DNA from: Nitrospira sp.
GTDB taxonomy: Bacteria > Nitrospirota > Nitrospiria > Nitrospirales > Nitrospiraceae
Direction: 5' to 3'
Assembly: GCA_030653545.1 (NCBI GenBank)
Contig: JAURZE010000022.1
Coordinates: forward strand, 496,001 to 560,000
Length of the DNA stretch: 64,000 bases
The position numbers and the translations under genes were made by a program. Under the pieces are notes generated by a model. That model did not search any database. It saw only the letters and a list, made by a program, of their open reading frames with translations, and was not told where the DNA came from. Below are positions 1-64,000 of this stretch, one piece after another. Each line of letters begins with the position of its first letter. The first letter of the stretch is position 1.

Positions 1-255
1 TAATTTCACAAAGGATTGGAGAGATCGAAGAAATGCAGCCGGATGCAGGCCAATCGCTTATTTCTCATTCATCGCGGAGCCGACGTCCACGCGACTTCTC
101 ATTCCATGAGTGTTTTCGCTCAACCCGCACAGTGCGGATATGACCATCTTCACAGGTGGAAAGCGAACGGCCGATCAGGGTTGTCTTGCAGGAGCAGTCA
201 GCTGCCGAACGGGCGCCGTGCAGAAAGACGAGACTCTCCGCACGGCTCACGGCGG

Positions 256-858
256 TTACTTCATTTTTCTGGGGTCTTGATACACCATGAGATGCGCATA
301 CGGGGTGCCCTCAAACATGATGTAGACTCCTGACGGGTTCGGCGCGACCGGCAGCTTCGTGCCTGCGGCATCAAACGGCCACATGAGCATCCAGTGTGGA
401 GGTTCGGAGACATTTTTCGCTCCATCTGCCGACATCACCACTTGGCCGCTTTTTTCAAAGTGCGAACCGCCGCGGGCCATATAGGCGATTCCCGGAACTG
501 TGTTCGTCGGCTTCTGGGCGTTATTCATCAAATCAGTCATCCATTGCTGCGCAGCCGCATCCATGCACATCGGATCCGGAGCCGGCAGGTTCAGGACCGT
601 AGGAATGCACGTGAAACCGTTGGCGCTCTTTCGCGCTTCGGTCAGCTTTCCATCCGCACCGAACACCATCACGCCGGCGTCTTTCGAAATGAGCGGCGTC
701 GCCGCGCTCAACGCGAGGGCGGCCTGTTCCTGCACAGACATGGCTTTGACTTCCTTCACGGAGGCCCCCTGCTTCGGCGCTTTATCCGCCGCGAGGACGA
801 CGGCCGGTATGGCGAGACAACAGGCAACCATACCGGCAAACAACATTGGCTTACTCAT
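256..858 (-). CDS. Exported protein of unknown function
   Basis: A 200-residue protein with a clear N-terminal signal peptide (hydrophobic stretch at about residues 6-20, then AVVLAADK), so it should act in the periplasm or outside the cell. The start is well placed behind a GGAGGG ribosome-binding site. The mature part has paired cysteines (FTCIPTV and DPMCMDAA) and a run of Met, Trp and Pro residues (EPPHWMLMWPFD). The protein ends in a well-ordered segment around GVYIMFEGTPYAHLMVY. I do not recognise the family from motifs. It stands alone, transcribed away from the neighbouring DUF2630 gene by about 120 bases. The reading frame is certain, the function is not. Confidence 0.85.
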   Translation of the reverse strand: MSKPMLFAGMVACCLAIPAVVLAADKAPKQGASVKEVKAMSVQEQAALALSAATPLISKDAGVMVFGADGKLTEARKSANGFTCIPTVLNLPAPDPMCMDAAAQQWMTDLMNNAQKPTNTVPGIAYMARGGSHFEKSGQVVMSADGAKNVSEPPHWMLMWPFDAAGTKLPVAPNPSGVYIMFEGTPYAHLMVYQDPRKMK

Positions 859-980
859 CGCACCCTCCTTGGTTAAAGATATGATGACGTACGGAGGAGA
901 TCATGCCGGCAGACCAGGAACAGGAAGCCTATCGATACAAACCGCACCAGCGAAGCGCGGCGCCGAGCGGGACTTGAGCC

Positions 981-1412
981 CTACTGCTCATAATTCTCGA
1001 CGATCTCCGGCGGGCGAATTCCCGCCTCGTTCGGATCAAGCCCGACGTCGCGAAGTGCTCGTCGCTGGCGCAAGAGATCCCAGCACTGATCCAGTTCGAC
1101 CCTGACTTGCGCCAGCCGCTTCCGATCAGCTTTGGGATGCGCTCTAAGCTCGTGCAATTGGTGCTCTTCTTCGACCAGGCGCTGAATGTGAGTGAGGACC
1201 GGCTGATCTTCGATTTGATTCTCCACGAGAACCTCCTCCAGCCCGGACGTAGTCGGCATGAATATGTTTTGATCGTACGCCCCCACCAACTTTCGGTCAA
1301 CTGACGCGGCGACCCATTTGATGACTGGAGAAATCAGACCAGTCGTGCCGTTCACCTTGTCCGAAAGAGTGCGGTCGGCAATGTCGAAGGGCTCGCCGAA
1401 CGTGGAATTCAA
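981..1412 (-). CDS. DUF2630 family protein with an unusual N-terminal extension
   Basis: The C-terminal half (from about residue 70) carries the DUF2630 signature: a HIQRLVEEEHQL helix, a Leu-rich segment, then LDQCWDLLRQRRALRD and a closing RPPEIVENYEQ. Function of the family is unknown. DUF2630 proteins are normally about 80 residues, so the first 60 or so residues here are extra. The first start in frame is a TTG with no ribosome-binding site. The frame stays open for a further 40 codons upstream, into a good TGAGGAGG site just after the glycosyltransferase stop, but no ATG, GTG or TTG is found there. Either the true start is non-standard, or the 5' end has decayed or recombined. A shorter product from the ATG at about 1262 is possible. 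Confidence 0.7.
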   Translation of the reverse strand: MNSTFGEPFDIADRTLSDKVNGTTGLISPVIKWVAASVDRKLVGAYDQNIFMPTTSGLEEVLVENQIEDQPVLTHIQRLVEEEHQLHELRAHPKADRKRLAQVRVELDQCWDLLRQRRALRDVGLDPNEAGIRPPEIVENYEQ

Positions 1413-1528
1413 GGGAGGCTGGAGAAGTCGCAGGCCGATCGCCAGTGCGTCCTTGACGAGGGAATAACTCTTGGCAGCGTCTATCCGATTGAGGATTCTC
1501 TGTCCCTCTGATGAATCCTCCTCAATGA

Positions 1529-3937
1529 TTACTTATTAGTCAACTCGCAAGGAACAATGGCCTCTGCGAGCTCTTCGAAATGAGTGCTCCATTCCAGCAG
1601 CGGCCTGATCAAACCGGGTATATGCCCTCCGATGTTCCCGCGCGCAGAATTGCCTTGCTTACTTTCCACCACTTGGAACATCACAGCCTCGTGTTCCTCA
1701 ATATCAACCTCCCTCGTTTGCAAGGTTCGGCAAAACACGCTGACAAAATACGTTCCCTCAGTGAGCAAGTGACCGGGCACGGTTCCCTGACTCATATACT
1801 TTCCGATAGTTCGAGGACAATCTCTCCAAGCGCTATTAACCTCATACGCCAGGAACAGCAGATCGCCCTTTTCATTGAACAGTCCGAAATGAGGGGCGAG
1901 AATGAGACCTGGTTGAAGCACCTCGTATTCCAACTCCACACTGAACGGCCTGCTGATGTCGATGACATTGGCAATCGCTCTGTGATCATTGTGAATGCGT
2001 ACGGCACGAATCCTGACAGCATCATTTCCAGGAGCACTCGCCCGGTCATACCACTCCCTTGCACTGGACGCATGAATCCCGCCATGCAGGTACTTGCTGA
2101 CGACTTCTCCTGTCGGCCCATCGGCAACCAAGCGTCCTTTGTCCAAAAGGATCGCTCTATGACAGAGCCTCGTAACCGTGGGAAGGTCATGAGAAACTAC
2201 AATCACAGTCCTTCCTTGCTTCCCCATCTCCTGTATCTTACTCAAGCATTTCTTCTGAAACTCCCCGTCACCAACCGAGAGCACCTCATCCACAATTAGT
2301 ACTTCAGACTCTAAATGTGCGGCGACGGCGAAGGCGAGCCTGACATACATGCCGCTTGAATAACGTTTGACCGGCGTATCGAGATACTTTCCAATCCCAG
2401 AGAACGCCACAATCTCATCAAATCGCGCGTCAATTTCTTGCTTTTTCATCCCCAGGATAATGCCGCTCAAGTAGACGTTGTCACGTCCCGACAGCTCGGG
2501 GTGAAAGCCGGTACCGACTTCGAGCAGTGTCCCGACCCTCCCGAATATTTCGACGCGGCCGCTCGTCGGCTCAGTGACACGCGATAAGATCTTCAACAGG
2601 GTGCTTTTCCCTGCCCCGTTCCTTCCGATAACGCCCACGACCTCTCCACGCATAATTTCGAATGAGGCATCCTGTAACGACCAAATCGCTTCTTGGCTCG
2701 TCTCCCTAGGACTTCTCCAGATATTTCTGAACGATTCATGAAGCCGTTCGGATAGCGTTTGGCTGCTCTCTGGTCTCACCGTAATGGTGTATTGCTTAGA
2801 CAGCCGCTCAACTTTCACCGCAATCTGATCCTGTGCTACCGGCTGTTTCTGCTTTACACCGCCAGATGGAGCGAGAAGGCTCTTCATACCGTTTAGGTAG
2901 CTCCAAATCCGTTCTCGAGTCGCTTTGGAAAGTAGTCGGCGAGCAACCGGACTGATGACCTCAATGATACGCCAGACCACGCGGGTTTTATACCGAAGCA
3001 TCTGCGTCTTAAGCCTGGCGAGCCTGGGATACCTATAGGGGTGCAGGGCTTCTCTCAACGCGATCCACACGCGGGCATCCCGGACATGATGGTGACGGCA
3101 AAAGTCTTCTGCCCATTGCAGGAATCTTCCTCTCGCATCGTAAGCTTGATTCAGCTTCACAGCTTGAGCACAACTCGAATCCGAGTGTTTCCGATACTTG
3201 TACCACACCCGACTCGACGCATAGACGAGGAACCGTAAACAGAATTTGACCCTGAATACCTGGTCCTCATACATACCTCTGAATTTGTCTTCGAAGCCGC
3301 CGACCGCTCGAACCAGCGCCGTGCGGAACAAATTGCCAGAGGGAGTAGCACTCTCGTTACGAATAAAAGCCGCCAAAACCTTTGGGCCCTCAATTTCTAC
3401 ATTGGGTTCCTGATCAAGATTTTGAATGAAATCTCGACGCTGCTCATCGGAGTCTCCATTCCACCCGAACCAATGGTGCATGGGTCCATAGACCATTCCC
3501 ACTTCCGGATGATCCTCCAGCAGTGCCACCTGCTCTCTCAGTGCTTCCGGAGTTAAGACATCGTCACCGTCTAGAAACAGCACATACTCACCCTGCGCAT
3601 GCGTGAGTCCCAAATTACGTGATGCGCTCATCCCCCGGTTGACATGCCTCTCGTGCTCAAGATAGCGGATTTTGTGTGGCAGCCGCCATGCCGCGACTTT
3701 GGCAATGTCGGTACTGCCGTCCGTGGAACCGTCATCCACTAGAAGTAACTCCCACGTGTCACAGGTCTGGGACAAAACGCTATCTACCGCTTCTTGAAGG
3801 TACAGCGCTTCATCCAAGAAAATCAGAACAACCGATACCTGTGGTTGCTGATAAAGAGCCCTACGGCCCATCAATGGATCCGTGACGTCTGTTTTCCATA
3901 TATCGCTGCGCTCTGGATGGTGATCAGTCGGTATCAT
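1529..3937 (-). CDS. Fused GT2 glycosyltransferase and Wzt/TagH-type polysaccharide export ATPase
   Basis: About 802 residues combining two enzymes. Residues about 33-260 are a family 2 glycosyltransferase: VSVVLIFLDEA opening strand, DDGSTDGS at 68-75 and the metal-binding DGDD at 123-126. Residues about 375-630 are an ABC ATPase of the O-antigen/teichoic-acid exporter type: Walker A GRNGAGKS (438-445), signature YSSGM (526-530), Walker B LIVDE and VSHD switch histidine. The last 150 residues resemble the Wzt C-terminal domain that reads the polysaccharide end. The start at 3937 is preferred over an in-frame ATG at 3982 because only it has a GGAGAG site. No permease (Wzm) lies next to it, so the partner must be elsewhere. 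The product is probably a cytoplasmic-face coupling of sugar transfer and export. Confidence 0.85.
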   Translation of the reverse strand: MIPTDHHPERSDIWKTDVTDPLMGRRALYQQPQVSVVLIFLDEALYLQEAVDSVLSQTCDTWELLLVDDGSTDGSTDIAKVAAWRLPHKIRYLEHERHVNRGMSASRNLGLTHAQGEYVLFLDGDDVLTPEALREQVALLEDHPEVGMVYGPMHHWFGWNGDSDEQRRDFIQNLDQEPNVEIEGPKVLAAFIRNESATPSGNLFRTALVRAVGGFEDKFRGMYEDQVFRVKFCLRFLVYASSRVWYKYRKHSDSSCAQAVKLNQAYDARGRFLQWAEDFCRHHHVRDARVWIALREALHPYRYPRLARLKTQMLRYKTRVVWRIIEVISPVARRLLSKATRERIWSYLNGMKSLLAPSGGVKQKQPVAQDQIAVKVERLSKQYTITVRPESSQTLSERLHESFRNIWRSPRETSQEAIWSLQDASFEIMRGEVVGVIGRNGAGKSTLLKILSRVTEPTSGRVEIFGRVGTLLEVGTGFHPELSGRDNVYLSGIILGMKKQEIDARFDEIVAFSGIGKYLDTPVKRYSSGMYVRLAFAVAAHLESEVLIVDEVLSVGDGEFQKKCLSKIQEMGKQGRTVIVVSHDLPTVTRLCHRAILLDKGRLVADGPTGEVVSKYLHGGIHASSAREWYDRASAPGNDAVRIRAVRIHNDHRAIANVIDISRPFSVELEYEVLQPGLILAPHFGLFNEKGDLLFLAYEVNSAWRDCPRTIGKYMSQGTVPGHLLTEGTYFVSVFCRTLQTREVDIEEHEAVMFQVVESKQGNSARGNIGGHIPGLIRPLLEWSTHFEELAEAIVPCELTNK

Positions 3938-4342
3938 CGTGTGCTCTCCGAAGAAGGTTAGATCGCTTGGAGTTCGGTTCATTCGATAGTACTTGGGTAA
4001 TAATCTCTGTTTCAGTACTGGGCTCTCCGGATCATTTTATCCTCTGGGAGAAAGCAATCTGGTCAAAAGTGCTCAGGATGTAACAATTGCGATGACTGCC
4101 CTCAAGACTCACACCCAGGCCAAGGACGTGCCATGTGCCAGTCGATGCCTTATGATGCACGCCATCAGCAATAACTGATGAGAACCTCGCGAGAAACTGA
4201 ACACCCCATTCGCGACGCATGGGTGCGCTGATTCAGGCCGGGTCGTTCTCGCCTGTGACCTAAACACCCTCGCGTCTAAGACACAGACGAGACCAGACCG
4301 ACTGACCAGGTCTAGCTGTCATATTTGGGGCGACTCTCTCCG
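3938..4342. other. Intergenic region without a convincing gene
   Basis: Only short open frames without ribosome-binding sites are seen. The stretch includes the upstream region of the glycosyltransferase/ATPase gene. An 18-base motif TGAGCACTTTTGACCAGA (minus strand, near 4060-4077) recurs with one change upstream of the TPR lipoprotein gene. Confidence 0.5.
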
Positions 4343-4750
4343 CTACCGCCCGCCTGATTTCCCCGGTGGTGATCCTCCAGCAGGGGGATTGATGCTCTTC
4401 TGTGCGGGAGGCACCGCGTCAGGATTCTTCGATATACCGGGATCAAGGCTCGGTGGTTTCACCGCACCGCGGGGATCACCGAGTTTCTCCGGCATATGCT
4501 GGATACCCGGATCGCTCTTGGACGGAGCAGGCGGGACCTTGCCGGGCTCGATCATTTGTTCCGGAATAACGCCGGGGTCCGGCGCGCGACTGCCCGCCGG
4601 CGGGGACGACGGAAGTCCATCGGCAGCATAGGTCACGACAGGAAGAAAGCTCAGAATGAGAATGCTCGCAAGCTGATTCGGCTTCCCGGACCATCTTCTG
4701 AGAGCCAGTGAAGGGGAATCGTGTTCGCACATACGTGTAGACCGCATCAT
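4343..4750 (-). CDS. Exported proline/glycine-rich small protein
   Basis: A 135-residue protein. The start at 4750 has a GCGAGGTG site directly upstream, whereas the longer in-frame start at 4948 would overlap the metallothionein gene in another frame and lacks any sequence logic. An N-terminal Arg-rich segment precedes a hydrophobic signal (LASILILSFLPVVTYAADG). The mature part is low-complexity, with repeated Asp-Pro-Gly units (PDPGVIPEQ, SDPGIQHMPEKL, LDPGISKNPD) and many prolines. This points to an extended, probably unstructured periplasmic protein. No catalytic motif is visible and I do not assign a function. It is 55 bases downstream of the metallothionein gene and probably cotranscribed. 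Confidence 0.75.
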   Translation of the reverse strand: MMRSTRMCEHDSPSLALRRWSGKPNQLASILILSFLPVVTYAADGLPSSPPAGSRAPDPGVIPEQMIEPGKVPPAPSKSDPGIQHMPEKLGDPRGAVKPPSLDPGISKNPDAVPPAQKSINPPAGGSPPGKSGGR

Positions 4751-4805
4751 ATTCACCTCGCTGCTTTTGCTATGTTCCGGCCCCCTGCGAGGACCCGATC
4801 TGCTA

Positions 4806-4943
4806 TTACTTCTTTCCGCATCCCGCATGACCACAAGGACAGGGATCACCGGTTTTAGCCTCCCGACAGTTTGACGAACAGAATTCTTTCCCCGGCTCGG
4901 CCGGACAGGTACAGCCCGGGTGCGCACATAGTTTTTCCGCCAT
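4806..4943 (-). CDS. Small bacterial metallothionein-like protein
   Basis: A 45-residue, cysteine-rich protein with nine Cys and two His residues: CAHPGCTC, then FCSSNCREA, then CPCGHAGC. This spacing matches the bacterial metallothionein family (SmtA/BmtA type), which binds zinc and other soft metals in a cytoplasmic thiolate cluster. The start is fixed by a perfect AGGAGG seven bases upstream. A competing ATG five bases upstream belongs to a different frame. The gene is shorter than usual annotation thresholds. It lies upstream of the exported Pro-rich protein, in a neighbourhood of metal- and stress-type genes. Family assignment is from the Cys pattern only. Confidence 0.85.
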   Translation of the reverse strand: MAEKLCAHPGCTCPAEPGKEFCSSNCREAKTGDPCPCGHAGCGKK

Positions 4944-5088
4944 GGCATACCTCCTGAAATCGGGTCGGGATGAGCAAGGCGTCAGACACGCCTTACTCCC
5001 CGCCCCTCAGTGATCGACTCACAACGCCTTCGTCCATCCGGAGTGGACGTCGACGGAGCGGGCCCCGTCGACGCTCCCGACGAGAATC

Positions 5089-5499
5089 TTATGACGTGTG
5101 TTTCTTGACGATTGCTGAATCTTTAATAGCCGGATTCGTCGGGGAAAGTGCCGCCGCCTGCTTGAAGGCCGCCGTCGCCTGATCATGCTTTCCGATCTTG
5201 TCGAAACTGAGGCCCAAGTTATACTGGGCTTCAGCCGACTTCGGATCAGCCTTGACGGCTTTCTGGAAGCCTTCGATCGCGGCATCCATTTTCCCCTGCT
5301 TATACTGGGAGACGGCCTCGTCATTGTCCGCCCGGCCGGGAGAATCGGCAGTCGCCATCAGCGCTGTCTCCGACGCAGGCACCGCCTCTGCGGCACTGGT
5401 CTTCGCCGCAGGCATCGACGGCTTATTGGAATCGCACGATGCGAGGATGGGAATGAGCCCTGCGAGCATCACACTCACAACTAAAGAGACCTGTTTCAC
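5089..5499 (-). CDS. TPR-containing lipoprotein
   Basis: About 136 residues. The start is a GTG at 5499, six bases after a strong AGGAGG; an upstream ATG at 5520 lies before that site and is unlikely. A lipoprotein signal ends in LIPILASC, so the mature protein should be lipid-anchored at the cysteine. An Ala-rich linker follows. The C-terminal half has two tetratricopeptide units (AVSQYKQGKMDAAIEGFQKAVKADP and AQYNLGLSFDKIGKHDQATAAFKQAAALSP). Such small TPR lipoproteins usually serve as scaffolds in envelope complexes; the partner here is unknown. Confidence 0.85.
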   Translation of the reverse strand: MKQVSLVVSVMLAGLIPILASCDSNKPSMPAAKTSAAEAVPASETALMATADSPGRADNDEAVSQYKQGKMDAAIEGFQKAVKADPKSAEAQYNLGLSFDKIGKHDQATAAFKQAAALSPTNPAIKDSAIVKKHTS

Positions 5500-5814
5500 A
5501 ATGCACCTCCTGTTAGACATAGATCATACGTTTTGTACATACTGGTGCACTGCGAAGCGCCTCGTCTGATCAAAAGTGCTCACTTCATCGAGAAACCGGA
5601 GAACGATACAAAGCACAACTGGTCTGCATGATTTCAAAACGCTTCTCACCCGTCATGGCTCTTCTCCTCGAAACGATCGCTCCGGCCCTGGCGTATACTC
5701 ACGTGAGAAGAGCACTGATGTACTGAATAGAAAGCCCCTAGTGCCGTAGCCTTGTCCGGAATAGATGGACGGGTCAGTTGGCGATTGGCACATGCTTGCG
5801 AAGGAAGGCACAGA
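5500..5814. other. Divergent intergenic region
   Basis: It separates the TPR lipoprotein gene (minus) from the VIT-family gene (plus). No gene is supported. It contains a second copy of the TGAGCACTTTTGA motif (minus strand, near 5568-5585), but no clear promoter could be assigned. Confidence 0.5.
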
Positions 5815-6504
5815 ATGCCACACAGCGAAATACACAAGACCCACCGCATCGGATGGCTCCGTGCGGCCGTGCTTGGCGCCAACGACGGGATTGTCTCTAC
5901 CGCAAGTCTCGTCTTAGGCGTGGCTGCCGCAGGCGCAAATACAACAAACATTATGATCGCAGGAGTGGCCGGTCTGGTGGCCGGCGCGATGTCGATGGCG
6001 GCGGGAGAATATGTGTCGGTGAGCTCACAAGCCGACACCGAGCGGGCCGACCTGGACCGTGAACGAAGGGAGCTCGCAACACATCCCAAGCAGGAGCAGA
6101 AAGAAATGACCGATATCTACATCGGGCGTGGACTGGATGCAGCGCTCGCCTCGAAGGTCGCGACCCAGTTGATGGCGCATGATGCCCTCGGCGCCCATGG
6201 ACGCGATGAGCTGGGGATATCCGGCAAATCGGCCGCAAGACCGGTTCAAGCCGCGTTGGCATCAGCCGTCACCTTCTCAGTGGGTGCGATCCTGCCCCTC
6301 CTGGTGGTCCTTGTCGTGCCGACAGCGACGCTCATGTGGGCCGTCTCCGGCAGTTCGCTCCTGTTTCTCGCCCTCCTGGGTGCCCTGGCTGCACAGGTCG
6401 GCGGAGCCCCCGTACTCACGGCGACCGCGCGGGTGACCTTTTGGGGTGCCCTCGCCATGGCCTTGACCGCCGGAGTAGGCGCGGTGTTTGGTGTCGCCGC
6501 TTGA
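5815..6504 (+). CDS. VIT1/CCC1 family transition-metal transporter
   Basis: A 229-residue membrane protein of the vacuolar iron transporter family, which moves Fe2+ or Mn2+ across a membrane in exchange for protons. The N-terminal helix carries the family signature GANDGIVSTASLVLGV, followed by a second helix with AGLVAGAMSMAAGEYVSVSSQ. A charged cytoplasmic hairpin (about residues 75-145) probably holds the metal-binding region. Three hydrophobic segments close the protein. The start at 5815 has GAAGGAAGG upstream; the open frame extends 21 codons further but without such a site. In bacteria these proteins export or sequester iron or manganese. The nearby metallothionein is consistent with metal handling. 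Confidence 0.9.
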   Translation: MPHSEIHKTHRIGWLRAAVLGANDGIVSTASLVLGVAAAGANTTNIMIAGVAGLVAGAMSMAAGEYVSVSSQADTERADLDRERRELATHPKQEQKEMTDIYIGRGLDAALASKVATQLMAHDALGAHGRDELGISGKSAARPVQAALASAVTFSVGAILPLLVVLVVPTATLMWAVSGSSLLFLALLGALAAQVGGAPVLTATARVTFWGALAMALTAGVGAVFGVAA

Positions 6505-6714
6505 AAGCCCTGTCACACAGGAACTGATCCAAACCACCAGATTTTCTGGCACCAACACCGCTCTTCAACTGTTCACTATTGATCAGTTTTCAGAATTCCC
6601 ACTGGATATCATAAATGTAGTGTTGCGCTTCTTGATCGCTTGCTCGTCGAGCCTTGCGGTCATATGCGGCAAGTCAGAAGGTCTACGGATTCCACTTTTA
6701 ACCAGGAGGATTCA

Positions 6715-6990
6715 ATGCACAAGGTCATGGTAGTCGCCATCGCAGTGATCGGGATGTTCTCGGGAATGCCACAGATGGCTCAAGCCGATGACGCGAAGGC
6801 CAAGATGGAAAGTATGAAAGGGGAAGTGAAGGCCAAGGGGCAAGAAGCGAAGGGCGAAACGAAGGCCATAATAGAAGAGGCCCAGGGAAATAAAGTCAGC
6901 GGAACGATGGAGCGGGCAAAAGGCAAGACCAAAGCCGCCGGCGAACGTATCAAAGGCAAGGCGAAAGAATTAAAGGCCAAGACCGAATAA
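6715..6990 (+). CDS. Exported CsbD-like, Lys/Ala-rich stress protein
   Basis: A 91-residue protein with a signal peptide (residues 1-24, ending MAQADDA) followed by an Ala/Lys/Glu-rich helical domain with repeated AKG and MKG units (EVKAKGQEAKGETK, TMERAKGKTKAAGERIKGKAKELK). This composition is typical of CsbD-like and LEA-like stress proteins, which are usually cytoplasmic, so the signal peptide is notable. The start has a perfect AGGAGG five bases upstream. It is followed 55 bases later by the Spy/CpxP-like gene and then the lmo0937-like gene, and the three probably form one transcript. Confidence 0.85.
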   Translation: MHKVMVVAIAVIGMFSGMPQMAQADDAKAKMESMKGEVKAKGQEAKGETKAIIEEAQGNKVSGTMERAKGKTKAAGERIKGKAKELKAKTE

Positions 6991-7045
6991 CACCGTCAAC
7001 TCGGCATCGGCCCTTCAAGGAGCGGCGCCATTCAAGGAGGTTTCA

Positions 7046-7579
7046 ATGAAGACCCGTCAACTCATAACAGGGACCATGAGCATGATCGCCATGTTAGGCC
7101 TGGGAGTGCAGCCCAGCCTGGCAGACTCGGAATATGGGTCCGCGCATGCGTCGGCGGGCAGTCATGGCGGTTATGAGGAAAGGATGGGCCATCATGGCCA
7201 TGCGGCGGACCACCTCCGGCATATGTTAAAGCACCAGCAGGAGATCGGGCTGACCGAAGAACAGGTCAAGAAATTGAAAACCGTCGAACTGGATTACGAT
7301 CGCGCGCGGATTAAGGCCGACGCGGAAATCCTCGTGGCCGAACGCGAATTACTGGCGCTGGTGGAAGATGAGAAGACCGATCTGTCCGCTCTCGAAGCCA
7401 AAGTGAAACAGAGCGAGATGCTCGAGGTTGGACTCCGGATGTCGGCATTCAAAGCCCGCCGCGACGCGCTGGCGGTCCTGACACCCGAGCAACGCGAGAA
7501 AGCCAAAGCATCACATGAAAAACGGATGCAGGAGATGCGGAGCGGTACACAGGGCTCCACGCCCCGAGGAAGCCACTAG
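7046..7579 (+). CDS. Spy/CpxP-like periplasmic protein
   Basis: A 177-residue protein with a signal peptide (cleavage near LADSEYG) and a His/Gly-rich segment (GYEERMGHHGHAADHLRHMLKHQ) that could bind metal. The core has the LTEEQVKKLKTVELDYDRARIK and LTPEQREKAKASHEKR segments characteristic of the LTxxQ family (Spy, CpxP, ZraP), which form periplasmic chaperone dimers or sense envelope and metal stress. The start is set by AAGGAGG six bases upstream. The His-rich insert suggests ZraP-like metal binding, but this is inference. Confidence 0.85.
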   Translation: MKTRQLITGTMSMIAMLGLGVQPSLADSEYGSAHASAGSHGGYEERMGHHGHAADHLRHMLKHQQEIGLTEEQVKKLKTVELDYDRARIKADAEILVAERELLALVEDEKTDLSALEAKVKQSEMLEVGLRMSAFKARRDALAVLTPEQREKAKASHEKRMQEMRSGTQGSTPRGSH

Positions 7580-7632
7580 GTCCCTACAGGAGAACCGTCG
7601 GCAGACCATTTTATAAAGCAAGGAGACACACG

Positions 7633-7779
7633 ATGCTCGAGACGATTGCGATTGTGCTCGTAATTCTCTGGATTCTAGGCCTTGTCAGTTCCTACACCAT
7701 GGGCGGATTCATTCATGCCCTCTTGGTCCTCGCGATCGTGGTCATTCTGATCCGGGTCATTCAAGGTCGCCGCGTGTAA
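7633..7779 (+). CDS. Small lmo0937-family membrane protein
   Basis: A 48-residue protein with two hydrophobic helices (IAIVLVILWILGLVSSYTMGG and HALLVLAIVVILIRVIQG), matching the small lmo0937-type membrane proteins found across bacteria, often beside CsbD-like stress genes as here. The ATG follows AGGAGACACACG. The gene is too short for most gene callers. The function of the family is unknown. Confidence 0.85.
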   Translation: MLETIAIVLVILWILGLVSSYTMGGFIHALLVLAIVVILIRVIQGRRV

Positions 7780-7889
7780 ATTCCCCGGGGACTGCACCGG
7801 TGGCAACTCTGGTCGCGGCGCGCGGAAAGGGACCGTCATGCTTTGTCTTGTGTGACACGTCACCCGCTACTCGGCGGGCTCTCTCCGCA

Positions 7890-9005
7890 TCAATTCGTCC
7901 CTTCCGATCTTTCCGTCGCGATCGGACCCGGCGCGGCCGTCTCATTCCGGTATGTCTCCAGCAGGGTCAACGCCACCGCGACGACCAATGGTCCCGCCAC
8001 GATGCCGATCAAGCCAAAAAACTGTATGCCACCGATCACACTGAAAAACATGATCAACGAGTGCACCTTCGACGCTTTACCGACGATCATATTCCGCACC
8101 AGTTCATCGATCACCACGGACAACACGATTCCCACCGCGACCAGCGCTCCCGCCTGCGTATACGCTCCCTGGATAGCCAAATAGATCGCAGCCGGAACCC
8201 AGACCAGGGCAGCACCAACGAACGGAATATAGGCCGTGATGGCCATGACCGTACCCCACAGGATCGGGGACGGTAACCCCACCGCCCAAAATGCCAACCA
8301 GCCGATGAATCCTTCAAGCAAAGCCACAATCGTATTGCCATACACAGCGCCTTTGACCACTTCGTCGAATCGCGTCAGAACCAACCGGCGCCGCTCCGAC
8401 GTGATAGGCAGATTCTCCTGCGTCCAATCGACAAAGCGCTTCCCGTCCCTGAAAAAGTAGAACGCAGTCAACAGCACGATGCCGAACTCGATCGCCCACT
8501 GCACCACATTGCTCACTACGTTGGTCGACTGCTGAATCAAGAGCTTCCCGAGGTCAGCCACACCCGTTACCAGGCTCGATTGCAAATCACTCCCCGTCAA
8601 CCGCTCGAGGTTCTGAAATTGCGCGACGAACCCCGCGATCACCGGGTACCGCCGCCAACCTTCCCCGACGGACTGTTCGCCCTGCTGCAGATACGTGACC
8701 AGAGAGGAGACCATCCCGGCGAGATCCTGCGCGACGAGCAGCGTCAGATAGAACAGCGGGAGCAGGAATCCGATGGTCATGATTGCGCACAGAAGAAAGG
8801 CGCTCAGCGCTTCCCGTCCGCCGGTAGCCCGGAGGACCCGGCCATAGAGCGGATACAGTGCATAGACCAGTACAACCGCCCAGAGGATGGGAGAAAATAG
8901 CGGGCTGAGGATAAGGCCAGCGAGTGCGAGCGTCCCGACCATCAACGCGATATGCGTCAGCCTGCTGGCCTTCGATATCGTCTGGTGCTCTGGTTGAGGT
9001 GGCAT
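7890..9005 (-). CDS. AI-2E family (PerM/YdiK) membrane transporter
   Basis: About 371 residues with the arrangement of the AI-2 exporter-like superfamily: paired N-terminal helices (LALAGLILSPLFSPILWAVVLVYALYPLYGRV), a third helix, a long soluble segment (about residues 110-200), and four to five C-terminal helices including FEGFIGWLAFWAVGLPSPILWGTVMAITAYIPFVGAALVWVPAA and the family-typical GLIGIVAGPLVVAVALTLLETYR end. Members include autoinducer-2 exporters and Na+/H+ antiporters, so the substrate cannot be told from sequence. An in-frame GTG at 9098 would add 31 residues without membrane character; neither start has a strong ribosome-binding site. Confidence 0.85.
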   Translation of the reverse strand: MPPQPEHQTISKASRLTHIALMVGTLALAGLILSPLFSPILWAVVLVYALYPLYGRVLRATGGREALSAFLLCAIMTIGFLLPLFYLTLLVAQDLAGMVSSLVTYLQQGEQSVGEGWRRYPVIAGFVAQFQNLERLTGSDLQSSLVTGVADLGKLLIQQSTNVVSNVVQWAIEFGIVLLTAFYFFRDGKRFVDWTQENLPITSERRRLVLTRFDEVVKGAVYGNTIVALLEGFIGWLAFWAVGLPSPILWGTVMAITAYIPFVGAALVWVPAAIYLAIQGAYTQAGALVAVGIVLSVVIDELVRNMIVGKASKVHSLIMFFSVIGGIQFFGLIGIVAGPLVVAVALTLLETYRNETAAPGPIATERSEGTN

Positions 9006-9165
9006 GTGCGAGGAATCATAGCGAAGCGCGGCAGGTTCAGCAACCTGAGGGAAGGTCCATGGGTTCCAGGCCTCCAGGAACGACGCATGAAGAATCACGC
9101 CATGCAGACCGCGTTCGTGCTATAGCTAGGCCTCAAGGACGTGTTTTCTTTACCCTGAGGAACCT

Positions 9166-10629
9166 ATGACCGGTCATCGCTCCGATCTCAAGAGCATCGC
9201 CCGTCGTGCCATGATTGAGCGCGGCCTCTTGCCGGACTTTTCAGCCGCGGCAATGGCTGAATTAGGCCGTATCCAGACACCCGCCACGGACCAGTCCTCT
9301 TCCCTCCGCGACCTGAGAGCACTGCTGTGGGCATCGATCGACAATGACGATTCCCGGGACCTGGACCAACTCACAGTCTCCACACCGCACCCGGACCGGT
9401 CGGTGAACATCCTGGTTGCGATTGCCGATGTTGACGCGCTCGTCACGAAAGATTCCGCCCTGGATGCGCACGCCCGGCACAATACGACATCGGTCTATAC
9501 CTCCGGCGATCTCTTTCCCATGCTGCCGGAAAAACTCTCGACGGATCTGACGTCGCTGGGCGAAGGGCAGGACCGTCTCGCGCTCGTCGTGGAGTTCGTG
9601 GTCGCGCAGGATGGGGCGGTGCTCAGTTCCACGCTCTACCGGGCTCTGGTCCATAACCATGCCAAGCTGGCGTATAACGCGGTGGCCGAATGGCTGGCGG
9701 GAACCGGTCCTGCGCCAGAACGGATCACGACCGTTCCTGGACTTGACGGTCAGCTTCGTCTTCAAGATCAGGTCGCGCAGCGCCTCAAAGCACGGCGGCA
9801 CCAGCAGGGCGCGCTCAGCCTTGAAACGATTGAGCCGCGAGCCGTCTTTGAAGGCGAGGTGCTGACTGCGCTCCGGGTCGAGCAGAAGAACCGCGCAAAG
9901 GAACTCATCGAAGATTTCATGATTGCGGCCAACCAGGCCACCGCATCCTACCTGAAGAGTAAGGGCGTGCCGTCGTTCCGTCGCATCCTGCGATCGCCTG
10001 AGCGCTGGCAGCGGATCATCGAGGTCGCGGCGCGCTGGGGCGAATCCTTGCCGGGGGAACCCAACGCACAGGCACTCGAAACGTTCCTCGTGAAACGGCG
10101 GCAGGCCGATCCCCTCAGATTTCCGGATCTCTCCCTGGCGATTGTGAAGCTGATCGGCCGGGGCGAATATGTGCTCGACCGCTCGACGGACGGCGCGCCG
10201 GAACATTTCGGACTGGCCGTGAAAGGCTACACGCACTCCACCGCACCCAACCGGCGCTTCCCCGATCTGATCACCCAGCGATTGGTCAAGGCTGCGCTGA
10301 CCGGCTCGCCTGCCCCCTATCGTCTCGATGAATTGGAGTATCTGGCAAGCCACTGCACGGAGAAGGAGGACGATGCCGAACGGGTCGAGCGGCAACTGCG
10401 CAAATCCGCCGCAGCCCTCTTGCTGGAGCCGCTGATCGGACAACGGTTCGATGCCATTGTGACAGGCACCTCCGACAAGGGTACCTGGGTTCGGCTGCTT
10501 GAGCCGCCGGTGGAAGGGAAACTGACGACGGGTGCGAACGGACTTGATGTGGGAGACACCCTGCACGTACAACTCGTGAGCACAAACGTTGAACGCGGGT
10601 ATATCGATTTTTCCCGAGTCGGAATGTGA
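9166..10629 (+). CDS. RNase II/R-family exoribonuclease (RNB domain)
   Basis: A 487-residue protein whose core is the RNB catalytic domain: DLRALLWASIDNDDSRDLDQLTV carries the cluster of aspartates (around residues 62-70) that binds the two Mg2+ ions, followed by VAIADVDALV and the FGLAVKGYTHSTAPNRRFPDLITQR block near residue 360. A small C-terminal S1-like fold (FDAIVTGTSDKGTWVRLLEPPVEGKL) follows. RNase II and R are usually 640-800 residues with N-terminal cold-shock domains; here only about 50 residues precede the RNB domain. Similar short RNB proteins occur in cyanobacteria and other phyla. Likely role: 3'-5' RNA degradation or tRNA/rRNA end processing. Confidence 0.88.
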   Translation: MTGHRSDLKSIARRAMIERGLLPDFSAAAMAELGRIQTPATDQSSSLRDLRALLWASIDNDDSRDLDQLTVSTPHPDRSVNILVAIADVDALVTKDSALDAHARHNTTSVYTSGDLFPMLPEKLSTDLTSLGEGQDRLALVVEFVVAQDGAVLSSTLYRALVHNHAKLAYNAVAEWLAGTGPAPERITTVPGLDGQLRLQDQVAQRLKARRHQQGALSLETIEPRAVFEGEVLTALRVEQKNRAKELIEDFMIAANQATASYLKSKGVPSFRRILRSPERWQRIIEVAARWGESLPGEPNAQALETFLVKRRQADPLRFPDLSLAIVKLIGRGEYVLDRSTDGAPEHFGLAVKGYTHSTAPNRRFPDLITQRLVKAALTGSPAPYRLDELEYLASHCTEKEDDAERVERQLRKSAAALLLEPLIGQRFDAIVTGTSDKGTWVRLLEPPVEGKLTTGANGLDVGDTLHVQLVSTNVERGYIDFSRVGM

Positions 10630-10714
10630 GTGCATGCTCAAGCCATTCTGCAGGATCCTGGCAGAAATGCCTGATGCCAACAGTAGAACGGGCACGAAGG
10701 GAAGGGACGAGAAG

Positions 10715-12058
10715 TCACTGCTTCAGCACGCATTTTTCGTACAAGTCTTTCATCCTGGCTGCGGGATCGTATCGTGCTTTGAGCCTCCGATACGCTGGTT
10801 CATTGAACAACTGCCAGAACTCTTCGCGAGAATAGTACGCATTAGAGTAGAGAGATTTTTTGCCGTGCAGCTCCCGAACCTTGGCTTCGACTTTCTTGTC
10901 GAAATACCCGTCCTCATGATCGGTGCTCACAGCATCCCAGAATCCGAAGTTGACGTAGAGCTTCCCGGGTGTCATCGGATATAACGGGTACGAGGCAGAC
11001 GGATCATCGGCCATGACCGGACAGATCCAGACAGGCTTGATGCCGATCTCCCGATTGAAAAACCCGGCAAACTCCGCCGCATGCTCAAGCGGGATTTCGA
11101 CGTCTTGAATCACGGCCTCCTGCCGACCGGTCAGCGCCTTGGCCACCCGCTGCGCAAAGGGTGAACGGTTAAACCGGCTGCGCAGCTTCCAATACACCGT
11201 GGAACAGAGACGCTTCCTGCCCCAGAGCCACCTCACCACAGGATACTGGACGAAGAAGTGCTTTGAGCACCAGAACCAGTCGGTATCCCATCGCCACAGG
11301 TAGTCGTGGATCGTCAGATAATCGACGGTCTTCTGCTGGATTGATCGATAATAGATATGGCGATAGGTGTAATCGCTGAGCCATTCGGCCCGGTCGACAC
11401 ACTCGCCCGTCGTGATATAGAGCTCGTGCTCCTCGAACATCGTACCGTCGACGAAATCCACCTGCCTGTCCCGGCATACAAGCCCCAGTGCGTGAAAATA
11501 GCTATTCAGATCTGAGTATCGCTCGTGCCGGAGCTTGACGAATTTCTTGACGGGAACAAGCTGCACGTTCACTTTGAGCGCATAGCCCAACGTGCCATAG
11601 GAGTTGGCAAAACCAAAGAACAGATCTTTGTGTTCATTGTCTTTGGTGGCGATGACGACCGTGCCGTCGGGTAGGAGGATGTCAATTTCAAGAATCGTTT
11701 CGTGTACAAAGCCATGCGTGAACGAGGAGGACTCAATCCCCACTCCAGCCAAGGCTCCGCCGATGGTAATCGACTTGAGCTGGGGCACGACGGCCGGCAT
11801 CAACTGGAACGGCAGCGTTTCACGAACCAGGTCATCGTAGGTCGTCATTCCTTCGACCTCGGCAACCCGCTCGTCCGGATCAATGCGAATCACCTGATTG
11901 AAGTGACGCACATCCAGCTTGTGCCGCGGCTCTGGAGTTCGTTGCCGGAACAGATTGGAGGTCGTCTTTTCGAGGGCGAGGGTTCCGGTCTGATTTGAAG
12001 TACGAAGGAATTGGGCGACTGCCTCCCGCTTTCGAACATACTCGTCAGGCGAGATCAT
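10715..12058 (-). CDS. FAD-binding oxidoreductase, TmsA/DIM (24-sterol reductase) type
   Basis: A 447-residue flavoprotein. Residues about 25-190 form a PCMH-type FAD domain (FNQVIRIDPDERVAEVEGMTTYDDLV, then VPQLKSITIGGALAGVGIESSSFTHGFVHETILEIDILLPDG). The remainder resembles the DWARF1/DHCR24 cap and C-terminal end. It starts five bases after the stop of the methyltransferase gene with no ribosome-binding site of its own, so the two are translationally coupled. In actinobacteria, TmsA paired with TmsB makes 10-methylstearate: TmsB adds a methylene group to an unsaturated acyl chain and TmsA reduces it. The same pairing here suggests this protein reduces a methylene-fatty-acyl intermediate. 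That role is inferred from family and context. Confidence 0.85.
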   Translation of the reverse strand: MISPDEYVRKREAVAQFLRTSNQTGTLALEKTTSNLFRQRTPEPRHKLDVRHFNQVIRIDPDERVAEVEGMTTYDDLVRETLPFQLMPAVVPQLKSITIGGALAGVGIESSSFTHGFVHETILEIDILLPDGTVVIATKDNEHKDLFFGFANSYGTLGYALKVNVQLVPVKKFVKLRHERYSDLNSYFHALGLVCRDRQVDFVDGTMFEEHELYITTGECVDRAEWLSDYTYRHIYYRSIQQKTVDYLTIHDYLWRWDTDWFWCSKHFFVQYPVVRWLWGRKRLCSTVYWKLRSRFNRSPFAQRVAKALTGRQEAVIQDVEIPLEHAAEFAGFFNREIGIKPVWICPVMADDPSASYPLYPMTPGKLYVNFGFWDAVSTDHEDGYFDKKVEAKVRELHGKKSLYSNAYYSREEFWQLFNEPAYRRLKARYDPAARMKDLYEKCVLKQ

Positions 12059-12063
12059 GACCG

Positions 12064-13173
12064 TTACCGGACCGATTCATAGCCACCCAACAGGCCATGC
12101 TTTGACATGACAATCTGCCAGAGATGGATGGTGCGGGCGCGGAACGCCCCCGCGAGAGACAGCAGGTAGTAGCGCCACATCCGGAAGAACCGCTCGTCGA
12201 AGGTGGAGTCCCATTCCCCCCGATGCCGATCGACATTCTCCTGCCATGCCAACAATGTGCGGTCATAGTCGGGGCCGAAATTATGCCAGTCTTCCATGAC
12301 GAAGAGTCCGTCCATCGCGGCGCCCAGTTGCGCCACCGAAGGTAGCATCCCGCCGGGAAAGATATATTTATCGAACCACGGATCGCTGGTGCTCACCGAG
12401 GCATTGTTGCCGATGCTATGGACCAACACCAACCCATGCGGCTTCACGGTCCGCTGAGCCACCTCCATGAGCGTGCGGTAATTCTTAAATCCCACGTGCT
12501 CGCAAATGCCAATGGCGGCAACTTTGTCGAATTCCCCGGTCGCTTCACGATAGTCGCTGAGCCGGATTTCAACAGGAAGCCCGGCACACCAACGACGCGC
12601 ATAGGCCGCCTGCTGCTCGGAAATATTGTAGGCCACCACCGAACAACCATAGTTAGTCGCGGCAAAACGGGCGAATCCTCCCCACCCGCAGCCCAGCTCC
12701 AGCACCCGTTCGCCCTTCTTGAGCTGTAGTTTGCGACAGATCAAATCCAGCTTGTGCTCCTGTGCCTCCGCCAGCGTTTGTGCCTTCTTCCAATAGCCAC
12801 AGGTATATTGCATGTGCGGGCCGAGCATCTGTTCGTAAAACTCGTTGCTCAGGTCATAGTGACATTGCGCAACCCGTTTCGAGCGCGCCTTATCCTGCAT
12901 ATTGAAGAGGCGAGCCTTGAACGTATTCAGGAGGAGGTGCTTATCGTGTACGGCTTTGTCGAGTTCGGCAGAGTCAACCAGGAAAAAGAACTCGTCCAGT
13001 TGCTTGGCATCCCACCAGCCGTCCATGTAAGACTCCCCGAGTCCGAGCGAACCCTCGGCAAGGACACGCGTATAGAAGCGCTCATCATGAATCATGATAT
13101 CCCCGGACTCAGGGCCGCCAATGTGCACGCGGGCTCGTTCGAGTAATTCCTGAATCGTATGCTGTGGGTTCAT
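12064..13173 (-). CDS. Cyclopropane-fatty-acid-synthase-type SAM methyltransferase (TmsB-like)
   Basis: About 369 residues, close to the usual CFA synthase length. The SAM-binding site VLELGCGWGGFARFA lies near residue 155, preceded by the substrate-domain segment HYDLSNEFYEQMLGPHMQYTCGYW that is diagnostic of the family, and followed by ICEHVG. The enzyme transfers a methyl group from SAM to the double bond of an unsaturated phospholipid acyl chain. The start at 13173 has GTGAGGA at good spacing; the alternative ATG at 13191 has a poorly spaced site. Coupling to the FAD oxidoreductase and proximity to a desaturase suggest methyl-branched rather than cyclopropane products. A simple CFA synthase role is the alternative. 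Confidence 0.9.
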   Translation of the reverse strand: MNPQHTIQELLERARVHIGGPESGDIMIHDERFYTRVLAEGSLGLGESYMDGWWDAKQLDEFFFLVDSAELDKAVHDKHLLLNTFKARLFNMQDKARSKRVAQCHYDLSNEFYEQMLGPHMQYTCGYWKKAQTLAEAQEHKLDLICRKLQLKKGERVLELGCGWGGFARFAATNYGCSVVAYNISEQQAAYARRWCAGLPVEIRLSDYREATGEFDKVAAIGICEHVGFKNYRTLMEVAQRTVKPHGLVLVHSIGNNASVSTSDPWFDKYIFPGGMLPSVAQLGAAMDGLFVMEDWHNFGPDYDRTLLAWQENVDRHRGEWDSTFDERFFRMWRYYLLSLAGAFRARTIHLWQIVMSKHGLLGGYESVR

Positions 13174-13310
13174 ATCGAGGTCCTCACTCATCCCGCCTCG
13201 AAGATGGTGCGCGGGTATACGTCACACCGGTGCTGACTCGCGTGAAGCCCGAGCGCGCATGGATGACCGCACGAGAAGATTGACCGCGCGACTGAACGGC
13301 CCCGAAGTAC

Positions 13311-14171
13311 TTAGCTGCCGGGAGCGTAGATATTGGCCTTGATGTGATCGGGAGGGGTTCGAAGATCCCACACAATCCGAAACCAGGAGAGCAGGATCAA
13401 GAGATAGTAGGAAAAATCCACCTCCCACCAGCGCCACCCCTGATTGACCGATGACTGATAGTAGTGATGGTTGTTGTGCCAGCCTTCTCCGCAACAGAGG
13501 ATCGCCAGGATGAAGCTGTTCCGGCTTCCATCGCGGGAGTCGTATCGCACACGTCCAATGATGTGGGTCAGGGAGTTGATGAAGAAGGTGCAATGATAGA
13601 GCACGGTCGTGGAAATAAAGAATCCCCAGACGAGACCGGGAAATCCCCACACCATATAGATCAGCAGCGCATACAAGAACGGCGGCACATAGTGAAACCG
13701 GTTGAGGAGGCGCAACTCCGGATACTTCACCAAGTCTTTCACAATGGCGAACTCAGTGCGATCGTATTCGTTGGTCAAGAGCCATCCGACATGGGAATAC
13801 CAGAACCCTCGCTGCACCGGGGAGTGGCGATCTTGTTCCTGGTCGGAGTGCTTATGGTGATGCCGATGGTGGGCAGCCCACCACAACACCCCCTTCTGCG
13901 CCGACGTCATCGCAAGCACAGCCAAGAGAAACTGAAAGACCCGGCCCGTTTTATAGGAACGATGGGAAAAGTAGCGGTGGTACCCTGCCGTGATGGCCAA
14001 CATCCTCAGGTAATAGCTGGCAATGGCCAGCACAATGAGCTCAACGCTGACTCCGGTCTGAATCGCCCACAGGCCCATCAGGTGAACCAGTATGAACGGA
14101 ATCGCGGTGGCCCATTGAATGGTCGCCGATCCCGATTGCTGAGTGATGGACTCGCTGGACAAGCTATTCAT
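13311..14171 (-). CDS. Acyl-lipid/acyl-CoA fatty-acid desaturase
   Basis: A 286-residue integral membrane di-iron desaturase. All three histidine boxes are present: HRYFSH (near residue 64), HHRHHH (near 101-106) and HNNHH (near 235). Hydrophobic pairs before and between them form the four membrane helices. The enzyme introduces a cis double bond into a saturated acyl chain using O2 and reduced electron carriers. It is transcribed toward the methyltransferase/FAD pair with a 120-base gap, so it can supply the unsaturated substrate. The position of the double bond (delta-9 or another) cannot be read from sequence. Confidence 0.92.
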   Translation of the reverse strand: MNSLSSESITQQSGSATIQWATAIPFILVHLMGLWAIQTGVSVELIVLAIASYYLRMLAITAGYHRYFSHRSYKTGRVFQFLLAVLAMTSAQKGVLWWAAHHRHHHKHSDQEQDRHSPVQRGFWYSHVGWLLTNEYDRTEFAIVKDLVKYPELRLLNRFHYVPPFLYALLIYMVWGFPGLVWGFFISTTVLYHCTFFINSLTHIIGRVRYDSRDGSRNSFILAILCCGEGWHNNHHYYQSSVNQGWRWWEVDFSYYLLILLSWFRIVWDLRTPPDHIKANIYAPGS

Positions 14172-14811
14172 AAGTCGCTCTCATCGTTCACCGCCCTCTT
14201 CACACATTCGTGTAGGGTTAGAAAGGTCGACCGCGGTAAGCGCCGCTATTGTACTTTATCGGACGGAGTCTGAAAAGGAGGTAATGTCACGGGAAGAAAA
14301 ATAATTAGCCTGCCCTAAAGGGCGGTTAAAAGTGATCCGTTACTCATTTTACGGCCTACGTTTCGACAGCGACCACATGCCGCTCACTCAACCCTCCGGT
14401 CCACCCCGCACGCGGCATGAGAATACACATCTTTTATGACTCATTCAGCGGCAGCGCTCGTGGGAGAACGGTACCACAATCTCCATCCCAATATGAGCGC
14501 CAACATATCGCTTGACCTCATGTGTCTTCAAGCACAGTATATATAGAAGACGTTTCTGCCTCGCCGACTGTTTGATCCATCGCGCGGCCCGCGCCTTTCT
14601 TATGCGATTGATGCTCCAGTCTCCGCCGCCCGAACGCCAGCAGCACTTGTAGTGCTTTTCCATATCCCTGATGCGCTCTGCTTTCTCTACATGCCTTCGA
14701 CGCACGGGACGCCCTCCGGAGATTGAAAGGCCTCACCATGCAGACCATAACAGGCAGGCTATTCCAGATACACATTGTCCGAAGATGACAGGCTCATGAG
14801 GAGATATCGCG
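14172..14811. other. Long intergenic region
   Basis: No gene is convincing over 640 bases. It includes a very small open frame behind a perfect AAGGAGGT (ATG at 14284, six codons), a short GCCCTAAAGGGC inverted repeat just after it, and an open frame on the minus strand around 14518-14775 without a ribosome-binding site or coding character. Confidence 0.5.
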
Positions 14812-15015
14812 ATGGCACAGCAAAGACCCATTACCGGCCGGATACTCGAATTCCTTGAAGGTTCGGCAGAATACGAATTCGAAGCCTTAGTCGCCCGCTA
14901 CCCTGAATTCACCTGGAACGAGTTCTTTCAAGAAGTCGGTCGCTTAAGCCGAGCGGGGCAGATCATCATTACGAGAGGGGTAGGAGTTTTTACCATCAAA
15001 CAGACGGCGGCGTAA
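14812..15015 (+). CDS. Small conserved-looking protein of unknown function
   Basis: A 67-residue soluble protein with a well-placed GGAGATAT site before its ATG. The sequence is balanced and looks like a small winged-helix fold: ITGRILEFLEGSAEYEFEALVARYP, FTWNEFFQEVGRLSRAGQIIITRGVGVFTIK. The second helix followed by a beta-hairpin resembles the recognition helix and wing of small DNA-binding proteins. This is a shape-based guess; no family is recognised. Confidence 0.75.
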   Translation: MAQQRPITGRILEFLEGSAEYEFEALVARYPEFTWNEFFQEVGRLSRAGQIIITRGVGVFTIKQTAA

Positions 15016-15215
15016 GCATGTAGCGGAGAGGATCCCATGCCCAGAGACCGTCGCCCGGCGTAGAGCTAGTCGCCACCTCCTCCCTCTCCTCGCCGCTCAT
15101 CCAGCTGCGCGGCGCGACCGGCCTATGCCGGGCCTGACGCAACGGAGACGGGATTTCGCTCGCGCCTTGCTGTAGAATACGTTTTGATCAAGTCGCGGTT
15201 CACTTCGAGGCGCGC

Positions 15216-15545
15216 ATGGCAGCGGACTACCGGCCTCAACGGAAACAAACCCCTCGCGAACAGGCGCTCAAACTCTTCCCCTGGATCTGCGCCCACTGCG
15301 GACGCGAATTCGACGGCAAGAAACTGAGCCAGCTCACCGTCCATCATAAGGACCATAACCATCAGAATAATCCGCCCGACGGAAGCAACTGGGAATTACT
15401 CTGCCTCTATTGTCACGACAATGAGCATCAGCGGTATCAGGCCGTTGATGCGCCCGGAGAGGCCATTCCAGACCCGCAGCAAAATCCCCCGTCACCCTTC
15501 ACGCCTTTCGCACGCCTCGCAGCTCTACTGAAGCGCCCCACCTAG
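15216..15545 (+). CDS. yajD: YajD-like HNH nuclease
   Basis: A 109-residue protein with one HNH domain: CAHCGREF and LCLYCHDNEH supply the four zinc-binding cysteines, and LTVHHKDHNHQNNPPDGSNWELL holds the HH active-site pair and the N-terminal part of the Asn box. This matches the YajD family of stand-alone HNH proteins. These proteins are predicted to cut DNA, but their biological role is poorly known. The C-terminal Pro-rich tail is not part of the fold. No toxin, intron or phage context is present. Confidence 0.85.
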   Translation: MAADYRPQRKQTPREQALKLFPWICAHCGREFDGKKLSQLTVHHKDHNHQNNPPDGSNWELLCLYCHDNEHQRYQAVDAPGEAIPDPQQNPPSPFTPFARLAALLKRPT

Positions 15546-15741
15546 TCCAATGGAAACAAGCGCCCGCGCACAGCGCCTTCGCAACTCTGACACGCGACGC
15601 TCTTCTAAATCCTGACAGCGCCACACGAAAATCTCCCCCTCCTGCAGACTCCAAGAGATGAATGCCCTGCCATAGATGCAGTAGACTGATTGCACCAAGC
15701 CTATCTGTCTCCTGAACCAACATTCTCTCATTGGAGTCCAC

Positions 15742-16023
15742 ATGCCGCACGTGCTGATCATTCATGAAGTCGAGGACTACCAGAAATGGAAAACCATTTT
15801 CGACCAGGCGGCCGGCATCAGAAAGACTGCCGGAGAAATCCGCTATCAGCTGCTGCGATACGACACCGACGCCAACCGTATCGTGCACTTTTCAGAATGG
15901 TCGTCATTGGACAACGCTCGTCGCTTCTTCGAATCACCGGAGTTGGTCGAGATCAGAAGGAAGGCAGGAGTCAAAGCCCCGGACTTTCTCTACCTGCGTG
16001 AAATCGAGCACGGCCTGCTCTAA
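15742..16023 (+). CDS. Small dimeric alpha/beta-barrel protein (ABM/cyclase-like)
   Basis: A 93-residue protein with the beta-alpha-beta-beta-alpha-beta pattern of dimeric ferredoxin-like barrels: MPHVLIIHEVEDYQKWKTIFDQAAGIRKTAGEIRYQLLRYDTDANRIVHFSEWSSLDNARRFFESPELVEIRRKAGV. The VHFSEWSSLDNARRFFESPE segment is typical of antibiotic-biosynthesis-monooxygenase-type proteins. Members bind haem or small hydrophobic ligands, or act as simple scaffolds. The ligand is unknown. It sits between unrelated small genes. Confidence 0.75.
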   Translation: MPHVLIIHEVEDYQKWKTIFDQAAGIRKTAGEIRYQLLRYDTDANRIVHFSEWSSLDNARRFFESPELVEIRRKAGVKAPDFLYLREIEHGLL

Positions 16024-16081
16024 ATGGGAATCGGTCACGTCACTACCCCTATCATGAGACTACAACCAGGAGGGAACAGTC

Positions 16082-16267
16082 ATGCGGTTTGTCAAAGTGA
16101 ATGACGAAGAACGTACCGGTGAGGTCGCAATCAATCTGGATCTCGTCCGTGAGGCCCACTTTGGTGGAGGATTATTGCATCTCTATTTTGAGCGGAGCTC
16201 GTCCGCGCAGGATGACATGACATTCACCGGCGAGAATGCGCAGAAGATCTGGGCTGCTATGGGATAG
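16082..16267 (+). CDS. Small protein of unknown function
   Basis: A 61-residue protein starting behind CAGGAGGG. The sequence is an amphipathic beta-rich fold (MRFVKVNDEERTGEVAINLDLVREAHFGGGLLHLYFE) followed by a helix (ENAQKIWAAMG). It resembles small proteins annotated only as hypothetical; I recognise no family. It may be cotranscribed with the preceding barrel protein. Confidence 0.7.
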   Translation: MRFVKVNDEERTGEVAINLDLVREAHFGGGLLHLYFERSSSAQDDMTFTGENAQKIWAAMG

Positions 16268-16322
16268 CCCACGAGGCAGAGGAATGGGTCGAGAGTCACC
16301 TTTGAAGACAGATCATCCGCAT

Positions 16323-16934
16323 TCAGACGATAGCGGAGCCTCCGGCGATAAGGAAATATCCTGTGTTATAGAACATATGGAGAGCGATAGGAGGAACCAC
16401 CGACCCCGACCGATCGCGTAGGACTCCAAAAACTAGAGAAGGAAACAGTATTAGCAATGCCCAAAGAAGCGAGTGTGTCGGGATGTGGGCACCGATGAAG
16501 AAGATCGACGTCAATAGATTCGCTAGGCTTATCCCAATGACCGTTCGCCTTCCCCAGGCACGACGCACCAGAACTCCTTGCAAACATCCCCGGAACAAGA
16601 GCTCCTCGACAATCGGCTGCCACACCGCAGCCATCAGGAACCCCACAGACAAAATGCGCGGCCAGGGTAACGGCTGAACTGCCACCAGCAAGGGGAACAC
16701 ACCAAAGAAAGCCGTTCCTACGGCCAGGCTGGAGAGAAAGGCGGAGGAACGATAAAACCCCTTTACAGGCTTGCGCCCCAAGAGCTCATAGAGAACTGAT
16801 GCAACAGAAGCCATGGACGCACTGACATCTCGACGAGGCTCCAGAGGGTTACCTGGAGACCTCGGCGGGATAATGACAGAAGAGTGGGGTCTCACATCAG
16901 CAATCCCGGCTTCGAGCTCTCCAACACAACGCAC
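16323..16934 (-). CDS. mrtJ: JDVT-CTERM system intramembrane protease (MrtJ-like, CPBP family)
   Basis: A polytopic membrane protein of the CPBP/Abi glutamic-type protease family. Motif 1 EELLFRG lies near residue 110 and supplies the catalytic Glu pair and Arg; later membrane segments carry HIPTHSLL and a final ALHMFYN histidine. The gene overlaps the 3' end of the JDVT-CTERM subtilase gene by 38 bases, matching the known pairing of MrtJ with a JDVT-CTERM protein, in which the protease is thought to remove the C-terminal anchor. The 5' end is uncertain: the longest frame starts at a GTG (16934), and an ATG around residue 41 is possible. Confidence 0.85.
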   Translation of the reverse strand: MRCVGELEAGIADVRPHSSVIIPPRSPGNPLEPRRDVSASMASVASVLYELLGRKPVKGFYRSSAFLSSLAVGTAFFGVFPLLVAVQPLPWPRILSVGFLMAAVWQPIVEELLFRGCLQGVLVRRAWGRRTVIGISLANLLTSIFFIGAHIPTHSLLWALLILFPSLVFGVLRDRSGSVVPPIALHMFYNTGYFLIAGGSAIV

Positions 16935-19770
16935 CGAGCGTCAGCAGAAGTAGGCTCGGCATGAAGGCATCATTCGAGCCCACCGGCGCAATCGTACAGC
17001 CTCCGCCACCACCGGAAGAACCTTGAGAGCCCCCGCCCCCTGATGAAACCGGACCGTCAAACAACGCGGTCACGGTGGCAGCCGTATTGACGGCGCAGGG
17101 ACCGACTCCCGTACAACCACCCCCGCTCCAACCAGTAAATGTAGAGCCGGAGTTTGCGGTCGCCGCAAGAGTCACAATAGTGCCATCCTGGAAGTTACCG
17201 TTGCAGGTCGCACCACAGTTAATTCCAGCCGGTGTTGACGTGACTGTTCCTGATCCGGCTCCCACCGTTGCCACCAAAACATTGAAGGTATTCGGCGGCG
17301 GAGGAAGTGTGAAGGTTGCTGTCACCGTCGCATCCCCGGTGACCTGACAAGTTCCAGTACCGACACAATTGCCCCCGTTCCACCCGGAGAACACAGACCC
17401 GGCGGCAGGGGTCGCGGTAAGCGTTACTGTCGTGCCTTGGCTGAATTGATCCGTACAGGTCACTCCGCAGTTGATACCCCCACTATTCCCTTGCGGCGCA
17501 GACGTCACGGTTCCGCTTCCGGCCCCGCTCTTGGACACCGTCACAGTAAACGGTGCCGGCGGCGCCAACGTGAAGGTGGCTGTCACACTAGCGGTCGTGG
17601 ACAATGAGCACGTACCGATACCGGTGCACCCGCCCCCGCTCCATCCGGAGAACACTGATCCGGCCGCAGGAGTAGCCGTCAGCGTTGCGCTCGCTCCTGC
17701 GGGAAACTGGAAATTGCAGGTAGCGCCGCAGTTGATCCCGTTCGGTGCCGATGTGACCGCCCCCAAACCAGTCCCCGCCTTATTCACAGTGACGGCAAAC
17801 GTGCCGATACTATCGAGCGCCGCGCGGGCATTGAGTCGGCGACCCGTCAGCGTCTTACCGGCCAGCGCGGGGAGCACATCGCCGGTATTGATGATGGCAT
17901 TGCGGATCTGCGCCACGGTTAAGGTTGGATTGGCAGACAGGAGGAGCCCCACGACACCCGTCACGTGCGCCGTGGCCGACGACGTGCCGCCCAGGAAACC
18001 ATAGTCCGTCACTCCAGAGGGGGGACCCGACACGCAGTCAACACGCAGGTTGTCAAGATACGCACCGTCATCTGTGCCAGCAGCGTCCGAGAAAAAGTTG
18101 ATCCGGAAGCGAGCGGACAGGTTGTCATCGCGTATTTCTTCCAGGGGACGGCTCCTGAATAAGCCGGCCGAGGAGGAGGTAAACTTGTTCCCGATTGTCC
18201 AGGTTGTGCCTCCATCTCCGGAAGCCTGCACCAGGATACCGTCACCATTGCCGGCAGAAGCCAGGCGCACATCGCCGATCAGCAGACAGCCATGTCGACT
18301 AGCCGTACTAAAGACCGGACCCGTGGCAAATGAATTGGTACTGTTTAAATAGTTGCCCCCCGGACTGTCCGTGAGGCTGTATGGAGGACTTACAGCTTGC
18401 GCATCGGTGAAGGCCCAACCATTATTGGTACCACTGAAGATATACCCAAGCCCGCCTGGGTTCGAATCAAATGTGTGTAAAAGGATGTTGGTCACATTCT
18501 GCGTCGGATAGGTCGTATAGGTTTCTTCAGTCCCCGGCGCTGCGATTTGAACGGATGTCGCGCCAAAGCTCGAAAAATACGACAGGCCGTCGTTCTGGTT
18601 CGTCGCAGCCACCGCGATGACGTTCGGCAGAGCAGGCCCGCACGGAGTCGCCACGCTGTACTGCGCCGGGTACCATGGCACCAGATCGTTGTCCTGAGCA
18701 TCGTTACCGGCTGCAGCAAGGACCATAATGCCCGCCGCGTTGGCGGCACTCAGCATGTTGTATTCTGCCTGACTGCACGCTCCCCCAAGCCTTCCAAAAC
18801 TCGCATTGATTACGCGGGCGCCCTTTGCAATTGCATAGTTGCCTGCAGGAATGAACCCGGCGGCTGTCACGTGTTCAAACGCTACCCCGCTTCCCGCTTT
18901 GAGAGCCATGAGTTTTGCTGTCTGCATGACGCCGGTTATGCCGAGACTATTATTCCCCGCCGCTGCCATAGTGCCTGACAACGCCGTCCCATGCCCCAGC
19001 ATGCCAGTGGGAAAGTGCACTACGTCCATCGGGTCGCTATCGTTATTGGAAAAGTCATACCCATAGTAATCATCCACGTAACCGTTTCCGTCGTTATCAA
19101 TACCGTCATTCGGTATTTCTCCAGGGTTTGTCCACATATTAGGCGCAAGGTCTGGATGGTCGTAGGCGATTCCTGTATCTATGACGGCGATAATGACGTT
19201 TGAACTACCGGTGGTAATGTCCCAGGCTTCAACCGCATGAATGTCGGCGCCAGCAGTACCCGTCACACCTCGAACCGTCTGGCCCGTGTTATGAAGCCCC
19301 CATAACTGGCTGAACAGCGAGTCATTGGGAATGCCTGCGAGTTCATAGATATAGTTTGGTTCGGCATACTCGACCGCGGGGTCTTGCCGATAGGTCGCAA
19401 TAGCAGCTTCGACTGAGACTCCTTTCCCCAGCTTGAGATGATGCAACCGATGGGAGCCTCCGATGAACGACTTTATCGCCTGCGTGCCAGTCTTTGTCTC
19501 GGCAGCTGCAATGGTGGCAGCCGATGCTCCGTCGCGGAACTTGACGATCACTTCTCCGTCCTTGTAGCGGGCATGCATTTTCTGACCGCCAGAAATGGCC
19601 GTGAGGCCCTGATCTGGTCGAGTGATGCGAGTAGTTTCTGCATTGGCCCAGACACACCAGAGCGCGGAAAGTGCTACGAGCGAGTATAGGCCTACCCTCG
19701 TCACATGTTTTCTCCGCCAATAATTACCGACGATGTCCTTGGAACCAGACCATAACCTTCGCCTCACCAT
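16897..19770 (-). CDS. Secreted subtilisin-like serine protease with JDVT-CTERM sorting signal
   Basis: A 957-residue exported protease. After a signal peptide (near residues 26-44) comes an inhibitor-type propeptide (residues 68-140), then the S8 catalytic domain with Asp198 (AVIDTGI), His260 (GHGTALSG) and the Ser of GTSSATA at 595-600. An insert of about 150 residues between His and Ser looks like a jelly-roll/lectin-type module. Three tandem 80-85-residue repeats follow (each with INCGxxC, FSGWsGGgC and TVTATF), like divergent InlB B-repeats. The C-terminus is a Ser/Gly-rich linker, GGGGGCTIAP, a hydrophobic helix and a basic tail: a JDVT-CTERM sorting signal. Two starts are plausible (19770 and a GTG at 19704). 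Confidence 0.9.
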   Translation of the reverse strand: MVRRRLWSGSKDIVGNYWRRKHVTRVGLYSLVALSALWCVWANAETTRITRPDQGLTAISGGQKMHARYKDGEVIVKFRDGASAATIAAAETKTGTQAIKSFIGGSHRLHHLKLGKGVSVEAAIATYRQDPAVEYAEPNYIYELAGIPNDSLFSQLWGLHNTGQTVRGVTGTAGADIHAVEAWDITTGSSNVIIAVIDTGIAYDHPDLAPNMWTNPGEIPNDGIDNDGNGYVDDYYGYDFSNNDSDPMDVVHFPTGMLGHGTALSGTMAAAGNNSLGITGVMQTAKLMALKAGSGVAFEHVTAAGFIPAGNYAIAKGARVINASFGRLGGACSQAEYNMLSAANAAGIMVLAAAGNDAQDNDLVPWYPAQYSVATPCGPALPNVIAVAATNQNDGLSYFSSFGATSVQIAAPGTEETYTTYPTQNVTNILLHTFDSNPGGLGYIFSGTNNGWAFTDAQAVSPPYSLTDSPGGNYLNSTNSFATGPVFSTASRHGCLLIGDVRLASAGNGDGILVQASGDGGTTWTIGNKFTSSSAGLFRSRPLEEIRDDNLSARFRINFFSDAAGTDDGAYLDNLRVDCVSGPPSGVTDYGFLGGTSSATAHVTGVVGLLLSANPTLTVAQIRNAIINTGDVLPALAGKTLTGRRLNARAALDSIGTFAVTVNKAGTGLGAVTSAPNGINCGATCNFQFPAGASATLTATPAAGSVFSGWSGGGCTGIGTCSLSTTASVTATFTLAPPAPFTVTVSKSGAGSGTVTSAPQGNSGGINCGVTCTDQFSQGTTVTLTATPAAGSVFSGWNGGNCVGTGTCQVTGDATVTATFTLPPPPNTFNVLVATVGAGSGTVTSTPAGINCGATCNGNFQDGTIVTLAATANSGSTFTGWSGGGCTGVGPCAVNTAATVTALFDGPVSSGGGGSQGSSGGGGGCTIAPVGSNDAFMPSLLLLTLGALCWRARSRDC

Positions 19771-20383
19771 TGTCGATCCCCCAAACTGTCTCGGAATGAT
19801 TGAAACTCACTTGTCGAAAGAAGAGAGCCCTACTCTCGCAACCAGCCGGATGCATCGGTTAACCAACCACTACAGAAACAGTCGTCCACGATAGGAGACG
19901 CCCTACTTCAATTGCTCTCAAACGTTTCGAAGAGTACCAACGTTGCTAATAGGTTAATACCCCTCTTCCGGGGAGACGAAGCCTCTCCAAGAGAGGGGGG
20001 TGCTGCAAGGACATTCTCGAGAGACGTCCCCCCATGAACAGGAAGACACCTGCGTCTTCCTGAACATCATGAGCTATCCGCCTCGCTTTTCTGGGCAAGA
20101 AGCCCTTAACAGCCAAAAACTTGCCCGCGTTCGTCAATAGTCCTGTGTCGTGAATCCAAGCATCGCCTCACAGTCTCCCCTTATCCTAGACTGTTCAGGC
20201 CTGTTCGCGATTGTCACTGCGTATGCAACTATCTGAATAGATTGCCTTTATCCACCGAGTCCGACCGCCATTACCTCAACCCACGATTTGAGAACAGCCC
20301 AACAGGCCTTCCTTTCCAGCGGTTTACGGCAATTTTTCAAGTGCTACATTTAATAGTGAACCCTGAGCTTATGCCTAAGAAAA
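19771..20383. other. Intergenic region between divergent genes
   Basis: No gene is supported over about 610 bases. It contains an inverted repeat AGGAAGAC-N6-GTCTTCCT at 20040-20061 and a shorter CCTCTC/GAGAGG hairpin near 19982-19997. Either could be a transcript or regulatory structure. A weak minus-strand open frame near 19946-20137 lacks a ribosome-binding site. Confidence 0.5.
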
Positions 20384-21616
20384 ATGCAGCTACCCTGGCG
20401 ACTCATCCTCACGCTTATATTGATAGTCCCCGCCTCGCTCGTGTGGGGCGGAGAGGGATCGATGCCCGACCAAACCCTCGCGAAATGGAGCGCGCTGTTT
20501 TCTGATCCAACGACTCAGACCGATCTCAAACCTGCCTCCCCTGCCCTCTACCAAACCAGCCTGACATCGACATACTTTGCTCCTCCGCCCACGGTAACCG
20601 CCACGCGGCTGCAGACCCTGACGCCGGAAACGGAACAAGCTCGCACCCATGGACTCCTCTCGTCGATCAACCTACTCAATGGCCTGATTGTGACAGAAGC
20701 GGAAATGGCAAAAAGTGAGGGTGGGGCGACCTGGCTGCAGAACAAAATCCCCGGGGATACTCGAGACGACGCATCCGGCCAGATGCTGCGCCTGGGCGTC
20801 ACCGGCACGGCAGGTTCGGTCCGATACGGCGTGCTCTACCGTTCCGCCGGGCAAGCCTTCATCAATGGGCCGGATCAGGCGACGCGTGAAGTCTGGGGGG
20901 AATGGAAGTCCGGACGGACAACACTACGAAGTGCCCTAGGCCAGCAATGGAATAACGTAACCGGGGACACCACGAGGAGCAGGCTGGGACACACCTACGG
21001 CCGATTAGGACTCGCCTGGAAGAGTCCCGGCTTGCCTGAGTTCATGCTGACCTACTCAAACACGGGTATCAGAAGTTCCGCGGAGCCGCTCGGAGTGGCG
21101 CCACAACGAAACCATACCCACACCCTCGAAGGGGCCCTGGCCTACACCGGTGCCGCCTGGAACGCTCGACTCGCCTCCGCCTATGTTCTCGGCAGCGATC
21201 TACAGCGCAACGGAGCAGAGAATACCGTTCGCATGCAAACGTTCACCGCCGCGATTCGGCCCTTGAACACCCTCACCATCACGCCAACGCTGGCGTACCG
21301 AGAGGAACTTCAAGATTGGTCGGGCACCAGAATCGAATCACCCTCCGCATCCGTGGCGGTTCAGTACCGGCACAATCAACGCATCTGGCTGAGCGCTGCG
21401 GGCAACTATACCAGTGCCCATTCAAGCGACGGACTGATCGACACCCAACAAGTCGGCGGGAAGGGCATCCTTGCCTGGGACCTGCAGCGCTCGCAGGCAT
21501 GGGCCACGCTGCTGTCTTTCGAAGCCGGCTATAACCGCCTTACGAACAATGCGTCCCCGTCAGCCGATGTCCAAGACATCTCCGGCATTATCAAGCTGAT
21601 CCTAGCCGCTCACTAA
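20384..21616 (+). CDS. Predicted outer-membrane beta-barrel protein
   Basis: A 410-residue exported protein with a signal peptide (residues 1-22, cleavage near VWGGEG). From about residue 120 onward the sequence alternates hydrophobic and polar residues in strands separated by short turns and longer polar loops, for example GQMLRLGVTGTAGSVRYGVLYRSAG and SASVAVQYRHNQRIWLSAAGNYTSAHS. This is the pattern of a 12- to 16-stranded outer-membrane barrel. The N-terminal 100 residues are less ordered and could form a periplasmic domain. No family is recognised and no substrate can be suggested. Confidence 0.75.
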   Translation: MQLPWRLILTLILIVPASLVWGGEGSMPDQTLAKWSALFSDPTTQTDLKPASPALYQTSLTSTYFAPPPTVTATRLQTLTPETEQARTHGLLSSINLLNGLIVTEAEMAKSEGGATWLQNKIPGDTRDDASGQMLRLGVTGTAGSVRYGVLYRSAGQAFINGPDQATREVWGEWKSGRTTLRSALGQQWNNVTGDTTRSRLGHTYGRLGLAWKSPGLPEFMLTYSNTGIRSSAEPLGVAPQRNHTHTLEGALAYTGAAWNARLASAYVLGSDLQRNGAENTVRMQTFTAAIRPLNTLTITPTLAYREELQDWSGTRIESPSASVAVQYRHNQRIWLSAAGNYTSAHSSDGLIDTQQVGGKGILAWDLQRSQAWATLLSFEAGYNRLTNNASPSADVQDISGIIKLILAAH

Positions 21617-21776
21617 CCCCGCTCGATCACCCCGGCCTGCCATACGGAGGGGTGGACCAAACCGACTCTGACCACGTAGAATGCGCGACCGGTTTTCATT
21701 GACGGTTCCGTCTCCGACGTTGCAGAGACACCGGCAGGGGCTCATCTACTATTGCAATGACTATAAAGGGGTTGTC

Positions 21777-22868
21777 ATGAGTGTGAAATGTGGAATCGTC
21801 GGGCTGCCCAATGTGGGCAAGTCTACCTTGTTCAATGCGCTGACCAAGTCGGGGATCGCCGCGGAAAATTATCCGTTCTGCACGATCGAGCCGAATATCG
21901 GCATCGTAGAAGTCCCGGATGCGCGCATGCAGGCGCTGGCGGATATCGTCAAGCCGCAACGCATGCAATATGCCACCACCGAATTTGTGGACATCGCCGG
22001 ATTGGTGGCCGGCGCCTCGAAAGGTGAAGGGTTGGGAAACCAATTCCTCGCAACGATTCGTGAAACCGACGGCATTGTCAATGTCGTGCGCTGCTTCGAA
22101 GACGACAATGTCATTCACGTGTCCGGCAAAGTCGATCCGCTGTCCGACATCGGAACGATTGTAACCGAGCTGGCTCTCGCCGACCTCACCACCGTAGAAA
22201 AAGCTCAGGAGAAGAACCTGAAAGCCGTCCGCGCCGGCGACAAAGACGCTGCGAAGCTGGGCGAATTGCTCCCGCTGGTCGCCGCCTGCCTGAACGAAGG
22301 CAAACCGGCGCGCACGATGAAACTGGACCCGGCGCAACGCGCCTTGCTGAAACCGCTCTGCCTGATGACGATGAAGCCGGTGATGTACGTGGCCAATGTC
22401 TCGGAAAAGGGCTTCACGAACAATCCCCTCCTGACCCGCGTGGAGGAATATGCCGCGAAAGAAGGGGCGCCGGTCGTGGCGATTTGCGCCGCGCTGGAGT
22501 CAGAGATCGCCGTGCTCTCGGATGAAGAAAAGAAAGAATTTCTCGCCGACACCGGCATGACGGAACCGGGGCTCAACCGTTTGATTCGCGCCGCGTATCA
22601 ACTCTTGGGCTTACAGACCTACTTTACGGCTGGCGTGAAGGAAGTACGTGCCTGGACCATTCATGTCGGCGATACCGCCCCGCAGGCCGCCGGTGTCATC
22701 CACGGCGACTTCGAAAAGGGCTTTATTCGCGCCGAGGTGATCGGTTACGACGACTATATCGCCTGCAAAGGAGAAGCGGGGGCGAAAGAAAAAGGCAAGA
22801 TGCGGCTGGAAGGCAAGGAGTACGTCGTCCAAGACGGCGACGTCATGCACTTCCGGTTCAATGTCTAG
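21777..22868 (+). CDS. ychF: Ribosome-associated ATPase YchF
   Basis: A 363-residue Obg-family P-loop NTPase, the normal length for YchF. G1 is [14 protein letters not shown], and the switch region and G3 are visible ([20 protein letters not shown]). The NKxD-type G4 is replaced by [11 protein letters not shown], which explains the family's preference for ATP over GTP. A coiled-coil insert and a C-terminal TGS domain ([18 protein letters not shown]) follow. YchF binds ribosomes and modulates translation and oxidative-stress responses. The start at 21777 is chosen because it begins the conserved [16 protein letters not shown]; the frame extends further upstream without support. Confidence 0.95.
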
Positions 22869-22876
22869 CCCCGACC

Positions 22877-23107
22877 ATGGAACAGCCGCCGCCCACGTCT
22901 CATCCGCGCGATCCCTTGCACGGGATCACACTGGAAATGATCATCACCCAACTGGTCGAGCGCCACGGGTGGGAAGAATTGGGCCGGCGGCTCCCCGTGC
23001 GCTGTTTCCTCAACAACCCCAGCATCAAATCCAGCCTCACGTTTCTGCGCAAAACGCCCTGGGCGCGCGAGCGGCTGGAATTGATGTACATCGTGGAACG
23101 GACATGA
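22877..23107 (+). CDS. VF530 family (DUF2132) DNA-binding protein
   Basis: A 76-residue protein matching the VF530 family along its length: [60 protein letters not shown]. The family adopts a small all-helical fold that was suggested from its structure to bind DNA. The gene begins eight bases after the ychF stop, so it is probably expressed with it. Function in the cell is unknown. Confidence 0.9.
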
Positions 23108-23175
23108 CCCGTCGATCGAATCAGTCGGCCCTGCCGAACGACTGACACCGCCTCACGAGAAAGCACGACCACACC

Positions 23176-23724
23176 ATGGCCCCCAACGCCACCATCTTCA
23201 AAGCCACCCTGCATATCGCCGACATGGATCGCCACTACTATGAGGATCACACCGTCACGTTGGCTCGCCATCCGTCTGAGACCGATGAACGCATGATGGT
23301 GAGATTGCTGGCTTTCGCACGACACGCACACGACACCCTTCGGTTCGGTCGCGGCATCGGCAGTGAAGGCGAGCCGGCCCTATGGCAAAAAGATCTCACG
23401 GGCGCGATCGACCTCTGGATTGAAGTGGGTGAGCCCGATGAAAAGATCATACGACAGGCCTGCGGTCGCGCAACCCGGGTCGTCGTCTATTCCTACGGCG
23501 GCAGAGGAGCCGATCGGTGGTGGGAGAAGACCGGCACTACCCTCTCTCGTTGCACGAATTTGACCGTGGTCAATATCCCGCAAGATGAAAGCCGCGCAAT
23601 GGCACACCTTGCGCAACGCAGCATGGATCTCCATTGCTCTATCCAGGACGGACAGATCTTGATGGGCGATGGCACCACTGCCGTACAGATCGAGCTTGTC
23701 ACCCTTCATCCGGCCGCAATCTGA
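23176..23724 (+). CDS. yaeQ: YaeQ family protein
   Basis: A 182-residue protein matching YaeQ, whose fold is a variant of the PD-(D/E)xK nuclease core. Recognisable blocks are MAPNATIFKATLHIADMDRHYYEDHTVTLARHPSETDERMMVRLLAFA, LWQKDLTGAIDLWIEVGEPDEKIIRQACGRA and a C-terminal beta-rich end. D-x-E-type residues (DLWIEVG) fit the nuclease-like site. In enterobacteria YaeQ was linked to regulation of haemolysin by way of RfaH, but its true role is unclear. It follows VF530 by about 70 bases. Confidence 0.92.
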   Translation: MAPNATIFKATLHIADMDRHYYEDHTVTLARHPSETDERMMVRLLAFARHAHDTLRFGRGIGSEGEPALWQKDLTGAIDLWIEVGEPDEKIIRQACGRATRVVVYSYGGRGADRWWEKTGTTLSRCTNLTVVNIPQDESRAMAHLAQRSMDLHCSIQDGQILMGDGTTAVQIELVTLHPAAI

Positions 23725-23894
23725 TCGGCCTGACCTGAAGCAAGCTCAGGCTTCGCGGAACGCGCATCTCATTCCTCCGGTCCGCCACGATGATCTTCGT
23801 CCGTATCGCAAAGAACGGCGCTACGGCCACCCGGCCCTAGGCTCCCTTTGCCTAAATCGGCTAGACTGTCCTCCTCATCTACTGGAGGTCTGTT

Positions 23895-24068
23895 ATGAGG
23901 GCTAAGGAGGCCGATCCTTCGTCCAGCAAGCACGAACCGCCAGCCACCCCCCCTTGCACACACAGCCGCATGGTCGAGGACGAACAGACGCGCGACGGGA
24001 AGAAATCCGGTCGCCTGATCTGTATGGAATGTGGGGCCGTACTCCCCGATGCTCCGCCGATCACCTAA
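23895..24068 (+). CDS. Small zinc-ribbon-like protein
   Basis: A 57-residue protein starting behind CTGGAGG. A polar, disordered N-terminus precedes CTHSRMVEDEQTRDGKKSGRLICMECGAVLPDA, in which one cysteine plus histidine and a CMEC pair could bind one zinc ion. The arrangement resembles the short zinc ribbons of transcription-related proteins. No family is recognised and the gene is shorter than usual gene-calling limits, so confidence is moderate. Confidence 0.6.
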   Translation: MRAKEADPSSSKHEPPATPPCTHSRMVEDEQTRDGKKSGRLICMECGAVLPDAPPIT

Positions 24069-24152
24069 CAGACTATAATCCACGACAACTCACTGTTCGT
24101 TCCAGAAACTTTCTAGTGCCCTCATCTCCCGCGTGATAGGCTCTCTCCTACG

Positions 24153-25130
24153 ATGGCTGCTATGCTCTTCTGGGTTGCGCTCTCCCTTCTCATAGGATTC
24201 TCTCTCCCCGACAAAGGCATGGCCGCCACATCAGCCTACGTTCAAACCACAGAAGGCCTTGATCTCAATCGGGTACAGTTCGTCGTCTCCGCACCGCCGG
24301 AATTCACTTCACGATTGTCCCAACACGCCAGATTCCTCTTTACCAAGGCCGGCCTTCCTCTGCCCGATTCGGACGCCCAGGACAGGCCGTTCATTGCCAT
24401 GCTCATACTGACGCTGATCCCTCAGTCTCTGTCTGATACCTGCCCCGGACATATCCTCTATGCCCCCTCGCTCAGACTCACCGAACCGGTGCTCATCCCG
24501 AGAAACTCGGTCATTCTAAACGATGTCACCTGGCTCGCCCACACAGGAGCTCAAGTACGAACATCTGTCACAATTGAGGATTTGGACCGCGACCTTGAAG
24601 AATTTATCAGCCAATTCATCGCAGACTACCGGGCAGCAAACGCCGGAGCACGTTCCTCAATACCCGGAACAACCTCCGCAGCGACGCATCCAGATGCCCT
24701 GCCTCAAGACTCTCCCTCACCTGCTCCGGAACCTCATCACAGCAGCCCCACATTAAAAGGGCTGCGTATCGATCAGCTTCAGATCTCCGTATCGGCTGGG
24801 CGATTCAGCCACGCACTCACAGCCCGAGCCCTGCAACAATTCCACGATGCCGGATTCGTCCTCTCGCCCGGCCAGCATCACAAGGGCCAGCTCACGCTCG
24901 GCGTGGAACTGATTCAGCAGCCTCTGGAGGACCGGTGCCCGGGAAACGTCCTCTATGAGTCCGGCCTCTACCTCGTCGAACACATTCAGCTCACACGCAA
25001 CCCGCGAGCATCGATCTGGAGCGATACCTGGCTGCGTGAGGCGACGCAACTTGTCTCGCCGCGTTCCCGTGAACAACTCGAATCCGATCAAGCAGCCTTA
25101 CTCCAACAGTTTATCCACGCCCTTCAATGA
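24153..25130 (+). CDS. Exported protein with two tandem copies of an unrecognised domain
   Basis: A 325-residue protein with an N-terminal signal (LFWVALSLLIGFSLPDKGMA). Two homologous domains of about 120 residues (roughly 35-155 and 205-325) are joined by a Pro/Ser-rich linker. Each contains CPGxxLYxxxLxL, a downstream TWL motif, and a C-terminal helix ending in QFIxxY or QFIHAL. Both begin with an LNRVQF or LRIDQLQISVS strand. Two cysteines, one per domain, could pair. I recognise no family. Tandem copies suggest binding of a repetitive or symmetric ligand at the envelope. Confidence 0.8.
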   Translation: MAAMLFWVALSLLIGFSLPDKGMAATSAYVQTTEGLDLNRVQFVVSAPPEFTSRLSQHARFLFTKAGLPLPDSDAQDRPFIAMLILTLIPQSLSDTCPGHILYAPSLRLTEPVLIPRNSVILNDVTWLAHTGAQVRTSVTIEDLDRDLEEFISQFIADYRAANAGARSSIPGTTSAATHPDALPQDSPSPAPEPHHSSPTLKGLRIDQLQISVSAGRFSHALTARALQQFHDAGFVLSPGQHHKGQLTLGVELIQQPLEDRCPGNVLYESGLYLVEHIQLTRNPRASIWSDTWLREATQLVSPRSREQLESDQAALLQQFIHALQ

Positions 25131-25247
25131 CCCCGGCCGGGTTGTCGCCCTTCCATTGCTTCCCCCGCAACATGGACTTACAATCCCACCGCAATCCCTC
25201 CAGCCAGCAATCGGTGCGCTGAGGAAGCACCATGGTGAGATGACACG

Positions 25248-25634
25248 ATGAAAGACAAGAAGCGCATCCCCACAGACGGAGAACCAATCCAATGGAAGAG
25301 TCCATTTGCAGCATTAGGGAAGATCGCGCTTCCACCGGCCACGGCTGAGCAATCTCCACCGACGCAAGCAGAGCCGGCCCCAAACAAACACCGCGGACGG
25401 GTGGATATCATCAGACAGACCGCTCATCGAGGGGGAAAGACCGTCACCGTGGTGACAGGTTTTGTCGGAATCAGCCAGGCTGAAAAAGAACGGCTCGCAA
25501 AGAATATTCAGACAGCCTGCGGAACCGGTGGGACAGTCAAAGAGGGACGGATTGAGATTCAGGGTGACCAGCGAGAGCTGATCGCGCGCATCTTAACAGA
25601 CGCCGGATTTCGCCCGGTGTTTGCCGGCGGCTGA
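25248..25634 (+). CDS. SUI1-type translation initiation factor homologue (YciH-like)
   Basis: A 128-residue protein. After a flexible, Pro-rich N-terminus the C-terminal 80 residues form the SUI1/eIF1 fold: GRVDIIRQTAHRGGKTVTVVTGFVGISQAEKERLAKNIQTACGTGGTVKEGRIEIQGDQRELIARILTDAGF. The CGTGGTVKEGRIEIQGD block is the most diagnostic part. Bacterial members such as E. coli YciH can act on initiation-complex fidelity. It stands between unrelated genes. Confidence 0.9.
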   Translation: MKDKKRIPTDGEPIQWKSPFAALGKIALPPATAEQSPPTQAEPAPNKHRGRVDIIRQTAHRGGKTVTVVTGFVGISQAEKERLAKNIQTACGTGGTVKEGRIEIQGDQRELIARILTDAGFRPVFAGG

Positions 25635-25684
25635 ACAGCATCCTCCCTTCGCATCGCCAGAAGGGAAACACGCCACGCTCGTAG

Positions 25685-25936
25685 TTAGATAGAGACGCCG
25701 ACCGCGTTCGACACCCGCTCACATACATGCTGAGGAAGAAATGACGTTAGATCCTGCGGCTGCATGACGGACCACAGCCGTTCGATCCGCTGTTCGTTGG
25801 TTCCCCCCATTGGCATATCTACTGCCATCAATGCATCCATCAACTCTCGCGAGGTGAGCTGGTGAAGAACTTCCGGGGCCACATGATTCAACTGAATCTG
25901 CGAAAGATGCTTACTCTTGCCGACCCGTGCTTCCAT
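25685..25936 (-). CDS. Small protein of unknown function
   Basis: An 83-residue mostly helical protein with a good AAGGAGC site in front of its ATG. The sequence (HVAPEVLHQLTSRELMDALMAVDMPMGGTNEQRIERLWSVM) resembles short helical-bundle or SAP-like motifs, in which GTNEQRIERLW could be a small helix-turn-helix. No family is recognised. It converges with the SUI1-type gene. Confidence 0.7.
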   Translation of the reverse strand: MEARVGKSKHLSQIQLNHVAPEVLHQLTSRELMDALMAVDMPMGGTNEQRIERLWSVMQPQDLTSFLPQHVCERVSNAVGVSI

Positions 25937-26173
25937 GCTCAGCTCCTTTACAATCCGTGTGATCCATCAATAACCGCCAACAATGAAAGAATACCGAACC
26001 CATTGGATTTGCGCATTCCCCAGTGTGGTTACCTCGAAAGAGGGGGAACCCACGCGTAAACCTAGCGCCTAACGGCTCCATCTCCCTGTGCTGTCAGCCC
26101 CTTCCATAGGTAGACATTTCCACCATGCTTCGGCTATCATCCGTCCGCATTTCTTCAGCAAATACAACCAAGT

Positions 26174-26249
26174 GGCGGTGTAGCTCAGTTGGTAGAGCAG
26201 CGGACTCATAAGCCGCGGGTCTCCCGTTCAATCCGGGACACCGCCACCA
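26174..26249 (+). tRNA. tRNA-Met (CAT), elongator type
   Basis: A 76-base cloverleaf. The acceptor stem pairs GGCGGTG with CACCGCC, the D arm is in AGCTCAGTTGGTAGAGC, the anticodon arm is CGGACTCATAAGCCG with CAT at the anticodon, and the T arm contains GTTCAAT. The CCA end is encoded. The acceptor and D arm match elongator methionine tRNA rather than the initiator or the Ile-lysidine tRNA, although the T stem is GC-rich. Confidence 0.95.
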
Positions 26250-26410
26250 ATCCTCCCTTTCGACTCATCAAGACTCCCCTGTAATTCTACAGATTCAGGC
26301 TTCAGACCAAGACGTCATACCCACGTGTTATCCGACCGAAACCGAGCAAATATGACCGCTTCCGACCGGTTCTTCGGCATTCTGTCGACACTATGACGTC
26401 GATTGGATAA

Positions 26411-27862
26411 CTACTGACTACTCTGCGTGCGCTTCAAATAGACGACTGCCGCTCCATTCCATGGAGGAGCGAACAAACGCGAGCCCTTGCTCTGTACCTC
26501 GGCGGCATTTGTCGTGGTGCCATCAGCCGGATTGAAAAACTGCACACTGTATTGGCCAGTCCATGAAGAGAGGTCAATATACTTTCTCTCCGCACTCGGC
26601 AAGTACATCAAGAACTCGGAGCCGTCGGGATTGTAGAGGCAATAGCCGGACTCGCAGATGGACGTGCCGGTTTCCGGTACCATGCCGAGGAGATTGACGA
26701 TTCTGGTATTGGCCCAATCGATCGTTTGCGCTTGCGCGGCGCGAACCTGTGCGCCGACGGCTTCCGTTTCACGTTCGTTCAGGAAGCCGAAATAGACCGC
26801 CCGCGTGAAGTTCCGCCATGGCACATCCGCGCCGATCGTAGAACACCTCAGTCCGACGTGATCCGTGTCATACCAGCGAATCGGTTTCTCGGCGGGACTG
26901 GCCGGCGGATTCGTCTCGTAGTTAGTGCCATCACTGGTGCAAGTCGGCATCACAATATCAGGCCGTGGATTGTTGAACAGATAATCATTGTCGGTTCGGT
27001 GTCCGAAGTCGTACGCACTCTGCATCACCAGATGCCGCACACTGCCCTTTTGTCGCTCACATTCACGGATCTGGTCCATCACATGACTCTGCCAGTCCTC
27101 GGAGCCGCGCCCCTGCACCTCATTCGTCACCTCAAACATCACGCCCCCGATGTCCTTGAAGGTGTCCACGAATTTGCAAATGTACTCGTCTTGAAAAGCC
27201 GTGATCCTCGGATTGACCAATGTCATCGTCTCTTCCACTTTGCCATTCCCATTCATATCCGCATCGATTCCATTGGCATTATTGGCCGCTTGATACGGAT
27301 GGCCAATGGAATAGTCGTCGTATTCCAGGTGACCGCTGGAAAACAGCATGACCGAGGGATAGACCCCTGCGGCCAACGCCTCTTGAACTCGGCTCCGCAT
27401 GCGGTCGAAGTAGTCCTGACTGAATCGACTCAAGTCATAGACACCGACTGCGACGGAGACGCCCGTGGTTCTGTCGATCCGCGAGCCAGTCAGAAGATAC
27501 GGCAACTGATCGATCGGGACCCGAAGGTAGGTCCCGTCTTTGAAGTGAGCCGCTGACGCCCAGGCCCGCTGCTCCAATTGCCACAGGCGCATGTGGTTCA
27601 GGCCAGCCCCCCTCACAGAAGCCAGAGCCGCCGTGAAGTCGGTTGTGACCGGCGCCGCACGCTGAATATCTTGCAGCCCTCGAAAGGTTGCATTGAATTG
27701 AAGGCTCCCCTCAGGCCCTCCCCCAATACTGGAAAAGTAGACGGCCTTCCCCGTGGTACTGTTCACAATCCACCGTGGATTGGTCGCGGAGACCGAGAGG
27801 CTTGCCTGTGCAGGCATGGCCGAGAGCAGCAGACACACCAATACTCCAACTCTGATTATCAT
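26411..27862 (-). CDS. Exported glycoside-hydrolase-like (TIM-barrel) protein
   Basis: About 483 residues, starting at 27862 with a signal peptide (IIRVGVLVCLLLSAMPAQASLS). The central part resembles a beta/alpha-barrel of the GH5 / DUF4038 type: GAGLNHMRLWQLEQRAW, a long barrel with VMFEVTNEVQGRGS (a candidate acid/base Glu after Asn, as in clan GH-A), and PIRWYDTDHVGLRCS. The C-terminal domain (PSAERKYIDLSSWTGQYSVQFFNPADGTTTNAAEVQSKGSRLFAPPWNGAAVVYLK) matches the collagen-binding-like beta module seen at the end of such proteins. It probably acts outside the cell on a polysaccharide; the substrate is unknown. The frame extends 70 codons upstream without support. Confidence 0.85.
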   Translation of the reverse strand: MIIRVGVLVCLLLSAMPAQASLSVSATNPRWIVNSTTGKAVYFSSIGGGPEGSLQFNATFRGLQDIQRAAPVTTDFTAALASVRGAGLNHMRLWQLEQRAWASAAHFKDGTYLRVPIDQLPYLLTGSRIDRTTGVSVAVGVYDLSRFSQDYFDRMRSRVQEALAAGVYPSVMLFSSGHLEYDDYSIGHPYQAANNANGIDADMNGNGKVEETMTLVNPRITAFQDEYICKFVDTFKDIGGVMFEVTNEVQGRGSEDWQSHVMDQIRECERQKGSVRHLVMQSAYDFGHRTDNDYLFNNPRPDIVMPTCTSDGTNYETNPPASPAEKPIRWYDTDHVGLRCSTIGADVPWRNFTRAVYFGFLNERETEAVGAQVRAAQAQTIDWANTRIVNLLGMVPETGTSICESGYCLYNPDGSEFLMYLPSAERKYIDLSSWTGQYSVQFFNPADGTTTNAAEVQSKGSRLFAPPWNGAAVVYLKRTQSSQ

Positions 27863-28198
27863 GGCTTTTTTAACTCCGTGGCGAACGGCCCATGTATAGG
27901 GACCTGAATCGGGAATCGATGGAGCAATTACTTCCTCACCTTCCATTTCCTCACCCCCAACGCCTCCCAAGCGCACGCACTCGCACGACGGCAATCTCGC
28001 ACCCAACAACAGACCTCGGAGATCCTGGGCCTTGGCGATCCCTCTGCCAGCGATGCTAGACTTGCTCAGCATCCTGCCAGGTCAATCCGTATATCACTCC
28101 CACCAGCGTATCCGCACTCATACGGGACACCCTGCTTCAATGCCGCCCTTTGTTGTCGCCTTTACCATGAGGTTCAGAGCCCTAGTATCTTACAGGTT

Positions 28199-30421
28199 TC
28201 ACCTTGCGCAGTTCATACGCAAGGGAGTAAGCAACACCGAGACGGCCTTCTGAATCAATGTCACATAGGCGTCGATATCGTAGGCAATGGTGCCGTCGCC
28301 TCCGGCCACGGCGCGCACGCGATCTTCTGGTAGCGCCGCCTTACTCTGGCTGATCACGTAGTGAATCGTCTCTCCCGGTTGGACCGGCACACCGCGACGC
28401 TGGAGCTCTTTTGCCGCAATACTGGTCTGCGTCGCATGGCGATAGCGCTCCGGCGCTTGCGTCAACGTCTTCCCGATCGCCACCTCTTCAATCGACGCGC
28501 GCCCCTCGCGCAAATACCGGCAATAGTCCTCGGTCAATGCCTCGATCTCCGGAATTTGTCTCCGCAACTCCGCAATCGTCTGCCCCTGCCCCATCCGCTG
28601 CAACACCTCCGATTGAAACCGTTTCACAATGAGCGGGGCATCGGATCGCCGCACTTCGAGTCCGCGCACTTTCATTCGCCCGTTGTCGAACAGTCCGACG
28701 AACTGATTGTGTACCGGCATGCGCGGATTGACGCGCGACGGAAGAAAGCCGATCCACCGATACAGGCCTTCGACGACAATCGGCAATTCTGTTTGCGTAC
28801 TGATGTCAGCGGCCAACCGGTCGTAGTCGTCTCGCCCGGCGCCCCGCTTCTGCAGCCAGAGCGAATCGACGATGGCGTGCAGAAAACGAAACCCCTGCGA
28901 CTCGGCAATTTCTTTGGCGCGCAGCAGCACCTCGCGGCTATAGGCCGTGACCGCCTCATGCGCTTCGATTCTCCCGAAGCGCGCATTCTTGTACCCGAGG
29001 TAGCCGAATGACACGACCAGCAGCCACTTCAGCGCCGTCTGGCGCTGATCGATGATCTGCCGCATCGCGTCATCGGGCGTCGTCTTGAGCTGCTGTTTAT
29101 ACTGCGCCCGTTTGGCGAGGAGCGGAGCCAGCGTCCGGGGAATCAACCCCTGCGAGATCCGGCAGGTGTGATGGGCGATCTCCGGCACGCGCGCGGCTGG
29201 ATCCTCCGCGCAACATCGGCAATTGACCGTCTCCGGCGACACATTGAAGCGGGTCATGATCGTGGGATACATCGAGGCGAAATCCAGCTCGCCGACGCCT
29301 TCGTGATAACCGGAGATCGGCGCATAGGTCAGTCCCCCCTGATCCGTCTCCAGAAACTCCACCCCGGTCTTGAATTCCTCCGCCTGCTGTTTGCGATAGG
29401 GAATGAGAACTCCCGCCCGATGGGCCTGCTCGAGTTGCATGGACGTAATCCCGGTCCCGGTGGTCGTGCGGGCCATCTGCTGAATCGGCACTTTCGTGAC
29501 GCGCGATTGCTCGAACAGCCCGGCCAGGCCGGTCTCTGACAAGGCGAAGGAGTTCCGCCGATCGAGGTGGAGCCGGCCATAGAGCGTCCGCTCGCCGGCG
29601 TGAGCCAGCACCCGGCCGTACGACACATAGGAGCGCGGTGCGCGAGTGCCGATCGCATGAGCCGGATCACGATTCAAGCTCAGCGACATACGCATCTGCG
29701 CTGACATTCGCAACAGGCGAGGCAGAATGTAGGAGTCTCCCCAATCGGTCAGCAGGATATCCGGATCATGCCGCTGCAGCAGGGCCTCGACGGTCTGGAG
29801 AAATTCCGCCGGATCGTCTCCATTAAGAACTCGCTCCTCGCCCTCGACTCGGACCGCCAACTGGACCACCCCGCCATGATTCGGATTCGGAGAAGCCCCC
29901 TCCAAGAGAAACTCCATGATCCGGAGAGGCGGCAGACGATAATCCGTTTCCCAGGGCGACTCGCTCGCAGCAATGGTCCGCACGATCGCATCGGCCGTGA
30001 TCTCGACTTCACAACGGCAAAGGGGAAAGAGTCCGCGATCATAGAAATAACGCTGCGGTAACCCGACATCGGCATGATAGAAATGCAGTTCTGGCACATC
30101 CTCCATGAGCCGTTTCACCGCCTCGCGGAATCTGGTCGGCTGCAGAATCGACACGTCGCAGACCGGAATCGTGTCAGCCGACCAGAGCTCACGGCGCTGG
30201 ACGCGGTTCACCCGATAGGAGATTCGCCGGTCCGTGAGGAGGCGCCAGGCTGCGGCAAGATCAGTTGATGACCCGGCGAGATAGAACGACGGATGATAGG
30301 GATCGACCACACGGCAGCGGATTCCCTCGTCGCCGAGAATCCAGATCGCCATGCCATCGTAGACAGGATAGGCATCAAGGAGCCACCCCGTCAGGCGGCG
30401 GGAGAGAAGACCGGACATCAT
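28199..30421 (-). CDS. Family-B DNA polymerase, PolB2-like, with lost exonuclease residues and degenerate motifs B and C
   Basis: About 740 residues, numbered from 30421. Motif A is intact (DFASMYP, 380-386, catalytic Asp380). Motif B keeps its Lys (465) but the usual NSFYG is VVSFG (469-473). Motif C, normally YxDTDS, is AIVDS (516-520), so the first Asp is lost and the second, catalytic Asp519 remains. The proofreading site is degraded: the ExoI position reads RIMEF rather than DIE, and the ExoII position GDSYILP (228-234) replaces GDSFDLP, removing a catalytic Asp. This pattern resembles the archaeal PolB2 clade with its small bacterial branch. Expected role: non-proofreading synthesis, or a structural subunit, at damaged templates. 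It overlaps the preceding gene by 47 bases. Confidence 0.9.
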   Translation of the reverse strand: MMSGLLSRRLTGWLLDAYPVYDGMAIWILGDEGIRCRVVDPYHPSFYLAGSSTDLAAAWRLLTDRRISYRVNRVQRRELWSADTIPVCDVSILQPTRFREAVKRLMEDVPELHFYHADVGLPQRYFYDRGLFPLCRCEVEITADAIVRTIAASESPWETDYRLPPLRIMEFLLEGASPNPNHGGVVQLAVRVEGEERVLNGDDPAEFLQTVEALLQRHDPDILLTDWGDSYILPRLLRMSAQMRMSLSLNRDPAHAIGTRAPRSYVSYGRVLAHAGERTLYGRLHLDRRNSFALSETGLAGLFEQSRVTKVPIQQMARTTTGTGITSMQLEQAHRAGVLIPYRKQQAEEFKTGVEFLETDQGGLTYAPISGYHEGVGELDFASMYPTIMTRFNVSPETVNCRCCAEDPAARVPEIAHHTCRISQGLIPRTLAPLLAKRAQYKQQLKTTPDDAMRQIIDQRQTALKWLLVVSFGYLGYKNARFGRIEAHEAVTAYSREVLLRAKEIAESQGFRFLHAIVDSLWLQKRGAGRDDYDRLAADISTQTELPIVVEGLYRWIGFLPSRVNPRMPVHNQFVGLFDNGRMKVRGLEVRRSDAPLIVKRFQSEVLQRMGQGQTIAELRRQIPEIEALTEDYCRYLREGRASIEEVAIGKTLTQAPERYRHATQTSIAAKELQRRGVPVQPGETIHYVISQSKAALPEDRVRAVAGGDGTIAYDIDAYVTLIQKAVSVLLTPLRMNCAR

Positions 30422-30665
30422 GATCGGCAACCGCCTGCGATAATCGTTGTAATTGTTTCTGTTGTTCCAGCATCATCGATAGCAACATCACCTCGAACGG
30501 TGTATCCCGAGCCAGATAGGCTCCGGCGGCAGAATGACGCCGCGCCGCCGCGAACAATTCATCCAACGCCTGCTGATCTTCCGCCCGCAACGCGCGCCGG
30601 TATCGCCGCCAGGAGGCGATCTCTTGCTGGACCAACTGCGTGAAGGTCGTCAGTGTCCGTCCCAT
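30375..30665 (-). CDS. Small helical protein of the PolB operon
   Basis: About 96 residues starting at 30665, five bases after the stop of the RadA-like gene. It is predicted almost wholly helical: TFTQLVQQEIASWRRYRRALRAEDQQALDELFAAARRHSAAGAYLA, then FEVMLLSMMLEQQKQLQRLSQAV. Its 3' end overlaps the polymerase start, so translation is probably coupled. No family is recognised. Position between a RecA-fold protein and a polymerase suggests an adaptor or subunit in the same complex, as ImuB bridges partners in the dnaE2 mutasome; this is inference. An open frame extends far upstream but inside the RadA-like gene. Confidence 0.8.
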   Translation of the reverse strand: MGRTLTTFTQLVQQEIASWRRYRRALRAEDQQALDELFAAARRHSAAGAYLARDTPFEVMLLSMMLEQQKQLQRLSQAVADHDVRSSLPPPDGVAP

Positions 30666-30669
30666 GAAC

Positions 30670-31401
30670 CTACCGGGACTCCAATACCGTCCTGGCGACC
30701 TCCCATACCTGGCCGGCCTCTCGGCCATCCGGCTCTTCCTCAAGCCTGATGATCCCCTGGCCCTGCGCCTCGCCGACACGAATGACACGATCCGCCTGGC
30801 CACAGAGTTGGTCGATGAACCGATGCCGTGACGGCATGACCGCCGGGATCGGAGGACAGAGGCACACGAGCACATACCCCCGTTGGGCCATCCGACGCAG
30901 GCGCTGCATCATTCGACTAGCCAGCCGCGCGGCTTCCTGAGACGGCACGGCCTCATCATAAAATGTTTCAAATAACCCGGAGACAACGGCGATTCTGGCC
31001 TGGTACCGCACCAGCGCCTCCTCCAGGCAATCCGACACCAACCGCTCCATTTGATGACACGTGAACGCGCGGGCGACATGGACCAGAGAGAGAATCTTCC
31101 GGGGAACCTGGCGACGCGCTCTGGCCAATCGCCCGATCACAAAGGGGTCGAACGTGTTGGCCCCGTCAAGGTACACCACCGGCTCTCCGGCCAACGCACG
31201 ATCCGCAGCCGCATGCAACCCGAGTCGCAACACCAACGGGTGGCCATGCAATACCATCAAGCTGTGATCGGTGCGAAAAGGGATCGGCGCATGACGCAGC
31301 GTCAGGAGCCATTCACTGGATGCATCGGTTCGCTCCCGACACGTCAGGGGATTATCCACCCCATCAGGAAACAGCAATAGACTTGATGCGGTCGCCGACA
31401 T
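30670..31401 (-). CDS. RadA/Rad51-like ATPase-fold protein lacking Walker A
   Basis: About 243 residues. Start 31401 is preferred, behind GGGAGAGGGAA. Blocks match the RadA/Rad51 core: VVYLDGANTFDPFVIGRLAR (like IDTEGTFRPERI), HVARAFTCHQMERLVSDCLEEAL (like ARAYNSNHQMLL), then IAVVSGLFETFYDE followed by a helix where Walker B and the DSL motif would lie. But the P-loop position reads VLHGHPLVLRLGLHAA, with no GKT, and the Walker B Asp is Gly. It is therefore probably a non-ATPase RecA-fold protein, comparable in position to ImuA (RecA-like) of the dnaE2 mutasome. The fold assignment rests on motif similarity read by eye. Confidence 0.75.
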   Translation of the reverse strand: MSATASSLLLFPDGVDNPLTCRERTDASSEWLLTLRHAPIPFRTDHSLMVLHGHPLVLRLGLHAAADRALAGEPVVYLDGANTFDPFVIGRLARARRQVPRKILSLVHVARAFTCHQMERLVSDCLEEALVRYQARIAVVSGLFETFYDEAVPSQEAARLASRMMQRLRRMAQRGYVLVCLCPPIPAVMPSRHRFIDQLCGQADRVIRVGEAQGQGIIRLEEEPDGREAGQVWEVARTVLESR

Positions 31402-31418
31402 TTCCCTCTCCCTTTCCG

Positions 31419-31601
31419 TTATCCACAACAGCCCGCATGAAATACCTGCCGCTGTCGATAGGCGTTCCAGCACGTCGCACAGAGCTCCACCGTCGAATGG
31501 GTGGCCGCATCGACACAGGCCATACGCGGCTCAACAAGCGCCCCACAATCTGCACAGGATCCGCTCACGACACGATCGACATTACGCTCTTGAACGACCA
31601 T
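31419..31601 (-). CDS. Small Cys-rich (zinc-finger-like) protein
   Basis: About 60 residues, starting behind AAGGTGG. Two CxxC pairs (CADC and CATC) separated by about 24 residues would bind one zinc ion, with additional cysteines at the C-terminus (GCCG). Its start overlaps the end of the upstream gene by 20 bases, and the RadA-like gene begins 17 bases downstream. This is a tight operon position. Role unknown; a DNA- or protein-binding zinc module in the same pathway is a guess. Confidence 0.75.
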   Translation of the reverse strand: MVVQERNVDRVVSGSCADCGALVEPRMACVDAATHSTVELCATCWNAYRQRQVFHAGCCG

Positions 31602-31830
31602 GGGACACCACCTTTGTGTTAGGGCGCACATTTCGATTGCAGACCGTCGACATATAGTCCTGCTCGGATCTTCCGCCCACCAGATTGCGCCACAACCTGA
31701 TCGGCAACGGCTCAACTTTGGCGTGCCCGAGTTCCCATCGCACGTCCCGAAGCTGCCCGTTCAATGCATCAATCGTCTGCTCAAGAGAGACTAACCGTTC
31801 CGTCACCAACGTTCGTCCGCCTGTCAGCAT
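31582..31830 (-). CDS. Small coiled-coil protein
   Basis: About 82 residues with a strong AGGAGG before the ATG at 31830. A helical heptad region (TERLVSLEQTIDALNGQLRDVRWELGHAKVE) precedes a basic tail (RLWRNLVGGRSEQDYMSTVCNRNVRPNTKVVSHGRSRA). It is the second gene of the repressor-polymerase operon, 19 bases after the repressor stop. No family is recognised. The acidic helix plus basic tail suggests protein or DNA binding. Confidence 0.75.
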   Translation of the reverse strand: MLTGGRTLVTERLVSLEQTIDALNGQLRDVRWELGHAKVEPLPIRLWRNLVGGRSEQDYMSTVCNRNVRPNTKVVSHGRSRA

Positions 31831-31849
31831 GGTGCCCTCCTTGGTTGAA

Positions 31850-32395
31850 CTAAATCGCACAGTGGCGAATCACGCCGATCAACAGTCCTTCGATATGGAA
31901 GTGATCGTTCGGCCCGACTATGATCGGCTGCATCGCCGCATTGGCCGGATGCAGTTCGATGTGAGTCTCTTTCTTGAAGTAGGTTTTGATCGTCGCGTCC
32001 TGATTCACCAATGCGACGACCGTCTGCCCGTTGCGCGCATGCGCCTGCTTGCGCACGATCACCAGATCGCCCGGCAGAATACCGTCATCTTTCATCGACT
32101 CCCCTTTCACGCGCAGCGCAAACGTATCACCCCCGCGCAACATGCTCGGCGGGACATCGATCAGATCGGATTGCGGCACGGGTTCAATCGGCGATCCGGC
32201 CGCCACGATTCCCGCCATGGGAATTTCCGCCCGGCGCTGAAGCTGCTCTAACGCCACACGCACCATCCCGGGAATTCGGCGCATTCCGGCTTCGTACCGC
32301 GCCACCGACACACGGGTCGTGCTCAACGCCTCAGCCAATTGCTGCTGCGTCAGCCCCAATCCTTCTCGAATCCGCTTCAGATCGTTTGATTTCAT
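31850..32395 (-). CDS. XRE-S24 self-cleaving repressor (LexA/CI-like)
   Basis: A 181-residue protein. Residues 1-58 are an XRE helix-turn-helix (LGLTQQQLAEALSTTRVSVARYEAG), not the winged helix of true LexA. Residues 60-181 are an S24 peptidase: cleavage bond A66-G67, catalytic Ser100 in GESMKDD, catalytic Lys137 in ATIKTY, with the same 37-residue Ser-Lys spacing as E. coli LexA. It should therefore cleave itself when RecA filaments form on damaged DNA. It is the first gene of the PolB operon. The ATG lies two bases from a perfect 17-bp palindrome and has no ribosome-binding site, so the mRNA is probably leaderless, as with lambda cI. Confidence 0.92.
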   Translation of the reverse strand: MKSNDLKRIREGLGLTQQQLAEALSTTRVSVARYEAGMRRIPGMVRVALEQLQRRAEIPMAGIVAAGSPIEPVPQSDLIDVPPSMLRGGDTFALRVKGESMKDDGILPGDLVIVRKQAHARNGQTVVALVNQDATIKTYFKKETHIELHPANAAMQPIIVGPNDHFHIEGLLIGVIRHCAI

Positions 32396-32397
32396 GA

Positions 32398-32414
32398 TGT
32401 AACCAATGGTTACA
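32398..32414. promoter_or_regulatory. Perfect palindromic operator of the S24 repressor
   Basis: TGTAACCATTGGTTACA (minus strand) is a perfect 17-base palindrome with 8-base arms. It overlaps the predicted -10 box and ends two bases before the repressor ATG, as expected for an autoregulatory operator. No second copy was noticed in the window. Confidence 0.75.
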
Positions 32415-32435
32415 CAGAAGAATCATCGCTGTCAA
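32407..32435 (-). promoter_or_regulatory. Predicted sigma-70 promoter of the repressor-PolB operon
   Basis: A perfect -35 TTGACA (32435-32430) is followed after 17 bases by TAACCA (32412-32407), a partial -10 match lying inside the palindrome. The transcript would begin about six to eight bases before the ATG. Confidence 0.6.
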
Positions 32436-32754
32436 GCGAGAAAATCGCCGCGCTTTCCTCAGAGATTCGAGCATCCTGTGCATAACTCCCGCGCCAATAG
32501 CAGCAATAGGCGTAGCTCGCCACAGGATTTCAGGCTCTAACCCAGGATTGGATGATTTCTCAGACAAGTCGGCGGAAAGGCCCAACATCTAGTGGTAGGC
32601 CGCCGTCATGATTCAATGACTAAAAACTAGGCAAGCTGTCAGCTGGATGGTGGATTCAAGCCTATCACGCGGCCAAGCGAACGTTGTGAACAGACTTATC
32701 CACAGAAGCTGGGGAGATCGAAAAGAAGGCAGAAATGTGAAGAGAACGATGCCG
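32415..32754. other. Intergenic region upstream of the repressor operon
   Basis: No gene. Besides the operon's -35 box it holds two DnaA-box-like nonamers (TTATGCACA, minus, 32477-32485; TTATCCACA, plus, 32696-32704). A third lies at 31419-31427 inside the operon. Their number is close to what chance would give. Confidence 0.4.
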
Positions 32755-33843
32755 TCATTGGCGCGAAATCAGATGCACGGAACCGGCTTTGAATGCCGCT
32801 CGGACCGGTGCTCCGACAGTCAATCCCAGCTCTGTCAGCGCCGATCGCGTAATGACTGCGACGAGCGGAAACCCGCATTCGATCGTGACCCGCGCCAGGG
32901 CTCCGAGCGAGGCAATGGCACCCACGGTTCCCTGGAGATGATTCCGCGCACTGGTGAGCCCGGCGTCCGCCGGTTCGAGCGTCACATCCTCTGCCCTGAT
33001 ACAGACGAACACGTCGGAGCCAACATTCTCGGCGGCCACCGCCGTGAGAGAGATTTCTCCCACTCGCACCGTCGCCAGACCTTCATGCGCATCAACCAGC
33101 GTTCCCTGCACCACCGTTTCAACGCCGACCACTCTCGCAACGTCCGCATTGGCCGGACGGCTGAACACCTCCTGGGGCGTGCCCACTTGCAGAATCGTCC
33201 CCTCATGCATCACGGCCATGACATCGCCCAGCGTCAGCGCTTCGGCCCAATCATGCGTCACAATGATTGAGGGGAGTGCCAATTGCTTCAGGAGCCCTCT
33301 GAGTTCTCCACGCAGTTGTGCGCGAGTCGGCGCATCCAACGCGGAGAGCGGTTCATCCAGCAACAGCAACTGCGGCCGGGGCGCGACGGCGCGAGCCAGC
33401 GCCACACGCTGCTGCTGTCCGCCGGACAATTCGCGCGGCCTGGCTTCCTCCAATCCCGTCAGATGAAACAGCTCCACCATGTCCTGCACACGCTTCGTTC
33501 GTTCGACAGGCGTAAGCTCTCCCAATCCATAGGCAATGTTGCCGGCAACCGAATAATTGGGAAACAGCGCATAGTCCTGCGCCATATAACCGATATGCCG
33601 GTCCTGCGGCGATACTTTGACGTGCGATCCCGTATCCAGCCAGGTTCTTGAGACAAACTGTATCGTCCCTTCTTCGGGCCATTCCAGACCTGCCACAGAA
33701 CGCAAAATCGTCGTCTTGCCGGACCCGGACGGCCCAAACAGGATCAACACCGTCGAGGACTCAACCGGATAGCGGAAGCTGGCACGAATAGACGTTCGCC
33801 CGGGAAAGGTCTTCGTCACCTCGACGATTATTTCTGCGGCCAT
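32755..33843 (-). CDS. modC: Molybdate ABC transporter ATP-binding protein
   Basis: A 362-residue ABC ATPase with a C-terminal TOBE/MOP-like domain, the architecture and length of ModC. Walker A is FGPSGSGKTT (near residue 37), the signature is LSGGQQQRVALARA, Walker B is LLLLDEPLSALD. The C-terminal 120 residues (EDVTLEPADAGLTSARNHLQGTV...) form the oxyanion-binding TOBE domain that regulates the transporter. The start overlaps the modB stop by 16 bases, so the two are translationally coupled. It energises molybdate (possibly tungstate) import at the inner membrane. Confidence 0.93.
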   Translation of the reverse strand: MAAEIIVEVTKTFPGRTSIRASFRYPVESSTVLILFGPSGSGKTTILRSVAGLEWPEEGTIQFVSRTWLDTGSHVKVSPQDRHIGYMAQDYALFPNYSVAGNIAYGLGELTPVERTKRVQDMVELFHLTGLEEARPRELSGGQQQRVALARAVAPRPQLLLLDEPLSALDAPTRAQLRGELRGLLKQLALPSIIVTHDWAEALTLGDVMAVMHEGTILQVGTPQEVFSRPANADVARVVGVETVVQGTLVDAHEGLATVRVGEISLTAVAAENVGSDVFVCIRAEDVTLEPADAGLTSARNHLQGTVGAIASLGALARVTIECGFPLVAVITRSALTELGLTVGAPVRAAFKAGSVHLISRQ

Positions 33844-34502
33844 ACCGCCCAGACCTTTCGATTCATGGCATAGACCAACAACAGGACAAGATAGGAAATC
33901 ACGAGGAGAAACGCGGCAGTCTTCGCCGCTCCGGCATAGTTCAGCGCCTGCACCTCATCATAGATATCGATCGAGACGGTACGCGTCACCCCTTCGATAT
34001 TGCCGCCCACCATCAACACCACCCCGAACTCTCCCAAGGTATGGGCGAAACTCAAGACGGCGCCGGTAATAAGCCCCGCCGTCGAGAGCGGCAGAATGAG
34101 CTTGAAGAAGGTCTTCACCTTCGACAGCCCCAGGGTCCACGAGGCTTCGATCAATTTCCGATCGACCTGTTCGAACGCGGTGGCAAACGGCTGGACGGCA
34201 AACGGGAGGCTGTACAAGATCGACGCGAGGAGGAGACCTTCAAATGTGAACGGCAACGGGTGGCCGACAAGATCTGCATAGAACCGGCCGACGGGACTAT
34301 GGGGACCGATGGCCACGAGGAGGTAAAATCCCAGCACGGTCGGCGGCAGAACCAGCGGCAGCGCGACGATCGATTCAACGACAAATTTCCATCGCCAGGT
34401 CGAATACGCCAGCCAATAGGCAATCGGTAATCCGATCACCAGCAACGCGCCAGCCGTCAGGCTCGCCAATTTGAAGGTGACCCAGATGGCGATCCAGTTC
34501 AT
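33828..34502 (-). CDS. modB: Molybdate ABC transporter permease
   Basis: A 224-residue permease with five to six membrane helices. The cytoplasmic EAA-like loop, which contacts ModC, reads EASWTLGLSKVKTFFKLILPLSTAGLITGAVLSFAHTLGEFG, which is typical of ModB. Start at 34502 is chosen because it opens directly with the first helix; an open frame extends further upstream but overlaps the lipoprotein gene. The gene lies 13 bases after the lipoprotein stop. Confidence 0.93.
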   Translation of the reverse strand: MNWIAIWVTFKLASLTAGALLVIGLPIAYWLAYSTWRWKFVVESIVALPLVLPPTVLGFYLLVAIGPHSPVGRFYADLVGHPLPFTFEGLLLASILYSLPFAVQPFATAFEQVDRKLIEASWTLGLSKVKTFFKLILPLSTAGLITGAVLSFAHTLGEFGVVLMVGGNIEGVTRTVSIDIYDEVQALNYAGAAKTAAFLLVISYLVLLLVYAMNRKVWAVWPQK

Positions 34503-34515
34503 CTGAGGGCAAGTC

Positions 34516-34845
34516 CTACTTGCATATAAACTGCATCCCCCAGCGCCGGCCGGTCGCTTCTCCCTCCTGCCCTTCCACGCTGGACATGCTGCCGTACCCC
34601 TGCACTTCACCTTCCTTCAGGACGACATAACCCGACGGACACTTCTTCTCCATCACCTTCAATGCGCCCTTCCGATGAGGGGACCCCATCGGCCCGCCGC
34701 GCTCTTCTTTGAAGAGGTAGGTCACCACGCCGCTCGTCGCCGTCTCTTTGACCATCGTGACCGCATCGGAACATCCGGTGATCGCACACAGTAGCGCGAC
34801 AACCGCCGCCGCAGTGACCGCATTAGTTCGGCAACAGAAATCCAT
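34516..34845 (-). CDS. Small lipoprotein inserted in the mod operon
   Basis: A 109-residue protein with a lipoprotein signal (AAVVALLCAITGC), so it should be lipid-anchored at Cys25. The mature domain (VTYLFKEERGGPMGSPHRKGALKVMEKKCPSGYVVLKEGEVQGYGSMSS) is small and has one further Cys pair. Its start overlaps the modA stop by 23 bases and it ends 13 bases before modB, so it is firmly part of the operon. I know of no such protein in standard mod operons. A periplasmic accessory to substrate capture is one possibility. Confidence 0.85.
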   Translation of the reverse strand: MDFCCRTNAVTAAAVVALLCAITGCSDAVTMVKETATSGVVTYLFKEERGGPMGSPHRKGALKVMEKKCPSGYVVLKEGEVQGYGSMSSVEGQEGEATGRRWGMQFICK

Positions 34846-35584
34846 ACCGCCTCATAATGTCCTGCCCTTGTGGGCCTTTCAAGAATTCCAAGAAGCGCCG
34901 GGCCGCTTCCTGATTCCTGGATTGTTTCAAAATCACCGCCCCTTGCTCCAACGGAGGATAGGCCTCGGCTGGAATCTCCCAATAGGCCCCTTTGCCGCTC
35001 ATGGCCGGAGACAGCGCCAGAGACAGCGCGATGATCCCGATCTCACAGGCGCCGGATTCAATGAACTGCGCCGCCTGTGAAATATTCTCTCCCAGAATCA
35101 GCTTCTCTCTCACCGATTCATAGACGCGGGACGATTCCATCGCCGCCACCGCAGCACGACCATACGGGGCGTGCTTGGGATTGGCAATCGCAATCTTCTT
35201 GATGCCGGGCTCCCGCAGGACATCCAGCCCCTTGGACACATCCAGGCGCGACGCGGTACCAGCCCACAACACGATCCGTCCTACCGCGTATCGATAGAGC
35301 GATCCTGACACCGTAAGCCCGGCTTCCTCCAACTTCCTGGGGTACCCGATGTCGGCGGAAAAGTAGAGATCGAACGGCGCGCCGTTCTGAATCTGCGCAT
35401 AAAAATTCCCCGACGAACCTAAGGAGAGTTTCACCTGATGCCCGGCAATCTTTTCATATTCAGCCACGAGATCTTTCATCGCAAAGTTTAAATCGGACGC
35501 CGCCGCAATCGTGATCTCCTCCGCGAACACACCGTTGACACCGGCCCCGATGCACAGGATGACAGTCAAAATGAAACGAATCAT
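34823..35584 (-). CDS. modA: Molybdate-binding periplasmic protein
   Basis: A 253-residue protein with a signal peptide (cleavage near VFAEEI). It matches ModA: ITIAAASDLNFAMKDLVAEYEKIAGHQVKLSLGSSGNFYAQIQNGAPFDLYFSADIGYPRKL holds the SS and oxyanion-binding backbone, and IANPKHAPYGRAAVAAMES is the second conserved block. It delivers molybdate or tungstate to ModBC. Twelve bases separate it from the upstream porin gene, so the porin may pass substrate to it. Confidence 0.93.
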   Translation of the reverse strand: MIRFILTVILCIGAGVNGVFAEEITIAAASDLNFAMKDLVAEYEKIAGHQVKLSLGSSGNFYAQIQNGAPFDLYFSADIGYPRKLEEAGLTVSGSLYRYAVGRIVLWAGTASRLDVSKGLDVLREPGIKKIAIANPKHAPYGRAAVAAMESSRVYESVREKLILGENISQAAQFIESGACEIGIIALSLALSPAMSGKGAYWEIPAEAYPPLEQGAVILKQSRNQEAARRFLEFLKGPQGQDIMRRYGFLLPN

Positions 35585-35595
35585 GACAGATCCCC

Positions 35596-37311
35596 CTAGA
35601 AAAATATTTGATATTGAACTCGAATCGCGTTCTCGATCAACGTCCTGGCATTCACATCCAACGGGACGGTTCCGGACGGGAACGTCGCCCCGACCGCCGG
35701 CAACGGCGCGCTGCGACCGACCGCAAATCCGCCCTGTCCCATCGCAATGTTGCTATAGGTCAACATGATCTGGTGATCGTAGGTCCCGCTGAGGAACCAG
35801 TTCAACGACACATTGACTTCCTTGATCAGATCTCCGCCCGACCTGGTATCCGGATCCCACCAGGCATAGCGGGCGGCCACTTCGACCTTCCGCGGAATCA
35901 GGTAGTAGCCGGATTGCACATACCAACCCGTCGCATTGCCGAACTGGCCGGGAGCAAAAACCGTGCAAGGCCCTCCCACGACGGCCGTCTGCATACAGGG
36001 CAACTCCTTGCTATGCCTGGTCACGTTTCTAAACCAGTATTCGGCCTGCAACGAGAAGCCACGGTACTTGAATGCAGAGTCGAGCGTCCAGGTGGAAAAG
36101 TCGACGACGCCCTGCCCCAACATGCGCCCGTTCCCGTATTGGGCAAGCGCACGGCGAACGGTCAGATTCGCCAGATCAATGCCGACAAAGGCATTATTGG
36201 TGCTGGTATCGATCGCCGGATTGTAGGCATACCCGCCACCGATGGCCATTTGAGGCGTTTCAGAATAGGCCAGATCGCCTTCCCCATACCCGGCCCGGCC
36301 CATGAGATTCGCCTGCAATCTTGCCACATACATCAGCTGATTCACGCTGGTCCGGAGATTTCCATTGAGGTTACGCTGATTAGGCTGACATCCGCCCGGG
36401 GACGGAAAGGGATTCCCGCCGGTTTGACCGCCAGGACAACCGACTGTCGGCTCCTCGCTGGAAAACTGCACGAACCGGTTCACTAGCGGGCCGGAGCCGT
36501 TAAACACCCCGAAGTAATAATTGACCGGATAGATCTCTTCATCGTTCATGATCGTGATGCCGACATCACGCCGGTTCAGACCGCTGGCGGTAAAGGCTTC
36601 CATCACCTGCGCCCGGCTCGCAAACTGCATCGAGGCGGTCGAATTGATCTGCGACCGGTTGAAATACACTTTGTATTGGCCCACCTGCACATTGAGCCAA
36701 GGAATGTGGGTACTCGTCACGTTGAGATCCAGCATTGTGATTGCCCCAGGCGCCTGAGCATTTTCAGCCGTTTCACCGGCTAACTGCATGTAGTACTTCA
36801 AATCGGGATTAAAGAGATGCCCCATGAAATAAATCCGCGCCGTTCTCAAATTGAACGTTGACGATTCATTAATTGATCGGCTCGCCCGATAGTCGCCGAA
36901 CACTCCCAAGAGCTCAGGGTAATTTTTTGAGTCTCCGGACTCCCGATAGGCATCGTTTCTGTAGCGCTGCGTGAATCTGGTGGCAAACCGCCCGCGGATC
37001 TTGAGAAAGAAGTCGTTATCGTTCATCGAGAAGTTGAACCCGCGGTCGTACCAGGCCTTGAAGCTGGGCTGCAGCAGATAGGTCCGCTCTTGCGATTCCC
37101 TGACGACATTGTCGTACTCCTCCTGCGTGATCGTGCCCTGCTTGACGGCCCGCTGCAGCAGCAGCCTGGTGGCCGGATCCATGCTTTCGACAAACACATA
37201 GCGCCCGTCCTTTTCGACGAGCTTGCCGGCATCCGCCGCCCAAGCCGGGCTCATACACAGACCCAACAGCACCATATACCCAGCAACGAACCATCGAGCG
37301 CGATGAGACAT
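35596..37311 (-). CDS. OprO/OprP-like anion-selective outer-membrane porin
   Basis: About 571 residues from the ATG at 37311, which has GAGGAG upstream and is followed by a signal peptide (AGYMVLLGLCMSPAWAAD). A short helical segment (KLVEKDGRYVFVESMDPATRLLLQRAVKQGTITQEEYDNVVRESQ) precedes a large beta-barrel with aromatic girdles, ending in the outer-membrane C-terminal signature YQIFF. It is clearly paralogous to the porin at 40701, down to the N-terminal LxxKEGK/LxxKDGR and GxITQEEYD motifs. Genes downstream encode ModA-type uptake, so the likely cargo is an oxyanion such as molybdate. The exact selectivity is not readable. Confidence 0.88.
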   Translation of the reverse strand: MSHRARWFVAGYMVLLGLCMSPAWAADAGKLVEKDGRYVFVESMDPATRLLLQRAVKQGTITQEEYDNVVRESQERTYLLQPSFKAWYDRGFNFSMNDNDFFLKIRGRFATRFTQRYRNDAYRESGDSKNYPELLGVFGDYRASRSINESSTFNLRTARIYFMGHLFNPDLKYYMQLAGETAENAQAPGAITMLDLNVTSTHIPWLNVQVGQYKVYFNRSQINSTASMQFASRAQVMEAFTASGLNRRDVGITIMNDEEIYPVNYYFGVFNGSGPLVNRFVQFSSEEPTVGCPGGQTGGNPFPSPGGCQPNQRNLNGNLRTSVNQLMYVARLQANLMGRAGYGEGDLAYSETPQMAIGGGYAYNPAIDTSTNNAFVGIDLANLTVRRALAQYGNGRMLGQGVVDFSTWTLDSAFKYRGFSLQAEYWFRNVTRHSKELPCMQTAVVGGPCTVFAPGQFGNATGWYVQSGYYLIPRKVEVAARYAWWDPDTRSGGDLIKEVNVSLNWFLSGTYDHQIMLTYSNIAMGQGGFAVGRSAPLPAVGATFPSGTVPLDVNARTLIENAIRVQYQIFF

Positions 37312-37383
37312 GGCGATAATCTCCTCAAACAACACGAATAGAAGATAGAGGAAGAAAGACGGCGACAACGATGAAAATGATGG

Positions 37384-38046
37384 TTACGGCCCCGGAGACG
37401 AGCCGACTTTCGGCGCGTTCAAGAACGCGCGGTAGTCCAGCGCCGACAAGCCCTTCTGGTCGGCAGCCCAAAAGCGCCCCGGTTCAAAGTACAGCAGGTA
37501 CTCGGCAGGCGGTGGCGGCGGGGTGGGATAGTTATAATCGTAGAGATCCGCCTTTCTCGTCGGGATCTGCACATGCACATATTCAAGCGTGAGATAGAGA
37601 GAAGACTCACGGACGGCCACCCATCCGCCGACGACATCGCGACGGACGCTGGGATTGAGACCCGGCGCCCGGAGTTCGAAATGCACGCGCTCGCTCGGTC
37701 CGGCGGCACGCAATCCTTCCGAGAGTCTTCCTGCCAATGCTTCCAGTTCATCCGGACGAAAGACCGGTTTGGGAGGATTCTCTTCCGCAAACCACCGTAG
37801 CGGCATGCGCTGCTTGGGCCGGAATGAAAACCCCTGCAAGATACTCGTCAGCTCTGCCGGCGTCAGTTGCACCGGATGCGAATACGCCGCTGCGTCAACG
37901 TCCTGTTGAAGTGCGACAACCACGCGTGCGTCCTCATGCACAACTTTGGTCGTGTAGGGCAGTCGCGCACAGGAAGCGGACAGCCCCACAACAACCCCAC
38001 AGAGAACGATCCGACAGAAGATGAAGACTCGGTATCGGTGACGCAT
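37384..38046 (-). CDS. Lipoprotein of the duplicated transport cassette
   Basis: About 220 residues with a lipoprotein signal (LCGVVVGLSASC). It shares with the protein at 43197 the LTPAELTSIL/LTPTEVGTLL segment, AGPSERVHFEL/AGPTERVYFHL and GRFWAADQKGLSALDYRAFLNA/SKFRFWAPDQREELHIRFREALA. It has a Pro-rich loop (YPTPPPPPAEY). No known family. Conserved position between an SBP and a porin in both clusters suggests an envelope partner of the uptake system. The start at 38046 has CGGAGAGC upstream. Confidence 0.82.
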   Translation of the reverse strand: MRHRYRVFIFCRIVLCGVVVGLSASCARLPYTTKVVHEDARVVVALQQDVDAAAYSHPVQLTPAELTSILQGFSFRPKQRMPLRWFAEENPPKPVFRPDELEALAGRLSEGLRAAGPSERVHFELRAPGLNPSVRRDVVGGWVAVRESSLYLTLEYVHVQIPTRKADLYDYNYPTPPPPPAEYLLYFEPGRFWAADQKGLSALDYRAFLNAPKVGSSPGP

Positions 38047-38102
38047 ACATGCTCTCCGTTGATATAGAAAGAAGCCGCCAGTACCCTTATCCAATCGCCC
38101 AC

Positions 38103-38960
38103 TCACGGGATAGAGACGCGCACCGGAGATTCAGGCGATTTCCCCGGTCCATACCCCAACCGTTTCAACACCGACTGCCCGTCCGGACTCGTGACAAACC
38201 GCAAAAACTCCTCGCAGAGCGGACGATCCTGGCAATATCTTTCCATTGAAATGGAATGAGGAATCGGCTTGTACAGACCGGTGGGAGGCGTGGCCACGAC
38301 ACGCACCCGTTGCGGAACTCGCGTGGCATCCTGACCGAACATGATGCCGACATCGGCCTGGCCACTCAGCACGTGATCGAGAATCCCGGCCTGATCGTTA
38401 GCGAGATCAATTCGTTTTCCTTCCGCGCTTTTCAGTCCCAACGCCGACAGCAACCGGTCGGTTTCCACGCCCAGTCGAGTCTTCTGATCGGCAATGGCAA
38501 TCCGCACCGATGGCATACTCGCCAGGGCTTCAAACGATTCCGGCGCCTCGCTCAACGACTCCGGCGCCACGAGGACAAGACGTTCCGTCGCATAGAGGGC
38601 TTTCGCCTCCGGCAGCAGATAATATTTCTGCTCCATGCGGGTGATCACCTCATCCCCGCCCGGCGCCACAAGGTGAATCGGCCCTGAGCCGATGAAGGAC
38701 TTGCCCCGATTCTCCATCGCGGCAACGGTCCGCCGAAGATCGAGCGACGTATCGACCGACAGCTGCACGCGCACATCCGGGTGACTCGCCTCGAACGCCC
38801 GGCCGAGGTGCGCCATGGCTTCCTGCACAGAGGGCGATGTGGCGATGACCATCACACGAGCCACCCCTGCATCTCCAACCGGCCCCCGCACGGGCGCACA
38901 ACTCATGCTGACCGCGATACAGATCCCCAACATGGCAACGCGCATCCATCGAACGGTCAT
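38103..38960 (-). CDS. ModA-like substrate-binding lipoprotein
   Basis: About 285 residues from 38960. A lipoprotein signal ends in VSMSC. The mature protein has the ModA-like layout: RVMVIATSPSVQEAMAHLGRAFEASHPDVRVQLSVDTSLDLRR, IAIADQKTRLGVETDRLLSALGL, then a hinge and C-terminal lobe GILDHVLSGQADVGIMFGQDATRVPQ. It is lipid-anchored, unlike the soluble ModA downstream, and probably binds a related oxyanion. It starts 20 bases after the regulator stop. Confidence 0.85.
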   Translation of the reverse strand: MTVRWMRVAMLGICIAVSMSCAPVRGPVGDAGVARVMVIATSPSVQEAMAHLGRAFEASHPDVRVQLSVDTSLDLRRTVAAMENRGKSFIGSGPIHLVAPGGDEVITRMEQKYYLLPEAKALYATERLVLVAPESLSEAPESFEALASMPSVRIAIADQKTRLGVETDRLLSALGLKSAEGKRIDLANDQAGILDHVLSGQADVGIMFGQDATRVPQRVRVVATPPTGLYKPIPHSISMERYCQDRPLCEEFLRFVTSPDGQSVLKRLGYGPGKSPESPVRVSIP

Positions 38961-38979
38961 GCGATTTCCACACTCATCA

Positions 38980-40164
38980 TTACAAAACCTGAAGCTTGCC
39001 CGTGTCCGTCGTGTCATACCCGCCGATGGCGGAGATCTCGGACCGGAAGGGACGGCTGGCCAACGTATCGAAGAGATGATTCAAAGATGGATGGCTGGAG
39101 AGATACGCTTTCGGCACCACCAGATCGTAACGCGCCGACTGCAACGGAATGAAGTCGAGGCCGTAGGATTGCGCGGCGGATCTGATGCCCACCCCCGCAT
39201 CCGCCTGCCCTTCTGAGACCAGACGGGCGACATGGAGATGGGAGGCTGCCGTGCGGTTATATCCCTTGACCTGCGAACCGACGAAACCAGCGGCACGCAG
39301 CCGCTGATCGAGCAGCAGGCGTGCGCCTGCACCCTCTTCCCGATTGATCACCGTCACATCATCACGCACAAGATCGGCGATCGTTCGAACCTGCTTGGGA
39401 TTGCCCGGACGTACGACCAATCCTTCTTCCCACGTCGCAAACGTAATCACCTCATACGAACTCACCTTCAAATGACGGCGGAGAAACGGCAAATTGCTTT
39501 CACCGGTTGAATCGTCTGTCAGATGAATGCCCGCCACATGCACCTCGCCCCGTTGTAAGGCCTGGAGCGCGGCGGTACTCCCCATCGTCCAACCGACCAC
39601 GCTAGTCGAATCTTTCCGACGACGAAGATGCTCCCCCGCCAGAAAAATCGCCGGATCGCATCCCGCGACTGCAATTTCCTGCTCGATGGCGTGCCGGTCG
39701 CGCGAGAGCCGCACCTGCACCACTGACGCATCGGAACGTCCACGCCTAGTCGCATCCCTCGGCTCAAGAAACCCATCGGCCGCAACCGTATAACTCAACA
39801 CTTCGCCGAGACCTGCTACAGGTCGCGCAAAATACTGCCCATTCACCTTCACGACCTTCACACGAGGCAGTGGGCCGGCAGAAGACGCCGGTCTCGGCAC
39901 CTCAATCAATCTCGCTTCAATCACTTCACCGGCAGATTGCAGAGAGAACAGATCCTCAACCGATGTGTTCAGCACCCGCGCAAGTTGGAGCGCCACGACC
40001 GTGGTGGGGAGATACCGATTGGCTTCGATTGATGAAATGGCCTGACGAGTTACATCGGCCCGCGCCGCCAGCTCTCCCTGCGAGAGCCCTCTGGCAGTAC
40101 GGACTTCTTTGAGTCGATTCAAACAAAAAGACGGAACATTGGGAGATGACTTTCGCTTCACCAT
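38980..40164 (-). CDS. XRE-family regulator with periplasmic-binding-protein-like sensor domain
   Basis: A 394-residue protein. Residues about 18-72 are an XRE helix-turn-helix (ARGLSQGELAARADVTRQAISSIEANRYLP). Residues about 150-370 resemble the PBP-like (molybdate-binding-protein-like) ligand domain found in some molybdate and tungstate regulators: IAVAGCDPAIFLAGEHLRRR, GSTAALQALQRGEVHVAGIHLTDD, INREEGAGARLLLDQRL. It is divergent from the yezD-porin cluster and first in the minus cluster, so it probably senses an oxyanion and controls both. Which ligand is not known. Confidence 0.88.
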   Translation of the reverse strand: MVKRKSSPNVPSFCLNRLKEVRTARGLSQGELAARADVTRQAISSIEANRYLPTTVVALQLARVLNTSVEDLFSLQSAGEVIEARLIEVPRPASSAGPLPRVKVVKVNGQYFARPVAGLGEVLSYTVAADGFLEPRDATRRGRSDASVVQVRLSRDRHAIEQEIAVAGCDPAIFLAGEHLRRRKDSTSVVGWTMGSTAALQALQRGEVHVAGIHLTDDSTGESNLPFLRRHLKVSSYEVITFATWEEGLVVRPGNPKQVRTIADLVRDDVTVINREEGAGARLLLDQRLRAAGFVGSQVKGYNRTAASHLHVARLVSEGQADAGVGIRSAAQSYGLDFIPLQSARYDLVVPKAYLSSHPSLNHLFDTLASRPFRSEISAIGGYDTTDTGKLQVL

Positions 40165-40380
40165 GAAACAACAAATAGCAATTATGATTTACAATTGTCA
40201 ATCATTGAATACATCAATCAACAAGAACATTAGACATATTTTGATGCGACAATATTCATTCAGAAAATATCAGCGAGCCAATAAATATATTGTTGACAAT
40301 GTAACTCCATTTACTGTATTTAATCGCCATTCAATCTTGATCGGATTTAAGTACTTTAAGAATACGCCTGACTTTGCACC
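40165..40380. promoter_or_regulatory. AT-rich divergent regulatory region
   Basis: Strikingly AT-rich between GC-rich genes. It serves both transport clusters. For the plus direction a TTGACA (40293-40298) with a weak TATTTA or GTATTT 17-18 bases later is a candidate promoter. No clear regulator palindrome was found by eye. Confidence 0.55.
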
Positions 40381-40563
40381 ATGAATCTCAATGGAACTCC
40401 CCAAAATAACGCCGACGAACTTCTTCGGGATGCCCTCAAGGACATCCGGTTTGGGTCCATTGAAATCGTCATCCATGACTCGAAGATCGTTCAAATCGAA
40501 CGGAAGGAAAAATTCCGTTTGAACCACACCTCCACCCAGACCTCACCAGTGAGACGCCCATGA
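40381..40563 (+). CDS. YezD family (DUF2292) protein
   Basis: A 60-residue protein whose core, LLRDALKDIRFGSIEIVIHDSKIVQIERKEKFRL, is the YezD/DUF2292 signature (a small beta-helix module). In many bacteria YezD-like genes accompany sulfur- or oxyanion-assimilation operons. Here it heads the plus transport cluster. The ribosome-binding site is weak. Function unknown. Confidence 0.85.
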   Translation: MNLNGTPQNNADELLRDALKDIRFGSIEIVIHDSKIVQIERKEKFRLNHTSTQTSPVRRP

Positions 40564-40700
40564 CCACTTCACATCGCTGTCGACGCTCACGCTAACCACC
40601 GGCCGTCCAGACAACTGGAGGCGCTTCACCGGCACATCCTTTATTCACGCAGCGAACTGACCGCACGATCGGAAGTTCCGACAAGACGAAGGGAAACGAC

Positions 40701-42335
40701 ATGAGAAGGCTCCGTTTGTTCACACGCACCATTCTGGGGGTCGCCTTGCTGGCCGGCGCGTCACCCGCGCTGGCTGTCGAGGAAGGCCAACTTGTGAAGA
40801 AAGAAGGCAAGTGGGAATACTATTCCGGCGAAGATCCGGGGTTGAAGTACCTTTATCTGAAGGGACTGATCACCCAGGAGGAGTACGACAAGGGCCTCAA
40901 GGTCATCGAGACGAAAGACCGCATCTCAAAACCGAATTTCAGCATCGACGTCAATAACGGATTGAACATCCGCGCTGGGGACAAGTTCCTTCTGAAGCTC
41001 CGGCTGCTCACCCAGGTTCGGTATACCCACAGTGCGTACAATGCGGCCTGGGGATCGATCGGAGATTCGAGAAATCCTGAAATTCTCGGCGGTCAGGTCG
41101 AGTATCGGGCCATCAGAAAGCAGAGCGATTCGAATCAATTTTCCATTCCCCGTGCCCGCCTCCAATTTTTGGGCTACGCCTTCGATCCCGATTTTCGGTA
41201 CAATATTTCATGGGCCTTCGATCAGACCACTTGGGATCAAGAAGGAGGCAGCGGGCGCGCCGGATTGCTCGACGCGTATGTGTCCTCCTGGCATATCCCC
41301 TGGTTGACGGTTCAGGCCGGACAACAGCGGGTCTGGTTCAACCGCGCGTCGATCAGCTCCATTGCCACGTCCAGCTTCGCGGACAATCTGATCGTCCAAA
41401 ACGCGTTCAATGCCAACCAGCAAGGCAGCCGGGACATCGGGGTCAGTATTTTGAGCGATGAGGATCAGTACAGATTCAACTACGCCATTGGAATCTGGGG
41501 CGGAGTCGGCGCCAATCTCTCGCGGGAAGGCACGAGCATCAGTCAGCGAGTGCTGCCCCCCACCGGCGGCGGCGGCCCCCCATCAGGAACGACTCGAACC
41601 TATAACTATGACACCCGTATTCTAACCGGCGAGATGATGTACACGTTTCGAGGACTGTTCAAACTCTCCGGCAACCCCGGATATGGACAAGGAGACATTC
41701 TCAACTCCCGCACGTTGCAGTCGGCGATTGCCTACGGCTATGCTTACAATCCTGCCCAAAACTACCTGAGCGCGATCCGATCCGACATTGTGGATCGCGC
41801 TTACCGCCAGCGCGTGACCAAGGCCATGAACGGCCGGCTCCTCGCCGGTGGTATTTACGACTTCCAAACCCATGAAGTGGACTTCATTGCCAAGTATCAA
41901 GGGTGGGCATTTCAGACTGAAGGCTACTTCCGGCACCAGCGGGTACGGAACAGCGACAGTGGAACCACTCCGTTTGACCTTGGCACCATCCCGGCGGCCC
42001 AATTTACCGGCCCTCCGGTGGCGTTGGGACAAGCCTGGGGCTGGTATGCGCAGGTGGGGAAATACATCATCCCACGAAAGCTCGAGGTTGCAGTCCGGTA
42101 TGGATTCATGGATCCCTCAACCAAGCAGAAACAGGATCTGGTCAAAGAATTCGGGACCGCCATCAGCTACAGTTTCGACGGCACATATAATAACCGTCTG
42201 ATCATCGATTACTCGAATATCCAGCTGGGAAGCGGCGGACGGGCGCCGGATCGATTCCCCTTCGAGAGCCAACCTGGCTTCGGGCAGCAGCTGCTCGAAA
42301 ACCGGATCAATGTGCAGTATCAATTCTTTTTCTAG
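40701..42335 (+). CDS. OprO/OprP-like outer-membrane porin, paralogue of the porin at 35596
   Basis: A 544-residue exported barrel with a signal peptide (ending SPALAVEEG). The mature start shares LVKKEGKWEYYSGEDPGLKYLYLKGLITQEEYDKGLKVI with the other porin's N-terminal module. The barrel has alternating aromatic strands and ends in the outer-membrane signature QYQFFF. Both porins share SRNPEILGGQVEYRAIRKQSDSNQFSIPRARLQFLGYAFDPDFRY-like and IPRKLEVAVRYGFMDP blocks. It begins behind GAAGGGAA. It probably admits an anionic nutrient for the SBPs that follow. Confidence 0.88.
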   Translation: MRRLRLFTRTILGVALLAGASPALAVEEGQLVKKEGKWEYYSGEDPGLKYLYLKGLITQEEYDKGLKVIETKDRISKPNFSIDVNNGLNIRAGDKFLLKLRLLTQVRYTHSAYNAAWGSIGDSRNPEILGGQVEYRAIRKQSDSNQFSIPRARLQFLGYAFDPDFRYNISWAFDQTTWDQEGGSGRAGLLDAYVSSWHIPWLTVQAGQQRVWFNRASISSIATSSFADNLIVQNAFNANQQGSRDIGVSILSDEDQYRFNYAIGIWGGVGANLSREGTSISQRVLPPTGGGGPPSGTTRTYNYDTRILTGEMMYTFRGLFKLSGNPGYGQGDILNSRTLQSAIAYGYAYNPAQNYLSAIRSDIVDRAYRQRVTKAMNGRLLAGGIYDFQTHEVDFIAKYQGWAFQTEGYFRHQRVRNSDSGTTPFDLGTIPAAQFTGPPVALGQAWGWYAQVGKYIIPRKLEVAVRYGFMDPSTKQKQDLVKEFGTAISYSFDGTYNNRLIIDYSNIQLGSGGRAPDRFPFESQPGFGQQLLENRINVQYQFFF

Positions 42336-42375
42336 AACCATGATGAACGCTAGCAGGACACATAGGAGGTACTCC

Positions 42376-43197
42376 ATGACACGCCGAAGCATACTATTGA
42401 GAAGTGTGTTGTTCCTCGGTGTAGTAGGCATAACAGGTTGGACCGCACCGCCCGTGCAGGCGCAACCCGAAACACTCACCATCGCTGCCGCCAACAGCGT
42501 CAAGGATGCGCTACGGAAAGCGTTACCGCTGTTTGAGGCCCAGCATCCGGAGATCAACGTGCGGGTCATCTATGGCCCGTCGCAAACCCTCCGGAAGCAA
42601 ATTGAAGAGGGCGCGCCGGTCGACGTCTTCTTACCGTCGCTGGTTGAGGAAATTGAGCAATTGGAAAAGAAAGGCCTCGTCATTCAGGGCACCAAGCGTG
42701 TCTACGCCGCCACATCGCTGGTATTGATCACCGGCACCACGCTTCCTGCGCCAATCGCCTCGATTCAGGACCTGCGCACCGTCCCCATCCGGCGAATTGC
42801 AATCGGTGACCCCAAAACCTCGTCGGTGGGAAAAGTCGCCGTTCAGTTCCTAAAATACAGCAAGCTCGAACCGGAGCTGAAGTCGCAATTCGTATACGGA
42901 GAACACTCGCAAGCCGTGCTGAACCTGGTCGCCAACGGTGAAGCAGAGATCGGCGTGGTCTATCGGACTGACGCCATAGCAGATGAACACGTCCGGATTC
43001 TCGACACGGCGCCGGAAGGCTCCCACACGCCGATCCGATATGGCGTAGCCGTTGTCTGGACCGCCAAAAACGTGTCCGGAGCGGGAGACTTCATCCAGTT
43101 CCTGCTAACGCCTCAGGTTCAATCTCAATTCAAGGACCATGGGTTCGACCAAGCGGTGCGCGAAGTCGGCCTTGCTCAGCGACAGGAGGGACGATAA
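42376..43197 (+). CDS. ModA-family periplasmic substrate-binding protein
   Basis: About 273 residues from the ATG at 42376, behind a strong AGGAGG, with a signal peptide ending APPVQAQ. It matches ModA: LTIAAANSVKDALRKALPLFEAQHPEINVRVIYGPSQTLRKQIEEGAPVDVFLPSLVEEIEQLEKKGLV, then IAIGDPKTSSVGKVAVQFLKYSKL. It lies between porin and lipoprotein as in the other cluster. Its stop overlaps the lipoprotein ATG (TAATG). No ModBC partner is adjacent; it may use those of the minus cluster. Confidence 0.88.
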   Translation: MTRRSILLRSVLFLGVVGITGWTAPPVQAQPETLTIAAANSVKDALRKALPLFEAQHPEINVRVIYGPSQTLRKQIEEGAPVDVFLPSLVEEIEQLEKKGLVIQGTKRVYAATSLVLITGTTLPAPIASIQDLRTVPIRRIAIGDPKTSSVGKVAVQFLKYSKLEPELKSQFVYGEHSQAVLNLVANGEAEIGVVYRTDAIADEHVRILDTAPEGSHTPIRYGVAVVWTAKNVSGAGDFIQFLLTPQVQSQFKDHGFDQAVREVGLAQRQEGR

Positions 43198-43922
43198 TGA
43201 ATCACTCTCAGCAACATATGACACGGACGTCTGCATGGCCGCTTGGCGGGCTATTTCTCTTCGTCGGATTATCCATCGTGACTGGTTGCGCCAGCCAGCC
43301 AGCCGCGCCATCGAAGGCCATCTATGCGTCAGGGTTGAACACAGTCCGGTTGGAGCAGGATCCCGACTCGACCTCCAATACTCACCCCGCGACGCTGACC
43401 CCGACTGAGGTCGGCACCTTACTCCGGGGGGTACGCGCATCGGAACAACGGAACGCCATTCACCAAATATTTGCCGGTCAAGCCGATTGGACCAGGGCAT
43501 TCCGCAACGAGGAGATTTTCGTATTGGCGCCGGCACTATCAAAGGCGCTGGCACAGGCTGGTCCGACCGAACGGGTGTACTTTCACTTGAGTCATGCCAC
43601 GGATCAAGGGGATGAGGAAACCACCACTGGCTGGCTCTCCATCCAAGGCCCGATTCTGCGCTTGACCATCAGCGGCGTGCATGACCGGCACAGCCCCGGT
43701 CCGGATATCAGCAAATACGACCGGCAGCTCCCGAACGTGCCGGAAGCCTCGGCCTTGCACGATGTCACATTTGAGCCGGGAGAATTCTTGGCCAAGACGA
43801 GCTCGAAGTTCCGTTTTTGGGCGCCGGATCAACGGGAAGAACTGCACATTCGTTTCCGAGAAGCCCTTGCAGCCCTTCCCGTCTATCCAGGACTGGAACA
43901 GGGACGTCAGCTACGTCCGTAA
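43197..43922 (+). CDS. Lipoprotein of the duplicated transport cassette, second copy
   Basis: A 241-residue protein with a lipoprotein signal (LSIVTGC). It is related to the lipoprotein at 37384 by shared segments (LTPTEVGTLLRG; ALSKALAQAGPTERVYFHL; GWLSIQGPILRLTISGVH; FRFWAPDQREELHIRFREAL). It is translated by stop/start overlap with the SBP. The family is not recognised. Its repeated occurrence beside SBP and porin suggests it couples outer-membrane entry to periplasmic capture. Confidence 0.82.
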   Translation: MNHSQQHMTRTSAWPLGGLFLFVGLSIVTGCASQPAAPSKAIYASGLNTVRLEQDPDSTSNTHPATLTPTEVGTLLRGVRASEQRNAIHQIFAGQADWTRAFRNEEIFVLAPALSKALAQAGPTERVYFHLSHATDQGDEETTTGWLSIQGPILRLTISGVHDRHSPGPDISKYDRQLPNVPEASALHDVTFEPGEFLAKTSSKFRFWAPDQREELHIRFREALAALPVYPGLEQGRQLRP

Positions 43923-43935
43923 GCAGTATATGCAC

Positions 43936-43968
43936 CCGCCGGGAGCAGAGAGAATCTGCTCCCGGCGG
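43936..43968 (+). terminator. Perfect intercistronic hairpin
   Basis: CCGCCGGGAGCAGA pairs with TCTGCTCCCGGCGG across a five-base loop (GAGAA), a flawless 14-bp stem between the lipoprotein stop and the SBP start. No T-run follows in the sense direction. It could be a partial terminator, an mRNA processing site or a stability element that sets different levels of the upstream and downstream genes. Confidence 0.7.
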
Positions 43969-43996
43969 ACAACACCTCGAATCGACGGGAAGCATC

Positions 43997-44980
43997 ATGA
44001 AACAATTGTCATCGACAGCTTTTGCCATCCTCTCACTTATATTGGGGATCGACACGTTCATACCACCCAACACGCTCGCAGCCGACACTATCCGCGTCGG
44101 GCATTTTCCGAATATCACCCACGTCCAGGGATTGGTCGCCCAACACCTCTCACGAACCGGTCACGGCTGGTTTGAGGAACGGCTCGGCAAAGATGTGAAG
44201 ATCGAATGGTACATCTACAACGCCGGACCGAGCGCCATGGAAGCCCTCCTGGCAGATTCCATCGACCTCACCTATGTCGGGCCGAGCCCGGCCTTGAATG
44301 CCTATACCAAATCAAACGGCGAGGAAATCAGGATCATTGCCGGCGCAGCAATCGGAGGCGCCGCGTTGGTTGTTCAACCGGATTCCGGGCTCAAACAGCC
44401 CGCCGACTTTCGTGGAAAAACCATCGCGACGCCGCAACTGGGCAATACGCAGGACGTCGCCTGCCGGGCCTGGCTGGCCAGCGGCGGGTTGAGGATCACG
44501 CAAACCGGCGGCGACGCCTTCATCGTCCCGACCCCCAATCCGGATCAGCTCTCGCTGTTTCAGCAAAAAAAGCTCGACGCCGTCTGGACGGTCGAACCCT
44601 GGGTCTCACGCCTGGAACGCGATGCCGGAGGCAAGATCCTTCTTGAGCAATCGAAAGACAGCATCACCGTTCTGGTCTCGAGCGTGAAGTTTCTCAAGAC
44701 TAAACGTGAGCTGGCTAAGAAGCTTGCACAAGCCCACCGTGAACTCACTGAATGGATCATCGCACATCCGGTAGAGGCTCAGCAGATGGTCCAGCAGGAA
44801 CTGGCCGCCGAGACGCAAGCCAAGGTCTCAGCCGAATTGATCGCCCACGCCTGGACACGCATCGGCCTCACCACAGAGGCTTCACCGGACGAATACCGGC
44901 AATTTGTCGCCAACGCCCAACGCGCCGGATTTATTCGCACAGCTCCCGACTTGTCCCGCTTGATCGAAAGGTTGAACTGA
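43997..44980 (+). CDS. TauA/SsuA-like (NitT/TauT) periplasmic substrate-binding protein
   Basis: About 327 residues from the ATG at 43997, with a signal peptide ending TLAAD. It matches the sulfonate/taurine/nitrate SBP family: DTIRVGHFPNITHVQGLVAQHL, YNAGPSAMEALLADSIDLTYVGPSPALNAYTKS, FRGKTIATPQLGNTQDVACRAWL. It feeds the ATPase and permease that follow. The substrate (sulfonate, nitrate, thiamine precursor or other) cannot be resolved from sequence. Confidence 0.9.
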   Translation: MKQLSSTAFAILSLILGIDTFIPPNTLAADTIRVGHFPNITHVQGLVAQHLSRTGHGWFEERLGKDVKIEWYIYNAGPSAMEALLADSIDLTYVGPSPALNAYTKSNGEEIRIIAGAAIGGAALVVQPDSGLKQPADFRGKTIATPQLGNTQDVACRAWLASGGLRITQTGGDAFIVPTPNPDQLSLFQQKKLDAVWTVEPWVSRLERDAGGKILLEQSKDSITVLVSSVKFLKTKRELAKKLAQAHRELTEWIIAHPVEAQQMVQQELAAETQAKVSAELIAHAWTRIGLTTEASPDEYRQFVANAQRAGFIRTAPDLSRLIERLN

Positions 44981-44981
44981 C

Positions 44982-45788
44982 ATGCTGACATCGGAAAGCC
45001 CCTCGGCCGGCACCGCCTCCAGCAAACTCGTCCTTGAACATATTTCAAAATCCTTTCAGACGAGTTCGTTGACTGTTCACGCGCTCGATGACGTGACCCT
45101 CCGCATCGCCGAAGGAGAGTTCGTGTGTCTCGTCGGCCCCAGCGGCTGCGGCAAATCAACCTTGCTCAACATCATCGCCGGTCTCGATAGGCCTGATCGC
45201 GGGCTGGTTCAGGCCGACGGCCAGACCATTGTCGGTCCCGGCCCTCACCGGCTCATGATGTTTCAAGAAGCCGCGCTCTTCCCGTGGCTGACGGTGTTGG
45301 GCAACGTCCTCTTCGGCCTGAAACTCAGCAACGGATTGAATGCTGCGGAGCGTCAGGAGAGAGCCGAATATTTCCTGGAACTCGTCGGCCTGAAACGGTT
45401 CATGCATTCCAATGTCCATGAACTTTCCGGCGGCATGAAACAACGCGTCGCCCTGGCCCGAGCGCTGGCGCCGAACCCCAGCGTGCTCTTGATGGACGAA
45501 CCATTTGGAGCACTCGACGCCCTCACCCGAGAACAACTCTACGGCGACATTCAACGCATCTGGAGCCAACACCGCAAGACCATCGTCTTCGTCACCCACA
45601 ACGTGCGAGAAGCCGTGTGTCTTGGAGACCGCGTGATCTTGTTTTCGCCGAATCCCGGGAGGATTCGTGAAGAGTTCGCCATTCCCCTGCCGCGCCCGCG
45701 CGATATCAACAGCGTGGATCTCGCGCGCTACGCCACGGAAATTACCCGTGTACTCAAAGGCTACGTCAAGACCGAGGTGGCGGGATGA
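44982..45788 (+). CDS. NitT/TauT-type ABC transporter ATPase
   Basis: A 268-residue ABC ATPase: Walker A VGPSGCGKST (near residue 50), Q-loop MFQEAALFPWL, signature LSGGMKQRVALARALA, Walker B LLMDEPFGALD, and switch histidine FVTHNV. This matches SsuB/TauB/NrtD. The stop overlaps the permease ATG (ATGA), so both are coupled. It starts one base after the SBP stop. Confidence 0.93.
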   Translation: MLTSESPSAGTASSKLVLEHISKSFQTSSLTVHALDDVTLRIAEGEFVCLVGPSGCGKSTLLNIIAGLDRPDRGLVQADGQTIVGPGPHRLMMFQEAALFPWLTVLGNVLFGLKLSNGLNAAERQERAEYFLELVGLKRFMHSNVHELSGGMKQRVALARALAPNPSVLLMDEPFGALDALTREQLYGDIQRIWSQHRKTIVFVTHNVREAVCLGDRVILFSPNPGRIREEFAIPLPRPRDINSVDLARYATEITRVLKGYVKTEVAG

Positions 45789-46555
45789 TCGTACGGTGGC
45801 TGTCCGCCTCGCTGTTTTTCCTGGCTCTCCTGGCGGCGTGGCATCTCGCAGTGGAAGCCAAAATCTGGTCGCCCCTCCTCTTGCCCTCCCCCGTGAGCGT
45901 CTTGGACTACCTGCGGTCAGCCGCGGAAGACGGCACGCTCTGGGAGGCCACCGTCGTTACGGTACGCCGTCTCCTCATCGGATACGGGCTCGGCATTCTC
46001 GCCGGGATTCCCTTGGGACTCCTCACCGCCTCATCCCGCTGGTCGCAAGACACCATCGGCGTCCTCGCGCTGGGACTCCAAACACTCCCTAGCGTCTGCT
46101 GGGTACCGCTGGCACTGCTCTGGTTCGGCCAAACCGAGTCCGCCATGCTCTTCGTCGTCGTCATGGGAACCCTCTGGTCGTTGATTCTCGCCACCGACAA
46201 CGGCGTGCGGACAATCCCCCCCATCTATACTCGCGCAGCCCGCAGCATGGGATCGACCGGACTGCATACCTGGACCCATGTCGTTCTTCCGGCCTCGCTT
46301 CCGTTCCTCCTGAGCGGCATGAAGCAAGGCTGGGCATTCGCCTGGCGGTCGCTGATGGCGGCAGAGATCTTCGTCACGATCCTGACCGGATTCGGCCTCG
46401 GACATCTGTTGCATTATGGCCGCGAACTTAACGCGATGGATCAAGTCATTGGCGTCATGTTGGTGATTGTTTTTATTGGGCTGGCCGTCGATAAAACGCT
46501 CTTCGCGCCTATCGAACGGGCACTCCACCGCCGATGGGGAACCGGACGACCATAA
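45785..46555 (+). CDS. NitT/TauT-type ABC transporter permease
   Basis: A 256-residue permease with six membrane helices. The EAA-type loop RAARSMGSTGLHTWTHVVLPASLPFLLSGMKQGWAFAWRSLMAAEI is typical of SsuC/TauC. It completes the importer with the SBP at 43997 and the ATPase. A hairpin (46556-46577) follows the stop directly. Confidence 0.93.
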   Translation: MIVRWLSASLFFLALLAAWHLAVEAKIWSPLLLPSPVSVLDYLRSAAEDGTLWEATVVTVRRLLIGYGLGILAGIPLGLLTASSRWSQDTIGVLALGLQTLPSVCWVPLALLWFGQTESAMLFVVVMGTLWSLILATDNGVRTIPPIYTRAARSMGSTGLHTWTHVVLPASLPFLLSGMKQGWAFAWRSLMAAEIFVTILTGFGLGHLLHYGRELNAMDQVIGVMLVIVFIGLAVDKTLFAPIERALHRRWGTGRP

Positions 46556-46577
46556 CGGGGATGACATGACATCCCCG
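46556..46577 (+). terminator. Probable terminator hairpin after the permease
   Basis: CGGGGATG and CATCCCCG pair around a six-base loop immediately after the TAA stop. The 8-bp GC-rich stem lacks a following T-run, so termination is likely but not certain. Confidence 0.5.
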
Positions 46578-46632
46578 CCCCTCTGGGATCAGATCGGCTG
46601 ACACCCGTTCACGCCCTGTGGTACCGTACGCT

Positions 46633-48192
46633 ATGTCATCTGCACCGCCCGGATTCATCGCCCGTCTCTCCATCGGCAAGAAACTCGCCGTCGCCTTCGG
46701 CTTGATCTTGCTGCTGCTCGCCGGCAGCTTCTCCGCCACACTCGTCTATCTGTCCCGCGTGAACAGTTACGTCGACCGCCATCAGCGCATTACCATCCCC
46801 GGCGTGATCACTGCGTCAGAGATGCTCCGCAATGTGGGGGAGATTGAAACCCGCATGCACCATGTCCGTGAACATCTCTCCGGCACAGAGAGAACCGCGG
46901 GATTCGAGGCCATTGCCGCAATTGAACGACGGACCCTCGCCGCGCTCGATACCTATCAGGCTACCCACGCCGCCCGCACGCACCCGATTCTCTATGGCAT
47001 GCTGGAACACCATGGCCGGACCGACTTGGCCGTACAGGAAGATCAGGCGATCGTCGCCATTGCGGACGGCATTACCTCCCTGCGCGCACAGCGGGAAGAT
47101 CTGGCGGCTGCACGCCCGCAACATCCCGCCGAACCGATCGCGGCGGAAACGACCTATGAGCACGCAGCCGCGCGCACGCAGGAAGCCATCGCCTCCTTGA
47201 TCGAGGTGCACCGGAAGATCGACGTGGAAATGAAGGTCGAGGGCGATCGATTAGTCGATCAGGCCCGCACGATGGTGGTGGGAATCCTCGGCGTCCTCGG
47301 ACTGCTGATCGTGACCGTCTATGCGATCATGAAGCGGCAAGTGGCAAATCCGCTCAGGCGACTGGCGGCGACCGCCGATCGTGTTGCCCACCACGACCTT
47401 GGCGCGCAATTCGAGCCCTGGCCCAGCCGCGACGAAGTCGGCGCGCTCGCCGGTTCGCTCACCACGATGCTGACGAGTCTGCGGGATCACAGTACGGCGT
47501 TGATACGAAAGACCAAAGAGCTGGAAGCCTTTACCTATTCCATCGCGCACGACCTCAAAGGCCCCTTACGGGAGATTGAAGGGTTTTCATCTCTACTGGA
47601 AAAACAGTTCGCCGATTCGAACGACGCGCAACTCCAGCATCACATCGGCATTATCCGCGCCTCTGCCCTCCGCCTCACTCATATGATCGACGCTCTATTG
47701 AAGTACTCGCGGCTGGAACAACAGAATCTGCCCCGCCTTCGCTTCAACGTCATGGAGACGATCTCGAGCCTGCTGGTCGATCGCCAACAGCTCCTCGCGG
47801 GAAGCACAGCGAAGATCACCGTCAATCTGCCCTACTCTGATCTCTATGGCGAACCGGTCAGTGTGCGCCAGGCCTTGACCAATCTCCTGGACAACGCGCT
47901 GAAGTTTTCCCGCCACGCCGCGGCGCCGGCCATCGCCATCGGCGGACAACAAACGGCGACCGAACATATTCTCTGGATTCGCGACAACGGCATCGGCTTC
48001 GATGCCGGCCAGGCCGACAAGATTTTCGGCCTCTTCGAGCGGCTCCACAGTCCCGGCGAATACGAAGGCACCGGCGTCGGCCTCGCCATCGTGAAACTAG
48101 TGATGGAAAAGCACGGCGGGAGAGTCTGGGCGGAATCCGTTCCCGGTCAAGGCAGCACCTTCTTCATCGCGTTTCCCAGCCAGGTCCACTGA
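46633..48192 (+). CDS. Membrane sensor histidine kinase
   Basis: About 519 residues. One membrane helix near the N-terminus (KKLAVAFGLILLLLAGSFSATLVYL), a periplasmic four-helix-bundle-like sensor (about 40-215), a second membrane helix (TMVVGILGVLGLLIVTVYAIM), a HAMP domain, HisKA with the phosphorylated His in YSIAHDLKGPLREIEGF (near residue 305), and an HATPase domain with NLLDNALKFSR, DNGIGF and GTGVGLAIVKLVMEKHGG. It phosphorylates the regulator encoded next; the stop and start overlap (TGATG). The signal is unknown. Confidence 0.93.
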   Translation: MSSAPPGFIARLSIGKKLAVAFGLILLLLAGSFSATLVYLSRVNSYVDRHQRITIPGVITASEMLRNVGEIETRMHHVREHLSGTERTAGFEAIAAIERRTLAALDTYQATHAARTHPILYGMLEHHGRTDLAVQEDQAIVAIADGITSLRAQREDLAAARPQHPAEPIAAETTYEHAAARTQEAIASLIEVHRKIDVEMKVEGDRLVDQARTMVVGILGVLGLLIVTVYAIMKRQVANPLRRLAATADRVAHHDLGAQFEPWPSRDEVGALAGSLTTMLTSLRDHSTALIRKTKELEAFTYSIAHDLKGPLREIEGFSSLLEKQFADSNDAQLQHHIGIIRASALRLTHMIDALLKYSRLEQQNLPRLRFNVMETISSLLVDRQQLLAGSTAKITVNLPYSDLYGEPVSVRQALTNLLDNALKFSRHAAAPAIAIGGQQTATEHILWIRDNGIGFDAGQADKIFGLFERLHSPGEYEGTGVGLAIVKLVMEKHGGRVWAESVPGQGSTFFIAFPSQVH

Positions 48193-49535
48193 TGCGCACA
48201 CTGATCATCGACGATGAGGAATATGTCCGTCTGGTGCTCGAACAGGCCCTACGTGAGGAAGGCTGCCAGGTCACGGCCGTGAAACACGGCCAGGCCGGCA
48301 TCGACGCGCTGCACGCTGCGCCGTTCGATTGCGTCATTACGGATCTGCGGATGCCCGGCTTGGACGGGCGGGCGGTGCTGAAGTGGATCGCCGAGCATCA
48401 GCCCGATGTCGACGTCCTCATGCTGACCGGCCACGGTGATGTGAAAGATGCGGTCGAGGCGATCAAGCACGGCGCCTGGGATTTCCTCGTGAAAGAGACC
48501 CCCTTTGACGCCGGCGTGGTGAAAGCGGCGCTAAGTAAGCTCAAGACCGTCCGCGCGCTAAGAAAAGAGAATCTGGCGGCCCGCCATGGCGGCTTCACCC
48601 GTGACGTGATCGTGGAAGGCCCCAGCAAAGCCTGGCACATCCTCAAAACTCAGATCGCGCAAGTCGCGCCTTCCAACGCGCCGGTCCTCATTCAGGGAGA
48701 AACCGGTTCCGGCAAGGAAGTCGTCGCCCGGCTGCTCCACGAGCTAAGCCGGCGAGCCAACGGCCCGTTCCTGGCCATCAACTGTGGCGCTGTCAGCCGC
48801 GAGTTACTGGAGAGCGAACTGTTCGGCCATGAAAAGGGAGCCTTCACCGGCGCCACCGGCGCCAAGATCGGCCTGATCGCCGCGGCAGAAGGCGGCACCC
48901 TCTTTCTGGATGAACTCGGCGAGATGCCGGGACCGATGCAGGTCAGCCTGCTTCGCTTTCTCGATCGCAACGAGTATCGCCCGGTCGGCAGTACCCGAAC
49001 ACGTCAAGCGGATGTGCGTATCGTCGGAGCCACGAATCAGGATATTCAAGAACTCGTCCACCAAGGCCGCTTCCGCGACGATCTCCTCTATCGCATCAAT
49101 ACCGTGACGCTCCGCGTCCCGCCGTTACGTGAACGAACCGAGGATCTGCCGGCGCTGATCGATCACATCCTTCAGACGCTCCGGATCCCTGGAGCCACCA
49201 AACGAACGGTTGCCCCAGCCGCCTTACAACGGCTAACCGCCTATGCATGGCCCGGCAACGTGCGTGAGCTGAGAAATGTGATCGAACGGATGATCTTGAT
49301 GAGCACTGGAACCGGACCCATCACCCACGCTGAGGTCGAGCACGTGCTGCCGAAGGCCTCAGGCGCTCCCCGGACAGACGATCCCGCAGAACTGACGTTG
49401 GACGAAATCGAGCGGCGACACATCCTGCGCGTGCTCGACGCGAGCGAAGGGAACAAAACCGCGGCCGCCAAGACCCTGGACATCGATTACAAAACACTGC
49501 TGACCAAGCTCAAGAATTTCTCGATCACCAACTAG
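48192..49535 (+). CDS. NtrC-family sigma-54-dependent response regulator
   Basis: A 447-residue activator. Receiver domain: DD near 7-8, phospho-acceptor Asp51 (ITDLRMPG), Lys near 98. AAA+ domain: Walker A GETGSGKE, GAFTGA loop for sigma-54 contact (SELFGHEKGAFTGATGAKIG), Walker B LFLDELGEM, and sensor II WPGNVRELRN. The C-terminal Fis-type helix-turn-helix is ERRHILRVLDASEGNKTAAAKTLDIDYKTLLTKLK. It acts with the kinase before it. Target promoters would have GG-N10-GC sigma-54 boxes; none was found nearby by eye. Confidence 0.95.
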   Translation: MRTLIIDDEEYVRLVLEQALREEGCQVTAVKHGQAGIDALHAAPFDCVITDLRMPGLDGRAVLKWIAEHQPDVDVLMLTGHGDVKDAVEAIKHGAWDFLVKETPFDAGVVKAALSKLKTVRALRKENLAARHGGFTRDVIVEGPSKAWHILKTQIAQVAPSNAPVLIQGETGSGKEVVARLLHELSRRANGPFLAINCGAVSRELLESELFGHEKGAFTGATGAKIGLIAAAEGGTLFLDELGEMPGPMQVSLLRFLDRNEYRPVGSTRTRQADVRIVGATNQDIQELVHQGRFRDDLLYRINTVTLRVPPLRERTEDLPALIDHILQTLRIPGATKRTVAPAALQRLTAYAWPGNVRELRNVIERMILMSTGTGPITHAEVEHVLPKASGAPRTDDPAELTLDEIERRHILRVLDASEGNKTAAAKTLDIDYKTLLTKLKNFSITN

Positions 49536-49690
49536 CGACTCCCGCTATTCCCGGCGACGCTCGCCGCTCGAACACATTCGCTCAACAGGCTCCCCACCAC
49601 GCCACCCTGGCCGCGGAGCAATCCAAAACATCAATTCCCTTGGCAACCAGCCGATCACTTCTTATGATGCCAGTGAGTTTGGGAGCACCG

Positions 49691-50071
49691 ATGTCTCAGC
49701 CAACCGGACCGTCTAAGCGCATCATCGACCTGCGGAAACATCAGCGCATTGTCACGCCGTCAAGCGCGCTCTTTTCCTTCAGACAGCTTATCGTGCCGGC
49801 CCAACTCCTGGACGATGTCGAAGGTGAAGGCGCCCTGATCGATCTTTCGCTCGGAGGATGCCGTCTTCTCAGCGACACCCCACTCACCCTTGGTCAGGAA
49901 TATCACCTGATTCTGCAGATCTCCGTTGAACGCCCTCCCATTCCGGTCGAAGCCGCGGTCGTCCGCTGGACTGAAGACAATACCTACGGTCTCAAGTTTA
50001 CGTCGATCGACACGCACGACGAATCTCAGCTCCGGGATCTCCTCATCGAGATCCGCCGGCCCATCAGCTAA
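49691..50071 (+). CDS. PilZ-domain protein
   Basis: About 126 residues from the ATG at 49691, preceded by GGGAG. The c-di-GMP-binding PilZ motifs are visible in part: RKHQRIVTPSSALFSF (RxxxR-like) and IDLSLGGCRLLSD (the D/NxSxxG motif). The remainder is the beta-barrel (VEAAVVRWTEDNTYGLKFTSID). It probably responds to cyclic di-GMP, affecting motility or surface functions, by protein contacts. Confidence 0.85.
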   Translation: MSQPTGPSKRIIDLRKHQRIVTPSSALFSFRQLIVPAQLLDDVEGEGALIDLSLGGCRLLSDTPLTLGQEYHLILQISVERPPIPVEAAVVRWTEDNTYGLKFTSIDTHDESQLRDLLIEIRRPIS

Positions 50072-50323
50072 CTCGGCCCCTCGCCAAGACTGATCGCTCT
50101 CTCGTCCCAGACACGGGGCACGCCCTGCCAATACGGAAAGAGGCTTCCCTCGCCAAAGCACGCACGTAAGGAATACACGCGTCGACCACCTCCCATCTCC
50201 GGACTCCACGCTCACCGCTGACAGATCGGACACCTTACGACTCGATTCGACAATGGCCCCCTATCTATTAGAAAATGGGCCACACCTCACCGTGTCATGC
50301 CCTTCGGGCAAGGAGCCTCGCCT

Positions 50324-50938
50324 ATGAACCGGCCGGACGTCTCAGGAGAACAGCAGGCGCAAGAGCAGTTCGGCACGGCAAGTCGAGCGGCGGCCTTTCA
50401 GGCCAATCAAGTCCTCGATCATTTGAATGGTCCGATGCAGCAGTTCGTTGCACGGCAGGAAATGGCCTTCATTGCTACGGCCAGCGCCAGCGGCGCATGC
50501 GACTGCTCCTTTCGCGCCGGCACCAGGGGATTCGTCGCCGTGCTGGACGAAAAGACGCTCGTCTATCCGGAATATCGAGGCAACGGCGTGCTGGCCAGTG
50601 TAGGAAATATTTTAGAGAACCCCCACATCGGCATCATCTTTCTCGATTACTATCTGACCACGATGGGCCTGCACGTCAACGGCAAGGCTCACGTCCTGAC
50701 TCCTGGCGAGATGGAAAGCATGCCGCATCTCCCCCCAAGCATTCTCGAATCCATGCAGGTCAAAGGCGGCCGGAAACCAGAAGCCTGGATCCTAGTGAAC
50801 GTCGAAGAAGCCTATGTCCATTGCTCCAAACACGTACCGCTCATGAAGCGTTTGGACAAGCATATCGCCTGGGGAAGCGACGACGAGTTCGTCAAAGGCG
50901 GAGATTTCTTTAGGGTGAAGAAAGAACCGCGGGGTTGA
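50324..50938 (+). CDS. Pyridoxamine-5'-phosphate-oxidase-fold flavoprotein
   Basis: About 204 residues from the ATG at 50324 behind AAGGAG. It matches the split-barrel FMN-binding family: MAFIATASASGACDCSFRAGTRGFVAVLDEKTLVYPEYRGNGVLASVGNILENPHIGIIFLDYYLTTMGLHVNGKA. The C-terminal VEEAYVHCSKHVPLMKR is also typical. Members reduce or bind small oxidised molecules with FMN or F420. The substrate is unknown. Confidence 0.85.
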   Translation: MNRPDVSGEQQAQEQFGTASRAAAFQANQVLDHLNGPMQQFVARQEMAFIATASASGACDCSFRAGTRGFVAVLDEKTLVYPEYRGNGVLASVGNILENPHIGIIFLDYYLTTMGLHVNGKAHVLTPGEMESMPHLPPSILESMQVKGGRKPEAWILVNVEEAYVHCSKHVPLMKRLDKHIAWGSDDEFVKGGDFFRVKKEPRG

Positions 50939-50972
50939 GGAGCCCCCCTTCGAACCGCTCAGGATCGATGTA

Positions 50973-51848
50973 CTACGGGCAAACTGCAACTGCGTTGACG
51001 TCAGTCAGCGACGATTGGATATCACTCAAGATCTGGTCCCGACTATCGTCGAACGACAAATATCCCATAAAACTATGGCCGCCAGAATACAACGGCGCGA
51101 GCGACGTAATGGGGTTTAGCCCCCAGTTGGTATTCGCATCTAGGGTTGACGGCAACAGCAGATTGATCGCGCCGATGAGCAGATCCCCAGTCGAGGTGCG
51201 ATACCGGCCATTTCCCTTCACCACGGTGTCTGGCGTAGCCACACCGACAATCTTCAGCGCCCCAGCAGCAGGAGCTGGCGCCGGAGACGATCCCACTGCC
51301 GCATCGTACGCAGCATTGGCATAGAGATTCCCCTGAGAATGCGGCACTACAACCACGCGTCTACACAACGGCGGTGTCATCTGTGCTCGATAGGCCGCCG
51401 CGTGACGCTGCACTGCCACCTGATCGATCTGGTTCGTCTGCGTCATGGGCCCCTGCAACAACGACACCATCGTCGGACCAAGTGAGGCGAACGTCTCCAG
51501 CTTCCGCCACATATCGGACGGGTTGATACCTAACCGTTGCTGCCCAGCTTCCGTGAAATCTTTGACCGTCCCTGACGTGGGGTTATAGTTGAGAAAGAAA
51601 AGATAACAACTGGACTGAAGACTTGCAGGTGTCATCGACGGCAATCGAGTCAAAAACTCCATCTCCAGCTTCCCGCCATTGAGACGCGCTTCATCGAGCG
51701 TCGTGGTCACGCCATTCACATAATAGACAGACGTGCGTGGAGCGGACCCATTTTGACAAGCTGCCTGAGGTGCAAACTGACCCCAGCTTGGAGTAGTCCA
51801 CAACACCGCAGCCGCCAGCAAACTCAGCTGTAGAGTCACCCCTTTCAT
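50973..51848 (-). CDS. Exported alpha/beta-hydrolase-like (lipase-type) protein
   Basis: About 291 residues with a signal peptide ending SWGQ. The VVVVPHSQGNLYANAAYDAA segment looks like the nucleophile elbow of lipases (HSQGN; Ser as nucleophile). TSVYYVNGVTTT near the N-terminus fits the oxyanion strand (HG-type turn). Two cysteine pairs may form disulfides. It starts by ATGA overlap with the preceding lipoprotein gene, so the pair works together. Substrate unknown. Confidence 0.8.
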   Translation of the reverse strand: MKGVTLQLSLLAAAVLWTTPSWGQFAPQAACQNGSAPRTSVYYVNGVTTTLDEARLNGGKLEMEFLTRLPSMTPASLQSSCYLFFLNYNPTSGTVKDFTEAGQQRLGINPSDMWRKLETFASLGPTMVSLLQGPMTQTNQIDQVAVQRHAAAYRAQMTPPLCRRVVVVPHSQGNLYANAAYDAAVGSSPAPAPAAGALKIVGVATPDTVVKGNGRYRTSTGDLLIGAINLLLPSTLDANTNWGLNPITSLAPLYSGGHSFMGYLSFDDSRDQILSDIQSSLTDVNAVAVCP

Positions 51849-52324
51849 GAACATACTCCCACCCATTGATCAGCCGGAAGGAACGGAATATTCACCGCAG
51901 CAGCCTGGCTATCGGCTTTCAAGTAGGCTTCGGACCGCGGGTTGGTATCCAGAATCCTCGCCCGAAGCTCGACAAACACAGGATGGAAATCCGTCGGCCT
52001 CCGTGCCATCAGACATTCCAGCGCGCGAAATCGCTCCGTCACGTGCGTAACAGATTTGGCGGCATCATCGGCATCGAGAATCGATGACTGTGCCCCCTTG
52101 GCATACTGCCGCAACGCCTTATTGCTATCGCTATTCGCAGGAACCGGATAGATCGCGTCGATATACGCTTCGACATCGTCGCGAACCCCGTCACTATTGG
52201 CATCGGCTCCGGCCAGCGAGACGGGCGATGGAGAAGAGGTCGAGGAGGATTCGCTCCCGCACCCGGCGCACAGCGCCAGCAGCATGATCGCACCGACCGT
52301 TCCCTGGAGCCGACGAATAGACAT
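51845..52324 (-). CDS. Lipoprotein with a calcium-binding-like DxDxDG motif
   Basis: About 159 residues from 52324. A lipoprotein signal (LLALCAGC) is followed by a Ser-rich linker and DANSDGVRDDVEAYID, an EF-hand/dockerin-like loop that could bind Ca2+. A helical domain with two cysteines follows. Its stop overlaps the lipase-like gene start (ATGA). It may anchor or activate that enzyme, as foldases do for some lipases; this is inference. Confidence 0.82.
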   Translation of the reverse strand: MSIRRLQGTVGAIMLLALCAGCGSESSSTSSPSPVSLAGADANSDGVRDDVEAYIDAIYPVPANSDSNKALRQYAKGAQSSILDADDAAKSVTHVTERFRALECLMARRPTDFHPVFVELRARILDTNPRSEAYLKADSQAAAVNIPFLPADQWVGVCS

Positions 52325-52605
52325 ACCTAACACGCCTCTCAATTACGTAGGAAAAACCATGAGCACTCTACCGCTCGACTACCCGCAAAAGCAATCCTCT
52401 GGCCGTCTACTGGCACACAGGAGTTCCCACGGTATGGACGCGAAGAGCATTGCTCGGCAGACGGCACAGACGGCGCGGCAGGATCCCCAGCAGCAATACG
52501 ATAACCGGCGCAGGAGCATGCCGCGTCCCTGCATCGGTGAAGCCGTATCGACGCGCGACGAAGTCGCGCGTCACCACCACGAGGCATAGTCGGACCGATA
52601 CACCC

Positions 52606-53421
52606 TTATCCCTCTAGACGAACGACATCCCCCGCCTGCACCGTCCCCGGCGTCACGACGGTTGCCAAGACACCCACGTTGCCGTGATTATGCTGAACCG
52701 CCGTCCGGAGAATGGCCAAGTCTTGCGGGAGCCCCTGTTGCGGCAACGTCGTCATGACACAGCGCGCACAGAAACCAGTCACCGCCACACGAACCTGAGA
52801 GCCAATCGCCACAATCCGTCCCTTCCAATCGTTCTCTAAAAACACGGGGGCCGCGGTCCCTGTATCAATGACCACATTGGGGCGGAACCGCCGTGCGTCA
52901 AAACGCCCATCCGAATAGTGCGACTGCAACGCGTGCAGCGTCGCGGTCGTCAAGAGATGAACCGGCGCCTCATCGAAGAATGTCGTCGGAGGAATCTTCA
53001 CCGTCGTCTCGCTGTCCCGCTCGGACAAGCCCTCCAGGTTAGGCGCATATTGCTCCAGCATCGGCTGCGCTGGCGGCACACTCGTGAGCCGAACCTTTCG
53101 TCCGAGCCGCGCAGACAGAACCCCGTCTACATCGGACATGGCTTCCGTCATGATCTGTCCATCCGGGAATGTGATCTCGACACTCATCGAGGATCCTGGA
53201 ATGAGACGCGCGTGAAACGCAAACATCGTCGGCCATCGCCGGGGATTCTTCGCGCTGACCACATGACCCGTCTCAACGTCGATCAACGCATACTGGCGGT
53301 CACCCTGCAGTCCCCGTTCCGTCACAGTTGCCGTTGCCAACGGCTCTCCCAACATCGACTTCACGGGATAGCGCCACAGCGAATACACGGACCAAATCGG
53401 CGGACTTTTCGGCACTGCCAC
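52606..53421 (-). CDS. MOSC-domain protein
   Basis: About 272 residues. An N-terminal beta-barrel (MOSC_N: WSVYSLWRYPVKSMLGEPLATATVTERGLQGDRQYALID) precedes the MOSC domain with its conserved Cys in VAVTGFCARCVMTTLPQ. MOSC proteins handle sulfurated molybdenum cofactor or act like mitochondrial mARC/YcbX, reducing N-hydroxylated compounds. The GTG at 53421 lies behind AGGGGG. It fits the molybdate-uptake theme of the window. Confidence 0.87.
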   Translation of the reverse strand: MAVPKSPPIWSVYSLWRYPVKSMLGEPLATATVTERGLQGDRQYALIDVETGHVVSAKNPRRWPTMFAFHARLIPGSSMSVEITFPDGQIMTEAMSDVDGVLSARLGRKVRLTSVPPAQPMLEQYAPNLEGLSERDSETTVKIPPTTFFDEAPVHLLTTATLHALQSHYSDGRFDARRFRPNVVIDTGTAAPVFLENDWKGRIVAIGSQVRVAVTGFCARCVMTTLPQQGLPQDLAILRTAVQHNHGNVGVLATVVTPGTVQAGDVVRLEG

Positions 53422-53476
53422 AATCACCCCCTGTCGCAATGAAAGACACCGAGCTGGTTCACAGTATTGAGAAACC

Positions 53477-53517
53477 GTCCGATGCGGAGTCTCACTACGT
53501 GAGACTCCGCATCGGAC
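53477..53517 (-). terminator. Long perfect hairpin after the haemoglobin gene
   Basis: A 19-bp perfect stem (GTCCGATGCGGAGTCTCAC pairing with GTGAGACTCCGCATCGGAC) with a three-base loop sits just beyond the stop of the truncated haemoglobin gene. No T-run follows. It probably ends or stabilises that transcript. Confidence 0.65.
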
Positions 53518-53521
53518 ACAC

Positions 53522-53965
53522 TTACTTCTTCTCGACGATGTCGCCCTTCATCGGACCGAGCACACCCAACAGCTCATCCTTCTCTGTCTTGCCGACCTTG
53601 TGATGATCCAGGGCCGCGACGAGATCTTCGACCAACGCACCGAAAGCCGCATCGGTCACACCCATGCCGGCATGCGTCTGCGTCATCGTGCGACCGCTGT
53701 ACTTGCAAGGCCCGCCGCTCGCTTCGCAGATCTGATTGACGAGATGCATCTTGAGCTTCGTGAGATCCGTACTCGCGAAATATCCGTTGATCCGCTTATC
53801 GCCTCCGACATTCCCCACAAACGTCTCGACCACCGCGGTGATCGCGCCCTTGCCCCCCAAACGGTCATAGAGCGACTTGCCTTGAGCGGGGTTCCCCGCG
53901 CAGGCCGCCCCCGCCATCAGCACCACACTCAAGACCGCCATACTCATCACACTCTGCATCTTCAT
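53522..53965 (-). CDS. Exported group 1 truncated haemoglobin
   Basis: A 147-residue protein. After a signal peptide (VLMAGAACAGN) comes a truncated haemoglobin: SLYDRLGGKGAITAVVETFVGNVGGDKRINGYF, then LTKLKMHLVNQICEASGGPCKYSGRTMTQTHAGMGVTDAAFGALVEDLVAALDHHKVG. The proximal His is in THAGMGV. Truncated haemoglobins bind O2 and NO; export to the periplasm is unusual. Likely role: NO detoxification or O2/NO sensing near respiratory enzymes. Confidence 0.9.
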   Translation of the reverse strand: MKMQSVMSMAVLSVVLMAGAACAGNPAQGKSLYDRLGGKGAITAVVETFVGNVGGDKRINGYFASTDLTKLKMHLVNQICEASGGPCKYSGRTMTQTHAGMGVTDAAFGALVEDLVAALDHHKVGKTEKDELLGVLGPMKGDIVEKK

Positions 53966-53998
53966 CGCACACCTCCAGTATTGATTAATAAATAGGGC

Positions 53999-54667
53999 TT
54001 ACCGCCCCTCCCCACCGCTCACGAACGCCTGCCACCGACGCAGTTGATCGGCTTCTCGCCCTGGAATAAAGTCAGGACAATCGATCCGCAATTGCCCCTC
54101 GCCCATCGGTTTATTCACCAGTCCGCAATGGTGAGGCCGCACGGCATCGGCATGGACATAGGGCTGAAAATAGGTGCACCCTGCGCACATCCTCGCGACC
54201 GAGATCACCCCCTGGCCCTGCAGCGAATGAATCACCTTGGTGAGCCCTCGCAGGAATATCGCCTGCTCGTCCGGCGTGAGACTCTTGACGCCGGCATCGA
54301 CGACCTCAGTCCATCCCCTTGCCTCACGGACTTCGCGTCGCCCCGCTGCCGTGAGCGTCAGCACGAGCGCCCGCTGGTCTTCCGCCAAACGTTCTTTCTT
54401 GACCAACTGCTTCTCGACAAGCGTGATGACGGCATCGCTCGCTGTCGCTGCCGACAGGCACAATGCGGATGCCACGTCGTTCAGCCGAACTGATTGGCCG
54501 TCCCGTTCCTCCAAGAGGACCAGGATTTGGCCCTGTGTCGGAGTGAGCTTACGCGCCGTGCCACCCTCCCAAGCCTGGCTTCGCAATGCAGCAGCGACTT
54601 TGGTCAGGCCCGCCGTAATATGATCAACTATGGTCTTTTCACCGTGCATCGAAAGGCGTTTCCCCAT
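53999..54667 (-). CDS. MarR-family regulator with C-terminal cysteine cluster
   Basis: About 222 residues. The MarR winged helix is clear (LTPTQGQILVLLEERDGQSVRLNDVASALCLSAATASDAVITLVEKQLVKKERLAEDQRALVLTLTAAGRREV). The C-terminal 70 residues add CAGCTYFQPYV, HHCGLVNKPM and RIDCPDF, a four-Cys/two-His set suited to an Fe-S cluster or zinc. It starts behind AAGGAGC, 11 bases after the DUF2024 stop. It should bind the inverted repeat at 54970-54999. Confidence 0.9.
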   Translation of the reverse strand: MGKRLSMHGEKTIVDHITAGLTKVAAALRSQAWEGGTARKLTPTQGQILVLLEERDGQSVRLNDVASALCLSAATASDAVITLVEKQLVKKERLAEDQRALVLTLTAAGRREVREARGWTEVVDAGVKSLTPDEQAIFLRGLTKVIHSLQGQGVISVARMCAGCTYFQPYVHADAVRPHHCGLVNKPMGEGQLRIDCPDFIPGREADQLRRWQAFVSGGEGR

Positions 54668-54678
54668 TGGACGCTCCT

Positions 54679-54933
54679 TTACGCAGACAAGGACACAATG
54701 AATCCGCCGGTTTGCCGGAACTCCTTCTGCTGATGCTCCGTAAACATGACCAAGGGCTCCTGGTGGCAGAACCGGCACTCCTCCGCCGTGACCGCGACCG
54801 CCGCATACCCCTGGGCCGCCACATACTCATTCGCCAATCTGAGAGCCGTCGCCTGATCCCCCGTCATGACGTCAAAGTGCAGGGTCTTTCCCGGCACCTC
54901 CACCCACGTATCGAACACCTTCACCGCATCCAT
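54679..54933 (-). CDS. DUF2024 family protein
   Basis: About 84 residues from 54933, behind AAGGAGC. It matches DUF2024: VKVFDTWVEVPGKTLHFDVMT, then TAEECRFCHQEPLVMF with a Cys pair, then GGFIVSLSA. Function unknown. First gene of a two-gene operon with the MarR regulator, directly behind its operator. Confidence 0.9.
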   Translation of the reverse strand: MDAVKVFDTWVEVPGKTLHFDVMTGDQATALRLANEYVAAQGYAAVAVTAEECRFCHQEPLVMFTEHQQKEFRQTGGFIVSLSA

Positions 54934-54969
54934 CCCTAGCTCCTTTCCAATAACGCTCGCCAACTGTTA

Positions 54970-54999
54970 AGGACTCCTGATTATATAGCAAGGAGTCCT
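54970..54999 (-). promoter_or_regulatory. MarR-type operator overlapping a promoter
   Basis: A 9-bp inverted repeat AGGACTCCT-N12-AGGAGTCCT flanks a -10 (TATATA or TATAAT, 54987-54980). A TTGACG -35 lies 18 bases upstream (55011-55006), so the repeat straddles the promoter core, as for a repressor site. It stands 37 bases before the DUF2024 start. Confidence 0.75.
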
Positions 55000-55352
55000 A
55001 CTGTACGTCAACCCCCCTCTTATGTGGGGACATGAAACGAATCGCGCAGCCTACCGCCGCAGCCCTGCTACTTGATCGAAGATGGAAATGAACCTTACGT
55101 GAAGAGGAGGCGCGGCAATCCTGCCCAACACCATGACGGGGCCGGATCGCTTCTGAACCTCACCCCTGCGGAAACGCTACGAGCCGATGAGCAGGAAAGA
55201 TCGACCGTGAGAAAAGGCTTGAAATGAGAACACAACGGAGCAATACGCAGTTTCTACTTGGAAGCACCCGCTGAGGGGACCTGCCACCGTGTTGGCAGGC
55301 CCCCGCCAAGGCCGTCTCCACTTCGATCGACAGCCGATTCCGGACAATCAGA
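55000..55352. other. Intergenic region between tex and the MarR operon
   Basis: No gene is seen. It carries the -35 of the MarR/DUF2024 promoter and a strong hairpin (55275-55304). Confidence 0.5.
55275..55304 (-). terminator. Hairpin downstream of tex
   Basis: GGGGaCCTGCCA pairs with TGGCAGGcCCCC around a six-base loop, with one mismatch. It lies about 50 bases past the tex stop and may terminate that gene; a T-run is absent. Confidence 0.45.
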
Positions 55353-57776
55353 CTATGACGACTTCTGCTTGGCGCGCGCTAAGGCTAATGCCATGGCCAT
55401 CGTCCCACCGGGCGGTGGCTGCCGATCCACAGGACGTTGAGCCATGGGCTGGCGCCGCCCCTGCGACTCGGGCGGCACGCCCGCACCGGCCTCGCCCGAT
55501 GACGGACGCGAAGAAGCCACACTCCCTGGCGCGTCATCGAGACGCATCGTCAAGGAGATGCGCTGACGCTTCACGTCAACCTCCATCACCTTCACCTTGA
55601 CGATTTGACCCGGCTTCACCACCTCGTGCGGATCCTTGACGAACTTGTTGGCCAGCGCCGACACATGCACGAGCCCGTCCTGATGGACACCGACATCGAC
55701 GAAGGCCCCAAACGCCGCCACGTTCGTCACGACGCCTTCGAGCACCATACCCGGATGCAAGTCGGTCAGAGACTCGACGCCTTCTTGGAATGTGGCCGTC
55801 TTGAACTCCGGGCGCGGATCGCGACCGGGCTTTTCCAGCTCCGTCAGGATATCGCGCACGGTCGGCACGCCGAACTTCTCATCGGTAAATTCAGCCGGCG
55901 ATAACCCTTTCAACAACGCCGGCTGCCCCATGACATCCGTAATGCCTTTGCCGACACGCGCGAGAATGCGCTCGACCACCGGATAGGCCTCCGGATGGAC
56001 CGACGAGCGATCCAAGGGATTGTCGCCGTCGTTGATCCGCAAGAATCCGGCTGCTTGCTCAAACGTCTTCTCGCCCAACCGAGGCACCTTGCGCATCGTG
56101 ATGCGGTTCCGGAACGGCCCATTGGCGTCGCGGTATTCGACGATATGCTTTGCCAACAGCTGATTCAGGCCGGACACCCGCGCCAGCAGCGGAACCGACG
56201 CGGTATTGACGTCGACTCCGACGGCGTTCACGCAATCTTCCACCGTCGCATCGAGCGAGCGCGCCAGCAAGTGCTGATTGACATCATGTTGATACTGACC
56301 GACGCCGATCGCTTTCGGCTCAATCTTCACCAATTCGGCCAGCGGATCTTGCAGACGACGGGCAATGGAGACTGCACCCCGCAAACTGACGTCCAACGCA
56401 GGAAACTCGGCCGCGGCAAACGCCGACGCGGAATAGACCGAGGCCCCGGCTTCACTGACGACAATCTTCGCCAGTTTCTGCTCCGGCTTCTTCGCCGCAA
56501 TCAGCTTCACCAACTCCGTCGCCAGCTTATCGGACTCGCGGCTGGCCGTGCCGTTCCCGATCGATATCAGCTCCACTCCGTGCTGCAGCACCAATCGCCC
56601 CAGCGTCGCCAACGACTCTTGCCACTCATTGCGCGGCTGATGCGGATAAATCGTCGCGGTCTCCAACAGTTTCCCCGTCGCATCGACGACCGCCACCTTG
56701 CAACCGGTGCGCAGTCCCGGATCGAGCCCCAGCACGGCCTTCGGACCGGCGGGTGCCGCCAGGAGGAGCTCGTGCAGATTCCGGCCGAAGATTCTAATCG
56801 CTTCCGCTTCCGCCGCTTCACGTAGCTGCAGCAATAATTCCGTACTGAGATGCAGATGAATTTTCACGCGCCAGGCCCAGCGACAGACATCGGCCAGCCA
56901 CTTGTCGGCGGGCCGGCCGCGATCCGCGATCCCAACATGCCCCGCGATCATCGCGGCACAGGGATGCGGCACCATCGCCTCCAGCTGCTCACCGAGCCCC
57001 AGCTCAACCTTCAAGACGCCTAACCCCCAGCCGCGGAACAGGGCGAGCGCACGATGGGATGGAATCGTGCGGATTGTCTCGGAATAGGCATAGTAGTCGC
57101 GAAACTTTTCTTCCTCTGCCGTCTCTTTCCCCTTCACCACGGTCGAGGTGACGTAGCCCTGCTCCCAGAGCCTCGTCCGAAGCGCCGCCAGCAACTCGGC
57201 GGTCTCCGCAAAGCGCTCGACCAGAATGTCCCGGGCTCCCTCGAGCGCCGCCTTCGCATCGGGGACATTGATCGCATCGACCCCGTCGCTAGCCGGCTTG
57301 ACGATCACGTACTTGACGGCTTCCTGTTCGGGATCCAGCATGGGATTGGACAACAGGACATCCGCCAACGGCTCTAGTCCCGCTTCACGGGCAATCTGCG
57401 CACGCGTACGCCGTTTGGGCTTATACGGCAGATACAGGTCTTCCAGCGTCTGCTTGGTCGCCGCCGATTCGATCGTCCCCCGCAAGTCCTGTGTCAGCTT
57501 CCCCTGCTCCTCGATCGACGCCAGAATCGTCGCCCGCCGCTCTTCCAACTCGCGCAGATAGCGCAACCGTTCTTCCAGCGTGCGGAGATGCGTGTCGTCT
57601 AAATTTCCCGTGGCTTCTTTCCGATAACGCGCCACGAACGGCACCGTCGAACCTTCATCGAGCAATGCCACCGCTGCGGCCACCTGATGGGCGCCGACGC
57701 TGAGCTCTGTCGCAATGAGGCGAACAATCTTTTCCTGAGCTGAATCCGACACAACGACCTTGGGTGAAGATGCCAT
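55353..57776 (-). CDS. tex: Transcription accessory protein Tex
   Basis: An 807-residue RNA-binding protein of normal Tex length. N-terminal helical domain ([21 protein letters not shown]...[44 protein letters not shown]), YqgF-like RNase H fold ([25 protein letters not shown]), HhH repeats ([29 protein letters not shown]), and C-terminal S1 domain ([34 protein letters not shown]). Tex influences transcription and RNA stability. The start at 57776 is chosen at MASSPKVVV; the open frame continues without support. Confidence 0.95.
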
Positions 57777-58123
57777 AGAAATATATGCCGGCACTTTCCG
57801 GAATCGGCTTAGCCGCGGCGCGCATGACGCCTTGACCAAGAGCGCATTCCTCTGATTGATGGTGAATGAAGAATCGAGCGTATCGAGCTGCTGTTCACAC
57901 TCGCGAATGAAGAAACAATTTTACGTCTTCGTGAATACCTGTGATAGCCGGGCGCGAATCTATCAGATGCCTCCCCTTGCGGCAACTCATCCGGCAGGCC
58001 CTCTGATCAGCGATCGCCCCCACAGGCTCCCCCTCTAGCAAGCCCTGGCACCGCATACACGCTAGATCTCTGCGCCCCGACTCCGTTACACTCGCACAAA
58101 AGAACACCTGTCAGGGGAATCAC
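57777..58123. other. Intergenic region between divergent tex and J-domain genes
   Basis: Nothing recognisable beyond promoter space for the two divergent genes. Confidence 0.4.
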
Positions 58124-58993
58124 ATGCTCACGTACTATCAAGTGCTCGAACTGCCGACCACGGCCACCAGCGAAGACATTAAAAAGGCCTGGCACGAACA
58201 ACTCCAAGTCTGGCATCCGGATCGATTCACCCATGCGCCGGTCCTGCAGCGCAAAGCCGAAGCCCGTACGACCTTGATCAATCAGGCGTATCAAACGCTC
58301 AACGACCCAAGTTCTCGCCAGCGCTACGATGCGACAACCGGGCCCACGCCGGTACGCCCCCACACCACGGCGTCCCCAACTCCTCCGCCGCGCCCGACCA
58401 CATCCGTGCACCCACAAACCCCGCCGCCTAGATCGCGCAGCGAACAACGCGGACCGCACCTTCCGATCATGCTGTCCCGAAAGAATCAGCCCAAGATCGC
58501 CGTGCCGGCCATCCATATCCTCGTCGATACCCGCGAACACATGCCCTACATCTTCTCCGGCCTAAGTAGGATTGCCGGCACCACCCGTCAAACCCTGCAG
58601 GCCGGCGACTATGCCATTGCCGAAGCGCCGGACATCTTTCGGGTGGAACGCAAACGGGCCGAAGAGCTCAATACGATTTTCTCCAATCCGTCGGAGAACC
58701 GGCAGCGATTCATGCGCGAACTGGAACCGCTCCTCAAGATCCCTCATCGTTTCCTGGTGATTGAAGGCGCGCTTTTCCAGCGCCTCGCCAGCGGACGCCT
58801 CGGCCAGTATCACAAGAACGGTTTGCTCGATTTTTTGGATGCGCTGACCGCGCGCTTTGGGCTGCAGATTATTTATGCGGAGCATCGAGACGAGGCGGAA
58901 GAGCGCGTCGCCAATCTCGCGACACTGCACTATGCCTACTACTACGCTGAGCAGGAAGGGCTCGGGCGCTACCTGGCCGACAACGACGTCTGA
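58124..58993 (+). CDS. Fusion of a DnaJ J-domain and an ERCC4-type nuclease
   Basis: A 289-residue protein. Residues 1-70 are a J-domain with intact HPD (WHPDRF) and the TLINQAYQTLNDPSSRQRYD end. A Pro/Thr-rich linker (about 70-125) leads to an ERCC4 (XPF/Mus81-type) nuclease: ILVDTREHMP, QAGDYAIAEAPDIFRVERKRAEEL (the GDY...VERK catalytic signature). A DnaK-recruiting domain and a structure-specific nuclease joined in one chain is uncommon. Role: possibly chaperone-assisted cutting of branched DNA. Confidence 0.88.
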   Translation: MLTYYQVLELPTTATSEDIKKAWHEQLQVWHPDRFTHAPVLQRKAEARTTLINQAYQTLNDPSSRQRYDATTGPTPVRPHTTASPTPPPRPTTSVHPQTPPPRSRSEQRGPHLPIMLSRKNQPKIAVPAIHILVDTREHMPYIFSGLSRIAGTTRQTLQAGDYAIAEAPDIFRVERKRAEELNTIFSNPSENRQRFMRELEPLLKIPHRFLVIEGALFQRLASGRLGQYHKNGLLDFLDALTARFGLQIIYAEHRDEAEERVANLATLHYAYYYAEQEGLGRYLADNDV

Positions 58994-59011
58994 CAGACAC
59001 CCGTTCCCCGA

Positions 59012-59476
59012 CTATCGACACCCCTCGAATCCCGTCTGCCGCAAGGCTTCGTAGAGCACCACCGACACCGCGTTCGAGAGATTCAAACTGCGGCTGGCAG
59101 GCCTCATCGGCACGCGAATACGCTGAGCCTCAGGAACGGCCTCGATAAGTTCGACCGGCAACCCCCGGGTTTCAGGGCCGAAGAGAAAGACATCCCCCGA
59201 CGCATAGACATTCAGGTCATAGCGGCGCGTCCCTTTCGTCGAGGCCGCAAAGATTCGGCGATGCGAAAACTGCTCCACACAATCCGCCCAGCTCTCGTGC
59301 ACGGTGATCGTGGCAAACTCGTGATAGTCCAGCCCGGCGCGCAATAGTTGCTTGTCCTCCAGCGAAAAACCGAGCGGCTTCACCAAATGCAAGCGAACGC
59401 CCGTGTTCGCACACAGGCGGATGATATTACCCGTGTTGGGGGGAATTTCAGGCTGATAGAGAATGAGGTCGAACAT
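59012..59476 (-). CDS. trmL: tRNA (cytidine(34)-2'-O)-methyltransferase
   Basis: About 154 residues from 59476, the length of TrmL. It is a minimal SPOUT enzyme: MFDLILYQPEIPPNTGNIIRLCANTGVRLHLVKPLGF, GDVFLFGPETRGLPVEL and IRVPMRPASRSLNLSNAVSVVLYEALRQ, with the trefoil-knot SAM site in the last two. It modifies the wobble base of tRNA-Leu. A longer open frame starts at 59509. Confidence 0.94.
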   Translation of the reverse strand: MFDLILYQPEIPPNTGNIIRLCANTGVRLHLVKPLGFSLEDKQLLRAGLDYHEFATITVHESWADCVEQFSHRRIFAASTKGTRRYDLNVYASGDVFLFGPETRGLPVELIEAVPEAQRIRVPMRPASRSLNLSNAVSVVLYEALRQTGFEGCR

Positions 59477-59618
59477 GAGGAACGTGACTGACCGATCAGA
59501 AGATGGCAATTGGGACGCAGTCTACCACGGCCGCCCCGAAGACCATCACTACCTTTCTAGGCAACCAGACCGAAAGAGGAAGAAAATCTGTTCATGGAAA
59601 GACGGGCCGGAAAGATCA

Positions 59619-60638
59619 TCAGGCGGCATACCCCTTCGGATTCGTACTCTGCCAACGCCAGGCATCGGCGCACATCACATCCAGTCCCCGTTCAGCGCGC
59701 CAGCCCAATTGCGCCAGCGCCTGCTTCGGATCGGCATAGCAGGAAGCAATGTCGCCGGGACGCCGGGACGCGACCTGATAAGGAACCGGCTTTCCGCTGG
59801 CTCGCTCAAACGCCCGCACGATTTCCAACACGCTATACCCGTTCCCCGTTCCCAAATTTACCGTCAAGCACTCCTTCATCTGCTTGGACCGCTCCAGCGC
59901 CTGCAACGCCTTGAGATGCCCGAGAGCCAAATCCACCACATGAATGTAGTCTCGAACACCCGTTCCGTCCGGAGTGGGATAGTCGCCGCCCCAGACATTG
60001 AGACTCGCCCGACGCCCCACAGCGACCTGCGCCACAAAAGGAAGCAGGTTATTCGGTACACCACGGGGATCTTCTCCGATCAACCCGCTGGCATGGGCGC
60101 CCACCGGGTTGAAGTACCGCAGAATGCAGAGCCGCCAGGATTGATCGCTCCGCTGCAAGTCGCGCAAGATTTCCTCCACCATCAACTTTGAGCGGCCATA
60201 CGGATTGGTCGCCGAGAGAGGATGATCCTCCGTCAAGGGTAACCGTTGCGGGTCGCCGTACACGGTGGCCGACGAGCTGAACACCAATTGCTTTACGCCG
60301 CACTCACTCATCGCTTCCAACAGGCGTAATGTACCGACCACATTGTTATCATAGTAGGACAGCGGCTGTTCCACCGACTCGCCCACGGCCTTCAGCCCGG
60401 CAAAGTGAATCACCGCTGTGGCCTTGCTCGTGCGCAACGCGGCAACCAGAGCGGCACGATCGCGGCAGTCGCCGCGGACCAGCGGGACAGGCTTTCCGGT
60501 GATGCGCTGCACGCGCGCCAACGCTTCAGGGTGGCTGTTGCTGAAATTATCGAAAACGGTGACCTCAAATCCGGCTTGCAGCAACTCCACACAGGTGTGA
60601 GAACCAATGTAACCCGCACCGCCAGTAACCAGAATCAT
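59619..60638 (-). CDS. galE: UDP-glucose 4-epimerase
   Basis: A 339-residue SDR of GalE length. NAD-binding GGAGYIGSH near the N-terminus, FSSSATVYGDPQRLPLTEDHPLSATNPYGRSKLMVEEIL with the SxS and YxxxK catalytic set, and GTGNGYSVLEIVRAFERASGKPVPYQVASRRPGDIASCYAD. It interconverts UDP-glucose and UDP-galactose for surface polysaccharide. Confidence 0.95.
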   Translation of the reverse strand: MILVTGGAGYIGSHTCVELLQAGFEVTVFDNFSNSHPEALARVQRITGKPVPLVRGDCRDRAALVAALRTSKATAVIHFAGLKAVGESVEQPLSYYDNNVVGTLRLLEAMSECGVKQLVFSSSATVYGDPQRLPLTEDHPLSATNPYGRSKLMVEEILRDLQRSDQSWRLCILRYFNPVGAHASGLIGEDPRGVPNNLLPFVAQVAVGRRASLNVWGGDYPTPDGTGVRDYIHVVDLALGHLKALQALERSKQMKECLTVNLGTGNGYSVLEIVRAFERASGKPVPYQVASRRPGDIASCYADPKQALAQLGWRAERGLDVMCADAWRWQSTNPKGYAA

Positions 60639-61015
60639 TGCCAGCCCTCCCCTGAATCAGCCCGGTCATCGGCATCTCGCCTGAGCACATCATTGCCCTC
60701 AGCCAAGCTCGCTTTCGACGTTCTCAACATACGTCTCACGCTTCTCATAAGAAACAGTCGCCTCACCCGTGACCAGCTTATCAAACTGGGAACCAGCGTC
60801 AAACGATGCGTATCATTCTTCCCGCTACCCGCTCTCGGTTTTTGAGTCAAGTCGGACCAGGGCACTGGGGCGGAGCGACCTCGCCAAGGAAAGTGAATCC
60901 CTTTTAATATGATGGTCTCTCATACGCCAGGCCGACTCTTCCCGATAGCCCGGAGTGGTGAATTTCAGAATCCCGGTGTATCTTGGAGCATCGACCTCCA
61001 GCCTAGAGGAACAGG
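60639..61015. other. Intergenic region between divergent galE and TPR genes
   Basis: No gene is supported. No clear promoter or repeat was identified. Confidence 0.4.
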
Positions 61016-62785
61016 ATGTTCGGAAACAGCGCGGTCGTATTGCACAGGTCTCAGACAATCCCCGTACTCCGATGCCGATACGGGATCAGACTCCTGACGA
61101 TCTGGCTCACGGCGATCCTCTCGACGACCGCGGGCGCGTGGGCACAGGATCCACGGCATGTGTCCCCGGAGCGCTTGGCGGAACAGGCCAAGGCCGTGTG
61201 GGAAAGCGGCGCCATTGTACCGGCACTCGATTTGATCGAAGAAGGGATTCATCACCACCCTCGGGCTCTCACGCTCTATAAATTGCGCGGGGACATCCTC
61301 GCCGCCGCCCGTGGCCCTCAGGAAGCGGTGCAGGCCTACGAAACCGCCCTCGCCCAACAACCGACCGCCCTGGATGTCCGCTGGGCTAAATGGAGTGTGT
61401 TGATGCGCTGGGGGCAGGCGGAGGAATCGCTGGCTGAGCTGCAGCGCATTGAAAACATCGACCCCCAGAATCCACTCGTGCATCTGCGCCTCGCTCAGGA
61501 ACTCCGTAAGCTCGACCGCTTGGAAGACTCCCTGATGTCCTATCAGAAAGCCGTGGCGCTCGCGCCAGAGCTCCTTGGCTGGAGACTGGCGATGGCCCGG
61601 GCGCGGTTCGATATTCTGGACTATCGCGGGGCCGATGCCGACGTGCAATACGTCCTCAACAAAGTGCCCCCGGGCTCTCCGGTGGAACTCCCGGCCAAGA
61701 ACCAACTCGCGCAGCATTACGAGTCGATGGAGCGGGGCCGCCGCTTTACCCCTGCGCTCACGCCGGATGCGACCGAGAAACAACTGAAAGAATGGGCCGC
61801 GATTCGCGCCGACGCCTGGAGGCTCTTCTCAGCCGGTCGCTATCAGGAAGCCGAGCCGATCTACCGGCGAATCATGACGCTCAACCCCAGAGACACGCTG
61901 GCCACCCATCAATTAGGACTGACCCTCATGCAGCTCGGGCGATGCAAAGAGGCACTGGCCATCTTCGGCAATGTACTCAACATGAATCCCAGCGAGGACG
62001 ACTACGCCGATACGGTGTTTCGCATGGGAGTCTGCCTTGTGGAACTCGAGCAGTGGGAAGACGCGTTCGTCCATTTTCAAACGCTCTATGACACCGCCGT
62101 GGAGTTTGAACAAAACAACAACGATGTCCAACTGCCCGCCGGCACACGCGTGCTCGCGAAGGACAAACTGGCCCGGTGGCTCGACAAGATCCGTCCGCAT
62201 GTCCCTGAATTAGCCCAGATGAAAGCAGCGGAAGCGGCGGCGGCTCCCGCCCCGCCCCGAGAAAAATCCCCGTCCACGGCGCTGGCGGAAGAAGCCCTGT
62301 TTGAAAAAGCTCTGGAACGGCTCACGCCGCAGAAGGCATTAGATCCGCAGGCCTCACTGATGGGCCGGGACGCTGATTTCAGCTGGTTTCGCTTTGTCAT
62401 ATCGGCCGGCAAGGTCATCCGTGACGATTTCCCGACCGGCGCGCACGAATTCATTCCGCTCAATCCGAATGACACCTTCCCCTCCACACAACCCGAGATC
62501 TACCTGGTGTTCGGGCTCGTATCGGCGTCGTACGATGCCATCCCGCTCTCCGCTCACTGTTTTCTGGAGATCGCTGAGGTCACCGGCAACGCGCCGCCCG
62601 TCGCACAAGACCAGGTCATGATGGCCATGAATGACCAGTCCGGCTACTTCCGCCTCCCGGCCCCTAAGACCGGCTGGACACCAGGGCTCTATCGCTGTGG
62701 ATTATTCGCCGGTGAACGCACATCCGCCTATACACAAGCCGACGAGGTGCGCTTTCGAATCCTCCGGCCGACACCACCCAACTAG
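61016..62785 (+). CDS. Exported TPR-repeat protein
   Basis: A 589-residue protein with a signal sequence (LLTIWLTAILSTTAGAWAQD) and at least six tetratricopeptide units in two groups (about 50-225 and 265-385), e.g. EAVQAYETALAQQPTALDVRWAKWSVLMRWGQAEESLAELQRIENIDPQ. A charged linker leads to a C-terminal beta-rich domain (FSWFRFVISAGKVIRDDFPTGAHEFIPLNPNDTFPSTQPEIYLVFGLV) of unknown type. It probably scaffolds an envelope process. Confidence 0.85.
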   Translation: MFGNSAVVLHRSQTIPVLRCRYGIRLLTIWLTAILSTTAGAWAQDPRHVSPERLAEQAKAVWESGAIVPALDLIEEGIHHHPRALTLYKLRGDILAAARGPQEAVQAYETALAQQPTALDVRWAKWSVLMRWGQAEESLAELQRIENIDPQNPLVHLRLAQELRKLDRLEDSLMSYQKAVALAPELLGWRLAMARARFDILDYRGADADVQYVLNKVPPGSPVELPAKNQLAQHYESMERGRRFTPALTPDATEKQLKEWAAIRADAWRLFSAGRYQEAEPIYRRIMTLNPRDTLATHQLGLTLMQLGRCKEALAIFGNVLNMNPSEDDYADTVFRMGVCLVELEQWEDAFVHFQTLYDTAVEFEQNNNDVQLPAGTRVLAKDKLARWLDKIRPHVPELAQMKAAEAAAAPAPPREKSPSTALAEEALFEKALERLTPQKALDPQASLMGRDADFSWFRFVISAGKVIRDDFPTGAHEFIPLNPNDTFPSTQPEIYLVFGLVSASYDAIPLSAHCFLEIAEVTGNAPPVAQDQVMMAMNDQSGYFRLPAPKTGWTPGLYRCGLFAGERTSAYTQADEVRFRILRPTPPN

Positions 62786-62913
62786 CACAGCAGCTCGCCG
62801 GCAGAACATCGCCGGTCGCAGAGCCTGCTACGCCGAGGCCGGTCTATTGCCGATTAGACAGCGCGCGGGAGCCCCCTACCAGCAGGAACCGGGAGGCGCG
62901 ACGAGGTGAGGAT

Positions 62914-63279
62914 CTATGGAATCGTTCGGCTTTGCTCATTGGAGAAGGGGCTTTCATTCCCGTTGGTATCGTAAGCCGACACCGCAAAGAAGTACGTCAC
63001 ACCCTTCGTCAGATTCGTCATCTGATAGGTCGTGGTAGACGCAGACAAGGTGGCAATCGGATTTCCGTAGGTCCCAGCAGTGGTCGATCGATAAATCTTG
63101 TACCCGGCCAGGTCCGATGCGGCGACCGGATCCCATTGAAACGTCAACGACGCCGTGGCGGCAGGAGCCTGCGCGGCCGGAGGCGCACTGTCGCTCCCTC
63201 CCCCGCCGGTACACCCACCAAAGACTGCCCCGACAGCCGCCACTATTACCAATCCCAATCCGAACGATGCTCGTACCAC
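62914..63279 (-). CDS. Fibronectin type III lipoprotein
   Basis: A 121-residue lipoprotein (signal ending VGAVFGGC). A Ser/Ala linker leads to one FN3 domain: LTFQWDPVAASDLAGYKIYRSTTAGTYGNPIATLSASTTTYQMTNLTKGVTYFFAVSAYDTNGNESPFSNEQSRTI, with the tryptophan and YFFAVSAYD signature. Role: adhesion or protein contact at the envelope, unproven. Confidence 0.9.
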   Translation of the reverse strand: MVRASFGLGLVIVAAVGAVFGGCTGGGGSDSAPPAAQAPAATASLTFQWDPVAASDLAGYKIYRSTTAGTYGNPIATLSASTTTYQMTNLTKGVTYFFAVSAYDTNGNESPFSNEQSRTIP

Positions 63280-63686
63280 TGGCAGACTCCCTCGTTCTGT
63301 CGACTGCTGACGACCTCAATTTACCGCCTCGCCAAACAAGAGGCAAGGACAGTGCCGAGGGTGCCCACACTCAGCCGGGAAGAATTCCTCCCGGCATAGC
63401 GCACTTCTGCCAGCTAGTTGGGGAACATCCCCACCCGGCGATGTTCTCCCGGCTCCGTCATCACTGATTGTCCCGGCCACCAGCAGAGCCCTCTTTTGTA
63501 CAGTGATCGCCCCGGCCTCCCCCCCGCTTCCCCGCAATTCCAAAGGCTTTAAATGGGAACTGACTCAATCCCATCAGGCATGTCCTTTGCGGTTTACCAG
63601 GTTGGTGCCTGACAGATCCCTGTATTGCATCGCATCGTCGATTAGGGCACCCTTCCCCTATCTCGTCGTTCCAAGAGGATCACGGT
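63280..63686. other. Intergenic region
   Basis: Nothing convincing is visible between the FN3 lipoprotein and the last gene. Confidence 0.4.
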
Positions 63687-64000
63687 ATGGCGCCCACACT
63701 GGTCCCCACACAAGTCCGTCGTCTGTGCGGACTTCTCTTGTCAGGCCTTCTCTTTTTCACCGCGGCGCTTGGAACAACTGGTCTCGCAGAAAGCGACGGA
63801 TCGATTCCGGCTCTGGCCCCGACCCCGCTATTCACAACGGCCCCTCCGCAGCGGTCCGCACCGTTGGCCCAGGCAAGCACCCCGCGCAAAGCCAGGGGAC
63901 GCTGGGTTCGGGATCAGCGTTCCGTCAACATCACCGCAGACGCGCTCCGTGCCCTCAATCCAATCAGTCCGGCACACCACACCGAATTCACGATCGACCT
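63687..64000 (+). CDS. Exported protein, truncated by the window end
   Basis: At least 104 residues are visible. A signal peptide (LCGLLLSGLLFFTAALGTTGLAESD) is followed by a Pro/Ala-rich segment and then RGRWVRDQRSVNITADALRALNPISPAHHTEF. The start has AAGAGGATC upstream. The rest lies outside the window, so no family can be named. Confidence 0.75.
   Translation, partial: MAPTLVPTQVRRLCGLLLSGLLFFTAALGTTGLAESDGSIPALAPTPLFTTAPPQRSAPLAQASTPRKARGRWVRDQRSVNITADALRALNPISPAHHTEFTID

What the first reader, a model, noticed from the sequence alone, without database searches (positions are those of the whole stretch)
10715..14171. Desaturase, CFA-type methyltransferase and FAD reductase: likely methyl-branched fatty-acid pathway
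Three adjacent genes could, in order, unsaturate an acyl chain, add a SAM-derived methylene and reduce it to a methyl branch, as TmsB and TmsA do for 10-methylstearate in actinobacteria. Nitrospira strains such as N. moscoviensis are reported to contain 11-methyl-hexadecanoate, for which this operon could be the source.
Basis: partly seen in the sequence, partly recalled or inferred. Interest (0 to 1): 0.7.

Follow-up and report, generated by a model that had tools for sequence, protein, structure and literature searches.

The report
Nitrospira operon for methyl-branched membrane lipids
Some nitrite-oxidising Nitrospira bacteria carry a three-gene operon that very probably turns unsaturated membrane fatty acids into methyl-branched ones, using the same kind of reductase as tuberculostearic-acid-making actinobacteria but a different methylating enzyme; it is not the source of the branched lipid reported in Nitrospira moscoviensis, whose genome lacks it.

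Summary
On the minus strand lie an SCD-type desaturase (14171-13311), a CFA-type methyltransferase (13191-12064) and a FAD-binding-4 protein (12058-10715). The order recurs in about 25 Nitrospiraceae genomes of four genera, under purifying selection. The flavoprotein belongs to the BfaA (=TmsA) family: 44-53% identical over nearly full length to the partners of actinobacterial BfaB (=TmsB). The methyltransferase is not BfaB (34-37%); it is an E. coli-type Cfa (49.5%) in a strongly supported clade whose members all sit beside a BfaA-type gene in Nitrospirota, Acidobacteria, Myxococcota and others, apart from stand-alone Cfas. So BfaA-type reductases have at least three unrelated methyltransferase lineages as partners.

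The best mechanism is desaturation, SAM-dependent methylenation, then NADPH/FAD reduction to a methyl branch (inferred; no chemistry shown).

The link to N. moscoviensis fails. A genome whose single contig is 4,589,485 bp, exactly the published N. moscoviensis size, has neither the reductase (E<=10) nor the Cfa-type enzyme (E<=1e-60). By the same criterion N. japonica NJ1 and strain KM1 carry the operon, so the idea is testable in cultures. In the window's genus the operon is patchy (7 of 79), with relics showing loss. New variant of a known kind.

The parts
13311..14171 (-). Membrane fatty-acid desaturase of the stearoyl-CoA desaturase type (His boxes HRYFSH, HHRHHH, HNNHH)
   Evidence: PF00487; nearest solved structures are mouse SCD1 4ymk (E 5.8e-33) and 4zyo. 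Operon-type copies are 66-100% identical; nearly all Nitrospira also hold a separate ~49% paralogue
12064..13191 (-). CFA-type SAM-dependent fatty-acyl methyltransferase, E. coli Cfa subfamily, reductase-paired clade
   Evidence: PF02353, PRK11705 540 bits, 49.5% to E. coli Cfa, model TM 0.88/0.95 to 6bqc; bicarbonate-site residues C131, E231, H258, I260, Y309 kept; tree
10715..12058 (-). BfaA/TmsA-family flavoprotein (VAO/PCMH fold), putative methylene-acyl reductase
   Evidence: PF01565; 44-50% to the partners of BfaB in Nocardia, Tsukamurella and Nonomuraea and 48-53% in other actinobacteria including Thermomonospora; model pLDDT 89, closest folds cytokinin oxidase and DprE1
14248..14276 (-). 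Possible sigma-70-like promoter upstream of the desaturase (weak)
   Evidence: 9 of 12 consensus match; no more such sites than in shuffled sequence
9166..10629 (+). RNB-type exoribonuclease gene, convergent neighbour; marks the ancestral locus
   Evidence: beside the operon in G068, L046 and L047, and beside the lone desaturase in G002, G039 and G040

Best explanation
[quoted passage not shown] The SCD-like desaturase puts a cis double bond into an acyl chain. The Cfa-type enzyme then transfers a SAM methyl to one alkene carbon of a membrane phospholipid and releases an exo-methylene chain rather than closing a cyclopropane ring. The BfaA-type flavoenzyme, reduced by NADPH, adds hydride to the methylene to give a saturated methyl branch. 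Shown here: family identity, conserved operon, partner clade, conserved catalytic residues, selection. Inferred: substrates, branch position, chain length, and methylene instead of cyclopropane as the product.
For: The flavoprotein is 44-50% identical over nearly full length to the genes beside BfaB in Tsukamurella, Nocardia and Nonomuraea, and 48-53% in Amycolatopsis, Thermomonospora and others. That family's chemistry is known: BfaB alone gives 10-methylene-stearate, and BfaA reduces it with NADPH and not NADH (PMC5660069, PMC7791843). MT and FAD are adjacent in about 25 Nitrospiraceae genomes and in Acidobacteria, Myxococcota, Verrucomicrobia and others. The paired Cfa-type enzymes form one clade (support 100/99.6) that excludes 13 Cfa-type enzymes of other Nitrospirota without a FAD gene within the 1.5 kb searched, and 11 other Cfas. 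The residue before the catalytic Glu is F in 22 of 24 unpaired Cfas but C, T, L or M in nearly all reductase-paired lineages. Three Amycolatopsis loci independently have a desaturase beside bfaAB.
Against: No lipid data were found for any strain known to hold the operon. The methyltransferase is nearer to true cyclopropane synthases than to BfaB and keeps every catalytic residue of a cyclopropane synthase. Some gammaproteobacteria carry BfaA-type genes with no methyltransferase beside them, so the family may have other substrates. The desaturase is missing beside the pair in G011 and G069, and remains where MT-FAD is lost in others.
Confidence: 0.75

Rival explanations
1. An ordinary cyclopropane operon: the Cfa-type enzyme makes cyclopropane acids from the desaturase product and the flavoprotein acts on another lipid.
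For: 49.5% identity to E. coli Cfa; all bicarbonate-site residues kept; PRK11705 equivalog score above cut-off.
Against: The clade is defined by always sitting beside a BfaA-family gene, and its nearest stand-alone relatives fall outside it; the F preceding the catalytic Glu is lost; BfaA's only known reaction is reduction of the methylene intermediate.
Confidence: 0.13
2. One reading: this operon is the source of 11-methyl-hexadecanoate in N. moscoviensis.
For: N. moscoviensis has 11-methyl-16:0 as a major acid (PMC3660363 Table 3; PMC5516240).
Against: The genome of exactly N. moscoviensis length lacks the reductase and the paired Cfa-type enzyme and has only the ~49% desaturase paralogue. 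It has instead a desaturase - methyltransferase - BfaB-like methyltransferase cluster (44% to Thermomonospora BfaB) and another BfaB-like gene.
Confidence: 0.02
3. The flavoprotein works as a dehydrogenase on a methylated chain, leading towards furan or conjugated acids, as UfaD does after UfaM in Rhodobacter.
For: It has the fold of VAO/PCMH oxidases (cytokinin oxidase, DprE1). The same genome has a UfaD-UfaO-UfaM-like cluster elsewhere (L038).
Against: The UfaD-like gene of this genome is amine-oxidase-type (PF01593) and lies elsewhere; the window protein belongs to the BfaA family, shown to reduce with NADPH; no DUF1365 (UfaO) gene is adjacent.
Confidence: 0.06

Closest known systems
bfaAB (= tmsAB) operon of actinobacteria, 10-methylstearate (tuberculostearate) synthesis (PMC5660069, PMC7791843)
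   Same: BfaA-family FAD reductase, 44-53% identical over nearly full length, beside a CMAS-family methyltransferase with the same bicarbonate-site residues
   Different: Gene order MT-FAD instead of FAD-MT; methyltransferase 34-37% to BfaB and from the E. coli Cfa subfamily; SCD-type desaturase at the head of the operon (beside bfaAB in only three Amycolatopsis loci seen here); other phylum
Betaproteobacterial/gammaproteobacterial MT-BfaA pairs (Variovorax, Thiobacillus and others; found here)
   Same: BfaA-family reductase about 47-55% identical, order MT-FAD
   Different: Methyltransferase of a third lineage (34% to the window's)
tmpBA of gammaproteobacteria (10-methylpalmitate; PMC7791843)
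   Same: Two-gene methylase-plus-flavoprotein logic, order MT then reductase
   Different: TmpA is described as geranylgeranyl-reductase-like and unrelated to BfaA; not compared by sequence here
UfaM-UfaD-UfaO furan fatty acid pathway (PMC7380195)
   Same: CMAS-type methylase plus a flavoprotein acting on phospholipid chains
   Different: UfaD-type flavoprotein of another family plus DUF1365; a similar cluster lies elsewhere in this genome (L038)
E. coli Cfa cyclopropane synthase (6bqc)
   Same: Subfamily, fold, 49.5% identity, catalytic residues
   Different: No reductase partner; GMFEHVG in place of GICEHVG around the catalytic Glu

Membership tests
bfaAB / tmsAB pathway | BfaA-family FAD_binding_4 reductase, full length | tested here: met
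   44-53% over nearly full length to the partner of BfaB in actinobacteria
bfaAB / tmsAB pathway | adjacent CMAS-family methyltransferase with Cfa bicarbonate site | tested here: met
   5-bp gap; C131, E231, H258, I260, Y309
bfaAB / tmsAB pathway | methyltransferase orthologous to BfaB | tested here: not met
   34-37% identity; separate strongly supported clades
bfaAB / tmsAB pathway | makes methylene then methyl-branched acyl chains | not testable with these tools
   no chemistry; no lipid data found for operon holders
E. coli-type Cfa (cyclopropane synthase) | subfamily sequence and catalytic residues | tested here: met
   PRK11705 540 bits over cut-off 400; inside the Cfa radiation
E. coli-type Cfa (cyclopropane synthase) | cyclopropane product | not testable with these tools
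   FAD-paired clade is separate from stand-alone Cfas and has lost F238
SCD/Ole1-type desaturase | family match and three histidine boxes | tested here: met
   SCD1 4ymk E 5.8e-33; His boxes aligned
UfaM/UfaD/UfaO furan pathway | amine-oxidase-type UfaD and DUF1365 UfaO adjacent | tested here: not met
   absent from this operon; a similar set is on another contig
source of N. moscoviensis 11-methyl-16:0 | operon present in N. moscoviensis | tested here: not met
   G003 (4,589,485 bp): no FAD hit at E<=10, no MT at E<=1e-60

The most novel reading that the evidence does not exclude
An E. coli-type cyclopropane synthase was converted once into a methylene-forming enzyme by joining a BfaA-type reductase, and the pair then moved between phyla (Nitrospirota, Acidobacteria, Myxococcota, Verrucomicrobia). 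The residue before the catalytic Glu (E. coli F238), lost in each reductase-paired lineage, is part of the switch from ring closure to methylene release.
Probability: 0.35. Interest if true: 0.65.

Novelty: new variant of a known kind. Interest (0 to 1): 0.5.

Why it matters
It would extend tuberculostearate-type lipid chemistry to nitrite oxidisers and other phyla, with a methyltransferase of separate descent. It warns against treating 11-methyl-hexadecanoate as the product of this operon or as one trait across Nitrospira. It offers an alignment-based candidate for what decides between cyclopropane and methylene products in the Cfa family. Two strains that appear to carry it (N. japonica NJ1, KM1) are in pure culture, so a single fatty-acid profile would test it.

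Tried and rejected
Direct BfaB orthology of the methyltransferase: rejected by tree and identity. Attribution to N. moscoviensis: rejected by genome. Deriving the gene from resident Nitrospirota Cfa: rejected, those fall outside the clade. Convergent-signature test: of 131 columns fixed in unpaired Cfas, three differ in the Nitrospira-type, BfaB and proteobacterial lineages (1.4 expected if independent); requiring also the small L068/L117 lineage, two (0.2 expected); suggestive only. Lipid profiles for N. japonica, KM1 or N. lenta: none found. Ammonia oxygenase check by PF02461 was uninformative because its controls did not ring. The promoter scan gave no more sites than shuffled sequence.

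Full report
What is there. Pfam gives PF00487, PF02353 and PF01565. The window is contig 22 of a 3.94-Mb, 39-contig genome, in the same genus-level group as the genome identified below as N. moscoviensis.

Conservation. Searching 175 Nitrospiraceae genomes with the flavoprotein finds it in 27 genomes of four genera, one of them a fragment. The MT has full-family matches in 26. In nearly every locus the order is desaturase-MT-FAD; in G011 and G069 the desaturase is missing. dN/dS against G068 and G023 is 0-0.15 for all three genes. So the operon is real and under purifying selection.

The flavoprotein. A tblastn search of plasmid records hits Nonomuraea, Nocardia, Tsukamurella and Prescottella at 44-50% identity; in Tsukamurella it is the gene directly before a 'class I SAM-dependent methyltransferase' at the recR-dnaX locus. 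A scan of one-per-species genomes adds Amycolatopsis, Thermomonospora, Microbispora and others at 48-53%, and many beta- and gammaproteobacteria, Acidobacteria and others. The actinobacterial pairs fit the published bfaAB description (earlier called tmsAB): BfaB methylenates 9-unsaturated chains and BfaA reduces the methylene with NADPH (PMC5660069, PMC7791843). I did not have the experimentally tested BfaA or BfaB sequences themselves; the comparison is to their neighbours in related actinobacteria. The predicted structure (pLDDT 89) has the VAO/PCMH fold, nearest to cytokinin oxidase and DprE1.

The methyltransferase. It is 49.5% identical to E. coli Cfa and only 34-37% to BfaB; its model matches E. 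coli Cfa 6bqc best (TM 0.88/0.95). In a tree of 59 enzymes BfaB, the beta/gammaproteobacterial partners and the Nitrospira-type partners fall in separate supported groups. With 13 Cfa-type enzymes from other Nitrospirota added, none of which has a BfaA-type gene within the 1.5 kb available, the 20 reductase-paired Cfa-type enzymes form one clade (100/99.6) that excludes them and 11 further Cfas. Two more paired enzymes (L068, L117) form a separate group. In the flavoprotein tree the BfaB-paired rows are one clade, while the Cfa-paired and proteobacterial-type rows each need four changes. At least three methyltransferase lineages have therefore been joined to one reductase family.

A possible signature. 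All five bicarbonate-site residues are kept. Only three columns are fixed in unpaired Cfas yet differ in the Nitrospira-type, BfaB and proteobacterial lineages: E. coli G116, M237 and F238; the last two stand directly before catalytic E239. The count is only weakly above chance (3 against 1.4 expected; 2 against 0.2 when L068/L117 are required too), so I treat it as a lead. N. moscoviensis's own CMAS enzymes read GMCEHVG and GMVEHVG, while a third Nitrospira genome (G064) reads GMFEHVG.

The desaturase. Nearest solved structures are stearoyl-CoA desaturases. Nearly all Nitrospira also carry a ~49% paralogue; the operon type is restricted to operon holders and a few that have lost MT-FAD. In three Amycolatopsis loci a desaturase lies just after bfaAB.

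The N. moscoviensis question. Published sizes are 4,589,485 bp for N. moscoviensis M-1, 4,084,817 for N. japonica NJ1 and 4,509,223 for strain KM1 (PMC7522533 Table 2). Genomes G003, G124 and G126 are single contigs of exactly these lengths. The identification rests on length alone, but to the base. G003 has no match to the flavoprotein even at E<=10, no Cfa-type partner at E<=1e-60 and only the ~49% desaturase paralogue. G124 and G126 have the whole operon (FAD 63/62%, MT 74/75%, desaturase 66-68%). N. moscoviensis has 11-methyl-16:0 as a major acid, N. marina a trace, and N. defluvii is not listed with it (PMC3660363). So its lipid comes from something else; its desaturase-MT-BfaB-like cluster (L175) is one candidate, but without a BfaA-type reductase.

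History. In the window's genus only 7 of 79 genomes have the flavoprotein. In G002, G039 and G040 the flanking genes and the desaturase are in place but MT-FAD is gone from between the desaturase and the RNB gene. G002 still holds pieces of the MT start and a FAD end with a stop codon; G132 has a desaturase followed by a FAD remnant. With the same neighbour kept in two related genomes of another genus group (L046, L047), this points to old presence at this locus and repeated loss.

Verdict. Gene functions and order of steps: likely right (0.75). The link to N. moscoviensis: contradicted. Product, branch position and methylene-versus-cyclopropane outcome: not shown. The finding is a new variant of the bfa pathway with a substituted methyltransferase.

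Noticed in passing
L038:5728-12819 (own genome, contig C28): Amine-oxidase-type flavoprotein, DUF1365 protein and CMAS methyltransferase in the order UfaD-UfaO-UfaM of R. palustris, with a second CMAS enzyme and a DUF1295 protein upstream: a likely furan fatty acid cluster in the same organism.
   Followed up: partly
L175:9674-13029 (G003, taken as N. moscoviensis): Desaturase (354 aa), methyltransferase (301 aa) and BfaB-like methyltransferase (432 aa, 44% to Thermomonospora BfaB) in one cluster; candidate for its 11-methyl-hexadecanoate, reductase unknown.
   Followed up: partly
L211:6650-7000 (G002) and L136:6410-6718 (G132): Decayed pieces of the MT and FAD genes beside an intact operon-type desaturase, showing loss of the pair.
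   Followed up: yes
L098, L108, L052, L057, L060, L064: BfaA-type genes of gammaproteobacteria with no methyltransferase beside them; in L098 and L108 between a small NAD(P)H-dependent FMN-reductase-like gene and a rhodanese-like gene (family guesses from sequence by eye).
   Followed up: no
L220:2428-5125 (Streptomyces virginiae plasmid): Desaturase, nitroreductase/quinone-reductase-family protein and Cfa-type enzyme in a row: perhaps another desaturase-methylase-reductase cassette.
   Followed up: no
window 16897-19770 (-): 957-aa protein that looks like a subtilisin-type secreted protease with three tandem ~70-aa repeats and a C-terminal Gly-rich, hydrophobic, Arg-containing tail like a sorting signal (read by eye).
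   Followed up: no
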